A stretch of DNA of 64,000 nucleotides from an uncultured Craurococcus sp. (GTDB lineage: Bacteria > Pseudomonadota > Alphaproteobacteria > Acetobacterales > Acetobacteraceae): contig CADCTD010000049.1 of the NCBI GenBank assembly GCA_902805545.1, forward strand, positions 124,001 through 188,000, written 5' to 3'. The translations under genes and the position numbers were made by a program. The notes beneath the pieces were generated by a model, which was given only the letters and a program-made list of their open reading frames with translations, made no database searches and had not been told where the DNA came from. Shown here piece by piece: positions 1-64,000 of the stretch (position 1 is its first letter; every line of letters begins with the position of its first letter).

Positions 1-173
1 GGCGGATCGTGGCCAGCCTACAGCCAAGCACCCATGGGGGAAGTGCGGCGGATGATACGGCCGGCGGGAATGCCGCCGGGGGCCTGGCCGATCCGCGCAA
101 CGACGCGGGCGCTGCCCTGGCGGTGGATTCCCTGCCACTTCCCGGACGGGGTCTCCCATGCTGGAGTAGCGGC
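1..173. other. Left-edge region, no assignable gene
   Basis: A plus-strand frame is open from base 1 to a TGA at 175-177, which would overlap the next gene's ATG (174-176) as ATGA. The encoded 58 residues are rich in Trp, Pro and Arg and match nothing I recognise, and third-position GC is lower than in the neighbours. It could be the tail of an upstream gene or simply non-coding leader. The frame of the following peptidase is also open back to base 9, but that extension shows no protein-like features. Confidence 0.3.
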
Positions 174-1565
174 ATGAGCTCCCATCTCCCCGACATCCTT
201 GCCCGCCTCGATGCCGATGCCCCAGCGGCGGAGGCCCGGCTTATCGACTGGCTCCGCATCCCGAGCATCAGCGCCCAGCCGGCGCATGCGGGGGATTGCC
301 TGCGCGCCGCCGAATGGGTGCGCGACCAGCTCTCTGGCATGGGCTTCGAAGCCGGCATCCGGCCGACCGCCGGGCATCCCGTCGTCGTCGCGCATCATCC
401 GGGGCCGGGCGGCCATGCGCCGCACCTGCTGTTCTACGGTCATTACGACGTGCAGCCGGCCGATCCGCTGGCGCTCTGGACCTCGCCGCCCTTCGATCCG
501 GTCGTCGTCGACGGGCCGCATGGGCGGCGCGTCGTCGCGCGCGGCGCGGTCGACGACAAGGGGCAGACGGCGATGTGGCTGGAGGCGCTGCGCGCCTGGC
601 ACGAGGTGGCCGGCGGGCCGCCCTGCCGCGTCTCCGTCCTCGTCGAGGGCGAGGAGGAGGTGGGCTCGCCGAACCTCGATGCCTTCCTTGCCGCGAACCG
701 TGGGGAGCTTGCCGCCGATGTCGCCGTCATCAGCGACACCGGGATGTGGGACATCGATACCCCGGCGATCACCACGCGGCTGCGCGGCATGGTCTATGCG
801 CAGGTCGACCTGAAGGCGGCGTCGCGCGACCTGCATTCCGGCATCTATGGCGGGGCGGCGCTCAACCCGATCAATGCGCTCTCGCGGGTGATGGGCGGGC
901 TGCATGACGAGAACGGCCGGGTGCAGATCCCCGGCTTCTATGACGGCATCGCCGAGATCACCAATGCGCAGCGCGTCGAGTGGGACAGCCTCGGCTTCGA
1001 CGAGCGCGCCTTCCTCGGCGATATCGGGCTGGCGACGCCGGCGGGCGAGCGCGGGCGGGGCGCGCTGGAGCGGCTCTGGGCGCGGCCGACGGCCGACCTG
1101 AACGGCATCTGGGGCGGCTACACGGGGGATGGGAGCAAGACCGTGATCGCGGCCGAGGCTCATGCCAAGCTCTCCTGCCGGCTCGTCCCCGGGCAGGATC
1201 CTGCGAAGGTGGCGGAGGGCATCCGCCGCTTCGTCGCCGAGCGGCTGCCGCCCGATGCGAAGGCGGAGGTGCAGGTCTTCACCACCACGCCGGGGATTGA
1301 GGTGCCGGCCGACAGCCGCTGGGTCGGCGCGGCGCGCGAGGCGCTGGCCGAGGAGTACGGCCGGCCGGCGGTGCTGATCGGCAGCGGCGGGTCCATCCCG
1401 GTCGTCGAGAGCATGCGGCGCCTGCTTGGCCTCGACAGCCTGCTGGTCGGCTTCGGGCTGAATGACGATCAGGTGCACAGCCCCAACGAGAAATTCGAGC
1501 TGCGCTGCCTGCACAAGGGCGCACGGAGCCATGCGCGGATGCTGGCGGCCTTCGCCCAGGGGTAA
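174..1565 (+). CDS. M20 family metallopeptidase (dipeptidase-like)
   Basis: A 463-residue M20/M28-type zinc peptidase, probably a cytoplasmic dipeptidase or amidohydrolase. The expected di-zinc ligands are visible in order: His in FYGHYDVQP, Asp in GAVDDKG, the Glu pair in EGEEEVGSPN, Asp in ISDTGMWD and a late His in DQVHSPNEKF. A dimerisation (lid) domain lies between the two halves of the catalytic domain. The frame is open back to position 9, but the ATG at 174 is preceded by GGAG at the right distance and matches the usual family N-terminus (MSSHLPDILARL). The exact substrate cannot be read from sequence. It sits 75 bases before the polyol cluster on the same strand. Confidence 0.88.
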   Translation: MSSHLPDILARLDADAPAAEARLIDWLRIPSISAQPAHAGDCLRAAEWVRDQLSGMGFEAGIRPTAGHPVVVAHHPGPGGHAPHLLFYGHYDVQPADPLALWTSPPFDPVVVDGPHGRRVVARGAVDDKGQTAMWLEALRAWHEVAGGPPCRVSVLVEGEEEVGSPNLDAFLAANRGELAADVAVISDTGMWDIDTPAITTRLRGMVYAQVDLKAASRDLHSGIYGGAALNPINALSRVMGGLHDENGRVQIPGFYDGIAEITNAQRVEWDSLGFDERAFLGDIGLATPAGERGRGALERLWARPTADLNGIWGGYTGDGSKTVIAAEAHAKLSCRLVPGQDPAKVAEGIRRFVAERLPPDAKAEVQVFTTTPGIEVPADSRWVGAAREALAEEYGRPAVLIGSGGSIPVVESMRRLLGLDSLLVGFGLNDDQVHSPNEKFELRCLHKGARSHARMLAAFAQG

Positions 1566-1594
1566 CAGGTCGCCCAACTGTGAGTGAGGACGGG

Positions 1595-1617
1595 CACCGC
1601 GGAACTCGACACCGCGG
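1595..1617. repeat. Two CACCGCGG repeats upstream of the polyol cluster
   Basis: CACCGCGG occurs at 1595-1602 and again at 1610-1617. Each copy contains the palindrome CCGCGG, and the copies are 15 bases apart. They lie in the 75-base gap between the M20 peptidase and the mannitol dehydrogenase start at 1641. A regulator binding site is possible, but this motif could arise by chance in such GC-rich DNA. Confidence 0.25.
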
Positions 1618-1640
1618 CGCCACTCTTCCAGCATCACCCG

Positions 1641-3143
1641 ATGTCCAGGGAAGCATCTGTGGCGCCGGTGGTTGCGCTCAACCGCGGCAACCTCCCCCTG
1701 CTCGCGGCGCGGGCGGCGGTGCCGGGATACGATCCGGCGGCGGTGCGGCCGGGAATCGTGCATCTCGGCCTCGGTGGATTCCATCGCGCGCACATGGCGC
1801 GCTACACCCATGACCTGATGGAGCGGCGGGCGGATGCGTTGCGCTGGGGCATCCTCGGCGCCGGGCTGTTGCCAGGCGACCGGGCGATGCAGGAGAGCCT
1901 CGGGCCGCAGGACTGGCTCTACACGCTGGTGGAGCGCAGCGGGGCGGAGGAACAGGCGACCGTCATCGGCGTGCTGGCTGGGATGGTGCTGGCGGCAGAG
2001 GACTCCGATGCGCTGCTGCGCGCCATCGACGACCCGGCCATCCGCATCCTCAGCCTCACCGTCACCGAGAATGGCTATTGCCTGAACCGGGCGACGAAAC
2101 GCCTCGACCCGGAGCATCAGGCGATTCGCCACGACCTTGCCGAGCCAGCGCGGCCGCGCAGCGCGATCGGCCTGGTAGTGGAGGCGCTTCGGCGGCGGCG
2201 GGATGCGGGCATTCCGCCCTTCACGGCGCTGAGCTGCGACAATATAGAGCACAATGGCCAGGTGCTGCAGGCGGCGGTGCTCGACCTGGCGGAGCGGCAG
2301 GAGCCGGCGCTGGCCGCCTGGATCCGCGACGCGGCGAGCTTCCCGAGCACCATGGTCGACCGCATCACCCCGGTGACGCAGCCCGCGCAGGTGGAGGAGT
2401 TGCGCGCGCGGCGCGGCATCGAGGATCGCTGGCCGGTCTTCGCCGAGCGCTTCACGCAATGGGTCATCGAGGACCGCTTCCCGCAGGGCCGCCCGGACTG
2501 GGACGAGGTCGGCGCGCAATTCGTCGACGACGTGCTGCCCTACGAGAAGATGAAGCTGCGCCTGCTGAATGCGAGCCACCTCGCCGTGGCGGGGCTCGGG
2601 CGCCTGGGCGGCTATACCTTCATCGACGAGGCGATGGCCGACCCGCTCTTCCCCCGCTACATGGCGGCGCTGATGGACCGCGAGACGGGGCCGGGCCTGG
2701 CGCCGGTGCCGGGCGTCGACCTCGCCGCCTACAAGCGCACGCTGGTCGAGCGCTTCGCCAATACCGCAATCAAGGACACGGTGGAGCGGGTCAATACCGA
2801 CGCGCCGATCAACCTGCTGGTCGACCCGATCCGGGCGCAGTTGCAGGCCGATGGCCGCGTCACGCTGCTGGCCCTGGCGCTTGCCGCCTGGTTCCGGCGC
2901 ATCCGCGGCGAGGACGAGCAGGGCCAGCGGATCGAGGTGCGGCACCCGATGGCGGCGCTGCTGCAGGAGAAGGCGATGGAGGGCGGGCCGGACCCGCGGC
3001 CGCTGCTCTCGATCCGGGCATTGTTCGGCGAGCTCGGCGAGGATGCGCGGCTGGTGGAGCCGCTCGGGCGGTGGCTCGCCTCGCTCTACGAAGCCGGGAG
3101 CTTGGCGACCCTACATCGCGCCGCGCTGGAGGAGGGCTTCTAG
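1641..3143 (+). CDS. mtlK: Mannitol 2-dehydrogenase family protein (polyol dehydrogenase)
   Basis: A 500-residue long-chain NAD-dependent polyol dehydrogenase, expected to oxidise D-mannitol to fructose and often D-arabitol to xylulose. The N-terminal nucleotide-binding motif GLGGFHRAH is near residues 43-51. The family's catalytic signature K-x4-N-x2-H is present as Lys305, Asn310 and His313. The frame is open from 1584, but the ATG at 1641 gives the normal N-terminus. It is the first gene of the polyol cluster, 96 bases before the binding-protein gene. That gap contains a short hairpin (GCGCTG, TTG, CAGCGC at 3196-3210). Fructuronate or altronate oxidoreductase is the main alternative; the neighbouring polyol importer, fructokinase and xylulokinase favour mannitol/arabitol. 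Confidence 0.85.
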   Translation: MSREASVAPVVALNRGNLPLLAARAAVPGYDPAAVRPGIVHLGLGGFHRAHMARYTHDLMERRADALRWGILGAGLLPGDRAMQESLGPQDWLYTLVERSGAEEQATVIGVLAGMVLAAEDSDALLRAIDDPAIRILSLTVTENGYCLNRATKRLDPEHQAIRHDLAEPARPRSAIGLVVEALRRRRDAGIPPFTALSCDNIEHNGQVLQAAVLDLAERQEPALAAWIRDAASFPSTMVDRITPVTQPAQVEELRARRGIEDRWPVFAERFTQWVIEDRFPQGRPDWDEVGAQFVDDVLPYEKMKLRLLNASHLAVAGLGRLGGYTFIDEAMADPLFPRYMAALMDRETGPGLAPVPGVDLAAYKRTLVERFANTAIKDTVERVNTDAPINLLVDPIRAQLQADGRVTLLALALAAWFRRIRGEDEQGQRIEVRHPMAALLQEKAMEGGPDPRPLLSIRALFGELGEDARLVEPLGRWLASLYEAGSLATLHRAALEEGF

Positions 3144-3239
3144 CACACCGCGTCTTGACCGGCTTGCATCCCGCGACGGAACTATCACGCAGGGCGCGCT
3201 GTTGCAGCGCTGCCGAAATCGAAGGGGGGAGGAAAACCC

Positions 3240-4559
3240 ATGGCCATGCGTCGAATCGCCATCGCATTCGCGGCTGCCATCGTAGCCGCTTGGCCGATGG
3301 CGACCCTGCATGCGCAGTCGACCCTCACCATCGCCACCGTCAACAACGGCGACATGGTGGTGATGCAGCGGCTCTCGGCGCGGTTCGAGCAGCAGCACCC
3401 CGCAATCAGGCTGCGCTGGGTGGTGCTGGAGGAGAACGTGCTCCGCCAGCGCGTCACCACCGACATCGCCACACGCGCCGGCCAGTTCGACATCATGACG
3501 ATCGGCAATTACGAGGTGCCGATCTGGGCGCGGCAAGGCTGGCTCTCGGCGCTCGAGAACCTCCCGGCCGAGTATGACGTGAACGACATCCTGGCCCCGG
3601 TGCGGGCCGGCATCAGCCATGAGAACAAGCTCTACGCGCTGCCCTTCTATGCCGAGAGCGCGATGACCTATTACCGCACCGACCTGCTGCAGCGCGCCGG
3701 CGTCACCATGCCGGCCGAGCCCACCTATGCGCAGATCCGCGAGATCGCCGAGAAGGTCACCGACAAGGCGAACCAGGTCTACGGGCTCTGCCTGCGCGGC
3801 AAGCCGGGCTGGGGCGAGAACATGGGCTTCCTCACCCCACTGGTAACGGCCTTCGGCGGCCAGTGGTTCGACGCGCAGTGGCGGCCGCGGATCGATACGC
3901 CGCAATGGCGGAGCGCGATTGGCTGGTACACCGACGCGATGCGGCAGTTCGGGCCGCCAGGCGCGACCTCGAACGGCTTCAACGAGAACCTCGCGCTGAT
4001 GGCGGGCGGTCGCTGCGGCATCTGGATCGACGCGACGGTTGCGGCGGGGCTGCTCTTCGATCCGAAGCAGTCGCAGGTCGCGGACCGCATCGGATTCGCG
4101 CCCATGCCGACGGGCGAGTTCACCGGCGGGCCGACCTGGCTGTGGAGTTGGAACCTCGCCATCCCCGCCACCTCCCGCCAGCAGGACGCCGCGCGGACCT
4201 TCATCACCTGGGCGACCTCGAAGGAGTACGTGCGCATGGTCGCGCAGGAGAATGGCTGGGTGGCGGTGCCGCCTGGCACGCGGCAGTCGACCTATGACAG
4301 CCAGGAATACCAGCAGGCGGCGCCCTTCGCCGGCTTCGTGCAGCGCGCCATCATGAGCGCCAACCCGAATGCGCAGACGAGGGAGCCGCGGCCCTATACC
4401 GGCGCGCAGTTCGTGGCGATCCCCGAATACCAGGGCATCGGCACGCAGGTCGGGCAGACCATCGCCTCGACGCTGACCGGCGCGCCGGTGGAGCAGGCGC
4501 TGCGTTCCGCGCAGTCGGCGACCGACCGGGCCATGCGGCAGGCCGGCTACCCGAAGTAG
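3240..4559 (+). CDS. smoE: Polyol ABC transporter, periplasmic binding protein
   Basis: A 439-residue family 1 extracellular solute-binding protein with a clear Sec signal peptide: basic MAMRR, a hydrophobic stretch, and probable cleavage after LHA near residue 25. No lipobox cysteine is seen, so it should be soluble in the periplasm. It should capture sorbitol, mannitol or related polyols and deliver them to the permeases encoded next. The start has a very strong ribosome site (GGGGGAGG six bases upstream). The symbol follows the Rhodobacter smo operon and rests on gene context; the ligand itself is inferred. Confidence 0.85.
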   Translation: MAMRRIAIAFAAAIVAAWPMATLHAQSTLTIATVNNGDMVVMQRLSARFEQQHPAIRLRWVVLEENVLRQRVTTDIATRAGQFDIMTIGNYEVPIWARQGWLSALENLPAEYDVNDILAPVRAGISHENKLYALPFYAESAMTYYRTDLLQRAGVTMPAEPTYAQIREIAEKVTDKANQVYGLCLRGKPGWGENMGFLTPLVTAFGGQWFDAQWRPRIDTPQWRSAIGWYTDAMRQFGPPGATSNGFNENLALMAGGRCGIWIDATVAAGLLFDPKQSQVADRIGFAPMPTGEFTGGPTWLWSWNLAIPATSRQQDAARTFITWATSKEYVRMVAQENGWVAVPPGTRQSTYDSQEYQQAAPFAGFVQRAIMSANPNAQTREPRPYTGAQFVAIPEYQGIGTQVGQTIASTLTGAPVEQALRSAQSATDRAMRQAGYPK

Positions 4560-4568
4560 GGGCGCGCC

Positions 4569-5480
4569 ATGTCCTCCACCGCCATCGCCCCGCCGGCCGC
4601 ACCGGCAGCCCAGGACAGGTCGCGCACCCGCAGCACCCTGCCGCTGATCGCGCCCTCGGTCGGCGTGCTGTTGCTGTGGATGATCGTGCCGCTGGTGATG
4701 ACGCTGTGGTTCTCCTTCCAGCGCTACAACCTGCTGAACCCGGAGGTCGGCGGCTTCGCCGGGTTCGAGAACTACGAGTTCCTCGTCACCGACCCGGATT
4801 TCTGGGCCTCGCTGACCAACACGCTGGTGCTGGTGGGCTCGGTGCTGGTCATCACCGTGGTCTTCGGCACCTTGCTGGCGGTGCTGTTCGACCAGCCCTT
4901 CCCGGGGCAGGGCATAGCGCGGGTGCTGGCCATCTCGCCCTTCTTCGTCATGCCGACGGTGAGCGCTCTGGTGTGGAAGAACCTGATGATGCACCCGATC
5001 TACGGGGTGCTCGGCGTGCTGGCGCGCGCGGTCGGGATGGAGCCGGTGGATTGGTTCGCGGAGTACCCGATGGCGGCGATCATCATCATCGTCTCCTGGC
5101 AATGGCTACCCTTCGCCCTGCTGATCCTGCTGACGGCGGTGCAGTCGCTCGACCATGAGCAGAAGGAGGCGGCGCGGATGGACGGCGCCGGACCGGTCGC
5201 CCAGTTCTTCTTCATCACACTGCCGCATCTCGGGCGCGCCATCAGCGTCGTCGTGATGATCGAGACCATCTTCCTGCTCACCGTCTTCGCCGAGATCTTC
5301 GTCACCACCTCGGGCGGGCCGGGGAATGCGACGACCAACCTCGCCTTCCTGATCTATGCCCGGGCGCTGCTGCAATTCGACGTCGGCGGCGGCTCGGCGG
5401 GCGGGGTGGTTGCGATCATCCTCGCCAATATCGTCGCCTTCTTCCTCGTCCGCTCCATTGCCCGGCGGCTGGAGGTCTGA
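4569..5480 (+). CDS. smoF: Polyol ABC transporter permease 1
   Basis: A 303-residue inner-membrane permease of the MalF/UgpA type with about six transmembrane helices. The cytoplasmic EAA loop that docks the ATPase is visible as EAARMDGAGPVAQFFFITLP around residues 200-220. It begins nine bases after the binding-protein gene and is followed four bases later by the second permease, so the importer genes are co-transcribed. With SmoG it forms the translocation channel. Confidence 0.9.
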   Translation: MSSTAIAPPAAPAAQDRSRTRSTLPLIAPSVGVLLLWMIVPLVMTLWFSFQRYNLLNPEVGGFAGFENYEFLVTDPDFWASLTNTLVLVGSVLVITVVFGTLLAVLFDQPFPGQGIARVLAISPFFVMPTVSALVWKNLMMHPIYGVLGVLARAVGMEPVDWFAEYPMAAIIIIVSWQWLPFALLILLTAVQSLDHEQKEAARMDGAGPVAQFFFITLPHLGRAISVVVMIETIFLLTVFAEIFVTTSGGPGNATTNLAFLIYARALLQFDVGGGSAGGVVAIILANIVAFFLVRSIARRLEV

Positions 5481-5484
5481 GCCG

Positions 5485-6306
5485 ATGCGAACCACCGGAC
5501 GGCAATTGCTGCTCATCACCATCCTCGGCTGGGGCGTGGCGCTGCTGCTCTTCTTCCCGATCTTCTGGATGGTGCTGACGAGCTTCAAGAGCGAGGTCGC
5601 GGCCATCGAGGTGCCGCCGCGCCTTCTCTTCACCCCGACGCTCGAGAGCTACGCCGAGGTGCAGGCGCGGGCCGACTACCTGCATTTCGCACTGAACAGC
5701 GTGATCGTCTCGGTCGGCGGCACGGTGCTGGCGCTGGCGCTCGGCATCCCGGCCGCCTATGCGATGGCCTTCCATCCGACGCGGCGCACCCGCTCCACTC
5801 TGCTGTGGATGCTGTCCACCAAGATGCTGCCCTCGGTCGGCGTGCTGGTGCCGATCTACCTGCTGTTCCGCACCTTCGGCCTGCTCGACAGCCGCGCCGG
5901 CCTCGTCGTCATCTATGCGCTGATGAACCTGCCGATCGTCGTCTGGATGCTCTTCACCTTCTTCAAGGAGGTGCCGGGCGAGATCCTGGAGGCGGGCCGG
6001 ATGGACGGGGCGCGGACCGGCGCCGAATTCTGGCACCTGCTGCTGCCGCTGACGGTGCCGGGCATCGCCTCGACCGGGCTGCTCTCGCTCATCCTCTGCT
6101 GGAACGAGGCCTTCTGGAGCCTCAACCTCACCTCCTCGGAGGCGGCGCCGCTGACGGCCTTCATCGCCTCCTTCTCCTCGCCGCAGGGGTTGTTCTTCGC
6201 CAAGCTCTCCGCCGCCTCGACGGTCGCGGTCGCGCCCATTCTCGTCTTCGGCTGGCTCAGCCAGCGCCAGCTCGTGCGCGGGCTGACCTTCGGCGCCGTG
6301 AAGTAG
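5485..6306 (+). CDS. smoG: Polyol ABC transporter permease 2
   Basis: A 273-residue MalG/UgpE-type permease with six predicted membrane helices and an EAA loop (EILEAGRMDGARTGAEFW). The frame is open further upstream inside smoF, but the ATG at 5485 follows a GGAGG (5471-5475) and gives the normal short N-terminus. It pairs with SmoF to form the membrane channel of the importer. Confidence 0.9.
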   Translation: MRTTGRQLLLITILGWGVALLLFFPIFWMVLTSFKSEVAAIEVPPRLLFTPTLESYAEVQARADYLHFALNSVIVSVGGTVLALALGIPAAYAMAFHPTRRTRSTLLWMLSTKMLPSVGVLVPIYLLFRTFGLLDSRAGLVVIYALMNLPIVVWMLFTFFKEVPGEILEAGRMDGARTGAEFWHLLLPLTVPGIASTGLLSLILCWNEAFWSLNLTSSEAAPLTAFIASFSSPQGLFFAKLSAASTVAVAPILVFGWLSQRQLVRGLTFGAVK

Positions 6307-6316
6307 GAGCCCATCC

Positions 6317-7416
<1,100 letters not shown>

Positions 7417-7420
<4 letters not shown>

Positions 7421-8361
7421 TCCTCGTCTGCGGCGAGGCGTTGATCGATCTCTTCCTCGGTCAGGCGGGGCCCGGGGCGGCATTGCCGGTGACGGCGGCG
7501 GCGGGCGGCTCGCCCTTCAACGTCGCGGTCGGCCTGGCGCGGCTGGAGGCGCCGGCGGGTTACCTCGGCGGCTTGTCGCGCGACGCCTTCGGCGACTTCC
7601 TCGCCGCGCGGCTGGCCGCGGAGGGGGTGGATACGAGGCTCGCCCGGCGCAGCCAGCGGCCGACGCCGCTTGCCATCGTCTCGGCGGATGCGGCGGGGCA
7701 GCCGGCCTACAGCTTCCATGCCGAGAATTGCGCGGAGCGGGACCTATCGCCAGACGACCTGCCGGCGACGCTCGGGCCGGCGGTGGAGGCGATCGCCATG
7801 GGCTCCTATGCCCTTGCGGTGGAGCCGGTCGGGAGCGCGCTGCTCGCCCTGGCGGCGCGCGAGGCGGCGCAGCGCGTCGTCAGCCTCGATCACAACCTGC
7901 GGCCTGCCCTCATCGGCGATCTCGGACGGTGGCGGGAGCGGTTCGGCCGCTTCCTGCGGCATGCCGCAATCGTCAAGCTGAGCCTCGAGGACCTCGAAGC
8001 GGCCTATGGCGAGGGCGTGGACGCCGAAGCCTGGGCGCAGCAGCGGCTGGCCGAGGGTGTGGCGCTGGTGGTGCTGACGCGCGGCAGCCACGGCGCCATC
8101 GGTTGGTCCTCCGCCGCGCGGGTGGAGGCGACGGCGCGGCCGGTCACCGTCATCGACACCGTGGGGGCGGGCGATACCTTCCACGCCGCGCTGCTCGCCC
8201 GGCTGCGGCAGCGCGGGCTGCTGCGGCGCGAGGCGCTGGCCGGGATCGGCGCGGAGGGGCTCGGCGATGCGCTGCGCCATGCGGGAATCGCGGCCGGCAT
8301 CACCTGCACGCGGCGCGGGGCAGACCTGCCGCGGGCGGCGGAGGTCGAGGCGGCAGGGTGA
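7417..8361 (+). CDS. PfkB-family sugar kinase, probable fructokinase
   Basis: A 314-residue ribokinase/PfkB-family kinase. The catalytic signature DTVGAGDTFHAALLARL near residues 246-262 contains the base Asp and the anion hole, and the N-terminal GGSPFNVAVGLARL sugar-binding motif is intact. Operon context predicts phosphorylation of the fructose made from mannitol or sorbitol to fructose 6-phosphate, the role of mtlZ in Rhodobacter. Specificity within PfkB kinases cannot be proven from sequence. The start overlaps smoK (ATGA), and the stop overlaps a possible GTG start of the xylulokinase. Confidence 0.82.
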
Positions 8362-8363
8362 GC

Positions 8364-9824
8364 ATGTTCCTCGGCATCGATCTAGGCACGTCCTCGGTCA
8401 AGGCGCTGCTGCTGGACGAGGGGCAGCGCATCCTGGCCGACGCGACGCGGCCGCTCACCGTCGCGCGGCCGCATCCGGGCTGGAGCGAGCAGGATCCGGA
8501 GGCCTGGTGGCAGGCGCTGCTCGGCGTCGCCGGGGAGTTGCGTGCGGCGCGGCCGCGGGACTGGGCGGCGGTGCGGGGGATCGGCCTCTCGGGGCAGATG
8601 CACGGGGCCGTGGCGCTCGATGCGGCGGGGGCGGTGCTGCGTCCCTGCATCCTCTGGAACGACACGCGCGCCGCCGCGGAATGCCGCGCGATGGAAGCGG
8701 CGGTGCCGGAGCTGCATGCGATCGCCGGCAACCTCGCCATGCCGGGCTTCACCGCGCCGAAGCTGCTCTGGCTGCAGCGGCACGAGACGGAGGTCTTCGC
8801 CCGCACGCGGCATGTGCTGCTGCCCAAGGCCTGGCTCGGCTACCGGCTGGCCGGCGAGATGGTCGAGGAGATGTCGGATGCTTCCGGCACGCTCTGGCTC
8901 GACGTCGCGCGGCGGGACTGGTCGGAGGCGCTGCTGGCGGCGACGGGGCTCTCCCGCGCGGCAATGCCCCGGCTGGTGGAGGGGAGCGCGCCGGCCGGGC
9001 GGATGCGGCCTGCTCTCGCGGTGGAGTGGGGCTTCGATCAGCCACCGGTGCTGGCGGGAGGCGCGGGCGACAATGCCGCGGGGGCGGTCGGGCTCGGCGC
9101 GATCCGGCCGGGCGATGCCTTCATCTCGCTCGGCACCTCGGGCGTCGTCTTTGCCACGACCGACCACTACCGGCCCTGGCCGCAGGGGGCGGTGCACAGC
9201 TTCTGCCATGCGCTGCCAGGGACCTGGCACCAGATGGCGGTGACGCTCTCCGCCGCCGCCTCCCTCGCCTGGTGGGCCGGGGTCGCGCGGGAGAGCGAGG
9301 CCGCCTTGCTGGCCGGGCTGACGGCTGTGCAGGCGCCGAGCCCGGTGTTCTTCCTGCCCTATCTCTCCGGCGAGCGGACGCCGCACAATGACGGCGCGGT
9401 GCGCGGGGCCTTCGCCGGGCTTGCGCAGGAGAGCGACCGGGCGGCGATGACGCAGGCGGTGCTCGAGGGCGTTGCCTTCTCGCTTCGTGACGGGCTGGAC
9501 GCGCTGGCAGCCTCGGGCACGGCGCTGCGGGAGGCGACGGTGATCGGCGGCGGCTCGCGCTCGCGGCTCTGGGTCGGCGTGCTGGCCGCGGCGCTCGGCA
9601 TCCCGCTGCACCGGCTGGCGGCGGGGGAGCTGGGCGGGGCCTTCGGCGCGGCGCGGCTGGCGCGGCTGGCCGTCACCGGCGAGGCGGCCGAGGCGGTCTG
9701 CACCACGCCGGAGCGGCTGGAGACCATTGCGCCCGATCCCGGCCTCGCCGCCGCCTATGCCGAGCGGCTGCCCCGCTGGCGGGCGCTCTACCCTGCCCTC
9801 TCATCCCTGGAGGTGAAGCCATGA
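8364..9824 (+). CDS. xylB: Xylulokinase
   Basis: A 486-residue FGGY-family carbohydrate kinase. The first phosphate-binding motif GIDLGTSSVKALLLDE is at the N-terminus, followed by the xylulokinase GLSGQMHG motif, the second phosphate motif FISLGTSGVVFATT and the late GGGSRSRLW motif. It should convert D-xylulose, formed from arabitol, to xylulose 5-phosphate for the pentose phosphate pathway. I chose the ATG at 8364; a GTG two codons upstream (8358) overlaps the fructokinase stop and is an equally good alternative. Confidence 0.9.
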   Translation: MFLGIDLGTSSVKALLLDEGQRILADATRPLTVARPHPGWSEQDPEAWWQALLGVAGELRAARPRDWAAVRGIGLSGQMHGAVALDAAGAVLRPCILWNDTRAAAECRAMEAAVPELHAIAGNLAMPGFTAPKLLWLQRHETEVFARTRHVLLPKAWLGYRLAGEMVEEMSDASGTLWLDVARRDWSEALLAATGLSRAAMPRLVEGSAPAGRMRPALAVEWGFDQPPVLAGGAGDNAAGAVGLGAIRPGDAFISLGTSGVVFATTDHYRPWPQGAVHSFCHALPGTWHQMAVTLSAAASLAWWAGVARESEAALLAGLTAVQAPSPVFFLPYLSGERTPHNDGAVRGAFAGLAQESDRAAMTQAVLEGVAFSLRDGLDALAASGTALREATVIGGGSRSRLWVGVLAAALGIPLHRLAAGELGGAFGAARLARLAVTGEAAEAVCTTPERLETIAPDPGLAAAYAERLPRWRALYPALSSLEVKP

Positions 9825-10591
9825 TGCTGCGCGGTCAATCCGCCCTGGTCACCGGCGCCGCGCGCGGCATCGGCCGTGCCATCGCCGAGCGCTATGTCCG
9901 CGAAGGTGCGCGGGTGATGATCGGCGACCTCAATGCGGAGGCCGCCGCTGCGGCGGCGCAGGCGATCGGCGAGGGCGCGCGGTCGCTGCATCTCGACGTC
10001 ACGCGGCAGGATAGCATCGACGCCGCCATCGCCGGCACCGTCGCGGCCTTCGGGCGGCTCGACATCCTGGTGAACAACGCCGGGATCTTCGACCTGGCGC
10101 CCATCGTCGAGATCACGCGGGAGAGCTATGCCCGGGTCTATGCGGTGAATGTCGAGGGCCTGCTCTTCACCCTTCAGGCCGCGGCAAAGCAGATGATCGC
10201 GCAGGGCAATGGCGGGAAGATCATCAACTTCGCCTCCCAGGCCGGGCGGCGCGGAGAGGCGCTGGTCGCCGTCTACTGCTCCTCCAAGGCAGCGGTGATC
10301 AGCCTGACGCAGAGCGCGGGGCTCGACCTCATCAGGCACGGGATCAATGTCAACGCCATCGCGCCGGGCGTCGTCGACAACGAGCACTGGGAGGATGTGG
10401 ACCGGCGCTTCGCCCGCTACGAGGGCTTGCCGCCGGGCGAGAAGAAGCGGCAGGTCGGCGCGGCGGTGCCGATCGGGCGGATGGCGCGGCCGGAGGAGAT
10501 CGGCGGGCTGGCGGCCTTCCTCGCCAGCGCCGATGCCGACTACATCGTGGCGCAGACCTACAACATCGACGGCGGCAACTGGATGAGCTGA
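9821..10591 (+). CDS. smoS: Short-chain dehydrogenase, sorbitol (L-iditol 2-) dehydrogenase type
   Basis: A 256-residue classical SDR. It has the dinucleotide motif TGAARGIG at residues 11-18, the NNAG motif, and a catalytic Ser139-Tyr152-Lys156 triad (YCSSK). The C-terminal YNIDGGNWMS is typical of polyol SDRs. Predicted reaction: NAD-dependent oxidation of sorbitol to fructose, or of galactitol/iditol to the matching ketose. The start overlaps the xylB stop (ATGATG doublet at 9821/9824), so it is the last gene of the polyol operon. It is followed convergently, six bases on, by the FAD-linked oxidase gene. Confidence 0.88.
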   Translation: MMLRGQSALVTGAARGIGRAIAERYVREGARVMIGDLNAEAAAAAAQAIGEGARSLHLDVTRQDSIDAAIAGTVAAFGRLDILVNNAGIFDLAPIVEITRESYARVYAVNVEGLLFTLQAAAKQMIAQGNGGKIINFASQAGRRGEALVAVYCSSKAAVISLTQSAGLDLIRHGINVNAIAPGVVDNEHWEDVDRRFARYEGLPPGEKKRQVGAAVPIGRMARPEEIGGLAAFLASADADYIVAQTYNIDGGNWMS

Positions 10592-10597
10592 GCCGGC

Positions 10598-12010
10598 CTA
10601 GTTCGAGGGCAGCACCTTCCCGGGATTCATGAGGCCCTGCGGGTCGAGCGTCGCCTTGATGCGCCGCATCAGCTCCAGCGCCAGAGGGTCCTTCAGCGCC
10701 TGCATCGCCTGCAGCTTGCTGGTGCCGATGCCGTGCTCGGCGCTGAAGCTGCCGCCGAGCGAGACGGCGATCTCGTTGACCACCATGTCGGCGCCGGCGG
10801 CGCGGCTGGCCCATTCCGCATGGGTGAGGCCGGGCGGCGCCTTCAGGCTGACATGGATGTTGCCGTCGCCGGCATGGCCGATGGCGAACATCCGCCCGTC
10901 CGGCCAGCGCTCCGCCAGGGCCGCCTCGGTGCGGGCGAGGAAGGCCGGCACGGCGGAGACGGGCACGGCGGTGTCGGTCGGGATCGAGGGGCCGTCCATG
11001 CGGCCGAATTCCGGGAAGTCCTCGCGGATGCGCCAGAAGGCAAGGCGCTGCGCCTCGCTCTCGGCGGGGACGGCATCGGTGCATTCGCCGGCCTCGAGCG
11101 CGCCCTCCAGCGCCGTCTCCAGCATGGCGCGGACGGGCACGGCCGGGTGCGGCGCGGCGAGCTCCACCATGACGTACCAGGGGCTCTCCAGCGGCAACGG
11201 CAGGCGGAGCTGCGGGCCGTGGCGGGCGACCATCTCGAGGCAGAGGCGGTTCATCAGCTCGAAGGCGACCAGCTCCGCCCCCGCGCCCTGCATGCGGCCG
11301 AGCAGCGAGAGCGCGGCATCCGGCGAGGGCACGGCGAGGAAGGCGGTCTCGACCGCGCGCATCGGCGGCACCATGCGGAGCGCGGCGGCGGTGATGACGC
11401 CGAGCGTGCCCTCCGCGCCGATGAAGAGGTGGCGCAGCGCATAGCCGCTATTGTCCTTCCGCACGCGGCGGAGGTCGTTCAGCACACGTCCGTCGGCGAG
11501 CACCACCTCGAGGCCGAGCACCAGCTCCCGCGCATTACCCCAGCGGATGGTGCGGATGCCGCCTGCATTGGTGCCGAGCATGCCGCCGATCTGCGCCGTG
11601 CCCTGGGCGCCCCAGGCGATGGGGAAGAGCCGGTCCACCTCCGCCGCCGCCTGCTGCACCTGCTGCACCACGCATCCGGCCTCGGCGACGAGGGAGAAGT
11701 CGCGCGCATCGACGTCGCGGATGCGGTTCAGCCGCTCGAGGCTGAGGACGATGGAGCGCGGCTCGCCCGGCCGCGCCACCGCGGCGCCCGCGAGTCCGGT
11801 GCGCCCGCCTGCCGGCACCACCGGGATGGCGGCCTCGCTGGCCAGGCGCACGGCGGCGGAGACCTCCGCCACGGTGCCGGGCTTCAGCACGGCGATCGGC
11901 ATGGCGCGGGAGGTGCCTCGCCAGTCGACGGCATAGGGCGCCATGTCCGCCGGGTCGGTCAGGCAGTTTCTTGGGCCGAGGGCTTCGGCCAGGGCATCGA
12001 GCACGGGCAT
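10598..12010 (-). CDS. FAD-binding oxidase, D-lactate/glycolate dehydrogenase (GlcD) type
   Basis: A 470-residue PCMH-type flavoprotein. The N-terminal FAD domain shows VPAGGRTGLAGAAVA and GTNAGGIRTIRWGNAREL. The C-terminal substrate/metal domain shows HAGDGNIHVSL, EHGIGTSKL and the usual ending PQGLMNPGKVLP. It probably oxidises a D-2-hydroxy acid such as D-lactate, D-2-hydroxyglutarate or glycolate, passing electrons to quinone or cytochrome c. The reading frame continues 35 codons further upstream, but the ATG at 12010 gives the family N-terminus (MPVLDALAEALG). It is divergent from the GMC oxidoreductase across 94 bases. Confidence 0.87.
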   Translation of the reverse strand: MPVLDALAEALGPRNCLTDPADMAPYAVDWRGTSRAMPIAVLKPGTVAEVSAAVRLASEAAIPVVPAGGRTGLAGAAVARPGEPRSIVLSLERLNRIRDVDARDFSLVAEAGCVVQQVQQAAAEVDRLFPIAWGAQGTAQIGGMLGTNAGGIRTIRWGNARELVLGLEVVLADGRVLNDLRRVRKDNSGYALRHLFIGAEGTLGVITAAALRMVPPMRAVETAFLAVPSPDAALSLLGRMQGAGAELVAFELMNRLCLEMVARHGPQLRLPLPLESPWYVMVELAAPHPAVPVRAMLETALEGALEAGECTDAVPAESEAQRLAFWRIREDFPEFGRMDGPSIPTDTAVPVSAVPAFLARTEAALAERWPDGRMFAIGHAGDGNIHVSLKAPPGLTHAEWASRAAGADMVVNEIAVSLGGSFSAEHGIGTSKLQAMQALKDPLALELMRRIKATLDPQGLMNPGKVLPSN

Positions 12011-12104
12011 GGCGGACAGTCTCAGGCCCCTCCCCTGCCCCCGCAAGCCCCTTGGCGCGCGGGTGCAACAAGGCTTCACTGTGCACAATGTGGGAGGAAC
12101 GAGG

Positions 12105-13730
12105 ATGAGCGACAACGTGCCGGCGAGCGCCGACTATGTCGTGGTGGGCGCCGGCTCGGCCGGCTGTGCGGTGGCGGCGCGGCTCTCGGAGGATCCATCG
12201 GTGCGGGTCGTGCTGCTGGAGGCTGGCTCGCGGGACTGGAACCCCTGGCTGCATGTGCCGATCGGCTATGCCAAGACCATGTACCACCCGACCCTCTCCT
12301 GGAACCTGACGACCGAGCCGGAGCCGGAGCTGGAGGGGCGCCGCGTGCCCTGGCCGCGCGGCCGGGTCCTCGGCGGTTCCTCGGCCATCAACGGCCTGCT
12401 CTATGTGCGGGGGCAGCACGAGGATTACGACCACTGGCGGCAGCTCGGCTGCACCGGCTGGTCCTTCGAGGACGTGCTGCCCTATTTCCGCCGGGCCGAG
12501 GACCAGGAGCGGGGCGAGAGCCGGCTGCATGGCACCGGCGGGCCGCTCGCCGTCAGCGACCTGCGCGACCGGAACCCGCTGGCGCAGTCCTTCGTCGACG
12601 CCGCGGTCGAGCTCGGCTTCCCGCGCAACGAGGATTTCAATGGCGAGACGCAGGAAGGCGCGGGCTTCTACCAGACGACCTCGCGCAAGGGTTGGCGGGT
12701 GAGCGCCGCGACCGCCTACCTGAAGCCGGCGCGGGGGCGGCCCAACCTCACCGTCGTCGCCGATGCGCACAGCACCGGTCTGCTGATGGAAGGGCGGCGC
12801 GCGGCCGGCATGCGCTTCCGCCGGCATGGCGCGATGCTGACCGTGCGGGCGGAGCGGGAGGTGATCCTGTGCGGCGGCGCCATCGCCTCGCCGCAGCTGC
12901 TGATGCTCTCGGGGATCGGGCCGGCCGAGCATCTGCAGGAGATGGGCATCGAGGTGGTGCAGGACCTGCCCACGGTCGGGGGCAACTTGCAGGACCATTT
13001 CCAGGCGCGACTGGCCTTCCGGGTCAACAAGCCCGTCAGCATGAACACGCGGACGCGGAGCCTCTGGGGTCAGTTCCTGATGGGGGCGGAATTCGCGCTG
13101 CGCCGCACCGGGCCGCTGACGGTGAGCGCGGGCACGGCCGGCCTCTTCGCCCGCGTGCTGCCGGGCAGCGCGACGCCCGACGTGCAGTACCACTTCCTGC
13201 CCTTCAGCGCCGAGAAGAGCATGCAGCAGCTGCATCCATTCCCTGGCATGACGATCAGCGCCTGCCAGCTGCGGCCGGAGAGCCGGGGCACAATCACCCT
13301 CGCCAGCCCGGACCCGGAGGCGAAGGCGCGCATCCGGGCCAACTACCTCGCCACCGAGACCGACCGGCGCTGCATGGTCGAGGGGATCAAGCTCGGGCGG
13401 CGGCTGGCGCAGACCCGGGCGCTCGGGCAATGGGTGGAGCAGGAGATCGTGCCTGGCGAGGCGACGGCGAGCGACGAGGAGATCCTCGCCTTCATCCGCC
13501 AGACCGGCATCACGATCTACCACCCGAGCGGCACCTGCCGCATGGGCGGCGATCCGGCGAGCGTGGTCGATCCGGAGCTTCGGGTGCGCGGGACCGAGGG
13601 GCTGCGCGTCGCCGATGCCTCGATCATGCCGACGGTCGTCTCGGGCAACACCAATGCCCCGGCCATCATGATCGGCGAGAAATGCGCCGACCTGGTGAAG
13701 GCGGCGGCGCGGGTGCGGCTGGCGGCCTAG
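12105..13730 (+). CDS. GMC-family FAD oxidoreductase (choline/alcohol dehydrogenase-like)
   Basis: A 541-residue glucose-methanol-choline oxidoreductase. The Rossmann motif is VVGAGSAGCAVAARLSE near the N-terminus. GMC signature 1 (GRVLGGSSAINGLLYVRG) and signature 2 (GGAIASPQLLMLSGIGP) are both intact. The C-terminal catalytic His lies in YHPSGTCRMG, followed by GNTNAPAIMIGEKCADL. The start at 12105 follows GGAGG and GAGG. It oxidises an alcohol using FAD; the substrate is not readable. No choline/betaine genes are nearby, so BetA is not assumed. Confidence 0.88.
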   Translation: MSDNVPASADYVVVGAGSAGCAVAARLSEDPSVRVVLLEAGSRDWNPWLHVPIGYAKTMYHPTLSWNLTTEPEPELEGRRVPWPRGRVLGGSSAINGLLYVRGQHEDYDHWRQLGCTGWSFEDVLPYFRRAEDQERGESRLHGTGGPLAVSDLRDRNPLAQSFVDAAVELGFPRNEDFNGETQEGAGFYQTTSRKGWRVSAATAYLKPARGRPNLTVVADAHSTGLLMEGRRAAGMRFRRHGAMLTVRAEREVILCGGAIASPQLLMLSGIGPAEHLQEMGIEVVQDLPTVGGNLQDHFQARLAFRVNKPVSMNTRTRSLWGQFLMGAEFALRRTGPLTVSAGTAGLFARVLPGSATPDVQYHFLPFSAEKSMQQLHPFPGMTISACQLRPESRGTITLASPDPEAKARIRANYLATETDRRCMVEGIKLGRRLAQTRALGQWVEQEIVPGEATASDEEILAFIRQTGITIYHPSGTCRMGGDPASVVDPELRVRGTEGLRVADASIMPTVVSGNTNAPAIMIGEKCADLVKAAARVRLAA

Positions 13731-13790
13731 GGCGGTCACCCCGGCTCGCGGACACCGCTCCGGCCTCGGGTCTCCCCAAGCAGATTCCGG

Positions 13791-14729
13791 TCAGGTGGGA
13801 TCACCCGATCCGGGTTTGCTCTGGCCTGCCTCGGCCAGGTGGAGCACGCGGCTGTGCAACGCCTGACCGAGCGCCTGCTCCGCGGCGCGTCCGGCGCGGT
13901 GCAGCGCCGCCGGATCGAGGCCAGTGCCGAGGCCCATGGCTGCGAGCGCCGCGGCCAGATCCTCGGCGCAGCAGGCGCCGCCGGCGCCGCCGAGCGCGGC
14001 ATCGGCCTCGGCCAGGCCCGATTCGATCGCGGCCAGGGTATTGGCGATGGCGGTGCCGCGCCGGTCGCTGAAGCGGGCGATGAAGCTGGCGGTCGGCAGG
14101 CCGCCATGCAGCCAGCCGATCAGGTCGCGGACGCGGGGCGGCGTGGCGGCGCCCTCGGCATCGGCGATGGCGATGCGGCTGATGCCCTGCTCGGCCAGGC
14201 GCTCCGCATCGGCCAGCACCCCGGCAGGCTCGGCCCCCTCGGCGAAGGCGGCGTCGATGCTGGCGCAGAGGGTGAAGCGGCCGCGCGCCTGGGCCGCCAT
14301 CTCGCCGATCCTGCTCCAGCGGGCGGCGCGGTCCTCGCCGAGGAGCGCCTCGGCGGCGGCGTCGGTGGCGGCGATGGGAAGCAGCACCTCCTCCGGACCC
14401 CAGCCGCCGTCCTGCGCGACCAGGGCGCGGCGGATGGCCATCAGGTCGGGACACAGGACCTGCCAGACGATGCCAGGCCGCCGCGGCGCGCCACGCAGCA
14501 GCACCTCCGCATCGGCGAAGCCCGGGAAGCGGGCAGGATCGCGCAGGCTGGTGAGGCCGATACGGCGGTAGCCGGCCTCGACCATGGCGGCGGCGAGGGC
14601 GAGGCGCGCCTCGCTCGGCAGCGGCGGGCCCTCGCTCAGCAGGCAATCGCCGAGGAGGATCTCGGCGGCGGCCGGGGCGGCGGCGCCGGTGATCTCTTCC
14701 AGCTCGGCAAGACTCGGCAGGTCACTCAT
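13791..14729 (-). CDS. HMG-CoA lyase-like protein lacking catalytic residues
   Basis: A 312-residue protein whose whole length follows the TIM-barrel pattern of hydroxymethylglutaryl-CoA lyases, but with the active site erased. The metal-binding stretch usually AVHCHDTYGQALAN reads IARFSDRRGTAIAN, so both histidines are gone. The usual GPRDGLQ motif reads LGDCLLSEG. The [20 protein letters not shown] loop is shortened to GAGGACCAEDL, removing the Asn ligand. The flanking framework (NTLAAIESGLAEAD, GLGTGLD) is still clear and the frame is intact, so this is a maintained pseudoenzyme or a diverged enzyme, not a broken gene. It lies 63 bases downstream of the orphan response regulator on the same strand. 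Confidence 0.6.
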   Translation of the reverse strand: MSDLPSLAELEEITGAAAPAAAEILLGDCLLSEGPPLPSEARLALAAAMVEAGYRRIGLTSLRDPARFPGFADAEVLLRGAPRRPGIVWQVLCPDLMAIRRALVAQDGGWGPEEVLLPIAATDAAAEALLGEDRAARWSRIGEMAAQARGRFTLCASIDAAFAEGAEPAGVLADAERLAEQGISRIAIADAEGAATPPRVRDLIGWLHGGLPTASFIARFSDRRGTAIANTLAAIESGLAEADAALGGAGGACCAEDLAAALAAMGLGTGLDPAALHRAGRAAEQALGQALHSRVLHLAEAGQSKPGSGDPT

Positions 14730-14792
14730 CTCGCGCGTCCTCCGGCGGGCGCAACATGCTGCGGCCCGGCCGGAGGACTGGCAAGATGCGCC

Positions 14793-15509
14793 TCAGGCGT
14801 GGCCGGCGCCGAGGGCGGCGGCGGCGATCTTGTAGCCGCCCGCCTCGGTCAGCAGCAGCCGCGCCTGGGAGGGATCGGGCTCGATCTTCTGGCGCAGGCG
14901 ATAGACATGCGTCTCGAGCGTATGGGTGGTGACGGCGCTGTTGTAGCCCCAGACCTCGTTCAGAAGCACCTGCCGGCCGACCGGCTTGCCGCCGGCGCGG
15001 TAGAGGAATTTCAGGATTGCGCATTCCTTGTCGGTCAGGCGGATGCGGCGGTTGCGCGCCGGCTCCATCAGCGTCCGCACGCTAGGGCGGAACATGTAGG
15101 GCCCGATGGAGAAGACGGCATCCTCGCTGTTGTCGAAGATGCGGAGCTGGGCGCGGACCCGGGCGAGCAGCTCCGGCAGGCGGAAGGGCTTGGCGATGTA
15201 GTCGTTGGCGCCCGAATCGAGGCCGCGGACGACATCCTGCTCGCCATCGGCGCCGGTCAGCATGATGACGGGCATGCGGCGGCCGTCGCGGCGGAGCTTG
15301 GCGCAGAAGTCGCGGCCATCGGCATCGGGCAGGCCGATGTCGAGGAGGATGGCATCGTAGCGCGCATTCGCATCGGCGAGCTTGGCTTCCGCCTCGCTGG
15401 CGCTCTCGGCCTCGTCGGCCGTGAAGTCGCCGTTGAGTGCGAGCTGCTCGGCCAATGTGGCGCGCAGGGCGGCGTCGTCCTCAACGATCAGGATGGGGCG
15501 CGGCGTCAT
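14793..15509 (-). CDS. OmpR-family response regulator, orphan
   Basis: A 238-residue two-component regulator. The receiver domain (residues 5-118) has the acidic pair Asp11-Asp12, phosphoacceptor Asp57, Thr85 and Lys107. A winged-helix DNA-binding domain (about 135-232) ends in VTTHTLETHVYRLRQKIE and LLLTEAGGYKI. The frame is open to 15650, but the ATG at 15509 lies five bases after GGAGG; the adjacent ATG at 15512 is too close to that site. No histidine kinase gene is adjacent. The target genes are unknown; the HMG-CoA-lyase-like gene downstream may be in its transcription unit. Confidence 0.88.
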   Translation of the reverse strand: MTPRPILIVEDDAALRATLAEQLALNGDFTADEAESASEAEAKLADANARYDAILLDIGLPDADGRDFCAKLRRDGRRMPVIMLTGADGEQDVVRGLDSGANDYIAKPFRLPELLARVRAQLRIFDNSEDAVFSIGPYMFRPSVRTLMEPARNRRIRLTDKECAILKFLYRAGGKPVGRQVLLNEVWGYNSAVTTHTLETHVYRLRQKIEPDPSQARLLLTEAGGYKIAAAALGAGHA

Positions 15510-15546
15510 CATAGCCTCCGGTCGGGGGTCGGTACCAAGGAACTCG

Positions 15547-15563
15547 ATTGGCTTGCGGCCAAT
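15547..15563. promoter_or_regulatory. Inverted repeat ATTGGC-N5-GCCAAT
   Basis: Perfect 6-base arms at 15547-15552 and 15558-15563 with a 5-base spacer, 38 bases upstream of the response regulator start. The size and spacing suit an operator for a dimeric regulator, possibly autoregulation, but this is inferred from symmetry only. Confidence 0.35.
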
Positions 15564-15825
15564 GCCGCTTTTCAACCTATTGGATTCATTGCGCCGTTCT
15601 TGCAGGTGCACAATGGAATGTTTGCCCGGCGCCGGACACGATGCTGTCAAACAACGAAGCGATGGCCCGATGCATGGTCAGGAGTTCATGCCTCGTCGTC
15701 CAAAGATCGAGTGGATGCGGTAACGTCACTGTTGCGATACGTGCCGTAAGGCCAAGGGATGCACCGGGTCCATCGAGGCACGGACAGTTGATCAATTGCC
15801 AGGCAGGCTCGACAGGTCGCTTGGG

Positions 15826-15842
15826 GCCGGCATGATGCCGGC
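15826..15842. promoter_or_regulatory. 17-base near-perfect palindrome before the RraA-type gene
   Basis: GCCGGCAT and ATGCCGGC (15826-15833 and 15835-15842) form perfect 8-base arms around a single G, 26 bases before the ATG at 15869. It could be an operator or a hairpin in the leader. A GC-rich palindrome of this length can also arise by chance. Confidence 0.35.
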
Positions 15843-15868
15843 TGCACGACCCGAAGGGGGAACAGCCC

Positions 15869-16543
15869 ATGACACTCGGCTTCCGAATCCGGCCGGTGAC
15901 GAGCCGCGTCGACCCGGCGCTCTGCGCCCGCGCCCTCGCCGTCCCCGCGGCGAATATCGGAGATGTGGTGAACCGCATGCAGACCATGCGCGGCGGTTTC
16001 CGCGCCTTCGGCGGCAAGCTCGCCGTGGCGGGGCCGGCCTTCACCGTGCGGGCGCGCTCCGGCGACAACTTGATGCTGCACCGGGCGATCGACATGGCCG
16101 AGGCGGGCGACGTCATCGTCGTCGATGGCGGCGGCGATCTCGACATCGCCATCACCGGCGAGCTGATGATGGGCTGGGCGGCGCGGCGGGGGATCGCGGC
16201 CGTCATCGTCGATGGCGCGGTGCGCGATGCGGCACAGCTCGGCGAGCTGCCCATCGGCATCTGGGCCAGGGGCATCACGCCCTCGGGGCCGTACAAGGAC
16301 GGTCCGGGCGAGATCGGCTATCCGGTCGCCTGCGGCGGGCAGGTGGTGATGCCCGGCGACCTCGTCATGGCGGATGAGGATGGCGTCGTCGTGCTGCCGG
16401 CGGCCGATGCCGCGGCGGCGGTTGCGGCCGCCGAGGCGCATCAGGCGAAGGAGGCCCAGGCGCAGCGGGCGATCGACGGCGGGACATGGGAGCGGGACTG
16501 GGTGGTGGCCTCGCTGCAGGCCAAGGGCTGCTCCGGGGCCTGA
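15869..16543 (+). CDS. RraA-family aldolase-like protein
   Basis: A 224-residue member of the RraA / 4-hydroxy-4-methyl-2-oxoglutarate aldolase family. It has the GDNLMLHRAID and VIDGAVRD motifs (the Arg-Asp pair binds substrate/metal in the aldolases) and the late GYPVACGGQVVMPGDLVMAD stretch. Such proteins are often annotated as RNase E inhibitors, but the intact aldolase motifs make a class II pyruvate aldolase or oxaloacetate decarboxylase role more likely. GGGGGA precedes the start. It is a single gene with its own upstream palindrome. Confidence 0.8.
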   Translation: MTLGFRIRPVTSRVDPALCARALAVPAANIGDVVNRMQTMRGGFRAFGGKLAVAGPAFTVRARSGDNLMLHRAIDMAEAGDVIVVDGGGDLDIAITGELMMGWAARRGIAAVIVDGAVRDAAQLGELPIGIWARGITPSGPYKDGPGEIGYPVACGGQVVMPGDLVMADEDGVVVLPAADAAAAVAAAEAHQAKEAQAQRAIDGGTWERDWVVASLQAKGCSGA

Positions 16544-16613
16544 GCCCGGAAGACCGTAACCATTTTGTAATGATGCACGATCTAGCCTGCCGTCCCCGGC
16601 AAGGAACAGGCTC

Positions 16614-18683
16614 GTGCGCGTTCGGACCCTCTTTCTCCTCGGTTTCGCCATAGTCTCCGTTCCCGGACTGGCTACGACGGCCTGGGTGGCCGGCACGGCG
16701 TGGACCCGCTGGTCCGATGCGCGCTCCGCCGAGGCGAACACACGGGCGATCAGCGCCTTGCAACGGGCCCAGACGGCGGTCGTCACCGAGATCGGCGTGC
16801 TCCTGGCCGCGAGCCTCGCCGCCCAGCCGGATCGGGAGGCCCTGGCCCGCGGCGCCCAGGCCACCGACCACCTGATCGAGGCGGCGCGGCGGAGCCTGGC
16901 CGACTCGAGCGGCGACGAACGCCCGGCGCTGGAGGCGCGGAGCGCGCTGACGGAGCTGCGCCGGCGGCTCGACGGGCTGCTCGGCAAGCCACCAGCGGAG
17001 CGTGACCCGGACTTCGGCCGGGAGGTCATCGCCCAGCGCTCCGCCCTCGGCGCCCGCCTGGCCAAGCCGGCCGAAGCCGCCGCGCGACGCGTGGCGACGG
17101 AGGCCCCCGCGCTCGCCACGCCCGTCGACATCGCCATGCAGGCCATGGCGATGCGCGAGGCGACGGGTCGGCGCAACCTGATGATGAACAACTGGGTCGC
17201 CGGCCAGGCCATCTCGCTCGAGGACTACGTCACCGCGGAGCGGCTGACCGGCCGGGCCGAGCAGGCCTGGGAGGCGACGAAGGGCAAGCTCGCCATGCTG
17301 CCGGAGGCACCACGCCTGCAGGCCGCCGCGGCCCGGTTGCGCGAGGCCCATGACGGCCGGAATGCGCCGCATTGGGAGCGCCTGCTGCAATGGGGCCGGG
17401 CCCGGGCGACCGGTGAAGCGGTACCCGCCTGGTCCGAGACCGTGGCCGCCTTCCGCGCCTGGAGCGTGCCGGCCCAGGCGGAGATCATCCTGCTGCGGGA
17501 TGCGGCGCTCGACCAGGCTCTCGCGGACAGCGCGGACCTGGCTGAGTCGGGCCGCCGTTGGGTCCTGCTCGCGCTGGCGCTGATGGCGACCGGCGCCGTC
17601 GCCATGCTCGCCTCGGTCTGGCTGCTGTTCCGCCGCGTGGTGCGGCCGCTGCAGGGGATCACAGGCGTCGTCGAGCGCATCGCCGCCGGCGAGTTGGACC
17701 TCGCCGTGCCGGGCATCGGGCGCCAGGACGAGCTGGGCACGATGGCGGGCGCGGTCGAGACGCTGCGCAGCGCCTCGGTCGAGCGCGAGGCCGCTGCGGC
17801 AGCGCGCCTGGCGGAGCGTGCGGCCAAGGCCGAGCAGGCGGAGCGGGTGGGCGCCCTGGTGCGGGGCTTCGAGGCGGAGGCGGCCGAGATGCTCGGTACC
17901 GTCGCCGAGGCTGCAACGGAGCTCGATCGGACGGCCGGCGACATGACGAGCACGGCGCAGCACGGCATGGCTCGCGCGGCGGCCGTCGCCGGCGCCACCG
18001 GGCTGGCGAGCACCAATGTCCAGGCCGTCGCCGCCTCGGTCGAGCAGCTGGCGGCCTCCATCGCCGAGGTCGCCCGGCAGGTGGGTGCCGGAGCGGAGGT
18101 GGCGCGGCGCGCGGCCGACCAGGCCCACGAGACCGACGCCACGGTGCATGGCCTGGCCCAGGCGGCGCAGCGCATCGGCGCGGTGGTGCGGCTGATCAGC
18201 GACATCGCCGGCCAGACCAACCTCCTCGCGCTGAATGCCACCATTGAGGCGGCGCGCGCGGGCGAGGCCGGCAAAGGCTTCGCCGTCGTCGCCTCCGAGG
18301 TGAAGGCGCTCGCCGGGCAGACCGCGCGGGCGACCGAGGAGATCGGCGCGCAGATCGCCGCGATGCAGGGCGAGACGGGGCGGACGGTGGAGGCCATCGC
18401 CAGCATCGCCCGCATCATCGAGACGATCGACAGCACCAGCGCGGCGGTCGCGGCGGCGACGGAGCAGCAGGCGGCGGCAACGCGCGAGATCGGCCGGGCG
18501 GTCGCCGAGGCGGCCTGCGGCACCGGGGAGGCGGCAACGCATGCGGCAGGCATGCAGGAGGAGGCGGAGCGGACCGGAGCCTCGGCGGCCCATCTGCGCC
18601 AGGCCTCGGGCGATCTTTCCCGCCAGGCGGAGCTGATGCGCCATGCGGTCGGCGCCTTTCTCGATCGGCTGCGGGCGGCTTGA
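16614..18683 (+). CDS. Methyl-accepting chemotaxis protein
   Basis: A 689-residue membrane chemoreceptor. A transmembrane segment at residues 5-27 and another around 316-340 bracket a helical periplasmic sensor domain of about 290 residues. A HAMP domain follows (about 340-395). The cytoplasmic signalling tip is visible in [20 protein letters not shown] and [12 protein letters not shown]. It starts with GTG at 16614 after AAGGA. No CheA/CheW/CheR genes are nearby, and no C-terminal NWETF-type tether is present. The ligand is unknown. Confidence 0.92.
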
Positions 18684-18694
18684 CGGCGCCCGGC

Positions 18695-19147
18695 TCAGCC
18701 CTGGCGCGGCGCGAGCCAGCCCATGCCGGCCCCCGGCTCGGCATCCACGGTCGGCAGGTAGGGCTTGATGTCGAGCAGCGGCGTCCCGCTGGCGCAGTCG
18801 AGATTGCGGACCAGCAGCACGCCAGGCCCGGCGAAGCCCTCGAACTGCACGACGGAGAGGGCGATGGGGTTGGGACGCACCGGCGCGCGGGTGGCGAAGA
18901 CGCCGCGCGGGCCGGCGGCGAAGCGTGGCGTGATGGTCAGGGGCGCCGGCTCGGCGAGATGCATCCAATAGAGCAGGATGAGGTGGGAGAAGCTGTCGAG
19001 CTGGTCGAGGCCGGCGTGGAACTCCTCGGCGATGACAGCCCGGCAGAGCGGGCGCGGATCGGGCAGGCGGCCGTTGCGCGGGCAATCGGCGGGGGTCGGC
19101 CAGGGCGTCTCGACATGGCCGATGGTGGTGAGGGTGAAGCCGGGCAC
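18695..19147 (-). CDS. trmO: tRNA (N6-threonylcarbamoyladenosine37-N6)-methyltransferase TrmO
   Basis: A 150-residue protein of the TrmO/UPF0066 (TsaA-like) family, which methylates t6A37 in some threonine tRNAs using S-adenosylmethionine. The diagnostic motif is FATRAPVRPNPIALS (about residues 85-99), followed by DIKPYLPTVD. It is short for the family, containing only the core beta-barrel domain and lacking the C-terminal extension of the E. coli protein. It is convergent with the chemoreceptor gene (11-base gap). Confidence 0.85.
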   Translation of the reverse strand: MPGFTLTTIGHVETPWPTPADCPRNGRLPDPRPLCRAVIAEEFHAGLDQLDSFSHLILLYWMHLAEPAPLTITPRFAAGPRGVFATRAPVRPNPIALSVVQFEGFAGPGVLLVRNLDCASGTPLLDIKPYLPTVDAEPGAGMGWLAPRQG

Positions 19148-19183
19148 GCGGTGAACATAGGCGGCGCCGCGCGCCGCGGCCAG

Positions 19184-19393
19184 TCAGCGTGCCTGGATGG
19201 CAGGGTTGGGCGGGATGACGGGCGTCGCCGCTGGGCTGCGGTTCGGCAAGGGCGCCTGGATGCCCGGGTCGATGCCCGCCTCGGGGCGGAGCAGCCCGGT
19301 ATTGGCCGCCGGCGCATCGCCGCGGACCGGCCCGGGCGCAGGCCGTTCGGCGCGCTCCGTGCAGGCGGCAAGCAGGGGCAGGGCGAGGATCAT
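19184..19393 (-). CDS. Small lipoprotein
   Basis: A 69-residue predicted lipoprotein: a short hydrophobic start (MILALPLLAAC) ends in a LAAC lipobox, and the remainder is a Pro/Ala-rich, probably disordered tail. Its ATG overlaps the TGA of the CoA-transferase gene as ATGA, which suggests coupled translation; an in-frame ATG at 19405 is an alternative. It has no recognised family. Function unknown. Confidence 0.55.
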   Translation of the reverse strand: MILALPLLAACTERAERPAPGPVRGDAPAANTGLLRPEAGIDPGIQAPLPNRSPAATPVIPPNPAIQAR

Positions 19394-20634
19394 CCGGCGG
19401 CGCATGCGGAGCCAACGCCGCCGGCCGCGGCTGGTTCGGCAACGCGGACGGCGCCGCTCTCCAGCAGGACGGCGATCTCCGCCTCGCCATACCCGGCCTC
19501 GCGCAGGATGGCGGCGCTGTGCTCGCCGAGGCGGGGCGCCGGGGCGCGCTCGCCGGCCGGGCATGCGGAGAAGGCGAAGGGTACCGCCATGCGGGTGAGC
19601 GGGCCTTCGCTCGGGTGCTCCTCGCGGCCGAAGAAGCCGGTCGCCAGCAGATGCGGGTCCTCGAAGACGCTCTCCAGCGTATGGACGGGCGTCACCGGCA
19701 GGTCGGCGGCGGCGAGTAGTTCCATCCACTCGGCCGTCGTGCGAGTGAGGAACTCCTCGGCGAGCATCGCCAGCACCGCGTCGATATGGCGGGTGCGCGT
19801 CGCATGGCTGGCGAAGCGCGGGTCGGTCGAGACGAGGTCGGGCCAGCCGACGGCGGCGCAGAAGCTGCGCCACTGCCGGTCGTTGTAGATCATCGTGCAG
19901 ACATGGCCGTCCCGGGTGCGGTAGGGGCGCCGGTCGGGCGAGAGCAGTCGGCCATAGCCGCCGGCATCGAGCGGCGGGTCGAAGGTCTTTCCGCCGAGAT
20001 GGTCGCCGAGGACGAAATTCACCATCGTTTCGAACATCGGCACCTCGACAAGCTGCCCTTCCCCGGCCCGCTCGCGGTGGACGAGGGCGGCGCAAAGGGC
20101 GCCGAGTGCGGCGAGGCCGGTGATCCGGTCCGCCATGGCGAGCGGCGCGTAGCGCGGCGTGCCGTCGCCGGTGCGGGACTGCAGGTGGGCGATGCCCGAA
20201 GCCCCCTGCATCAGGTCGTCATAGGCCGGGCGCCGCGCATAGGGGCCGGACTGCGCATAGCCGAGCACCGCCGCGTAGACGAGGCGCGGGTTCACCGCCT
20301 GCAGCGCCGGATAGTCGAGGCCGAGCCGCGCCATCGCCGCGGGGCGGATATTCGTCACCAGCACATCGGCGGCGCGCGCCAGGCGCAGCAGCACCCCGCG
20401 CGCCTCCGGCCGCTTCAGGTCGAGGGCGATGCTGCGCTTGCCGCGATTCACGGTGAGGAACATGCCGCCCATGCCCGGGCTGCGGCCAGGGCCGATGAGG
20501 CGGACCATGTCGCCCTCGGGCGCCTCCACCTTGGTGACTTCGGCGCCCATCTCGGCCAGGAGCTGGGTGCAGTAGGGGCCGACCAGCACGGTGGTGAGAT
20601 CGAGCACGCGGATGCCCGCGAGCGGTCCGGGCAT
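19390..20634 (-). CDS. CaiB/BaiF family CoA-transferase
   Basis: A 414-residue class III CoA-transferase, which moves CoA between acyl-CoA and a carboxylic acid through an aspartyl-CoA intermediate. The N-terminal GIRVLDLTTVLVGPYCTQLLA and the LDLKRPEARGVLLRL region are typical, and the catalytic Asp should be the one in RPAYDDLMQGASG (about residue 160). The frame extends to a TTG at 20658, but the ATG at 20634 has GGAGG ten bases upstream. The acyl substrates are not known; no dehydratase or ligase partner is adjacent. Confidence 0.88.
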   Translation of the reverse strand: MPGPLAGIRVLDLTTVLVGPYCTQLLAEMGAEVTKVEAPEGDMVRLIGPGRSPGMGGMFLTVNRGKRSIALDLKRPEARGVLLRLARAADVLVTNIRPAAMARLGLDYPALQAVNPRLVYAAVLGYAQSGPYARRPAYDDLMQGASGIAHLQSRTGDGTPRYAPLAMADRITGLAALGALCAALVHRERAGEGQLVEVPMFETMVNFVLGDHLGGKTFDPPLDAGGYGRLLSPDRRPYRTRDGHVCTMIYNDRQWRSFCAAVGWPDLVSTDPRFASHATRTRHIDAVLAMLAEEFLTRTTAEWMELLAAADLPVTPVHTLESVFEDPHLLATGFFGREEHPSEGPLTRMAVPFAFSACPAGERAPAPRLGEHSAAILREAGYGEAEIAVLLESGAVRVAEPAAAGGVGSACAAG

Positions 20635-20929
20635 GCGGCCAGTTCCTCCCTGATTCAACCCGGCGCGTCGATCGCGCGGGCGTTGCTGCCAGGATTGCGC
20701 GGCGCCCGGTCTCGCTCAAGGGCGCCATAACGGCAGGCCGCGGCTGCCGATCACATCGCGCCGACAGGGCGGGTGCGGGTCGGCATCGATGGCGGCGCCC
20801 CTCCCTTGAGAGGGCGCTGCACTTGGGGAGAATGCCCGGTGGACGCGCCGTCGCGGCGCAACAGGCGGTCAATCCGCGTCTGGCAGGAGTATGGCGGCGC
20901 AAGCGAGCGCCTCCAGGAGAGCCGATCGG

Positions 20930-21097
20930 ATGTCCCGCCCCTTCCCGCCCGTGCTGGGCCTGGCCACCGCCATCCTTGGCGCGCTGCTGCTGCCGGCGCC
21001 GATGGTGCCGGCGCTCGGCCTGATGGTCACGCCTGCCATCGCCAGCCACTTGGCGGGGATGCAGCGGCAGGCGGCGCGACGCCTCCGGCGGGGCTGA
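20930..21097 (+). CDS. Small hydrophobic protein, hypothetical
   Basis: A possible 55-residue membrane peptide: a basic, Pro-containing start (MSRPFPP) followed by about 40 mostly hydrophobic residues that could form one or two helices, then a basic tail (RQAARRLRRG). GGAG lies ten bases before the ATG at 20930; an in-frame ATG at 20891 has no good ribosome site. The 295 bases between it and the divergent CoA-transferase start (20635-20929) hold no other feature I can support. It is not homologous to anything I recognise and may not be expressed. Confidence 0.4.
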   Translation: MSRPFPPVLGLATAILGALLLPAPMVPALGLMVTPAIASHLAGMQRQAARRLRRG

Positions 21098-21103
21098 GGC
21101 GGC

Positions 21104-22606
21104 TCAGCGGGTACCGCCGGCGCCGGCCAGCCCGCTGCTGCCCGGCCTGGTCGCCGCCCGCAGCTTCGGCCGCAGCACGACCATGGCGACGAAGAGGCTG
21201 AGCCATAGCAGCCGCGCCTGGTAGCGGTTGGCTGGGCCGGAGAGGCCGCCGGCGATGGCCGCATTGCCCACCACTGCCGCCAGCAGCAGCAGCGCGAGCG
21301 CGAGTTCCGGCAGCGACCAGCCGCGGCGGAAGGCGAGCACCACCAGCCCAACCAGGCCGAGGCAGAAGGCGCCGATATGCAGCGGCGTCAGGCGGCGGAC
21401 GAAGGGAAAGAGCTCGCCCAGCTGCTGCTGCGAGCCGAGATAGGCCGCGTGCTCCTGCGGGAAATAGCGGGCGATCACCGGCTCCGGCCCGGGCAGGCTG
21501 CGCCAGGGCTCCAGCCCGTCGCCGCTCGCGGTGATGACGAGCTGGTTCACAGTGTTGCGCGTGGCGTCCGCCAGCACGCCGAGCGGGTTCTCGGCGAGAA
21601 CGCCGCGGATGATGGCCCGCGCCTCCTGCGTCCAGATCTTCGGCCCGCCGAGATCGGTGTAGAGCGGTCCGTCGAGCGTCCAGAGGAAGAGGTTGTGGTC
21701 CGTGCCGATCCGATCGAGCGCGCCGCAGATGCGGAAGCCGATGTTCGGGCAATGCCGCTCGAGATAGTCGCGGCCGGTGCCGTCGAAGATCAACCGCGTC
21801 GCCAGGAAGACCGAGCCGAATGGCGAGATCGAGATCACCCGGTGCGCGAGGGCATTCACCGCCAGCAGTGCGACGACGGCGAGCGCGGTCGGCGCCAGCA
21901 TGCGGCCGAAGCCGCGCATCGCAGGCATCGCCCCGCGGCCGAGGCCGAGCAGCACCGTCGAGACCACGGCAAGGCCGATGGCGAGCGGGACATGGCTCTG
22001 GTGCACCACGACGGCGAGGGTCGAAAGGCCGAGCAGGTAAAGCCGCTCGAAGCGCCCGAGCGCCCGCCATTGGAAGCCGAGCAGCCAGATACAGAGCACC
22101 ACGACGCCGGTGAAGAAATCCGGCATGATCTGCGCGGCGACAAAGGGAAGGCCGGTTAGCATCGCCAGCACCGCGGCGGCCACGACCAGCGGCACCGGCC
22201 CCGGCTGGCGCTGCACCCGCAGCACCAGATGCAGCAGATGCGCCAGCATCAGCCCCTGGCCGATCACGACCGGCCAGAGCGAGATCCGCCAGTGCAGGGC
22301 ATGGACGAAGAGGCTGTAGAAGGGTGGCCGGTCCCAGCCGACATAGCCCATCAGCGCCTGGCTGAGATAGGTGCCGGTATCGGCGAAGACGAGGGGGTAG
22401 CCGTTCCAGATCGCCGGCCAGATCAGCAGGATGGCAGCGAGTCCGATCGCCCAGGGCGGCGTCGTCTCCCCGACGGTCCGGTTGCCGGGCTGAAGCGCCA
22501 ACGGAACCGCCGGCGGGTTCGGTGGTTGTAACGCGTTGAGCATCGTTGCGGCGCTTCGGATCGTTGGGGTGACCCATCGGTTACCGTTACGGCGCGCTAG
22601 AGTCAT
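21104..22606 (-). CDS. Polytopic membrane protein of unknown function (glycosyltransferase-C-like layout)
   Basis: A 500-residue integral membrane protein with about ten hydrophobic helices. A long first loop after helix 1 contains NGYPLVFADTGTYLSQA, and a large extracytoplasmic domain of about 150 residues lies between later helices (IGTDHNLFLWTLDGPLYTDL region). One acidic first loop, many helices and a late soluble domain resemble GT-C glycosyltransferases, but no defining motif is certain. The ATG at 22606 has no ribosome site; the ATG at 22543, closer to helix 1, is a plausible alternative. It is divergent from rutB. Confidence 0.7.
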   Translation of the reverse strand: MTLARRNGNRWVTPTIRSAATMLNALQPPNPPAVPLALQPGNRTVGETTPPWAIGLAAILLIWPAIWNGYPLVFADTGTYLSQALMGYVGWDRPPFYSLFVHALHWRISLWPVVIGQGLMLAHLLHLVLRVQRQPGPVPLVVAAAVLAMLTGLPFVAAQIMPDFFTGVVVLCIWLLGFQWRALGRFERLYLLGLSTLAVVVHQSHVPLAIGLAVVSTVLLGLGRGAMPAMRGFGRMLAPTALAVVALLAVNALAHRVISISPFGSVFLATRLIFDGTGRDYLERHCPNIGFRICGALDRIGTDHNLFLWTLDGPLYTDLGGPKIWTQEARAIIRGVLAENPLGVLADATRNTVNQLVITASGDGLEPWRSLPGPEPVIARYFPQEHAAYLGSQQQLGELFPFVRRLTPLHIGAFCLGLVGLVVLAFRRGWSLPELALALLLLAAVVGNAAIAGGLSGPANRYQARLLWLSLFVAMVVLRPKLRAATRPGSSGLAGAGGTR

Positions 22607-22699
22607 GTGCCGGTTTGTTGAAAAACAGCAACGTGAAAAGCCTTAAATGGCATGTCATGTGCTTGAAGCCCCGGCGTCCAGCTCGTCGAGGTCCGACCC

Positions 22700-23383
22700 A
22701 TGCCCCGCGCCGTCCAGCTTTCTGCCCGTCCGGAGCCGATCACCGTCGTGCCCGAGGAAACCGCGCTGATCGTCGTCGACATGCAGAATGCCTATCTCTC
22801 GCCCGGTGGGTATATCGACCTGGTCGGGTTCGACGTGAGCGGCGCCCCGCCGGTGATCGAGGAAACAGCGCAGGTGATCGCCGCCTGCCGGGCCGCCGGC
22901 ATTCCCGTCATCTACCTGCAGAATGGCTTCTCGCCCGACCAGCGGGAGGTGGGCGGGCCCTCGGCGCCGGTCTGGCATAAGTCGAACGCGCTGAAATTCA
23001 TGCGCGCCAACGAAGCCTATGCCGGCAGGCTCATCACCCACGGCACCTGGGACCATGCGATCGTCGAGGCGCTGGCGCCGGAGCCGGGCGACATCCTCGT
23101 GCCGAAGTCGCGCTACAGCGGCTTCGCCGGGACCGGGCTGGAGCAGATCCTCGCCGCGCGGCGGATCCGGACGCTGCTGGTCGCCGGCGTCGCCACCAAT
23201 GTCTGCGTCGAGAGCACCATCCGGGATGCGTACCACCGGGAGTTCTTCCCGGTGATGGTGACCGATGCGACCATGGCGGCAGGGCCGGCGGCGCAGCAGG
23301 CGACCGAGTTCAACATCGAGACGTTCTTCGGGTGGCTGACGACGGGGGCGGAGGTCCGCGCGGCATTGCTCAACAACCAATGA
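22700..23383 (+). CDS. rutB: Ureidoacrylate/peroxyureidoacrylate amidohydrolase RutB-like
   Basis: A 227-residue isochorismatase-fold cysteine hydrolase. The catalytic triad Asp27 (VVDMQN), Lys136 ([10 protein letters not shown]) and Cys169 ([10 protein letters not shown]) is complete. Stretches outside the active site also match RutB specifically: [26 protein letters not shown], and FNIETFFGW near the end. RutB cleaves ureidoacrylate in uracil breakdown. No rutA, rutC, rutD, rutF or rutG lies nearby, so it is either a lone survivor of the pathway, acts with distant genes, or uses a related ureido substrate. Other isochorismatase-family amidases are the alternative. Confidence 0.8.
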
Positions 23384-23419
23384 AAAAGGGCCGGGGAGAA
23401 GGTGTTCTCCCCGGCCCTT
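23384..23419 (-). terminator. Strong intrinsic terminator of the pnt operon, possibly bidirectional
   Basis: A perfect 15-base-pair stem (23386-23400 with 23405-23419) with a GGTG loop lies between the convergent rutB and pntB genes. On the minus strand the stem ends in a run of five T, ideal for stopping pntB transcripts. On the plus strand it immediately follows the rutB stop but lacks a T run. Confidence 0.88.
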
Positions 23420-23437
23420 CATCTGACTCCATTGGTT

Positions 23438-24850
23438 TCAGTCACGCTGGAGGGCTTGCACGATCTCCTGCGTGACCTTCTTGGCGTCGCCGAAGAGCAT
23501 CATCGTGTTGGGGCGAAAGAACAGCTCGTTGTCCACGCCGGCATAGCCGCTCGCCATGCCGCGCTTGATGAAGAAGACGGTCTTCGCCCGCTCCACGTCG
23601 AGGATCGGCATGCCGTAGATCGGGCTGGACTTGTCGGTCTTCGCCGCCGGATTGGTCACGTCATTGGCGCCGATGACGAAGGCCACGTCGGCTTCGGCGA
23701 ACTCCGGGTTGATCTCCTCCAACTCCTTCACGTCCTCATAGGGAACGTTCGCCTCGGCCAGCAGAACGTTCATGTGCCCGGGCATGCGGCCGGCGACGGG
23801 GTGGATGGCGTATTCCACCTGAGCGCCTTCCTTCTTCAGCAGGTCGCCCATCTCGCGCAGCACCTGTTGGGCCTGTGCCACCGCCATGCCGTAGCCGGGC
23901 ACGACGATGATCTTCTGGGCATTCTTCATGATGTAGGCGGCATCCTCCGGGCTGCCGGCCTTCACCGGAGCCCGCTCGCCGTCACCGCCGCCACCGGCCG
24001 CCGCGCCGCCCGCATCCGTGCCGAAGCCGCCCAGCAACACGTTGATGATGCTGCGGTTCATGCCTTTGCACATGATGTAGGAGAGGATGGCGCCCGAGGC
24101 GCCGACCAGCGCGCCGGTCACGATCAGCAGCAGGTTGCTGAGGGTGAAGCCGATGCCCGCCGCTGCCCAGCCGGAATAGCTGTTCAGCATGGAGACGACG
24201 ACCGGCATGTCGGCGCCGCCGATCGGGATGATCAGCAGGAAGCCGATGGCGAAGGCGAGGATGGCGATCAGCCAGAACAGCGCCGCGCTGCCCGAGGCGA
24301 CGAAGGCGATGATCAGCACCAGCAGCAGGATGCCGAGGCCCAGGTTCAGCCAGTGCTGGCCCTTGAAGGTGATCGGCGCGCCCGACATCAACGCCTGCAG
24401 CTTGGCGAAGGCGATGACCGAGCCGGAGAAGGTGATGGCGCCGATCGCGAGGCCGAGCGACATCTCGATCAGCGAGCCGGCATGGATGTCGCCGGAATGG
24501 CCGATGCCGAAGCTTTCCGGCGCATAGAATGCCGCCGCCGCGACGAAGACCGCCGAGAGGCCGACCAGCGAGTGGAAGGCGGCGACAAGCTGCGGCAGCG
24601 CCGTCATCTGGATGCGCGAGGCGATATAGGCCCCTGCCCCGCCGCCGATCGCGAGCGCCAGGATGATCAGCCCGATTCCGCCCCCGCCCATGCCGGGGCG
24701 CAGCAGGGTCGCCACGACGGCGATGCCCATGCCGACCATGCCGTACAGGTTGCCCTGGCGGGAGGTGGTCGGGTGAGAGAGGCCGCGCAGCGCCAGAATG
24801 AACAGGACGGCGGCGACGAGATAGGCGAGCGTCGAGAGGGTTGCGGCCAC
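23438..24850 (-). CDS. pntB: NAD(P) transhydrogenase, beta subunit
   Basis: A 470-residue subunit of the proton-translocating transhydrogenase, which uses the proton-motive force to reduce NADP+ with NADH. The N-terminal half carries about nine membrane helices (domain II). The C-terminal ~180 residues form the NADP(H)-binding domain III, with the conserved IVPGYGMAVAQAQ and YAIHPVAGRMPGHMNVLLAEA motifs. It begins with GTG at 24850, four bases after the pntAB stop; an upstream extension of the frame overlaps pntAB and is not real. Confidence 0.93.
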   Translation of the reverse strand: MAATLSTLAYLVAAVLFILALRGLSHPTTSRQGNLYGMVGMGIAVVATLLRPGMGGGGIGLIILALAIGGGAGAYIASRIQMTALPQLVAAFHSLVGLSAVFVAAAAFYAPESFGIGHSGDIHAGSLIEMSLGLAIGAITFSGSVIAFAKLQALMSGAPITFKGQHWLNLGLGILLLVLIIAFVASGSAALFWLIAILAFAIGFLLIIPIGGADMPVVVSMLNSYSGWAAAGIGFTLSNLLLIVTGALVGASGAILSYIMCKGMNRSIINVLLGGFGTDAGGAAAGGGGDGERAPVKAGSPEDAAYIMKNAQKIIVVPGYGMAVAQAQQVLREMGDLLKKEGAQVEYAIHPVAGRMPGHMNVLLAEANVPYEDVKELEEINPEFAEADVAFVIGANDVTNPAAKTDKSSPIYGMPILDVERAKTVFFIKRGMASGYAGVDNELFFRPNTMMLFGDAKKVTQEIVQALQRD

Positions 24851-24854
24851 GGTC

Positions 24855-25256
24855 TCAGCCCTTCTTCTTTGACTGGAACATGGCAAGCATCCGGCGCGTC
24901 ACGATGAAGCCGCCGAAGATGTTCACCGCTGCCAGCGCCGCGGCGAGGAAGCCGAAGACCTGGGCGGCGAGGCTCTCGCCGAGACCCGTCGCCAGGATGG
25001 CGCCGACGACGATGACCGAGGAGATGGCGTTGGTCACGCCCATCAGCGGGCTGTGGAGTGCCGGCGTCACGTTCCAGACCACGTAGTAGCCGACGAAGCA
25101 GGCAAGCAGGAAAATCGTCAGCAGGAAGAGGAAAGGGTCGGCCGCGGCGGCCACGGGCGCGACATGCGCCTCGGCCAGCTGCCGCGCCTGGGCGGCAAGC
25201 TCCAGCGCGCGCTGCGCCGTGGCGCTGGCCTGGTTGGCCAGGTCGGTCGGGTTCAT
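24855..25256 (-). CDS. pntAB: NAD(P) transhydrogenase, alpha subunit part 2
   Basis: A 133-residue membrane subunit equivalent to the C-terminal domain of E. coli PntA. It has three or four hydrophobic helices, including [20 protein letters not shown], and the conserved [18 protein letters not shown]. The N-terminal ~35 residues form an Ala/Gln-rich helix. The three-gene split (pntAA, pntAB, pntB) is common in Alphaproteobacteria. Confidence 0.92.
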
Positions 25257-25269
25257 CGCAGGGGTCTCC

Positions 25270-26427
25270 TCAGGCGGCCTGGGCGGGGGCGAGGCTCGGG
25301 TGGATCACGGCGCCGCCGCGGGTCAGCAGCACGCCCTTCACGATCTCGTCGCCCTCCGGGAGCTTCGGCGCCTTGGCCTCCTTGTCCCAGAAGGTGGTCA
25401 GGAAGGTCAGCAGGTTGCGCGCATAAAGGGCCGAGGCGGCGGCCGGGATGCGGCCGGGCCAGTTGGCATGGCCGAGGATGGTGACGCCATTCTCCGTGGT
25501 GATCGCCTCGCCTGGCTTGGTGAGGGCGACGTTGCCGCCGGCATCCGAGGCGATGTCGACGATGACGCTGCCGGGCTTCATGCTGCGGACCATCTCCGCC
25601 GTCACCAGGGTCGGCGCGCGGCGGCCCTGCACCAGGGCGGTGGTGATGACGATGTCCTGCTTGGCGATATGGGTGGCGACCACCTTGGCCTGCTCGGCGT
25701 AGAACTCGGCCGAGAGCTGCTTGGCATAGCCACCGGCCGTCTGGGCCTGCTTGCTCTCCTCGCTCTCATAGCCGACGAAGCTGGCGCCGAGGGACTTGAT
25801 CTCCTCCTTCGCCGCCGGCCGCACATCGGTCGCCGAGACGCGGCCGCCGAGGCGGCGCGCGGTGGCAATGGCCTGGAGCCCGGCGACGCCCGCGCCCATG
25901 ACGAAGACATTGGCGGCCGGGATGGTGCCCGCGGCGGTCATCAGCATGGGGAAGCCGCGGTCGAAGGCGGCCGCGCCCTCGATGACGGCCCGATAGCCGG
26001 CGAGGTTGGCTTGGGAGGAGAGGATGTCCATGCTCTGCGCGCGGGTGATGCGCGGCAGCAGCTCCATCGCCCCGGCGTCGATGCCAAGCTGGGCATAGGT
26101 CGCCGCCATCTCGGGCGTCGCCTGGAGCTGGCCGAGCACGAGCGCGCCGCGGGGGATCAGCGAGAGCTCGTCGATGGCGCCCTCGCCGGAGCCGAGCGGA
26201 GCGCGGACCTTCAGCACGATGCCGGCGCCCTGGAGGGCTGCGGCGGCATCCGGGGCGATCTCGGCGCCGGCCGCGCCATATTCGGAGTCCGGAATGCCGG
26301 CGGTGAGGCCGGCCCCGGCTTCCACGGCGACCGTGAGGCCGAGGGCGATGAGTTTCTTCACCGTCTCGGGCGTGGCGGCGACCCGGTTCTCGGCCGGGCG
26401 GCGTTCCTTGAGCACTGCAAGTCGCAT
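25270..26427 (-). CDS. pntAA: NAD(P) transhydrogenase, alpha subunit part 1
   Basis: A 385-residue soluble NAD(H)-binding domain I of the transhydrogenase. It starts [20 protein letters not shown], the alanine dehydrogenase/PNT N-terminal signature, and contains the Rossmann stretch [21 protein letters not shown] and [19 protein letters not shown]. The frame continues 32 codons upstream, but the ATG at 26427 follows a GGGGGAG ribosome site and gives the family N-terminus. It is first in the pntAA-pntAB-pntB operon. Confidence 0.93.
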
Positions 26428-26551
26428 GCGGGTCTCCCCCTTCGGGCGCGGAACATGCGCATCCCTGGCGGGGGTGGCAAGACAGAATGTCCCATGCGGG
26501 GCCACGGACCTGGGCGAGACCATGACCCGGCTCAGCGATCGGGCATCCTGC

Positions 26552-27928
26552 CTATTTGGCGGCGACGGCCGCCGTTGCGACCGGGACGCCGGCTTCCCGG
26601 AGCCCCGAGGCCTGGCGCTCCGCCAGCGCCGCCTCGGAGAATTCCTGCGCCAGCTCCATGAACATCTGGTGCCAGTTGATCTGAGCCCGGAGCCGGAGGA
26701 AGACGCTGCCCAAGCCGATTGCCGCCCGGTCCATCAGCGGGAATTCGCGCGGGATGCGGACGCCGCCGGTGCGCTTCAGCCCCTCATGCACCTTGGCTGC
26801 CATCTTGCGGCCATAGGACAGGTCGTCGACCTCCTGGATCGGTCGGACGCGGTCCTGCACCAGTGGCTCGTAGAGGAACTTCGCCCAGAGGCTCAGCACC
26901 TCCATCGTCTCCTTCGAGAGGTTGCGGAAGCCCCAGATGCGGTAGGCCTCGGCCGCCTTCTCGTCGTCGCCGTCGCGCACCGCCTCGTAGAGCAGGATCA
27001 CGCCGCCGACGAAGCTCGGCGGAAAGACGCGGATGGTGCCGAAATCGAGGAGGTTGATGCCTTCGCGGTCCGGCCGCACCTGGTAGTTGCCGAGATGCGG
27101 GTCCCCATGGATGACGCCGTACTGGTAAAAAGGCTTGTACCAGGCACGGAACAGCGCCTTGGCATAGGCATTGCGCTCCTCGAGCGGCGGGTCCTCCTCG
27201 AGCCGCTTGATGATGGCGCGGCCGTCGAGCCAGGTCATCGTCAGCAGGCGCTTGGTGCAGAGGCCCTCGACCGGGGTCGGGATCGAGACGTCCGGCGTGT
27301 CCCGCATCATGATGCCGTAGAGGCGCATCTGCGAGGCCTCGCGGAGGTAGTCGAGCTCCTCGCGCAGCCGGTCGCACATCTCCTGGTAGACCTCGCCATT
27401 GTCGAGGGCGCTGTCCATGCGGCGGTAGAGGCCGACGGCGAGCTTGAGCTGGCGGAGATCGGCCTCCACCACGCTTGGCATGTCCGGATACTGCAGCTTG
27501 CAGGCGACCTCCCGCCCGTCCGGCAAGGTGGCGCGGTGAACCTGGCCGAGGCTGGCCGCCGCGGCGGCCTCCCGGCCGAAGCTCTTGAAGCGGCTCTCCC
27601 AGGCCGGGCCTAGCTCGGAGCCCATGCGGCGGCGGACGAAGGGCCAACCCATCGGCGGGGCGTTTGCCTGGAGCGTCGCCAGCTCCTGCGCGTATTCCTC
27701 CGGCAGGGCGTCCGGCACGGTCGAGAGGAACTGCGCGACCTTCATCAGCGGGCCCTTGAGGCCGCCGAGGATCGCCTTCAGGTCCTCCGCATGCGCCGTC
27801 TTGTCGGTCTTCACGCCGAAGATGCGCTCCCCGGCGACACGGGCGGCGATGCCGCCGACGGCGCCGGAGGTCCGCGCCATCCGGCGCAGCTCGCCGAATA
27901 TGGTGCTGTCGGGGCTGCGCTCAGACAT
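26552..27928 (-). CDS. ABC1/UbiB-family atypical protein kinase-like protein
   Basis: A 458-residue ABC1 (AarF/UbiB/ADCK3) family protein, linked to ubiquinone synthesis or lipid handling. The Ala-rich loop AAAASLGQVHRA, the catalytic stretch YGVIHGDPHLGNY and the metal-binding LLDFGTIR are all present. The N-terminal signature usually KxGQ reads Lys63-Val-Ala-Gln66, with Gly replaced by Ala. Unlike E. coli UbiB, no C-terminal membrane helices are obvious. Its ATG overlaps the pepF stop by eight bases, so it is the second gene of a two-gene operon. Confidence 0.85.
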   Translation of the reverse strand: MSERSPDSTIFGELRRMARTSGAVGGIAARVAGERIFGVKTDKTAHAEDLKAILGGLKGPLMKVAQFLSTVPDALPEEYAQELATLQANAPPMGWPFVRRRMGSELGPAWESRFKSFGREAAAAASLGQVHRATLPDGREVACKLQYPDMPSVVEADLRQLKLAVGLYRRMDSALDNGEVYQEMCDRLREELDYLREASQMRLYGIMMRDTPDVSIPTPVEGLCTKRLLTMTWLDGRAIIKRLEEDPPLEERNAYAKALFRAWYKPFYQYGVIHGDPHLGNYQVRPDREGINLLDFGTIRVFPPSFVGGVILLYEAVRDGDDEKAAEAYRIWGFRNLSKETMEVLSLWAKFLYEPLVQDRVRPIQEVDDLSYGRKMAAKVHEGLKRTGGVRIPREFPLMDRAAIGLGSVFLRLRAQINWHQMFMELAQEFSEAALAERQASGLREAGVPVATAAVAAK

Positions 27929-29810
27929 CCTGTTCCAACTCATCGATGAAGCCGGCGATGACGTCGAGGCCGCGCTGCCAGAAGGCGGGGTCCGAGGCAT
28001 CGAGGCCGAAGGGGGCCAGCAGCTCCCGGTGGCGGAGCGTGCCGCCGGCGCGCAGCAGGTCGAGGTATTTCCGCTCGAAATCGGGCACGCGGCCCTCGCG
28101 GTAGACGCCGTAGAGCGCGTTCACCAGGCAGTCGCCGAAGGCATAGGCGTAGACGTAGAAGGGCGAGTGGACGAAGTGCGGGATATAGGCCCAGTAGACG
28201 CCGTAATCCTCGGTGAAGTCGAAGGCGGGGCCGAGGCTCTCGCGCTGCACCTGCATCCAGAGCTCGGCGATGCGCTCGGCGGAAAGCTCGCCGCGGCGAC
28301 GCTCGTCATGCAGCAGCGTCTCGAAGCGGTAGAAGGCGATCTGCCGCACCACCGTGTTCAGCATGTCCTCCACCTTGCCGGCGAGCATCAGGCGGCGGCG
28401 CTTCGGGTCCGTCTCGGCATCGAGCAGGCCGCGGAAGGTCAGCATCTCGCCGAAGACGGAGGCGGTCTCGGCCAGTGTGAGGGGCGTGCCCGAGAGCAGG
28501 TAGCCCTGGGCGCCGGCCAGAACCTGGTGGACGCCATGGCCCAACTCATGGGCGAGCGTCATCACGTCGCGCGACTTGCCATGGTAGTTGAGCAGCAGAT
28601 AGGGATGCGCGCTCGGCACGGTCGGATGGGCGAAAGCGCCGCTCGCCTTGCCGGGGCGGAGGGCGGCGTCGATCCAGGGCTTGTCGAAGAAGCGGCCGCC
28701 GATCTCGGCGAGCTCCGGGCTGAAGGCGCGGTAGCTGTCGAGCACCGTCCGTACCGCCTCCGGCCAGGCGATGCTGCGGTCCTGCTCCTCCGGCAGCGGC
28801 GCGTTGCGGTCCCAGTGCTGCAGCTTCGGCAGGCCGAGCCACTTCGCCTTCATCGAATAGTAGCGGTGGGAGAGGCGCGGGAAACTGTCACGCACCGCCG
28901 TCACCAGCGCATCGACGACCTCGTCCTCGACCATGTTGGCGCGGTTGCGCGACGAGCCGGGGCGCGGGTAGCGGCGCCAGTTGTCGATGATCTCCTTGTC
29001 CTTGGCGAGGGTATTGGTGATCAGCGAGAAGAGCCGCACCTGCCCGCTGAAGGCCGCCGAGACGCCCTCCGCCGCCGCGGCGCGCACGGCACGGTCGCGG
29101 TCGGAGAGGCGGTTGAGGGCCGCGGAGACGGTCACTTCCTCCTCGCCGATCTTCACCCGCATATGGGCGACGGTCTCGTCGAAGAGGCGGTTCCAGGCCG
29201 AGCGGCCGGTGACCTCCTTCTCGTGCAGCAGCTTCTCGATCTCGTCAGAGAGCTGGTGCGGGCGAAAGACGCGGAGGTCGCGCAGCCAGGGCTGCCAGCG
29301 GGCGAGTGCCGGGCTGCCGGCGAGCTTGCGCTCGATCTCGGAGTCCTCGAGCCTGTTCAGCTCCAGGGTGAAGAACAGCAGGTGGCTGCTGATGGCCGTC
29401 ACCCGCTCCTGCAGGGTCTGGTAGAAGCGGCCATTGGCCGGCTCGGTCGCATCGCCGGCGAAGATGAGCTGGCCGAAGCTCATTGCCCGGCCGAGCACCT
29501 CCTCCAACCGCTCATACTCGCCGATGGCCTCGGCGAGGGCGTCGCCGGAGAGGCCGCCGAGCTTGCCCGAGAGGCGGGCGGCGAAGGCCTTGCCCCCCTC
29601 CTCCGCCCGGTCCAGATCGGCGGCGAGGCGCGGATCCTCGAGCGAGGCGTAAAGGTCGGAGAGGTCCCAGACCGGCAGGGGCGGGCCCGCCTCGCCGCCG
29701 GCATCGAGGGGTGAGAAGGCCGGCCCGCGGGGGACCGGCAGGCGGAGGGCCCCCGCCGCGGCATCCGCAGCAGCGTGGGGCGGGGTCGATTGGGGCTCGG
29801 CTCTGGTCAC
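27921..29810 (-). CDS. pepF: M3-family oligoendopeptidase F
   Basis: A 629-residue cytoplasmic zinc oligopeptidase of family M3B. The HExxH motif is in MTLAHELGHGVHQVL, with the third zinc ligand Glu downstream in LAETASVFGEML. The length is normal for PepF. It starts with GTG at 29810; no ATG is available in frame nearby. The first ~35 residues are Ala/Pro-rich and probably disordered. It degrades peptides of roughly 7-17 residues. It is transcribed with the UbiB-like gene. Confidence 0.9.
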   Translation of the reverse strand: MTRAEPQSTPPHAAADAAAGALRLPVPRGPAFSPLDAGGEAGPPLPVWDLSDLYASLEDPRLAADLDRAEEGGKAFAARLSGKLGGLSGDALAEAIGEYERLEEVLGRAMSFGQLIFAGDATEPANGRFYQTLQERVTAISSHLLFFTLELNRLEDSEIERKLAGSPALARWQPWLRDLRVFRPHQLSDEIEKLLHEKEVTGRSAWNRLFDETVAHMRVKIGEEEVTVSAALNRLSDRDRAVRAAAAEGVSAAFSGQVRLFSLITNTLAKDKEIIDNWRRYPRPGSSRNRANMVEDEVVDALVTAVRDSFPRLSHRYYSMKAKWLGLPKLQHWDRNAPLPEEQDRSIAWPEAVRTVLDSYRAFSPELAEIGGRFFDKPWIDAALRPGKASGAFAHPTVPSAHPYLLLNYHGKSRDVMTLAHELGHGVHQVLAGAQGYLLSGTPLTLAETASVFGEMLTFRGLLDAETDPKRRRLMLAGKVEDMLNTVVRQIAFYRFETLLHDERRRGELSAERIAELWMQVQRESLGPAFDFTEDYGVYWAYIPHFVHSPFYVYAYAFGDCLVNALYGVYREGRVPDFERKYLDLLRAGGTLRHRELLAPFGLDASDPAFWQRGLDVIAGFIDELEQDV

Positions 29811-29873
29811 GGCATTGCATATATGGCGCAGGCAGGCAGGGCCAAGCGGTCAGGCAGGGAGGAAAAGCCACGG

Positions 29874-31637
29874 ATGCCGGATATCGGTCCCACCCAGGCT
29901 GGCGCCTTTGCGGGCAGCCTCGGCGCGACGCCCTGGGGCAGCCTGCCCTGGATGCTTCTCGACATCGCCCGCACGCGGCCGGAGCGGCCCATGGTCCGCT
30001 ACTGGCGGGATGGCGGCTGGCAGCGGCTGAGCTGGGGCGAGTTCGCCCTGGGCGTTGCCGCCGCCGCTGCTTGGTTGCGGCAGGCCGGTGTCATGCCGGG
30101 GGACCGGGTGGTGCTGGTCAGCGAGAGCCGGCCGGAATTCAACATCGCCGATGTGGCGCTGATGGCGATCGGCGCCGTCACCGTGCCGACCTACACCACC
30201 AATACCGATGCGGACCATGCGCATATCCTGCGTGACTCCGGGGCACGCATCGCCATCGCCTCCTCCGCCGCGCTCGCGGCGCGGCTGGCGCAGGCGGCGC
30301 CGGAGGGGCTCGACCTGCTGATCGCCCTCGATGCCAGGCCGGCTGAGGGAGCGGCGGCCCGGGTCGCGCATTGGCCGGAGCTGCTGGCGGAGCCGGGCGA
30401 CCTGCCGCTGCTGATGGCGGAGGCGGAGCAGATCCCGCCCGGCCGCCTCGCCTGCCTCATCTACACCTCCGGCACCGGCGGCACGCCGCGCGGCGTGATG
30501 CTGCCGCACCGGGCGATGCTGGCGAACCGCGACGGGGTCGCGGCGCTGGCCAAGCGCCTCAGGCTCGACGGCACGGTCTACCTCTCCTTCCTGCCGCTCT
30601 CGCACAGCTACGAGCACACGGTCGGCGTCTTCCTCCTCCCCTCGCTCGGGGTGGAGGTGGTCTATTCGCGCGGGGCGGACCGGCTGTCGGCGGAGTTCCA
30701 GGAATTCCAGCCCAGCATCATCACCGCCGTGCCCCGGCTCTTCGAGGTGCTGCGCGGCCGGATGCTGGCGCAGCTGGAGAAGGAGGCGCCCTTCCGCCAG
30801 CGGCTCTTCCGCCAGGCGCTGGCACTCGGGCTGAAGCGCGCCGATGGGGGGCGGCTCTCCCTGGTGGAACGGCTGCAGGACGCGGTGCTCGAGCGGCTGG
30901 TGCGGGAGAAGGTCCGGGCGCGCTTCGGCGGCCACCTCCAGGCGATGGTCTGCGGCGGGGCGCGGCTCGACCCCGACCTCTCCGGCTTCTTCATCGGCCT
31001 CGGCCTGCCGCTGATCCAGGGCTATGGGCAGACCGAGGCGGGGCCGGTGATCGCGGTCAACCCGCCCTGGGACAATGCGCGGCGCACCGTGGGCTACCCG
31101 TTGCCGGGGGTGGAGGCTCGGCTCGCCGAGGATGGCGAGTTGCTGGTGCGAGGCCCCCTTGTCATGGACGGCTACTGGAGCAACCCGGAGGCGACGGCGG
31201 CGGCCATCCGCCCCGTGGAGCCCGGCGAGGCGCCCTGGCTGCATACCGGCGACGTGGCGCGGATCGAAGGCGGGCGGATCACCATCACCGACCGCAAGCG
31301 CGACTTCATCAAGACGCTCGGCGGCGACATGGTCAGCCCGGCCAAGATCGAATCCCTGCTGATGGCCGAGCCGGAGGTCGCCCAGGCCGTCGTCGCCGGC
31401 GAGGGGCAGCCGGGCGTCGTCGCCCTGCTTGTCGCGGCCGACGGGCATGAGGCGGGGCTCGCCCAGGCGGTGGCGCGGGTGAATGCGCGGCTCGCCAGCA
31501 TCGAGCGCATCCGCCGCTGGGGCCAGGCGCCGGCCGCCTTCTCGGTGGAGAACGGGCTGCTGACGCCGACCATGAAGGTGAAGCGCCGCGCGGTGCTGGA
31601 GCGCCACGCGGCGGAGATCGCAGCGCTCTACAAATAG
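29874..31637 (+). CDS. Long-chain acyl-CoA synthetase (AMP-forming)
   Basis: A 587-residue ANL-superfamily ligase that activates fatty acids via an acyl-adenylate. The ATP-binding loop is YTSGTGGTPRGV, followed by LPLSHSYEH, the adenine motif IQGYGQTEAGPV, the TGD motif (WLHTGDVARI) and a late catalytic lysine (TPTMKVKR). The HSYEH motif and overall layout resemble FadD15/long-chain types. The ATG at 29874 follows GGGAGG; the frame runs further upstream without support. It is divergent from pepF (63-base gap) and co-directional with the methyltransferase 14 bases downstream. Confidence 0.9.
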   Translation: MPDIGPTQAGAFAGSLGATPWGSLPWMLLDIARTRPERPMVRYWRDGGWQRLSWGEFALGVAAAAAWLRQAGVMPGDRVVLVSESRPEFNIADVALMAIGAVTVPTYTTNTDADHAHILRDSGARIAIASSAALAARLAQAAPEGLDLLIALDARPAEGAAARVAHWPELLAEPGDLPLLMAEAEQIPPGRLACLIYTSGTGGTPRGVMLPHRAMLANRDGVAALAKRLRLDGTVYLSFLPLSHSYEHTVGVFLLPSLGVEVVYSRGADRLSAEFQEFQPSIITAVPRLFEVLRGRMLAQLEKEAPFRQRLFRQALALGLKRADGGRLSLVERLQDAVLERLVREKVRARFGGHLQAMVCGGARLDPDLSGFFIGLGLPLIQGYGQTEAGPVIAVNPPWDNARRTVGYPLPGVEARLAEDGELLVRGPLVMDGYWSNPEATAAAIRPVEPGEAPWLHTGDVARIEGGRITITDRKRDFIKTLGGDMVSPAKIESLLMAEPEVAQAVVAGEGQPGVVALLVAADGHEAGLAQAVARVNARLASIERIRRWGQAPAAFSVENGLLTPTMKVKRRAVLERHAAEIAALYK

Positions 31638-31651
31638 GAAGGGACCGGGCC

Positions 31652-32512
31652 ATGCCGGGCGAGGGGCCGAACGCGCCGCAGGCGGCATACTGGAACGGGC
31701 CGTCCACCCGGGCCTGGGCGCGGGAGCATGAGCGGATCGATGCCCGCTTCGCCCCGATCCTCGACCGGTTGCTGGCGCGGGCGGCGGCGCAGCCGGGCGA
31801 GCGCGTGCTCGATATCGGCTGCGGCAGCGGCACCTCGACCATCGCTCTGGCGGAGCGGGTCGGACCGGCGGGGCGGGTGCTCGGCATCGACATCGCGGCG
31901 GAGTCGGTGGAGGTGGCGCGGCGTCGGATCGACGCGGCGGGGCTCGCCCAGGCCGAGGTGCTGCTGGCGGATGCGGCGACCCATCCCTTCCCGCCCGGCG
32001 GCTTCGACCTGCTGGCCTCGCGCTTCGGGGTGATGTTCTTCCTCCAGCCCATCGCCGCCTTCGCGCATCTGCGGGCGGCGCTGCGGCCGGGGGCGCGGGT
32101 GGTGCTGACGGCCTTCCGCAGCCCGGCGGAGAACCGCTGGACCACGGGCGCGGCAGCGGCAGTGCGGGACCTCGTGCCGCCCCCGCCGCCGCCCGGTCCG
32201 GAGGAGCCGGGGCAGTTCGCCTTCGCCGATCCGGCGCGGGTGGAGCGCATCCTGCGCGGCGCGGGCTTCGCCGAGGTGGCGCTGGCGCCGGAGGACGTGC
32301 CGATGCGGCTCGGCGCCGATGCGGCGGAGGCCGCCGCTTTCGCCATGACGCTCGGCCAGGTCAGCCGGGCACTGCAGGATGCGCCGGACGGGGCGCGGGA
32401 GGGATTGCGGGAGGTGGTGCGGGACCGCCTCCTCGACTTCTACCGGGCCGCCGAGGGCCCGGCCGGCGTCACCATGCCGGCCGCGATCTGGTTGGTGACC
32501 GCGCGGGCCTGA
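31652..32512 (+). CDS. Class I SAM-dependent methyltransferase
   Basis: A 286-residue Rossmann-fold methyltransferase. Motif I is VLDIGCGSGTSTIALAERV (about residues 51-69), and LGIDIAAESVEVARRRI is the acidic end of beta-2. The substrate is unknown; the layout fits small-molecule (UbiE/type 11) rather than nucleic-acid methyltransferases. It starts 14 bases after the acyl-CoA ligase, so the two are probably co-transcribed. Confidence 0.8.
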   Translation: MPGEGPNAPQAAYWNGPSTRAWAREHERIDARFAPILDRLLARAAAQPGERVLDIGCGSGTSTIALAERVGPAGRVLGIDIAAESVEVARRRIDAAGLAQAEVLLADAATHPFPPGGFDLLASRFGVMFFLQPIAAFAHLRAALRPGARVVLTAFRSPAENRWTTGAAAAVRDLVPPPPPPGPEEPGQFAFADPARVERILRGAGFAEVALAPEDVPMRLGADAAEAAAFAMTLGQVSRALQDAPDGAREGLREVVRDRLLDFYRAAEGPAGVTMPAAIWLVTARA

Positions 32513-32517
32513 GCGCG

Positions 32518-32725
32518 GTTCAGCGCGGCTGGCGCGCCGGCATCGGCGCCAGGGCCTCGGGCTCGGCGGTCAACGCCTCGGCGGCCGCCTATGACACGGC
32601 CGGGCTCGGCCAACGCAGCCGGGCGCAACAGGAAAGCTGGCTGGGACCTCCCCCGGCCCCGTGCTGCGGCTCTATGCCCCACAGCCGGTGGAGGCGCTGA
32701 TCGGGGCGGTGCTCGCTACTCCGGC
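32518..32725 (+). pseudogene. Possible frameshifted remnant of a DUF1254/DUF1214-type protein
   Basis: The ~200 bases after the methyltransferase hold no intact gene. One frame reads AQQESWLGPPPAP; from about 32661 the next frame reads VLRLYAPQPVEALIGAV. Joined by one frameshift they resemble the C-terminal WLPAP...LRLYWPKPEAL pattern of DUF1214 proteins. No start or N-terminal domain remains. The match is short and read by eye, so this is tentative. Confidence 0.3.
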
Positions 32726-33057
32726 AACATCTCCAGCCTGAGCGGCAGCACCGCGCCCATCCAGAGGGCGTGGTCGGAGTGGTCCGCGCGGTGCCGGCCG
32801 GTCTCGGGATGCAGGAGGATGGCGAGGCCGGCCCGGTTCAGCGCGAGGAAGGCCAGCAGGCCGGGCAGCAGCCCCGGCGCGAAGGCGACCTGGTACATGG
32901 CCGAAGGGTGCGGGCCCACCGGGACGTCATGCCAGCGGCCGAGCACCGCCTCGGGAAAGCGGGCGGCGAGCGCTTCGCGCAGCGCCGCGGCGGTGCTGCG
33001 GTTCGTCGCCGGATCGTAGTAGACATGCGCATGCCAGCCGGTGATCGTCTCGGTCAT
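32716..33057 (-). CDS. DOPA 4,5-dioxygenase family protein
   Basis: A 113-residue protein of the DOPA-dioxygenase-like family (PF08883). The conserved His-containing motifs are present: WHAHVYY at residues 8-14, GPHPSAMYQVAF in the middle and HPETGRHRADHSDHALWMG near the end. Fungal and plant members cleave catechol rings, but bacterial homologues are mostly uncharacterised. It stands alone, divergent from ada with a 93-base gap. Confidence 0.85.
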   Translation of the reverse strand: MTETITGWHAHVYYDPATNRSTAAALREALAARFPEAVLGRWHDVPVGPHPSAMYQVAFAPGLLPGLLAFLALNRAGLAILLHPETGRHRADHSDHALWMGAVLPLRLEMLPE

Positions 33058-33150
33058 CGCCCCCTCCCCTCATGCCGGGGCAATGCCCGGATGGCCGCCC
33101 AGGCGCCGCATCGCCAACCTGACCCCAGCAACGACGACGAGGACAGACCG

Positions 33151-34206
33151 ATGCTCGACCAGGATGCCCTGCGCTGGGAAGCCCTGCTGGCCCGCGACCC
33201 GATGCCCGATTGCGGCGCCTTCCTCTATGCCGTCACCACCCAGGGGGTCTTCTGCCGGCCCGGCTGCCCCTCGCGCCCGCCGCTCCAGCGGAATGTGCGC
33301 TTCTATGCTGATGCGCCGGCGGCGGAGGCGGACGGCTTCCGCGCCTGCAAGCGTTGCGACCCGAAGGGCGAGCGGGCCGCCATCCATGCCGCGGCCATCC
33401 GCGCCGCCTGCGACCTGATCGAGGCGAGCGAGGCGACGCCTTCGCTGGCGACGCTCGCCGAGCGTGCCGGCTATGCGCGGCACCATTTCCTGCGCCTGTT
33501 CAAGGAAATCACCGGCGTAACGCCGCATTCCTACGCGGCCTCGGTGCGTGCCCGTCGGCTGCAGGCCTCGCTGGCGGCGGGCGACCGGGTGGCGGAAGCG
33601 GTCGCCGGCGCCGGCTATGGCAGCGAGAGCCGGGTTTACGGGGCGCCGGGGCGGGTGCTGGGAATGACGCCGGGCGCCGCGCGCCGTGGCGGCGAGGGCG
33701 AGACGATTCGCATCGCCACGGCGACGAGCGCGCTCGGGCCGCTGATGGTGGGGGCGACGGAGAGCGGCGTCTGCTTCATCGGGTTTGCGGAGGATTTCGA
33801 CGCGCTGGAGGGCGACGTGCGGCAGCGCTTCCCCAAGGCGCGCATCGAGCCGGCGCCGGAGGCGCTGGCGGAGACGGTGCGGCAGGTGGTCGCCTTCCTC
33901 GAGGAGCCGAAGGCCGCCCTTGCCCTGCCGCTCGACCTGCGCGGCACGGCCTTCCAGCGCCGCGTCTGGGAAGCGCTGCAGGCCATCCCCTTCGGAGAGA
34001 CGCGGACCTATGGGCAGATGGCCTTCGCCATCGGCGCGCCGCGGGCCATCCGCGCCGTCGCCCGGGCCTGCGCGCAGAACCACGTCTCGCTGGCGGTGCC
34101 CTGCCATCGCGTGGTGGGCGCGGATGGCGACCTCACCGGCTATCGCTGGGGCGTGCCGCGCAAGCGGGCGCTGCTGGCGAAGGAGCGGGCGGGGGCGAAG
34201 GGCTAG
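33151..34206 (+). CDS. ada: Ada: bifunctional DNA methylation repair protein and transcriptional activator
   Basis: A 351-residue Ada protein. The N-terminal zinc site has Cys35, Cys39, Cys66 and Cys69 (GVFCRPGC ... ACKRC); the first of these normally accepts methyl groups from phosphotriesters. An AraC-type HTH region follows (ATLAERAGYARHHFLRLFKE). The C-terminal O6-methylguanine methyltransferase has the catalytic motif PCHRVV with Cys318. All three activities look intact. The start at 33151 has GAGGA upstream; a long upstream extension of the frame is not real. Its stop overlaps the dnaE stop in the sequence CTAG. Confidence 0.92.
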   Translation: MLDQDALRWEALLARDPMPDCGAFLYAVTTQGVFCRPGCPSRPPLQRNVRFYADAPAAEADGFRACKRCDPKGERAAIHAAAIRAACDLIEASEATPSLATLAERAGYARHHFLRLFKEITGVTPHSYAASVRARRLQASLAAGDRVAEAVAGAGYGSESRVYGAPGRVLGMTPGAARRGGEGETIRIATATSALGPLMVGATESGVCFIGFAEDFDALEGDVRQRFPKARIEPAPEALAETVRQVVAFLEEPKAALALPLDLRGTAFQRRVWEALQAIPFGETRTYGQMAFAIGAPRAIRAVARACAQNHVSLAVPCHRVVGADGDLTGYRWGVPRKRALLAKERAGAKG

Positions 34207-37200
34207 ACGGCCTCGACCTCCGCCACGCCGGGCAGCACCTTCATCGCCTGCATCAGCCGGGGCGAGACGTTGAACTTGCCGGGCAGGGCGAGCTCCACCT
34301 CCTGCCCCTCGCCGGTGCGGGCGACGACGACGACGCGGCCGCGGCCCCGGCCCTCCCGCTCCAGCAGCGTGCGGATCGGATCGACGGCGGCCGGTCCCTC
34401 CAGCCAGAGGCGGATGCCCTGGCCGACGCCCTGGCTCGCCTTCTCCAGGCTCTCGACCTCGCTCGCGGTCAGGCGCAGCGCGTCGTTGTCGATTCGCGCC
34501 TCGGCCTTGACCAGCAGCGCATTGCCCTCGGCCAGCAGGTCGCGGACGCGGTTCAGCACCTCGCTGAACAGCGTCACCTCGAAGCTGCCGGTCTGGTCGG
34601 AGAGGGTGAGCCAGCACATGCGGCTGCCGGTGCGGGTCGGCCGCTCCTTGGTGGCGACGACAGTGCCGGCGAGCGTCAGCTTGGCCGAGCCGCCCTTGGC
34701 GCGGTCGGCGATGGCGAGGAAGGGCGTCACGCCGAGGCGCTTCAGCACCTCCTTGTAGGTGTCGAGCGGATGGGCGGAGAGGTGGAAGCCGACCGCCTCC
34801 GCCTCATAGGCCAGCTTCTCGAGCTGCGGCCAGTCGGGAATGTCCTTCAGGCGCAGGGGCACCGGGCCGCCGGTGTTGCCGAACATGTCGGCGGTCGGGT
34901 CCTCGCGCCGCTCGGCGGCTTCCTGTGCGGCGCGCAGCACCACCTCGGCGCCGGCGACGAGCCTGGCGCGGTTGCGCTCCATCGCGTCGAAGGCGCCGGC
35001 CTTGGCCAGGTTCTCGATCTGCATCTTGTTCAGCAGCTTCGGGTCGACGCGATGGGCGAAGTCGGCGACCGAGGCGAAGGGGCGGCCGGCATCGCGCGCC
35101 GCGACCAGCGCCTGCATCGCGGCGGCGCCGACGCGCTTCACCGCGGCGAGGGCGAAGCGGATCGCCGGCTTGCCGTCCTCCTGCGCCTCGACGAGGAAGA
35201 AGGCGCCGGAGCGGTTGATGTCAGGCGGCAGCACGGGGATGCCGAGCCGCGAGCATTCCTGCATGTGCCCCGCCAGCTTGTCGGTCTTGTCGAGGTCGAG
35301 CGTCATCGAGGCGGCGAGGAAGGCGACGGTGTGGTTCGCCTTGAGCCAGGCGGTCTGGTAGCTGACCAGGGCGTAGGCGGCCGCGTGCGATTTGTTGAAG
35401 CCGTATTCGGCGAATTTCGCCATCATGTCGAAGATCTCGGTCGCCTTGGCCGGCTCGATGCCGTTCCTGACCGCACCCTCGGTGAAGATGGCGCGCTGCT
35501 GCTCCATCTCGCGGGCGATCTTCTTGCCCATGGCGCGGCGCAGCAGGTCGGCGCCGCCGAGCGAATAGCCGGCGAGCTCCTGGCTGATCTGCATCACCTG
35601 CTCCTGGTAGACCATGATGCCGAAGGTCTCCTCCAGGATGGGGTGGATCTTCGGGTGCGGGCTCTCCCAGGGCTCGCCGGCCTTGCGCTGGCAATAGGCG
35701 GGGATGTTCGCCATCGGGCCGGGCCGGTAGAGCGAGACGGCGGCGACGAGGTCCTCGAAGCGGTCGACCTTCATCTGCCGGAGGCAGTCGCGCATGCCCT
35801 GGCCTTCGAACTGAAACACCCCCGCGGCGTCGCCCTTCCGCAGCATCTCATAGGTCTTGGCGTCGTCGAGCGGGATGGCGTTGATGTCGATCTCGGTCCC
35901 CTGCCCCTTCAGGATCTCCAGCGCCTGCTCGATGACCGTCAGCGTCTTCAGGCCAAGGAAATCGAACTTCACCAGGCTCGCCTGCTCGACATACTTCATC
36001 GAGTACTGGGTGATGAGCATGTCGCTGCGCGGGTCGCGGTAGAGGGGCACGATGTCGATCAGCGGCTTCTGGCCGATGACGACGCCGGCCGCATGGGTCG
36101 AGGCGTTGCGGTAGAGGCCTTCGAGCTGGTTGGCGATCTCGAGCAGCCGCGCCACCTGCTCGTCGCCATCGCGCATCTGCTGCAGCCGCGGCTCGCCCTC
36201 GATCGCCTGGGCAAGGGTCACCGGCTTCGCCGGGTTGAAGGGGATGAGCGAGGCGATGCGGTCCACCTGCCCATAGGGCATGCCGAGCACGCGGCCGACA
36301 TCGCGCACGGCCGCCTTGGCCTGGAGCTTGCCGAAGGTGATGATCTGCGCGACCCGGTCCTCGCCGTATTCGCGGCGGACATAGGCGATGACCTCGTCGC
36401 GCCGGTCCTGACAGAAGTCGATGTCGAAATCCGGCATCGAGACGCGCTCGGGGTTGAGGAAGCGCTCGAAGAGCAGGCCGAAGCGGAGGGGATCGAGATC
36501 GGTAATCTGCAGCGCCCAGGCGGCGACCGAGCCGGCACCCGAGCCGCGGCCGGGCCCGACCGGGATGGGCGGCACCTGCGCCTTCGCCCATTGGATGAAG
36601 TCGGCGACGATGAGGAAGTAGCCGGCGAAGCCCATGCTCTCGATGACGCCGAGCTCATATTCGAGGCGCTTTGTGTAGACCTCGCGCTTGTCGCCCTCGA
36701 TGCCGGCGGCGTCGAGCCGGGCGGCGAGGCCGCGGCGGGCCATGTCGCGCACCGTCTCGGCCTCGGTCATGCCGGGCTGGACCTTGGGGCAGACCGGCAG
36801 TTCCGGCTTCTTCGTCTCCGCCATCACCGCGCAGCGGCGGGCGATGGCGAGGGTGTTGTCGCAGGCATCCGGCAGGTCGGCGAAGAGGGCGCGCATGGCG
36901 GCGGCCGGCTTGAACCAGTGCTCGGGCGTGACGCGACGGCGGTCCTTCTCCGCCAGCACCCGGCTTTCGGCGATGCAGAGCAGGGCGTCATGCGCCTCAT
37001 GCATCGAGGACAGGGCGAAGTAGACGTCGTTCGCGGCAACGATGGGCAGGGCGAGTTCGTCGGCGAGCGCAAGGAGGGCGGGCTCGATCGCCCTCTCCAC
37101 TGCGAGGCCGTGGCGATGCAGCTCCACCGCCAGACGGTCGGGGAAGGTGGCGGCGAGACGGCGCAGCAGCGCCTCCGCCGGCTCGCGCCGGCCTTCCGCC

Positions 37201-37658
37201 AGCAGGCGGCTCACCGGGCCGAGCGTGCCGCCGGTGAGCAGGAAGATGCCCTCGGCATGCTCCTCCAGGGTCGCGTAGCTCAGGCAGGGCTTGCCCGACG
37301 CGTCGGAGCCGAGGAAGGAGCGCGAGGAGAGGCGCTGGAGGTTGTCGTAGCCGCGGGCATTCATCGCCAGGGCGACGACCGGGTCGGGCGGCAGGCGCTC
37401 CGCCTCGGGCCGCGGGTCGGAGGCGGCGCGGGAGAGCCAGAGCTGGCAGCCCATGATCGGCTGGATGCCCTTCCCCTGGCACCCCTGCGCGAATTCCAGC
37501 GCGCCGAAGAGGTTTGCCGTGTCGGTGAGCGCCACGGCGGGCATCCCCGCCTCCTTGGCGAGGCTTGCCAGCTTCTCGGCCTTGATGGCGCCTTCCGAGA
37601 GCGAATAGCTCGAATGGACATGGAGGTGGACGAAGCCGGCCGTCGAGTCGTCGCTCAT
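34203..37658 (-). CDS. dnaE: DNA polymerase III alpha subunit
   Basis: A 1151-residue replicative polymerase of the DnaE1 type. An N-terminal PHP domain (FVHLHVHSSYSLSEGA) is followed by the palm with catalytic aspartates in PDFDIDFCQDRRDEV and the GPGRGSGAGSVAAWAL motif. An HhH region and a C-terminal OB-fold domain (about 990-1070) come next, and a short tau-binding tail ends the protein. The length matches alphaproteobacterial DnaE. The gene lies downstream of proS-lolC-lolD as in many Alphaproteobacteria, but here a transporter gene on the opposite strand separates it from lolD. Confidence 0.96.
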   Translation of the reverse strand: MSDDSTAGFVHLHVHSSYSLSEGAIKAEKLASLAKEAGMPAVALTDTANLFGALEFAQGCQGKGIQPIMGCQLWLSRAASDPRPEAERLPPDPVVALAMNARGYDNLQRLSSRSFLGSDASGKPCLSYATLEEHAEGIFLLTGGTLGPVSRLLAEGRREPAEALLRRLAATFPDRLAVELHRHGLAVERAIEPALLALADELALPIVAANDVYFALSSMHEAHDALLCIAESRVLAEKDRRRVTPEHWFKPAAAMRALFADLPDACDNTLAIARRCAVMAETKKPELPVCPKVQPGMTEAETVRDMARRGLAARLDAAGIEGDKREVYTKRLEYELGVIESMGFAGYFLIVADFIQWAKAQVPPIPVGPGRGSGAGSVAAWALQITDLDPLRFGLLFERFLNPERVSMPDFDIDFCQDRRDEVIAYVRREYGEDRVAQIITFGKLQAKAAVRDVGRVLGMPYGQVDRIASLIPFNPAKPVTLAQAIEGEPRLQQMRDGDEQVARLLEIANQLEGLYRNASTHAAGVVIGQKPLIDIVPLYRDPRSDMLITQYSMKYVEQASLVKFDFLGLKTLTVIEQALEILKGQGTEIDINAIPLDDAKTYEMLRKGDAAGVFQFEGQGMRDCLRQMKVDRFEDLVAAVSLYRPGPMANIPAYCQRKAGEPWESPHPKIHPILEETFGIMVYQEQVMQISQELAGYSLGGADLLRRAMGKKIAREMEQQRAIFTEGAVRNGIEPAKATEIFDMMAKFAEYGFNKSHAAAYALVSYQTAWLKANHTVAFLAASMTLDLDKTDKLAGHMQECSRLGIPVLPPDINRSGAFFLVEAQEDGKPAIRFALAAVKRVGAAAMQALVAARDAGRPFASVADFAHRVDPKLLNKMQIENLAKAGAFDAMERNRARLVAGAEVVLRAAQEAAERREDPTADMFGNTGGPVPLRLKDIPDWPQLEKLAYEAEAVGFHLSAHPLDTYKEVLKRLGVTPFLAIADRAKGGSAKLTLAGTVVATKERPTRTGSRMCWLTLSDQTGSFEVTLFSEVLNRVRDLLAEGNALLVKAEARIDNDALRLTASEVESLEKASQGVGQGIRLWLEGPAAVDPIRTLLEREGRGRGRVVVVARTGEGQEVELALPGKFNVSPRLMQAMKVLPGVAEVEAV

Positions 37659-37693
37659 GGCGGCAAGACTAGCACGAAGGCCCCTGCCCCGGC

Positions 37694-38578
37694 ATGATCC
37701 GCGCGATGCCGGAACAGCCCAGCCGCGCCGTGGTCGCCGCCGGCGTCCTCGCCATGTTCATGTTCAGTGCCAATTTCGCCGCCACCGGCCATGCGCTGGC
37801 CGAGGGGCTGTCGGTGCCGGACCTCGTCTTCCTCCGCTACGGCACGGCGGGGCCGCTTTTCCTGCTGCTCCTGCTGCGGATCGGGCTCGGTGGGCTCGCC
37901 TGGTGGCGGGTCGTGGTGCTGGCGGCGCTCGGCGGGGCGCCCTATTTCCTGCTGACGGCGATGGCGCTGCGCTTCGCGCCCGCGGTGCATGCCTCCATCC
38001 TCAATCCAGGCGGGACCATGGTCTTCGCCCCGCTGCTCGCCTGGTGGCTGCTGCGGACGCCGCCCGAGATCGGCGTGCGGATCGGCCTGCCGGTGATCGC
38101 CCTCGGCCTGCTGCTGATCGGCGGCGCCGGCCTCGGCGAGGGCGGCGGCAGGGTCTGGATCGGCGACCTGATGGTGCTGGCGAGCGGCTTCAACTGGGCG
38201 CTTTACGGCGTGCTGATGCAACGCTGGGAGGTGAGCGGGCTGCGGGCGGCGGCGATCATCGGCGCCGTCTCGCTGGCCTGGGTGCCGGTCCACCTCGCCG
38301 TCTTCGGCATCGAGGGGATCGCCGCGCATCCGGCAGAGGCGCTGCGGCAGGCGGGCTACCAGGGGTTGATCGCCGGCGGCGTCGCCATCGTGCTCTACAG
38401 CCGGGCGGTGGTGGCGATGGGGCCGGCACGGGCGGCGCTGCTGCCGCCCCTGGTCCCGGCCCTCGGCGTGCTCTGGGCCTGGCTGCTGCTCGGCGAGCAT
38501 GTCACCCCGATGCAGGTCGCCGGTATGGCGACCGTCATCGCGGGCATGCTCTGCGGCGCGTTGTGGCGCCGCCGCTGA
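37694..38578 (+). CDS. EamA/DMT-family transporter
   Basis: A 294-residue inner-membrane protein with about ten hydrophobic helices arranged as two EamA repeats (drug/metabolite transporter superfamily). An internal ATG at 37706 is an alternative start. The substrate is unknown. It is divergent from dnaE (35 bases) and ends exactly next to the lolD stop, the two stop codons forming TGATCA. It interrupts the usual lolD-dnaE adjacency. Confidence 0.85.
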   Translation: MIRAMPEQPSRAVVAAGVLAMFMFSANFAATGHALAEGLSVPDLVFLRYGTAGPLFLLLLLRIGLGGLAWWRVVVLAALGGAPYFLLTAMALRFAPAVHASILNPGGTMVFAPLLAWWLLRTPPEIGVRIGLPVIALGLLLIGGAGLGEGGGRVWIGDLMVLASGFNWALYGVLMQRWEVSGLRAAAIIGAVSLAWVPVHLAVFGIEGIAAHPAEALRQAGYQGLIAGGVAIVLYSRAVVAMGPARAALLPPLVPALGVLWAWLLLGEHVTPMQVAGMATVIAGMLCGALWRRR

Positions 38579-39259
38579 TCAGCCGGGGATGATCCGGCCG
38601 TCGCGGAGCGTCACCACCCGGTCCATCCGCGCCGCCAGCACCGGGTTGTGGGTGGCGATCAGCGCGGCGACGCCCTGGCCGCGGACGGCGGCCAGCAGCT
38701 CCCCGAAGACGAGGTCCGAGGTGCCGGTGTCGAGATTGCCGGTCGGCTCGTCGGCCAGTAGCACCTTCGGCGCATTGGCCAGCGCCCGGGCGATGGCAAC
38801 GCGCTGCTGCTCGCCGCCGGAGAGCCGGCCAGGCCGGTGATGCTCCCGACCCTTGAGGCCGAAGCTCGCCAGCAGCTGCCGGGCGCGGTCCTGCGCCGCG
38901 GCACGCGGGGTGCGGTTCGCCATCTGCGGCAGGACCACGTTCTCCTCGGCGGTGAACTCCGGCAGCAGATGGTGGAACTGGTAGACGAAGCCGATCTCGG
39001 TGCGGCGGATCGCCGTGCGGGCATCGTCGGAGAGCGTGCCGGCTGCACGGCCGGCGACATAGACCTCGCCCGCATCCGGCCGCTCGAGCAGCCCGGCGAG
39101 GTGCAGCAGCGTCGACTTGCCGGTGCCGGAGGGAGCGACGAGGGCGACGATCTCGCCGGCGGCGAGGGTGAGTTCGGCGCCGGTCAGCACCGGCAGCTCG
39201 CCCGCCTCCGTCCGGAAGCGGCGGGCGACGGCATCGAGCCGGAGCGGCGCCTCACTCAT
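38579..39259 (-). CDS. lolD: Lipoprotein-releasing ABC transporter ATPase
   Basis: A 226-residue ATPase of the Lol exporter, which extracts outer-membrane lipoproteins from the inner membrane. Walker A is APSGTGKST, the signature [15 protein letters not shown] and Walker [16 protein letters not shown]. The LolD/MacB-type linker [19 protein letters not shown] is also clear. Its start overlaps the permease stop by eight bases. Confidence 0.93.
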
Positions 39260-40508
39260 TGCGCAGCGCCTCCACCGGGTCGAGCCGCGCCGCCCGCCAG
39301 CTCGGGTAGACGGTCGCCAGCAGCGAGAGGCCGAGGCCCATCAGCACCACCTGCACCACCTCGTTGGGGTCCACGACGGCCGGGAGCTGGGAGAGGAAGT
39401 AGACCTCCGGGCTGAACAGCTCCGTCCCGGTCAGCGCCTGCAGCGCCTCGCGGATGCTCTCGATGTTCATGCAGAAGACGAGGCCGATGCCGAAGCCGAT
39501 CAGCGTGCCCATGACGCCGACCGAGGCGCCGCAGAGCAGGAAGATGCGGAGGATCGCCCCGCTCGTCGCCCCCATGGTGCGGAGGATGGCGATGTCCCGC
39601 CCCTTGTCCTTCACCAGCATGATGAGCGAGCTGACGATGTTGAAGGCGGCGACGATGATGATGAGCGTCAGGATCAGGAACATCACGTTCCGCTCGACCT
39701 GGACGGCGTTGAAGAAGCTGCTGTTGGCATCCTGCCAGTCGACGATGCGGACCGGTTGCTGCTGGCCCAGCGCCCGGCGGATGTCGAGGTTGACGGCGCG
39801 CACCCGGGTCGGGTCCTGGACGAAGACCTCGATCTGCGTCGCCGCATTGCTGGTCTGGAAGAAGAGCTGCGCGGCCTCCATCGGCAGGTAGACGAAGCTG
39901 GTGTCGTACTCGTTCATGCCGATGTTGAAGAGAGCGATGACGCGGTAGGCGCGGACGCGCGGCAGGGTGCCGAGCACGGTGGTCCGGCCCTGGGGCGAGA
40001 CCAGCGTCACCCGGTCCCCGACCCCGACGCGGAGCTTGCTGGCAAGGCCGGTGCCGATGACGATGCTGTCCTCGCCGCCGAACTCGGCGAGGGACCCGCG
40101 GCGGATGTTGCCCGCGACGATCGCCTTGGCGCGCATGTCCTCCGGCGTGATCCCGCGGGCGAGGCCGCCCGTGGCGCCGCCCTGCTCGCTGGTCATCAGC
40201 ACCTGGCCCTCGACGATGGGCGTCGCGGCGGTGACGCCCTGGACGCGGCGGATGGCCTCGGCCAGCGGGTCGTAGTCGCGGAGCGGCCCGCCATCGGCCG
40301 CGAAGACGCCCATATGCCCGTTGAGGCCGAGGATGCGGCCGAGCAGCTCCTGGCGGAAGCCGTTCATCACGCTCATCACGATGATCAGCGTGGCGACGCC
40401 GAGGGCGATGCCGACGAGCGAGAAGATGGCGATGACGGAGACGAAACGCTCGCCCTTCCGGGCGCGCAGGTAGCGGAACGCGACGGCCCGCTCGAAGGCG
40501 TTGAACAT
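39252..40508 (-). CDS. lolC: Lipoprotein-releasing ABC transporter permease (LolC/LolE type)
   Basis: A 418-residue permease with one N-terminal helix (about residues 24-46), a ~220-residue periplasmic domain and three C-terminal helices, the FtsX/LolCE layout. The N-terminus [20 protein letters not shown] is typical. Only one permease gene is present, so the exporter probably uses a homodimer or a LolF-like hybrid rather than a LolC-LolE pair. The ATG at 40508 lies eight bases after the proS stop. Confidence 0.92.
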
Positions 40509-40516
40509 GCTGGGGC

Positions 40517-41827
40517 TCAGGCGCCCTGGATGCGGGCGATGGCATCCTCGAGCGAGAGTTCGAGGCGCTCGCCGGTGGCACGGCGCTTCAGCTCCACCTT
40601 GCCGGCGGCGGCGCCCCGCGGGCCGATGATGGCCTGCCACGGATAGCCCATGAGGTCGGCATCGGCGAATTTGACCCCCGCGCGCTCCGGCCGGTCGTCA
40701 TAGACGGCATCGGCCGCGAAGGCGGCGTAGAGCCGGTCGCAGAGCGCATCCGTCGCGGCATCGCCCTGCTTCAGGTTCAGCACGGCGAGGCGGAAGGGAG
40801 CGACCGCATCGGGCCAGACGATGCCCGCCTCGTCATGGCTCGCCTCGATAATGGCGCCGACCAGGCGGGAGACGCCGATGCCGTAGCTGCCCATCTCCGG
40901 GGCCACCGGCTTGCCGTCCGGCCCCTGGACCTGGAGGCCCATCGGCACGCTGTACTTGGTGCCGAAATAGAAGATATGGCCGATCTCGATGCCGCGCGCC
41001 GAGACCTGGCGCTCGGCGGGAACGGCGTTCCAGGCCGCCTCGTCATGCTTCTCGTCGGTCGCGGCGTAGCGGCTGGTCCAGAAATCGACGATGGGGGAAA
41101 GGTCGCCCTCGTAGTCCGGCGCCTGGCCGAGCACGTCGAACTCCAGCAGGTCGCGGTGGAGATAGACCTGGCTCTCCCCGGTCTCGGCGAGGATCAGGAA
41201 TTCATGGGAGAGATTGCCGCCGATCGGGCCGGTATCCGCCTGCATGGGGATGGCCTTCAGCCCCATCCGGGCGAAGGTCCGCAGGTAGGCGACGAACATC
41301 TGGCGGTAGCTGCGCTGGGCGCCGGCAAAGTCGAGGTCGAAGCTGTAGGCGTCCTTCATCAGGAATTCGCGGCCGCGCATGACGCCGAAGCGGGGGCGCA
41401 CCTCGTCCCGGAACTTCCACTGGATGTGGTAGAGGTTGCGCGGCAGGTCGCGGTAGCTTCTCGCATAGGTGCGGAAGATCTCCGTCACCATCTCCTCGTT
41501 GGTCGGGCCGTAGAGCATGTCCCGGTCGTGCCGGTCCTTGAGGCGCAGCATCTCCGGACCGTAGGCGTCGTAGCGGCCGGACTGGCGCCAGAGATCGGCG
41601 GTCTGGATGGTCGGCATCAGGATTTCCTGCGCGCCGGCGCGGTCCTGCTCCTCGCGGACGATCTGCTCCACCTTCTGCAGCACCCGCCAACCGAGCGGCA
41701 GCCAAGCATAGATGCCGGCGCTGGTCTGCCGGACCATGCCCGCGCGCAGCATCAGCCGGTGCGAGGCGATCTGCGCATCGGCCGGGGTTTCCTTGAGGGT
41801 CGGCAGGAAGGCGCGTGACAGGCGCAA
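40517..41827 (-). CDS. proS: Prolyl-tRNA synthetase (short type)
   Basis: A 436-residue class II aminoacyl-tRNA synthetase that charges tRNA-Pro. Motif 2 lies in the [20 protein letters not shown] region and motif 3 in [17 protein letters not shown]. It lacks the ~180-residue editing insertion of the E. coli enzyme, as expected for alphaproteobacterial ProRS. The start is a TTG at 41827 with GGAG upstream; it gives [19 protein letters not shown], the normal family N-terminus. The frame is open 71 codons further upstream but that part is not protein-like. Confidence 0.93.
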
Positions 41828-42014
41828 GGCAGGCTCCAGGGGCTTGATCGGGCGCCGGAGACTAGTGGGGTGGCGCCTGCTCCGCCAGTGCTCCGGTTTA
41901 CGCCGGTTTGCAGCAATTTTCTTGCGATACCGCACTGCGTCACGAACGATTTTGAAAGAATTTTGCGCCCCGGCGTTGGTTACGCCTTGCCGGCGTGCAA
42001 GACCTGGGTTAGAC
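41828..42014 (-). promoter_or_regulatory. proS leader/promoter region
   Basis: 187 bases between the small-RNA terminator and the proS start, visibly AT-richer than the genes. It must contain the proS promoter because the terminator at 42015-42045 separates proS from upstream transcription. I could not pick a convincing -35/-10 pair, and no T-box or other known leader was recognised. Confidence 0.4.
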
Positions 42015-42045
42015 AAAAAAAGGGCCGCGCCAAAAGGCACGGCCC
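42015..42045 (-). terminator. Intrinsic terminator upstream of proS
   Basis: A 10-base-pair stem (42022-42031 with 42036-42045; one G-U pair on the minus strand) with a TTTT loop, followed on the minus strand by seven T (42015-42021). On the plus strand the stem has a C-A mismatch and no T run, so it acts for minus-strand transcription. It lies 185 bases beyond the DUF1467 stop, which suits the 3' end of the candidate small RNA. Confidence 0.85.
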
Positions 42046-42178
42046 GAGTTTAGGGAGGAAACGCCAGTCACACGGCAGAAAGAGGACCAACCCTCTTCCT
42101 GCCAGTATGGTGGCGCGGGAGACCAACGCGGCACAATCGGAATCGATGCCGCGAACGCTGAAAAAAGTGGCTCCCAGA
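42015..42178 (-). ncRNA. Candidate structured small RNA with anti-Shine-Dalgarno loop
   Basis: Read 5' to 3' on the minus strand the element has five stacked structures. P1 pairs 42168-42175 with 42117-42125 (8 pairs, one bulge). P2 pairs 42147-42153 with 42127-42133 (7 pairs) inside P1. P3 pairs 42092-42103 with 42074-42085 (12 pairs, including one G-U that works only on the minus strand). A small GTTT/AAAC hairpin at 42048-42062 displays the loop CCTCCCT, complementary to ribosome binding sites. A terminator follows. The 5' end is uncertain; TTTAAT at 42180-42185 could be a -10 box, or the RNA may be processed from the DUF1467 transcript. It matches no RNA family I can name. Confidence 0.55.
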
Positions 42179-42229
42179 CATTAAACGCAATAAAAAGAAG
42201 CGATACGGGCCGAGTTGGCCGAAAGTCGC

Positions 42230-42490
42230 CTACTTTTCGGGCATGGCCAGCCAGCCACTGCGGAAGCTCATATAGTCGCTGGTGATCACCGCGCGGGCGC
42301 CGAACCAGAGGACGACTGACACCAGCGTGGTGATGAGCAGCTTCCGCCAAAGCTGCGGATTCGCCGGCGTACCGCGCCAGCCGCTCTCGGCATCGCCCTC
42401 TGCCACCGGCTGCGTGCCGATGGGAAGCACGGCGAAGAGCACCACCCACCAGATGAGCACATAGACGACGATCCCGCTGACCCAGCCCAT
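42230..42490 (-). CDS. DUF1467 family membrane protein
   Basis: An 86-residue inner-membrane protein with two hydrophobic helices (residues 3-24 and about 50-68) and the family hallmark LPIGTQP after helix 1. Function unknown. It is conserved in Alphaproteobacteria next to rnj and proS, as here; it starts 12 bases after the rnj stop, so it is co-transcribed with RNase J. Confidence 0.88.
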   Translation of the reverse strand: MGWVSGIVVYVLIWWVVLFAVLPIGTQPVAEGDAESGWRGTPANPQLWRKLLITTLVSVVLWFGARAVITSDYMSFRSGWLAMPEK

Positions 42491-42502
42491 GGGTGCGTCC
42501 CC

Positions 42503-44173
42503 CTATACGCGCAGCAGATGGACTTCGACATTCGGGCGCTTGCGCACCCGCCGGCCGATCGCCTTGCGAAGCGCGCTGCGGGCCGCCTCGCGCAGGGCAT
42601 CGTCCTCGCGCTTGAGCTGCATCGGCAGGTCGGTCACTGCCCGGGCGAGCTCGGCCGCGATCTGCACCGCATCCTGCTCGCCGCTCTCGAAGAGGCCGGG
42701 GGCCGAGACCTGCGGGGTCCCCAGCACCCGCCCGCCGCCATCGACCGCCAGCGAGGCGACGACGACGCCGTTGAAGAGCATCCGCTTCCGCGCCGCCAGC
42801 ACCCCGCCCGAGAGCGGCAGCAGGCGGCCATTGTCGACGGCGAGGCGGCCGGTCGGCACGCCCTCCACCACATCCGGCCGGCCGGGGGAAAAGCGCAGCA
42901 CGTCGCCATCCTCGACCAGGATGGGCTCGGCGCCGAGCTGCTGCGCCAGGGCGGCGTGCTCCGAGAGATGGCGCCACTCGCCATGCACCGGCACCGCGTA
43001 TCTCGGCTTCACCAGCGCGTAGAGGCGGCGCAGCTCATCGCGCGCCGGATGGCCGGAGACATGCACCATGTGGTCGTCCGCCGTCATGATGCGGCAGCCG
43101 CGGCGGGCGAGCTGGTCCTGCATCTGCAGGATGCCGCGCTCGTTCCCGGGGATCATGCGCGAGGAGAAGATGACCGTATCCCCCTCCCCCAACGCGATCG
43201 AAGGGTGGGTATCGGCACCGATCTTGGCCAGCGCGGAGCGCGGCTCGCCCTGGCTGCCGGTGCAGATGATGAGCAGGTTGTCGTCCGGGATGTAGCCGGC
43301 CTCGTCCTCCGGCACGAAGGGCTCGACCGTCTTCAGGTAGCCGCATTCCCGTGCCGCCGCCTCGGCATTGCGAAGCGACCGGCCGAACAGCGCGACCTGC
43401 CGTCCGGCAGCCTGGGCGGCCAGCGCGATGCTTTCGACGCGGGCAAGGTTGGTGGCGAAGCAGGTGACGGCGACCCGGCCGCGCAGCCCGCGGATCAGCG
43501 CCTCCATCGTCCGCCGCACCTCGGCCTCGGAGCCGCTATGGCCCTCGACCAGCGCATTGGTCGAATCGCAGACCATGGCGAGCACGCCCTCCTCGCCGAT
43601 GCGGGCGAAGCCGGCCTCGTCGGTCGGCGGGCCGAGCAGCGGCTCCGGGTCGAGCTTCCAGTCGCCGGTATGGAGGACGAGGCCGTGCCGGGTGCGGATC
43701 GCCACCGCCTGGGATTCCGGAACGGAGTGGGAGACGCGGAGGAACTGGAGGTCGAAGGGCTTCAACTCGATCCGGCCGCTGAGCGGCAGGGTGGTGACAC
43801 GCGCCTCGCTGCCGAGCCCGGCCTCGTTCAGCTTGCGCCGCAGCACGGCCGATGCGAAGGGGCCGGCATAGAGCGGGCAGCGCAGCATCGGCCAGAGATG
43901 GGCGACGGCGCCGATATGGTCCTCATGCGCATGGGTGATGACCATGCCGACCAGCCGGTCGCGCCGCTCCGCCAGCCAGGCGGGGTCGGGCACCATGACC
44001 TCGACCTCCGGCATCTCCGGCCCGCCGAAGCCGATGCCGCAATCGATCGCCAGCAGCTTTCCGTCGCAGCGGTAGACGTTGAGGTTCATGCCGATCTCGC
44101 CGGTGCCGCCCAGCGGGATGAAGGCCAAGTCGTCGGTCGCGTCGGGGAGAGCCGAAGCCTGGAAATCGTTCAT
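42503..44173 (-). CDS. rnj: Ribonuclease J
   Basis: A 556-residue metallo-beta-lactamase/beta-CASP ribonuclease with 5' exonuclease activity in RNA decay and rRNA maturation. The metal motif is HAHEDHIGAV (about residues 80-89), with LGGTGEIGMN near the start and the beta-CASP motifs (CDSTNA, GSQGEPRSAL, VHVSGHP) downstream. The ATG at 44173 has AAGG five bases upstream; a GTG immediately before it is the alternative. A hairpin directly precedes the ribosome site. Confidence 0.94.
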   Translation of the reverse strand: MNDFQASALPDATDDLAFIPLGGTGEIGMNLNVYRCDGKLLAIDCGIGFGGPEMPEVEVMVPDPAWLAERRDRLVGMVITHAHEDHIGAVAHLWPMLRCPLYAGPFASAVLRRKLNEAGLGSEARVTTLPLSGRIELKPFDLQFLRVSHSVPESQAVAIRTRHGLVLHTGDWKLDPEPLLGPPTDEAGFARIGEEGVLAMVCDSTNALVEGHSGSEAEVRRTMEALIRGLRGRVAVTCFATNLARVESIALAAQAAGRQVALFGRSLRNAEAAARECGYLKTVEPFVPEDEAGYIPDDNLLIICTGSQGEPRSALAKIGADTHPSIALGEGDTVIFSSRMIPGNERGILQMQDQLARRGCRIMTADDHMVHVSGHPARDELRRLYALVKPRYAVPVHGEWRHLSEHAALAQQLGAEPILVEDGDVLRFSPGRPDVVEGVPTGRLAVDNGRLLPLSGGVLAARKRMLFNGVVVASLAVDGGGRVLGTPQVSAPGLFESGEQDAVQIAAELARAVTDLPMQLKREDDALREAARSALRKAIGRRVRKRPNVEVHLLRV

Positions 44174-44182
44174 CACTACCTT

Positions 44183-44214
44183 CTAGGGCAATGCGCCCTG
44201 CGGCGCGCCCCTAG
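44183..44214 (-). promoter_or_regulatory. Hairpin in the rnj leader next to the ribosome binding site
   Basis: CTAGGG (44183-44188) pairs with CCCTAG (44209-44214), and inside it GCGCC (44193-44197) pairs with GGCGC (44202-44206) around a four-base loop; an internal loop separates the two stems. On the minus strand the hairpin ends right at the AGAAGG ribosome site of rnj, so folding or cleavage could affect RNase J translation. Confidence 0.45.
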
Positions 44215-44305
44215 CCTTTCATGCAATCGCGATCCCGTGGGCGATCCCGCTGGCCAGGAGGAATTGCGCCGGAATGTCACCGGAGAGATGGGAGCCGGCG
44301 GGCAA

Positions 44306-45034
44306 TCAGCCAAGTCGCTCGATTTCGCCGCTGCGAAGGACGTGCACCCCGCCGTCACGCTCCAGCAGCAAGGCTCCGTCCTCGGCCAGGCCGGCGAAGG
44401 CCCCGCCCCCGACGGGCCCGTCCCGCAGGGTGACGGGTGTCCCAAGGGCCGGGCCGAGCGCCAGCCAGGCAGCGCGGATCGGGGCGAAGCCACCCGTTGC
44501 CTGGCGCCGGGCCCAATGGTCCAGCCGGGCGGTCAGCCGGGCGGCGAAGGCCTCCGGCGGCTCGGCAGCGCCGAGGCAGCTGGTCGGCCGGTCCGGCAGG
44601 GCCGGGGCATGGGTGAGGTTCACCCCGATGCCGAGGCTCAGCCAGGCAAGGCGGCCTTCCGGATCGAGCGACGTCTCGGCCAGGATGCCGGCACATTTGC
44701 CGCCGTGGCGCAGCAGGTCATTCGGCCATTTGAGGCGGAGCGCGGCAGGCTCCGGGTCGATCTCCGCCGCGGCTTCGGCAAGGGCGACGCCTGCCAGCAG
44801 CGACCATTGCGCCGCCTCCCGGGCCGGCCGGTCGGGGCGAAGCAGCATCGAGCAGTGGAGATTGCCGGGCGGCGAGGACCAGGCCCGGCCGGAGCGGCCT
44901 CGCCCGGCCGTCTGCACGCGGGCAAGGACGACGAGGCCGGCCGGCTCGCCCGCCTCCGCCGCAGCCGCGATGCGGTCGGAGGTGCTCGGCAGCGCCTCAT
45001 GCACCTCCAGCCGCCAGCCAGGGGGCAGCGTCAC
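44306..45034 (-). CDS. birA: Biotin--[acetyl-CoA-carboxylase] ligase
   Basis: A 242-residue biotin protein ligase without the N-terminal DNA-binding domain, so it should not be a repressor. The biotin-binding motif appears as TAGRGRSGRAWSSPPGN, and KWPNDLL and GKCAGILAE are also present. It starts with GTG at 45034, whose bases overlap the nuoN stop (GTGA). In many Alphaproteobacteria coaX lies between birA and rnj; here only 132 bases separate the birA stop from the rnj start and no coaX is present. Confidence 0.9.
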   Translation of the reverse strand: MTLPPGWRLEVHEALPSTSDRIAAAAEAGEPAGLVVLARVQTAGRGRSGRAWSSPPGNLHCSMLLRPDRPAREAAQWSLLAGVALAEAAAEIDPEPAALRLKWPNDLLRHGGKCAGILAETSLDPEGRLAWLSLGIGVNLTHAPALPDRPTSCLGAAEPPEAFAARLTARLDHWARRQATGGFAPIRAAWLALGPALGTPVTLRDGPVGGGAFAGLAEDGALLLERDGGVHVLRSGEIERLG

Positions 45035-46452
45035 CCCAGCAACGCGGCGGCGGCGGCCTGCGCCGCGGCCAGCATCGGCGCCGGCCAGAGGCAGAAGAGC
45101 AGGGTGAAGAGACCGGTGCCTGCCATGACGATGGTGAGGCTCGCCGGCGCCCGGTCGAGCGCGCCCACCGCCTGGTCGAAATACATCACCTTCACGATGC
45201 GGAGGTAGTAGTAGGCGGACACCACGCTGGTCAGCACGCCGATGACGGCGAGCGTCCAATAGCCGCCCTGCACCGCCGCGAGGAAGACGTAAAGCTTGCC
45301 GAAGAAGCCGGCGAGCGGCGGGATGCCAGCCATCGAGAACATGAAGACGGCCATCCAGAGCGCCATGGTCGGGTCGGTCCGGCCGAGGCCGGCGAGGTCG
45401 TCGATCCGCTCCACCGCCCTGCCCTGCCGCCGCATGGCGACCAGCACGGCGAAGGTTCCCATGTTCATGAAGACATAGATCGCCATGTAGACCAGCAGCC
45501 CGCGCAGCCCGATGTCGCTGCCTACGGCGAGACCCATCAGCGCATAGCCGACATGACCGATGGAGGAATAGGCCATCAGCCGCTTCAGATTGGTCTGGCC
45601 GATGGCGGCGAAGCTGCCGAGGATCATCGAGCCGATGGAGACCAGCAGGATCACCTGCTGCCACTGCGCCGCCAGATCGCCGAAGGGGCCGAGCAGCACG
45701 CGGGCCAGCAGGGCGATGGCGGCGACCTTGGGGGCGGAGGCGAAATAGGCCGTCACCGGCGTCGGCGCGCCCTCATAGACATCGGGCGTCCACATGTGGA
45801 AGGGCACGGCCGAGACCTTGAAGGCGAGGCCGGCGATGATGAAGACCACGCCCACCACGACGCCGGGCGAGACGCCGTCCGCCGTCGAGAAGGCATCCGC
45901 CAGCCGGTCGAAATTCGTGGTCCCCGCGAAGCCGTAGACCAGCGAGCTGCCATAGAGCAGCAGGCCCGAAGCGAGGGCACCGAGAACGAAGTACTTGAGC
46001 CCCGCCTCGGCCGAGCGCGCATTGTCGCGGTTGAAGGAGGCGATGACGTAGAGCGGCAGGGACAGCAGCTCCAGCCCCAGATAGAGCGCCATCAGGTCGT
46101 TCGCCGAGATCATCAGCATCGCGCCGAGGCTGGCGAAGACGACGAGCACGGGGAACTCGAACCGGCCGAGCCCCTCCCTCTCGTTGAAGTCGAGCGACAC
46201 CAGCAGCGAGATGGCGGCGGCGCCGAGCGAGAGGATCTTCATGAAGCCGCTGAAGCTGTCAGCAACGTAATGGCCGTTGAGCGCCGTCCCTTCGCCCTGG
46301 CCGAGCACCAGGACCGCGGCGAGCAGCAGCGCGCCGATCGCGCCCATGGTGACGGGGAAGAAGGTTTCCTGCTTCGGAATCACGCCGGCCAGCAGCAGCA
46401 CGAGGCCGGAGCAGGCGAGCACGAGTTCCGGAAGGGCGAGAGTCCAAGACAT
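45031..46452 (-). CDS. nuoN: NADH-quinone oxidoreductase subunit N
   Basis: A 473-residue antiporter-like membrane subunit of complex I with about 14 helices. It contains the conserved Lys in FKVSAVPFHMWTPDVYEGAP and LKRLMAYSSIGHVGYALMG. It is the last nuo gene; its stop overlaps the birA start. Confidence 0.94.
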   Translation of the reverse strand: MSWTLALPELVLACSGLVLLLAGVIPKQETFFPVTMGAIGALLLAAVLVLGQGEGTALNGHYVADSFSGFMKILSLGAAAISLLVSLDFNEREGLGRFEFPVLVVFASLGAMLMISANDLMALYLGLELLSLPLYVIASFNRDNARSAEAGLKYFVLGALASGLLLYGSSLVYGFAGTTNFDRLADAFSTADGVSPGVVVGVVFIIAGLAFKVSAVPFHMWTPDVYEGAPTPVTAYFASAPKVAAIALLARVLLGPFGDLAAQWQQVILLVSIGSMILGSFAAIGQTNLKRLMAYSSIGHVGYALMGLAVGSDIGLRGLLVYMAIYVFMNMGTFAVLVAMRRQGRAVERIDDLAGLGRTDPTMALWMAVFMFSMAGIPPLAGFFGKLYVFLAAVQGGYWTLAVIGVLTSVVSAYYYLRIVKVMYFDQAVGALDRAPASLTIVMAGTGLFTLLFCLWPAPMLAAAQAAAAALLG

Positions 46453-46456
46453 CGGC

Positions 46457-47968
46457 TTACATTCCCGCCAGGCGGCTGAGGTTCAGCGCGGCCTCATGCC
46501 GCGCAACCAGCGCGGCGACGCTGGCCTCGAAGAAGGAAAGGAAGGGCTGCGGATAGATGCCCATCCAGAGCGTGAGCGCGATCAGCGGCGCGAACACCGC
46601 ATATTCGCGCGGGCTGAGATCGAGAAGCGCCTTGAGGTCGTCGCGCGTGATCCTGCCGAAGGAAACCCGGCGGTAGAGGTAGAGCATGTAGGCCGCGCCG
46701 AGGATCATGCCGAGCGCCGCGCCGAAGGCGACCCAGGCATTCACCCGCCAGGCGCCGACGATCACCAGGAACTCGCCGACGAAATTGGCCAACCCCGGCA
46801 GCCCGATCGAGGCCATGGTGAAAAGCATGAAGACGAGCGCGTAGGCCGGCATGATCTTGGCGATGCCGCCATAGCGCAGGATCTCGCGGCTATGGACGCG
46901 GTCATAGAGCACGCCGACGCAAAGGAAGAGCGCGCCGGACACGACGCCATGCGCCAGCATGGTGAAGAGCGCGCCGGACAACCCCTGCTGGTTGAAGGTA
47001 AAGATGCCGATCGTGACGATTCCCATATGGGCGACCGAGCTGTAGGCGATCAGCTTCTTCATGTCCTCCTGCGCCAGCGCCACCAGCGAGGTGTAGACCA
47101 CTGCGATGACCGAGAGGGCGAAGATCAGCGGCGCGAATGTGGCGCTCGCCTCCGGCAGCAGCGGCAGGGTGAAGCGCAGGAAGCCGTAGGCGCCCATCTT
47201 CAGCAGCACGCCGGCGAGGATGACCGAGCCGGCGGTCGGCGCCTCGACATGGGCATCGGGCAGCCAGGTATGCACCGGCCACATCGGCACCTTCACCGCG
47301 AAGCTGGCGAGGAAGGCGAAGAAGATCCAGGTCTGGGCGGCGCGCGGCACCTGGTACTGGAACAGCGCCGGGATGTCGGTGGTGCCGGCATTGTACCAGA
47401 GATAGAGGATGGCCAGCAGCATCAGCACGCTGCCGAGCAGCGTGTAGAGGAAGAACTTGAAGGCCGCGTAGACCCGTCGCGCCCCGCCCCAGACGCCGAT
47501 GATGAGGAACATCGGGATCAGCACGGCCTCGAAGAAGACGTAGAAGACGATGAAATCGAGCGCGCAGAACATGCCGACCATCATCGTCTCGAGGACGAGG
47601 AAGGCGACCATGTACTCACGCACGCGCGACGTCACCGACTCCCAGGAGGCCAGGATGCAGAGCGGCGTCAGCGCCGTCGAGAGCAGGACGAAGAGCACCG
47701 AGATGCCGTCGACGCCCATATGGTAGCCGACGCCGAATTCCGGCAGCCACTCCAGCTTCTCCTCGAACTGGAAGGCGGCGGAGGCCGTGTCGAAGCGGGC
47801 CCAGAGGATGAGGCTGAGGAGGAAGACGATGAGGCTGGTCCAGAGCGCGGTCCAGCGGGCATTGCGGGCGACGACTTCGTCATCGCCGCGAACGGACATG
47901 ATCACGGCCGCGCCCGCGAGCGGCAGGAAGGTCAGCAGCGAAAGCAGCGGGAAGCCGGCGGCGTTCAT
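46457..47968 (-). CDS. nuoM: NADH-quinone oxidoreductase subunit M
   Basis: A 503-residue proton-pumping membrane subunit of complex I. The [20 protein letters not shown] and [13 protein letters not shown] motifs carry the conserved channel lysines. The ATG at 47968 lies two bases after the nuoL stop; the open frame upstream overlaps nuoL and is not used. Confidence 0.95.
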
Positions 47969-47970
47969 TC

Positions 47971-49959
<1,989 letters not shown>

Positions 49960-49963
49960 GGGT

Positions 49964-50272
49964 TCAGCCCTTCAGCGTCGAGATATCCTCGACCTCGATG
50001 CTGCCGCGGTTGCGGAAGTAGATGACGACGATGGCGAGCCCGATGGCCGCCTCCGCCGCCGCCACGGTGAGGACGAACATGGCGAAGATCTGTCCGTTCA
50101 GGTCGTCCAGCCTGGCGGAGAAGGCGACGAAGTTGAGGTTCACCGCGAGCAGGATCAGCTCCACGCTCATCAGGATGACGATAACGTTCTTGCGGTTGAG
50201 GAAGATGCCGAAGATGCCAAGCACCAGGAGGATGGCGCTGACGGTCAGGTAGTGGGCGAGGCCGATGACCAT
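49964..50272 (-). CDS. nuoK: NADH-quinone oxidoreductase subunit K
   Basis: A 102-residue, three-helix subunit of complex I. Two membrane glutamates of the proton path are visible in [15 protein letters not shown] and [13 protein letters not shown] chose the ATG at 50272, one base after the nuoJ stop, because it gives the usual family length; an in-frame ATG at 50290 would overlap nuoJ. Confidence 0.94.
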
Positions 50273-50273
50273 G

Positions 50274-50960
50274 TCAGTGATGCCCTCCATGCCCGGACTC
50301 GTGCGTGACCTTCGGCGCCTCAGGCTCAGGCTGCGGCGGGCGGCGGATGCCGAGCGCGGAGATGCCGGCGCCGCTCGGCACCCTCTCCAGCGCGACGGAG
50401 CCGGTGCGGTAGACCTGCGAGGCGATGTTCTGCCGCTTCGTCCCCTCGCGCTGCCTGTGGGTCAGCACGATGGCACCGATCATCGCCACCAGCAGGATCA
50501 GGCCCGAAGCCTGGAAGAGAAAGACATAGTCGGTGTAGAGGATGCGCCCGATCGCCTCGGCATTGGTGACGCCGCCGCCCGGATTGGGCGCCAGCCGCAG
50601 CTCGCTCGCCTGGCTGGAGAAGCCCCAGCTCCCCACCACGAAGATCAGCTCGAGGAAGAGGATGCCGCCGATGATGGCGCCGATCGGGGCGTAGCGCTGG
50701 AAGCCTTCGCGCAGCCGGGCGAAGTCGATGTCCAGCATCATCACCACGAAGAGGAAGAGCACCGCGACCGCGCCGACATAGACGATGACCAGGATCATCG
50801 CCAGGAACTCGGCCCCGGCGATCAGGAACAGCGCCGCCGCGTTGAAGAAGGCGAGGATCAGGAAGAGCACGCTGTGGACGGGGTTGCGTGCCGTGACCAC
50901 CATGACCGCGGAGGCGATCAGGATGGCCGCGAAAAGGTAGAAGGCGAGCGCGGCGATCAT
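50274..50960 (-). CDS. nuoJ: NADH-quinone oxidoreductase subunit J
   Basis: A 228-residue, five-helix subunit of complex I. The conserved [19 protein letters not shown] stretch of helix 3 (quinone/proton coupling region) is intact. The C-terminal ~40 residues are hydrophilic and end in a His-rich tail (HESGHGGHH). Confidence 0.94.
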
Positions 50961-50973
50961 CGGGTCTTCCGCT

Positions 50974-51462
50974 TCAGCGATAGGGGGCGTCGAGTTCGAG
51001 CCGCTTGGCCAGCTCCGGCTCCCAGCGGTCGCCGTTCGCGAGCAGCCGGGCCTTGTCGTACATCAGCTCCTCGCGGGTCTCGACGCTGAACTCGAAATTC
51101 GGCCCCTCGACGATGGCATCCACCGGGCAGGCTTCCTCGCACATGCCGCAATAGATGCACTTGGTCATGTCGATGTCGTAGCGCGTGGTGCGGCGGCTGC
51201 CATCCTCGCGCGGCTCGGCCTCGATGGTGATGGCCAATGCGGGGCACACGGCCTCGCAGAGCTTGCAGGCGATGCACCGCTCCTCGCCGTTCGGGTAGCG
51301 GCGCAGCGCGTGTTCGCCCTTGAAGCGGGGGCTGAGCGGGCCTTTTTCATATGGATAGTTGATGGTGACCTTGCGCTTGAAGAAGTACTTCAAGGTCAGA
51401 GCCATGCCCGAGACCAACTCGGAGAGCAGCAGGCTGCGGGCGGCGCGATCGAGGCTTGCCAT
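50974..51462 (-). CDS. nuoI: NADH-quinone oxidoreductase subunit I
   Basis: A 162-residue ferredoxin-type subunit carrying two [4Fe-4S] clusters (N6a and N6b). The two ligand sets are [12 protein letters not shown] and [12 protein letters not shown]. It relays electrons towards NuoB. Confidence 0.96.
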
Positions 51463-51474
51463 GGCAGGATATCC

Positions 51475-52485
51475 TTAGGCCGGGAGCCAGCCGGCGAGCT
51501 TCAGCACCGCCGCCGTCAGCACCAGCCAGACCAGGCTGAAAGGCAGGAAGACCTTCCAGCCAAGGCGCATGAGCTGGTCGTACCGGTAGCGCGGAAAGGT
51601 CGCCCGGACCCAGATGAAGACGAAGAGCAGCAGCGCGATCTTCAGCGCGAACCAGACGAAGCCCGGGATCCAGGTGAAGGGCTCCATATGCATCGGCGGA
51701 TGCCAGCCCCCAAGGAAGAGGATGGTGGTCAGTGCCGACATCAGGATCATGTTCGCGTATTCGCCGAGGAAGAACAGCGCAAAGGACATGCTGCTGTATT
51801 CGACGAAGAAGCCGGCCACCAGCTCGCTCTCGCCCTCCGGCAGGTCGAAGGGCGCGCGGTTGGTCTCGGCCAGCGCGCTGATGAAGAAGATGATGAACAT
51901 CGGGAAGAGCGGGATGAAGAACCAGACCCGCTCCTGCGCCCGGACGATATCCGACAGGTTGAGCGAGCCGACGCAGAGCAGCACGGTGACGATGACGAAG
52001 CCGATCGAGACCTCGTAGCTGACCATCTGTGCCGCCGAGCGCAGCGCGCCGAGGAAAGCGTATTTCGAGTTGCTGGCCCAACCGGCGATGATGATGCCAT
52101 AGACGCCGAGCGAGCTGACCGCGAAGAGGTAGAGGATCCCGACATTGATGTCGGCGATCGCCCAGCCATCCTGCACCGGGATCACCGCCCAGGCGATCAT
52201 CGCCAGCATGAAGAGCAGGATCGGTGCCAGGAGGAAGAGGAAGCGATTAGCCCCAGAGGGGATGATCGTCTCCTTCATCAGCATCTTCAGCGCATCGGCG
52301 AATGGCTGCATCAGGCCGAAGGGGCCGACCACATTCGGCCCGCGGCGCAGCTGCATCGCCGCCAGCACCTTGCGCTCGGCCAGCGTAAGGTAGGCGACGG
52401 CGATCAGCACCGGCACCAGCAGGGCCAGCGTCTGCGCGACCGTGATGGCAAGGATGCCAACGGGCGAGGCGAGGAAGCCGTCCAT
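51475..52485 (-). CDS. nuoH: NADH-quinone oxidoreductase subunit H
   Basis: A 336-residue, eight-helix subunit that forms the quinone chamber with NuoB and NuoD. Family signatures [20 protein letters not shown] and [14 protein letters not shown] (acidic quinone loop) are present. Confidence 0.95.
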
Positions 52486-52491
52486 CCCCGC

Positions 52492-54495
52492 TTACTCCGC
52501 CGCCTGGGGCAGGTAGGTGCGCGCGCATTCCGCCATGGTGGCGGAGGCGCGGCTGATCACATCCGCCTGCCAGTAGTTGTGGACCGTCGTGTCGAAGGCA
52601 ACTTCGGCAACCCCTCCCGCATCGCCCGCCGGCCCCGTCATGTCGGTGCAGCCATGCGCCACGAAGCCCGCCCCGGCGAAGACCGGGTTGGCCTCGGCAA
52701 GCCGCGCCCGCACGCCATCCAGCGAGTCATAGGGCAGCCGCAGGCCGAGCACCTCGCTCGCGGCGCGGAGGATCTTCCAATCCTCCCGCGCCTCGCCCGG
52801 CGGATAGACGGCGAGCCGCCCCCGCTGCACCCGACCCTCGGTATTGACCCAGGTGGCGTCCTTCTCGGTATAGGCTGCGCCGGGGAGGATGACATCCGCC
52901 CGCGCCGCGCCGGCCTCGCCGTGATGGCCCTGATAGATGACGAAGGCACCCTCCGGCACCACCGAAGGCTCGGCGCCGAGCAGCCACAACGCTTGCACAT
53001 CCGCTGGAATGCCGGTGGTGAAACCGAGATCGAGCGGAGCCACCTGCCCGCCGAACTGGTGCAGCAGGTTGAAGCCATGCCAGTCGGCCTGCAGCATGCC
53101 GTTCTCCACCGCAACCTGCCAGGCCGCCGCCAGCACCGCCGCGCCGTCCGGCCGCGCCAGCGCCCCGCGGCCGAGGATCACCATCGGCCGCTTCGCGCCG
53201 CGCAGCACCTCGTTGAAGCGATGCTGCCCGCCGACCAGGGCGGAGAGCGTCGCACCCCCCTCCCCCAGCCAGTCCTGCGCATAGGTGAGGTTCAGCCCGC
53301 GCGGCCCGATGAAGCCGACCGGGATGCCGCCCGTCGCCACCCGCTTGCGGATGCGCGCATTGATCACCGGCGCCTCGACCCGCGGGTTGCTGCCGATGAT
53401 CAGCAGCGCATCCGCCTCCTCGATCCCGACGATGCCGGTGTTGAAGGTGTAGAAGTCGCGCCGCGAGGCGTCGATCGCCGCGCCATCGGTCCGGCATTCG
53501 AGGTGGTCGCTCCCGAGCGCCGCCATCAGGTCGCGCAGCGCGACCGTCGCCTCGGCATCGACCAGGTCGCCGGCCATGGCGCCGATCTTCCGCCCCTTGA
53601 TCCCGGCGGCGATGGCGGTGAAGGCCTCGGCCCAGCTCGCCGGCTTCAGCTTGCCGCCCTGGCGCACCCAGGGCCGGTCCAGCCGACGGCGCTTCAGCCC
53701 GTCGAAGGCGAAGCGGCCGCGATCGGCCATCCATTCCTCGTTCACGTCGTCATTGGTCCGCGGCAGGATGCGCAGCACCTCGCCCGATCGCGCATCGACG
53801 CGGATGTTGGTGCCGGTCGCGTCCAGCACATCCACGCTGTCGGTCTTACGCAGTTCCCAGGGCCGGCTGACATAGGCATAGGGGCGCGAGGTGAGCGCGC
53901 CGACCGGGCAGATGTCGATCAGGTTGCCGCTGAGCTCGGTCGTCAGCGCCTTCTCGACATAGGTGCCGATCTCCATGTTCTCGCCGCGATTGGTCGCGCC
54001 GAGCTCCGGCACGCCGGCGACCTCGGTGGCGAAGCGCACGCAGCGGGTGCACTGGATGCACCGGTTCATGATCGTCTTGACCAGCGGGCCCAGATACTTG
54101 TCCTTCACCGCGCGCTTCTCTTCGCGGTAGCGGCTGGCATCGCCGCCGAAGGCAATCGCCTGGTCCTGCAGGTCGCACTCGCCGCCCTGGTCGCAGATCG
54201 GGCAGTCCAGCGGGTGGTTGATCAGCAGGAATTCCATGACGCCGCGACGGCCGTTGCGGACCATCGGGCTGTCGGTGAAGACCTTCATCCCATCCGCGAC
54301 CGGATAGGCGCAGGAGGCGATGGGCTTCGGCGCCTTCTCCACCTCGACCAGGCACATCCGGCAGTTGCCGGCCACGCTCAGCCGCTCATGATAGCAGAAG
54401 CGGGGTATCTCCTTCCCCGCTGCCTCGCAGGCCTGGAGGACGGAGACGCCGTTCGGCACCTCCACCTCGATCCCGTCGACGGTGACCTTTGCCAT
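52492..54495 (-). CDS. nuoG: NADH-quinone oxidoreductase subunit G
   Basis: A 667-residue iron-sulfur subunit. The N-terminal [2Fe-2S] domain shows CYHERLSVAGNCRMC, followed by the His/Cys ligand set HPLDCPICDQGGEC, then CIQCTRC with a later CPVGAL. A molybdopterin-oxidoreductase-like domain without cofactor follows. The ATG at 54495 is supported by the N-terminus MAKVTVDGIEVEVPNGVSV; the frame extends upstream into nuoF without meaning. Confidence 0.95.
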   Translation of the reverse strand: MAKVTVDGIEVEVPNGVSVLQACEAAGKEIPRFCYHERLSVAGNCRMCLVEVEKAPKPIASCAYPVADGMKVFTDSPMVRNGRRGVMEFLLINHPLDCPICDQGGECDLQDQAIAFGGDASRYREEKRAVKDKYLGPLVKTIMNRCIQCTRCVRFATEVAGVPELGATNRGENMEIGTYVEKALTTELSGNLIDICPVGALTSRPYAYVSRPWELRKTDSVDVLDATGTNIRVDARSGEVLRILPRTNDDVNEEWMADRGRFAFDGLKRRRLDRPWVRQGGKLKPASWAEAFTAIAAGIKGRKIGAMAGDLVDAEATVALRDLMAALGSDHLECRTDGAAIDASRRDFYTFNTGIVGIEEADALLIIGSNPRVEAPVINARIRKRVATGGIPVGFIGPRGLNLTYAQDWLGEGGATLSALVGGQHRFNEVLRGAKRPMVILGRGALARPDGAAVLAAAWQVAVENGMLQADWHGFNLLHQFGGQVAPLDLGFTTGIPADVQALWLLGAEPSVVPEGAFVIYQGHHGEAGAARADVILPGAAYTEKDATWVNTEGRVQRGRLAVYPPGEAREDWKILRAASEVLGLRLPYDSLDGVRARLAEANPVFAGAGFVAHGCTDMTGPAGDAGGVAEVAFDTTVHNYWQADVISRASATMAECARTYLPQAAE

Positions 54496-54499
54496 AGTC

Positions 54500-55804
54500 C
54501 TACTCCGCCGCCAGCGCCATCGGCGCGGCCCTGCCCGCCTTGTAGGCGGCAATACGCTCTTCCATCATCGGCCGGAAGTGCCGGATCAGCCCCTGCACCG
54601 GCCAGACGCCGCCATCGGCAAGCGCGCAGATCGTGTGTCCCTCGATCTGCCGCGTCACCTGCTCCAGCACGTCGATCTCGGCCACCTCGGCGCGGCCCTC
54701 GACCATGCGGTCCATCATGCGCTTCACCCAGCCCATGCCCTCGCGGCAGGGGGTGCACTGGCCGCAGCTCTCATGCTTGTAGAAGGTCGAGAGCCGGGCG
54801 ATCGCCTTGATGAGGTCCGTGGACTTGTCCATGACGATCACGCCCGCCGTGCCGAGGCCGGTCTTGTGCTCGCGCAGCGCGTCGAAATCCATCAGCACGT
54901 CGTCGCAGACAGCCTTCGGGATCATCGGCGTGGAGCTGCCGCCGGGGATGACCGCGAGCAGGTTGTCCCACCCGCCGCGCACGCCGCCCGCATGCCGCTC
55001 GATCAGCTCGCGCAGCGGGATCGACATCTCCTCCTCGACATTGCAGGGCTTGTTCACATGACCCTGGATGCAGAAGATCTTGGTGCCGCTGTTCTTCGGC
55101 CGGCCGAAGCCGGCGAACCAGGACGCGCCGCGCCGCAGGATGGTCGGCACCACCGCGATGGTCTCGACATTGTTCACCGTGGATGGGCAGCCATAGAGGC
55201 CGACGGCCGCCGGGAAGGGCGGCTTCAGCCGCGGCATGCCCTTCTTGCCCTCGAGGCTCTCGATGAGCGCCGTCTCCTCGCCGCAGATATAGGCGCCGGC
55301 GCCGCGGTGCACGTAGAGGTCGAAATCCCAGCCTGCCCCACAGGCATTCGGTCCGAGCAGCCCGGCCGCATAGGCCTCGTCGATCGCCGCCTGCAAAACG
55401 AGATGCTCGTTGTAGTACTCGCCGCGGACATAGATGTAGCCGACATGCGCGCCCATGGCGACGCCGGCGATCAGGCAGCCCTCGACGAGCGTGTGCGGGT
55501 CATGCCGCAGGATGTCGCGGTCCTTGCAGGTGCCGGGCTCCGACTCATCGGCATTGACGATGAGGTAGTGCGGCCGCTCGCTCGCCTGCTTCGGCATGAA
55601 GGACCATTTGAGGCCGGTCGGGAAGCCGGCGCCGCCGCGGCCGCGTAGCCCCGAATTCTTGACCTCCTCGATGATCCAGTCGCGCCCTTTCTCGATCAGG
55701 GCCTTGGTGCCGTCCCATTGGCCGCGTTTGCGGGCAGCCGGCAGCTGCCAGTCCTGCAGCCCGTAGAGGTTGGTGAAGATGCGGTCCTTGTCGCTCAGCG
55801 CCAT
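54500..55804 (-). CDS. nuoF: NADH-quinone oxidoreductase subunit F
   Basis: A 434-residue NADH- and FMN-binding subunit. The nucleotide-binding motif is [16 protein letters not shown] (about residues 55-70), the FMN region includes [15 protein letters not shown], and the N3 [4Fe-4S] ligands are in [12 protein letters not shown] plus a later Cys. It is the entry point for electrons from NADH. Confidence 0.96.
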
Positions 55805-55808
55805 GGTG

Positions 55809-56444
55809 TCATTCTCCCGGCACGTCCAGCAGCGTCTGCGGTCCGCCCTCAGGCGCGCTCGTCTGGCGGCCGATGACGGAGCCGGGCGCCGGCCGCTCGC
55901 CGCGCCGCAGCGCCTCGATCAGCCTGACCGTGCTCTCGTAATCCATGTCTTCGTAGTAGTCGTCGTCGACCTGCAGGATCGGCGCATTCACGCAGCCGCC
56001 GAGGCATTCCACCTCGGACAAGGTGAACATGCCGTCCTCGCTGGTCTGGCCCCAGCCGCCGAGCTTGCCGGCCTCGCGGCAGGCGCGCGACACCTCGTCC
56101 GAGCCACGCAGCCAGCAAGGCGTCGTGGCGCAGACCTGGAGGTGATGCTTCCCGATCGGCTTCATATTGAACATGAAGTAGAAGGTGGCGACCTCATAGA
56201 CGCGGATCGGCGCCATGCCGAGCCGCTCGGCCACCGCATCCATGCCCTTGTTCGGCACCCAGCCGCTGCCGGTGCTGCGCTTCATCTGCCGCTGCACGAC
56301 ATAGAGCAGCGGGATGACGGCGCTCGCCTGCTTGCCCGGCGGGTAGCGCTTCACGATGGCCTCGATGGCCTTCAGGCTCTCCTCGTCGAAGGAGAAGCTA
56401 TTGGGCTGCGGGATTTCGGTTGCGGTGGAAAGCTCGGCATCCAT
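55809..56444 (-). CDS. nuoE: NADH-quinone oxidoreductase subunit E
   Basis: A 211-residue thioredoxin-fold subunit carrying the N1a [2Fe-2S] cluster, with ligands in CATTPC and CLGGC. The C-terminal ~45 residues after the conserved core are a variable tail. The ATG at 56444 overlaps the nuoD stop (TGATG). Confidence 0.94.
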
Positions 56445-57724
56445 CAGCGATCGATCTCCCCGAAGACGATGTCGAGCGAGCCGATGATCGCCACCGCATC
56501 GGCCAGCATATGCCCCTTGGAGAGCACCTCCATGGCCTGGAGATGGGCGTAGCCCGGCGCCCGGACCTTGCAGCGATAGGGCCGGTTGGTGCCGTCGGCG
56601 ACGAGGTACATGCCGTACTCGCCCTTGGGCGCCTCGGTCACGGTGTAGGTCGTGCCCTCCGGCACATGGAAGCCCTCGGTGTAGAGCTTGAAGTGGTGGA
56701 TCAGCGATTCCATCGACCGCTTCATCTCGCCGCGCTTCGGCGGCACGATCTTGTTGTCGAGGATCTTGATCGGTCCGGGCTTCAGCCGCGCCAGGCACTG
56801 CTTCACCATGCTGAGGCTCTGCCGCATCTCCATCATGCGCACGAGGTAGCGGTCGTAGCAGTCGCCCTGGCGGCCGACCGGGATCTCGAAATCGAGCTGC
56901 TCGTAGATCTCGTAGGGCTGTGACTTGCGCAGGTCCCAGGGGACGCCGGACGCGCGCAGGCAGGGGCCGGAGAAACCCCACTCCATCGCCATCTCGGCCG
57001 TCATGATGCCGATATCGACGGTGCGCTGCTTGAAGATGCGATTGTTCGTCAGCAGCCCCTCGAGGTCGTCGAGGAATTTCGGGAACTGGTCGCACCAGCC
57101 AGAGATCCGCCCCGGGAGATCGGTCGGCAGGTCGCGCGAGACGCCGCCCGGGCGGAAGTAGTTGACGTGGTAGTGGCTGCCTCCCGCCGCCTCGTAGAAC
57201 TCCAGCAGATGCTCGCGCTGCTCGAAGCCCCAGAGCGCCGGCGTGATGGCGCCGCAGTCCAGTGCATAGGTGGTCACGTTCAGCAGGTGGTTCAGGATGC
57301 GCGTCAGCTCGGCGAACATCGTGCGGATGACGCGGGCGCGCTCCGGAACGTCGTTCTCGATACGCAGCAGCCGCTCCACCGCCAGCACCCAGCTGTGCTC
57401 CATGCACATCGGGCTGACGTAGTCCAGGCGATCCATGTAGGGCATGGCCTGGAGATAGGTCTTGTACTCGATCAGCTTCTCGGTGCCGCGATGCAGCAGG
57501 CCGATATGCGGATCGGCACGCTCCACCATCTCCCCCTTCATCTCGAGGATGAGGCGCAGCACGCCATGTGCCGCCGGATGCTGCGGGCCGAAATTGATGG
57601 TGTGGCTGTCGACCTCGACCGTCTTCACTTCGTTGGAGGCGCCGGTCGCGGACGGCATGCTGGCCGGATCGGCAGCGGAGGTCAGCGGCCCCGCCTCCGA
57701 GGCCATCGCGGAACTGCCGCTCAT
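56444..57724 (-). CDS. nuoD: NADH-quinone oxidoreductase subunit D
   Basis: A 426-residue 49-kDa-type subunit lining the quinone site. It has the [16 protein letters not shown] motif and [13 protein letters not shown]. The first ~35 residues are a Ser/Ala-rich, probably flexible extension. The ATG at 57724 overlaps the nuoC stop (ATGA); a second ATG at 57706 is possible. NuoC and NuoD are separate proteins here, unlike the fused E. coli form. Confidence 0.95.
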
Positions 57725-58341
57725 GCCTTGCTCTCCTCGATACGGTTGAGATGCACCTTCTCGTCGCCGGGCAGGCTCGTCATGCCTTCCCACGGCGAGA
57801 GGAAATCGAAATTGCGGAAGTCCTGCTGCAGCTTCACAGGCTCGTAGACCACCTGCTTCCGCTCCTCGTCGTAGCGGACCTCGACATGGCCGGTGAGCGG
57901 GAAGTCCTTGCGGAGCGGGTGGCCCTCGAAGCCGTAATCCGTCAGCAGCCGGCGAAGATCGGTCTGGCCCTCGAAGACGATGCCATACATGTCCCAGGCC
58001 TCGCGCTCGTACCAGGTCGCGCACGGCCAGACGGAGGCGATGCTTGGCACTGGCGTCGCCGCATCGGTCGCAACGACGACGCGGATGCGCCGGTTCCGCG
58101 AGAGGCTGAGCAGGTTGTAGACCACCTCGAAGCGGAGCGGCCGGTTCGGCCAGTCCGTCCCGCAGAGATCCATCAGTTGCTCGAAATGGAACTCGTCGCG
58201 CAGCCGCAGCATCGCAGCCACCAGCCCCTCGCGCGGCAGGGTGAGCACCAGCTCGGCGCCGCGCTCGATGTCGGTGCGGCCGCCGGGCAGCGCCGCCTGC
58301 ACGGCCTCGCCGAGTTCGGCCAGGATTGCGTTCTCACCCAC
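57721..58341 (-). CDS. nuoC: NADH-quinone oxidoreductase subunit C
   Basis: A 206-residue 30-kDa-type subunit of the peripheral arm. The signature [20 protein letters not shown] and the following [13 protein letters not shown] are intact. It overlaps nuoB by eight bases at its start. Confidence 0.95.
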
Positions 58342-58891
58342 GAAGGATCGTCCCCGAGCGCCGGATCTTTTTCTGCAGCTGCAGGATCCCGTAGATCAGC
58401 CCCTCGGCCGTCGGCGGGCAGCCGGGCACATAGACATCGACCGGCACGATCCGGTCGCAGCCGCGCACCACGCTGTAGCTGTAATGGTAGTAGCCGCCGC
58501 CATTGGCGCAGCTGCCCATGCTGATGACCCAGCGCGGCTCGCTCATCTGGTCGTAGACCTTGCGCAGCGCAGGAGCCATCTTGTTGGTCAGCGTGCCGGC
58601 AACGATCATCACGTCCGACTGCCGCGGCGAGCCGCGCGGGATGACGCCGAGCCGGTCGAGGTCGTAGCGGGCCATATAGGCGTGGATCATCGGTACCGCG
58701 CAGCAGGCCAGGCCGAAGGTCATCGGCCAGAGGCTGCCGGTGCGGGCCCAGTTCACCACCTTGTCGAGATTGGCGACGACAAAGCCCTTGTCCTCGATCT
58801 CGCCGGTGATGCCTTTGACCACCGCATCCTGCGCCGGGCCAGGCGCCAGATGATTGCGGTTCCAGGCGATGGTGTCCGTGTTCTCTTGCAT
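58334..58891 (-). CDS. nuoB: NADH-quinone oxidoreductase subunit B
   Basis: A 185-residue subunit that holds the terminal [4Fe-4S] cluster N2. The ligands are visible in [21 protein letters not shown] and [11 protein letters not shown]. The ATG at 58891 is the natural start ([13 protein letters not shown]); the open frame upstream is not protein-like. It lies 29 bases after nuoA. Confidence 0.95.
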
Positions 58892-58920
58892 AGCGGGTCT
58901 CCGGTGGGGACGGCGTGCCG

Positions 58921-59289
58921 TCACTCCCAGTCCAGGGCGCCCTTGCGCCACTCATAGACGAAGCCGACCGTCAGGACGCCGAGGAAGGCGACCATGGAGA
59001 GGAAGCCGAACCAGCCGATGTCGCCCAGCGCCACCGCCCATGGGAAAAGGAACGCGACCTCAAGGTCGAAAATGATGAAAAGGATGGCCACGAGGTAGAA
59101 GCGGACATCGAAGCGCCGGCGCGTGTCGTCGAAGGGCTCGAAGCCGCATTCATAGGCCGAGAGCTTCTCCGCGTTCGGCTTCTGCCGCGCCACGAGGAGG
59201 CTGCCGCCCACCATGGCGACGGCGATTGCGCCGGCGATGGCCAGGAAGACCAGGATCGGGAAATATTCGGCCAGCAGCGGCTGGGTCAT
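58921..59289 (-). CDS. nuoA: NADH-quinone oxidoreductase subunit A
   Basis: A 122-residue, three-helix subunit and first gene of the 14-gene complex I operon. [20 protein letters not shown] carries the conserved loop that contacts the quinone site. The ATG at 59289 has GGAG six bases upstream. The operon promoter should lie in the 236 bases before it, which also contain a long hairpin after tRNA-Asp. Confidence 0.95.
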
Positions 59290-59476
59290 GTTTGCTCCGC
59301 CCACAGACGCGCCGGGGCAGCCTTTCGAGGTCAGGATCGAGCATCGGTCCCGCCTTGCCGCAGCGCAGCGCGGCCGGACATTAGCCCTGCCCCGTCCGCT
59401 CCGCCATAGGGGGAACGCTCTTCTCTGCGCCAGAGTTGGCGACGGCGCCCCGGAACGAAAAGGGGCCTAAATGCGG

Positions 59477-59510
59477 CGACGGCGCCGCCCCATGAGGAGC
59501 GGCGCCGTCG
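59477..59510 (-). terminator. 12-base-pair hairpin between tRNA-Asp and nuoA
   Basis: CGACGGCGCCGC (59477-59488) pairs perfectly with 59499-59510 around a 10-base loop. On the minus strand it lies 15 bases after the encoded CCA of tRNA-Asp. No T run follows, so it may be a Rho-assisted terminator, a processing or protective structure, or a nuo leader element. Confidence 0.5.
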
Positions 59511-59525
59511 TTGCAGTCCGTCGCG

Positions 59526-59602
<77 letters not shown>

Positions 59603-59654
59603 CCGCGACAGGAGGCGGGGTGTATGGCTCCGCGCCCCCGGTGTCAAGCGCTTC

Positions 59655-60626
59655 TCAGTACATGATCACGGTAACCGGCGGCGGAGCGAGCGCCGCCGCC
59701 AAGGCGACCGAAGCCCACATCGCCTGGGTTTGCTGCGCCTGGATGGCGAGGCTCCGCTGGAAGTCGCGCTCGGCACGCTCCGCCTGGTCGACCTGTTGCA
59801 GCCAGCGCCGCGACTCGGCATCGCCCCGGCTCGCGGCGAGCGAGAGCCAGCTCCGCGCCTCGCCAAGATCTTGGCCCATCTCCTCGAGCCCGGTCATGTA
59901 GACCCGCCCGACGGCCTTTTGCGCCGGCAGGAAGCCGTTCTGCGCGGAACGCCGCATCCATTGCAGCGCCTCATAGGGCCGGCGGGAGACGCCCTCGCCG
60001 CGGAAATACATCAGGGCGAGATTGTACTGGCTCTCGGCGACGCCGCGCTCGGCAGCCTGGGTGAACCAGCGTGCCGCCTCGTCCATGTCTCGTGGCACCC
60101 CCCGCCCATCGAGATGGAGGAAGCCGAGGTTGTGCGCCGCCTGCGCCACGCCGCCTTGCGCCGCGCGGGTATAGAGCTGGATGGCCCGCGCCCGGCCGCC
60201 CGGCGCCGCCCCCTGTTCCACCAGCCTTCCGAGGCGGAACATGGCGAAGGGCATGCCGGCATCGGCCGCAACCTCGTATTGCCGCGCCGCTTGGCCGGTG
60301 CTCCGCGGCAGTCCCCCCGCGCCGAACTCATAGGCCTGTCCCAACCTGTAGGCCGCGCCGGGATCGCGCCCTGCCGCGGCCACCCGCAACCCGGCGACCG
60401 GTTCACCGCGATAGAGATCGGGGTCGGCCTGGCGCCGCAGCCGCTCATCCTCGCCGATGGCAAGGGTCTGCGCCTCGCGCGGCTGCACGCGGCAGCCGGC
60501 CTCGTCGCAGACCTGCACGGCAGGGCCGAAGCCGCTGCCGCCCACCATGCGCGGCTGGCAGCCACCGAGCAGCAGCGCGAGGGCAGCCAGCCCTGCCGCG
60601 CTAGCGGGAGCGCAGCGCACCACCAC
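59655..60626 (-). CDS. Sel1-repeat lipoprotein
   Basis: A 323-residue secreted lipoprotein. A signal peptide ends in LLGGC (Cys23 lipidated). From about residue 85 to 280 there are five to six Sel1-like (TPR-type) repeats, for example AAHNLGFLHLDGRGVPRD and SQYNLALMYFRGEGVSRR. The C-terminus after a Gln-rich helix is hydrophobic (MWASVALAAALAPPP). Sel1 proteins are scaffolds for protein contacts. Three consecutive GTG codons could start it; the first, at 60626, overlaps the upstream CsgG-like gene by 26 bases, so the two are probably one operon. Confidence 0.82.
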   Translation of the reverse strand: MVVRCAPASAAGLAALALLLGGCQPRMVGGSGFGPAVQVCDEAGCRVQPREAQTLAIGEDERLRRQADPDLYRGEPVAGLRVAAAGRDPGAAYRLGQAYEFGAGGLPRSTGQAARQYEVAADAGMPFAMFRLGRLVEQGAAPGGRARAIQLYTRAAQGGVAQAAHNLGFLHLDGRGVPRDMDEAARWFTQAAERGVAESQYNLALMYFRGEGVSRRPYEALQWMRRSAQNGFLPAQKAVGRVYMTGLEEMGQDLGEARSWLSLAASRGDAESRRWLQQVDQAERAERDFQRSLAIQAQQTQAMWASVALAAALAPPPVTVIMY

Positions 60627-61407
60627 CCGTCCCTAACCCGCCCCGAACATCCTGCGCCCGGTAGTTGCGCACGGCGACGACCAGCTTGTTGTAGGCATCG
60701 ACGAAGGCGGCGACGGTCGCCTGGCCCGCTGGCGTCCGCTGGTAGCCGCCGAGCACGCCGCCCGCCGTCGCACCGAAGCCGCCGACCAGCGCGCCGAAAT
60801 TGGTCGCCGTGGAGGAGCCCTCGGAGGCCGCGACCTGCACGCCGCTCCGCATGTCGAAAACCGAGAGCGTCACTGAGGTCGCCGAGGTCGACATCGCCGC
60901 CCCCGCCAGCCCGAGCGCCACGCCGCCCCAGCCACCGACGCCGCCGCCTAATCCGCCCATGTCCTGGTTGGCGAAAAGAATCGCCGGCTCGATGAAGAGG
61001 TCGGCCGCGACGCGCTGGCCGCGCTGCATGTTGGAGCCGGCACGGAACTCGCCGCTGTTGCGCATGTCGCCGACCATGCCGCGCATCCGGCCCTCGAGCC
61101 GGTTGTTGCCCATGGCAGTGATGACGAAGCAATTGGACTGCTGCACCACCAGCCGCACCATCGGCTCGATCGTCGTGATCTGGGTACGGGCGCTGAAGGG
61201 GCCCCACCAGCTCTGCTCGCGCCCGTCATCGATGGCGACGGTGCCGAGCGGCTCTGCACAGCGCTGGAGGTTGGAGGCGGCGCCGACGCTCGACCCGCCG
61301 CCCGCCGCACCGGTCACCGGACCGCTCGCCGTGCCCTGCTGCACGCAGCCGCCGAGCACCATCGTCGTGCAGGCCAGGAAACCAAATCGAAGAACACTCT
61401 GCCGCAA
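60601..61407 (-). CDS. CsgG/HfaB-like lipoprotein
   Basis: A 268-residue lipoprotein with lipobox VLGGC (Cys21) after a hydrophobic start. The body resembles CsgG/HfaB-type proteins, which build outer-membrane secretion or attachment complexes: a GTVAIDD strand near the start, a GQRVAADLFIEPAI stretch, a Gly-rich segment (DMGGLGGGVGGWGG) and SVTLSVFDMRSGVQVAASEG. I chose the TTG at 61407 because GGAGG lies five bases upstream; a TTG at 61422 is possible. It is upstream of, and overlapping, the Sel1-repeat gene. The assignment is by pattern only and the role is unknown. Confidence 0.62.
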   Translation of the reverse strand: MRQSVLRFGFLACTTMVLGGCVQQGTASGPVTGAAGGGSSVGAASNLQRCAEPLGTVAIDDGREQSWWGPFSARTQITTIEPMVRLVVQQSNCFVITAMGNNRLEGRMRGMVGDMRNSGEFRAGSNMQRGQRVAADLFIEPAILFANQDMGGLGGGVGGWGGVALGLAGAAMSTSATSVTLSVFDMRSGVQVAASEGSSTATNFGALVGGFGATAGGVLGGYQRTPAGQATVAAFVDAYNKLVVAVRNYRAQDVRGGLGTGGGALRSR

Positions 61408-61507
61408 GCGAGCCTCCGCCAAGATGACGCCAGGAAAGAACGGACGTTTCTGCCGCGGAATTCTACACGAGGGATGGATGTAATGAAACTCACGCCCGGG
61501 TGGAGAA

Positions 61508-61579
61508 TGGGCGCTGACGGGATCGAACCGCCGACCACCTGTGTGTAAGACAGGCGCTCTACCGCTGAGCTAAGCGCCC
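61508..61579 (-). tRNA. tRNA-Val (TAC)
   Basis: A complete 72-base cloverleaf on the minus strand: acceptor GGGCGCT/AGCGCCC, D-stem GCTC/GAGC, anticodon stem CCTGT/ACAGG with loop CTTACAC (anticodon TAC), T-loop TTCGATC, discriminator A. CCA is not encoded and must be added enzymatically. Confidence 0.97.
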
Positions 61580-61641
61580 AAGGCGCATGCTCCGGCCGGT
61601 ATGGCCGGAGGTATCCACTCGACTAATGCAGAAGCCGAGGC

Positions 61642-61914
61642 TCAGTTCAGGGCGTCCTTGAGCCCCTTGCCGGCCTTGAAGCGCACGGTGGTGCTGGCGG
61701 GAATCTTGATCTCCTCGCCGGTGCGCGGGTTGCGGCCCTTGCCGGCCTTGCGCTTGGAGACGGAAAAGGTGCCGAAGCCGACCAGGCGTACATCCGTCTG
61801 CTTGGTCAGGGACTGGGCGATGGCTTCGAATACCGCATCCAGGACATCGCCGGCCTTCGCCTTGGGCAGATCACCGACCTCGGCTACGATCGAGATGAGA
61901 TCCTGCTTGTTCAT
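61642..61914 (-). CDS. hupB: DNA-binding protein HU
   Basis: A 90-residue histone-like protein. The DNA-binding arm GRNPRTGEEIKIPAS and the core VRLVGFGTFSVSKRKA are classic HU. It starts at 61914 after an AGGGGGG ribosome site. Position directly downstream of lon is conserved in Proteobacteria. It compacts and bends DNA as a dimer. Confidence 0.96.
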   Translation of the reverse strand: MNKQDLISIVAEVGDLPKAKAGDVLDAVFEAIAQSLTKQTDVRLVGFGTFSVSKRKAGKGRNPRTGEEIKIPASTTVRFKAGKGLKDALN

Positions 61915-62117
61915 ACACCAACCCCCCTGCAAGGCGGCACGCCTTTGCCGGCCCGGACGATTCCAGGCCGAAACCCGGCGGGACTGTAGGAGGGTCGATT
62001 CTGAGGCGTCAATCGAAGGGTGCGGCCGGCTGGGCCGCAAACCGCAGTTTTCCGAGCGACAGTGGCATCGAGACCGCGCGGAAGACGAGTCGCCCCGCCT
62101 TCCGCACCGTCACGCCG

Positions 62118-64000
<1,883 letters not shown>

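What the first reader, a model, noticed from the sequence alone, without database searches (positions are those of the whole stretch)
42015..42178. Structured small RNA candidate with an anti-Shine-Dalgarno loop between DUF1467 and proS
The minus strand contains an 8-pair outer stem enclosing a 7-pair hairpin, then a 12-pair hairpin, a small hairpin exposing CCTCCCT, and an intrinsic terminator with seven T. Both non-canonical pairs are G-U only when read on the minus strand and mismatches on the plus strand, which supports this orientation. CU-rich anti-Shine-Dalgarno loops are a known hallmark of several alphaproteobacterial trans-acting small RNAs. No family I know matches this architecture, and it lies in an otherwise conserved gene block.
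Basis: partly seen in the sequence, partly recalled or inferred. Interest (0 to 1): 0.72.

Follow-up and report, generated by a model that had tools for sequence, protein, structure and literature searches.

The report
Second mmgR-type small RNA beside proS
This is a gene for a small regulatory RNA of a family already known across alpha-proteobacteria (mmgR/alpha-R8), here a second and apparently differently controlled copy next to the proline-tRNA-ligase gene; half of the structure first described looks like its promoter rather than RNA.

Summary
Real, but half misread. The 3' part (UUUCCUCCCU plus terminator, 42083-42008 minus) is an Rfam gathering hit to RF00519 suhB/mmgR, the alpha-R8 sRNA family (52.5 bits, cut-off 41), so "no family matches" is wrong. 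The 5' half (8-pair outer stem plus 7-pair hairpin, 42175-42117) is not supported as RNA: its pairing is no better than shuffled in seven genomes of the genus, and the best conserved letters there sit where a promoter has them (T42136, G42134, T42107 in 63 of 64 sequences, A42111 in 61). The likely transcript is about 88 nt, 42102-42015; its hairpin and terminator covary in 63 relatives. The genome holds two siblings. The other, L001, is the canonical FGase-linked copy; 17 of 17 such loci carry PhaR-type palindromes. The window copy belongs to a distinct DUF1467-proS orthologue group with a near-invariant 24-mer (142 of 299 genomes of its order), has no such palindrome, and 11 of 63 of its group do. 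Best mechanism, inferred: an Hfq-type trans-acting repressor masking GGGAGGAA Shine-Dalgarno sites, predicted for solute-uptake and acyl-CoA genes. New member of a known kind.

The parts
42015..42102 (-). predicted alpha-R8 (mmgR-type) sRNA, about 88 nt
   Evidence: RF00519 hit 42083-42008; fold z -5.1, 0 of 200 shuffles; lineage model R1, built from this group, 42113-42008, 106.7 bits; transcription itself not shown
42076..42101 (-). 5' hairpin, 10-12 pairs, covarying
   Evidence: 90.7% of cells paired, 7 of 10 pairs with changes on both sides in 63 sequences
42062..42077 (-). weak hairpin TGCC-GTGTGACT-GGCG, near-invariant in this group
   Evidence: alignment of 63; 24-mer in 142 of 299 genomes of the order with at most 2 mismatches
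42052..42061 (-). 10-mer TTTCCTCCCT, anti-Shine-Dalgarno, unpaired in the fold
   Evidence: identical to the alpha-R8 10-mer given in PMC12559287 (section 7)
42015..42045 (-). intrinsic terminator with seven T
   Evidence: 89.1% of cells paired over the 8 pairs counted
42107..42112 (-). putative -10 hexamer CACCAT (group consensus CATCAT)
   Evidence: A42111 in 61 of 64, T42107 in 63 of 64 sequences; no match in the E. coli-type promoter scan
42131..42136 (-). putative -35 hexamer TTGTGC, 18-base spacer
   Evidence: T42136 and G42134 in 63 of 64 sequences each
42157..42201 (-). conserved upstream block, possible regulator site
   Evidence: G42201 61, C42187 62, G42179 57, T42163 51 of 64; function unknown
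   Evidence: 83.8% paired against 83.0% shuffled in 7 genomes
42230..42490 (-). DUF1467 gene, upstream neighbour
   Evidence: PF07330, 3.9e-21
40517..41863 (-). proS, downstream neighbour (start approximate)
   Evidence: PF00587 and PF03129

Best explanation
A gene for an alpha-R8 (Rfam suhB, mmgR/SisA-type) trans-acting small RNA, the second of two siblings in this genome, whose nearest named relative is Belnapia. It has its own promoter in the DUF1467-proS gap and makes an RNA of about 88 nt ending at the intrinsic terminator. It most likely works as SisA does in Caulobacter: with Hfq, the unpaired UUUCCUCCCU pairs with Shine-Dalgarno sites of the GGGAGGAA type and blocks translation. Predicted targets are periplasmic substrate-binding proteins (TctC type) and acyl-CoA and short-chain-dehydrogenase enzymes. 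Supported here: family identity, structure, orthology, promoter-like conservation. Inferred: transcription, Hfq dependence, repression, targets. It differs from the canonical sibling in its input: no PhaR palindrome, another conserved upstream block.
For: RF00519 above the gathering score (two matches in the genome). Identical 10-mer, weak hairpin before it, terminator after it, the family traits of PMC12559287 section 7. Covariation of hairpin and terminator in 63 sequences. DUF1467 and proS on the expected sides in 60 of the 80 named loci examined (of 117 found), one of them in 17, neither in 3. Promoter-like conservation. Target pattern GGGAGGAA-N3-9-ATG: 54 hits against 2 for the reversed pattern; 11 of 53 distinct sites precede TctC genes, about 1 expected if the genome has about 4,300 genes.
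Against: No expression data. The E. coli-type promoter scan finds nothing. Target enrichment is not significant against the AGGAGGAA control alone (2 of 27 before TctC, p 0.11; 0.02 with both controls pooled), and both siblings share the seed. Hfq dependence was not tested. The plus strand folds equally well.
Confidence: 0.85

Rival explanations
1. A longer structured sRNA of 130-170 nt starting near 42178, as first proposed, with the outer stem and the 7-pair hairpin as functional modules.
For: Both stems are present in the window and the fold is strong; the inner hairpin is paired in 89.8% of cells in the genus.
Against: No covariation above shuffles and broken outer-stem pairs within the genus; the hairpin arms overlap the conserved -35-like hexamer.
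Confidence: 0.05
2. A cis-acting leader or attenuator of proS rather than a trans-acting sRNA.
For: It lies just upstream of proS on the same strand in most loci examined.
Against: A sibling with the same core and terminator lies beside an FGase gene in the same genome; a terminator ends it about 150 bases before proS; the sister RNAs MmgR and SisA are trans-acting (PMC7143759 and PMC12559287 passages).
Confidence: 0.05
3. A 3' UTR product of the rnj-DUF1467 transcript, processed rather than started at its own promoter.
For: It follows DUF1467 on the same strand.
Against: Promoter-like conservation between the two; a further stem with a T-run seems to follow the DUF1467 stop (by eye), although the scan does not list it.
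Confidence: 0.04

Closest known systems
MmgR, alpha-r8 sRNA of Sinorhizobium meliloti (Rfam RF00519 suhB)
   Same: Rfam family; aSD core; terminator
   Different: Distinct locus (DUF1467-proS), strong extra 5' hairpin, near-invariant GTGTGACT loop, no PhaR palindrome in the window promoter; S. meliloti mmgR has one (PMC12542648 passages)
SisA-D, alpha-R8 siblings of Caulobacter crescentus
   Same: Same 10-mer, weak hairpin and terminator; several siblings in one genome with unlike promoters (PMC12559287 section 7)
   Different: Other loci are reported there (sisA beside FGase); no sponge like CrfA was found here, and the search for one was shallow
L001, the FGase-linked sibling in the same genome
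   Same: Same core CGTTTCCTCCCTAAACT and a terminator
   Different: Next to FGase, two PhaR-type palindromes, no GTGTGACTGGC
AbcR1/2 (alpha-r15)
   Same: CU-rich aSD motifs, transport-protein targets, partial likeness to RF00519 (PMC7143759 passages)
   Different: Two aSD motifs and 114-120 nt; another family and locus (same passages)

Membership tests
alpha-R8 / RF00519 suhB (mmgR) | covariance-model score above Rfam's gathering cut-off | tested here: met
   52.5 bits against 41, model positions 1-77 of 77
alpha-R8 / RF00519 suhB (mmgR) | 10-mer UUUCCUCCCU, single-stranded | tested here: met
   42061-42052; unpaired in the predicted fold; no probing data
alpha-R8 / RF00519 suhB (mmgR) | weak hairpin just before the 10-mer | tested here: met
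   UGCC-GUGUGACU-GGCG in the Rfam alignment; 3 pairs in the minimum-energy fold
alpha-R8 / RF00519 suhB (mmgR) | Rho-independent terminator | tested here: met
alpha-R8 / RF00519 suhB (mmgR) | own promoter and free-standing transcript | tested here: inconclusive
   promoter-like conservation but no scan hit and no RNA data
alpha-R8 / RF00519 suhB (mmgR) | Hfq binding and pairing with target mRNAs | not testable with these tools
   target sites predicted only
canonical FGase-linked mmgR/sisA orthologue (subgroup) | FGase gene next to it | tested here: not met
   neighbours are DUF1467 and proS; L001 has the FGase neighbour
canonical FGase-linked mmgR/sisA orthologue (subgroup) | PhaR palindrome YGCRNYGCR upstream | tested here: not met
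   none in the window copy; 11 of 63 proS-linked loci against 17 of 17 FGase-linked loci

The most novel reading that the evidence does not exclude
The proS-linked alpha-R8 RNA is a separate, ancient sibling lineage. It shares the target core with the PhaR-controlled FGase-linked copy but answers to another signal, read by the conserved block at 42201-42157. Its near-invariant GUGUGACU loop is a second functional element (a second pairing site, or a contact for a sponge or protein). PHB status and a second nutrient signal would then converge on the same uptake genes through two sibling RNAs.
Probability: 0.4. Interest if true: 0.5.

Novelty: new member of a known kind. Interest (0 to 1): 0.33.

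Why it matters
It turns a 'no known family' candidate into a placed gene, and it shows that in this bacterial family alpha-R8 siblings sit at two recurring loci, one regularly with PhaR-type boxes and the other mostly without. If borne out, that makes a testable system for why bacteria keep sibling sRNAs with the same seed. It also shows that a strong single-sequence fold can come partly from promoter DNA.

Tried and rejected
Fold z-scores to decide the strand: both strands fold well. RNAalifold on the raw MAFFT alignment missed the 5' hairpin, probably because loop lengths differ; folding each sequence alone and naming the structure showed it. The first genus alignment had three rows in the wrong orientation and was replaced.

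Target prediction: enriched for TctC genes against the genome (11 of 53 sites; hypergeometric 4e-9 with an assumed 4,300 genes) but not significantly against the AGGAGGAA control (2 of 27, p 0.11); with AAGGAGGG (0 of 15) pooled in, p 0.02. Kept as a prediction. Of the 54 hits 30 loci were read for ORFs (several gave short, doubtful ORFs) and 10 proteins were scanned with Pfam; the other 24 were fetched but judged only by their place next to TctC matches. Sponge: the only exact AGGGAGGAAACG sites in the genome are the complements of the two sRNAs; the 17 sites with one mismatch were not examined.

Prior description: searches of the held library for a DUF1467-proS-linked copy found none. The paper most likely to mention it (Lagares 2016, doi 10.1016/j.ympev.2016.03.026) was seen only as a reference, not read.

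Rows dropped: one search lists 84 DUF1467 matches in 81 genomes; 82 loci were examined, two secondary matches (G090, G110) were not fetched. 64 of 82 entered the intergenic alignment, 63 the RNA alignment (truncated L079 left out), 32 of these 63 the upstream alignment. Of 117 stretches found I examined 80. Of 30 loci (L001, L003-L031) 17 showed an FGase match and entered the palindrome count; the other 13 did not.

Full report
What is there. On the minus strand between DUF1467 (42230-42490) and proS (stop at 40517) all elements of the finding can be read. Rfam gives a hit above the gathering score for RF00519, suhB, described as mmgR, at 42083-42008 (52.5 bits, cut-off 41, E 6.2e-8). It holds the 10-mer TTTCCTCCCT (42061-42052) after a weak hairpin and before a terminator. 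These are the traits that PMC12559287 gives for the alpha-R8 family (section 7 read whole; otherwise passages).

Where the RNA begins. I collected DUF1467 loci from 120 genomes of the same family (81 with DUF1467; loci). In 64 of 82 loci the core lies 140-215 bases after DUF1467, mostly near 170. The alignment keeps a hairpin CAGGAAGAGG...CCTCTTTCTG, a nearly invariant CTGCCGTGTGACTGGCGTTTCCTCCCTAAACT, and the terminator. In 63 sequences the hairpin and terminator are paired in 90.0% of cells (83.4% shuffled, 0 of 500 as high), with 81 double-change cells (30.5 shuffled) and a covariation score of 0.250 against 0.144; slid versions pair in 48-59%. Each of the 63 folds into a hairpin at this place, some with internal mismatches.

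In seven genomes of the genus (of eight searched) its pairs form in 83.8% of cells against 83.0% shuffled. The outer stem loses one pair in 3 of 7 and another in 6 of 7; the inner hairpin holds in 89.8% of cells, with one double change in one sequence. Slid versions pair less (33-54%), as they would for a structure derived from one of the rows. The 10-pair hairpin and terminator form in 140 of 140 cells. In place of structure the conserved letters are T42136 and G42134 (63 of 64 each), A42111 (61 of 64) and T42107 (63 of 64), in the hexamers TTGTGC and CACCAT with an 18-base spacer. I read these as -35 and -10, which puts the start near 42100, at the foot of the hairpin. Against this, the E. 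coli-type scan finds no promoter. A further block, G42201, GCA at 42188-42186, G42179 and a T-run at 42165-42162, is conserved upstream; its role is unknown. The RNA is then about 88 nt (42102-42015; z -5.1, 0 of 200 shuffles).

Two siblings. The genome has two RF00519 matches. The other, L001, lies beside an FGase gene (PF05013, 1.1e-77), which PMC12559287 gives as the usual neighbour of the single alpha-R8 copy. It lacks the GTGTGACTGGC part. PMC12542648 (passages) gives a PhaR palindrome with the core NYGCRNYGCRN, also in the S. meliloti mmgR promoter. I looked for YGCRNYGCR 190 to 25 bases upstream of the core. It is in 17 of 17 FGase-linked loci of the family (1.4 expected by shuffling); 14 of the 17 have two sites, 10 of them 47-48 bases apart. 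It is in 11 of 63 proS-linked loci, at varying places; that is more than the 3.2 expected, so the split between the siblings is strong but not absolute. The window copy has none.

Distribution. RF00519 occurs in 98 of 120 family genomes. The 24-mer TGCCGTGTGACTGGCGTTTCCTCC (up to 2 mismatches) is in 142 of 299 genomes of the order; all rows shown there are of the own family, and many of the misses are small genomes. In a class-wide sample it is in 1 of 385, the own genome, but that sample held only five genomes of the family, so it says the motif is rare outside and little about the inside. Of these 80 loci 60 have DUF1467 and proS on the expected sides, 17 one of them, 3 neither; some are contig ends. 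The nearest of the 80 is Belnapia moabensis, 89% over 6 kb. The lineage model R1 rings in 133 of 289 class genomes, with 106.7 bits in the own genome and at most 62 elsewhere. Of the 29 other loci given with that search, 9 have DUF1467 and/or proS in their flanks, so an alpha-R8 gene at this locus seems older than the family; horizontal transfer was not excluded. PMC1273637 (passages) had said that the suhB element is not associated with specific neighbouring genes.

How it works. By analogy with SisA, where compensatory mutations showed direct pairing (PMC12559287 passages), the 10-mer pairs with Shine-Dalgarno sites. In this genome GGGAGGAA-N3-9-ATG gives 54 hits (53 distinct) against 2 for the reversed pattern. 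Eleven of the 53 precede TctC substrate-binding protein genes (86 matches in the genome; about 1 expected). Among the ten proteins scanned with Pfam are also a thiolase, short-chain dehydrogenases, an enoyl-CoA hydratase, an AMP-binding enzyme and two other periplasmic binding proteins. The controls AGGAGGAA and AAGGAGGG give 2 of 27 and 0 of 15 before TctC; against the first alone the excess is not significant (p 0.11). So this is a prediction, and it holds for both siblings, which share the seed.

Verdict. A real sRNA gene by all comparative evidence, a member of a known family at a locus that I did not find described in the searches named under Tried and rejected; half of the reported structure is most likely promoter. 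What is new is the second, differently wired sibling lineage.

Noticed in passing
L001 and 16 other FGase-linked alpha-R8 loci: PhaR-type palindromes upstream in 17 of 17 loci, two of them in 14, 47-48 bases apart in 10: a regular arrangement that would suit cooperative PhaR binding.
   Followed up: partly
window 42201-42157: Conserved block about 60-100 bases before the likely start (GCA, GTCTG-like, T-run); possible site of an unknown regulator.
   Followed up: partly
family alignment, between terminator and proS: A further conserved stretch (about GTCA-GC-n-TT) that might belong to the proS promoter.
   Followed up: no
window 42040-41863: The proS reading frame is open upstream to a GTG at 42040 inside the terminator; automatic annotation could place the proS start too far upstream.
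   Followed up: no
same-family genomes without RF00519: 22 of 120 genomes lack a match, many of them small (1.9-3.7 Mb); the sRNA may have been lost in a reduced lineage.
   Followed up: no
own genome: 86 TctC substrate-binding protein matches, an expanded family, several with GGGAGGAA leaders.
   Followed up: partly
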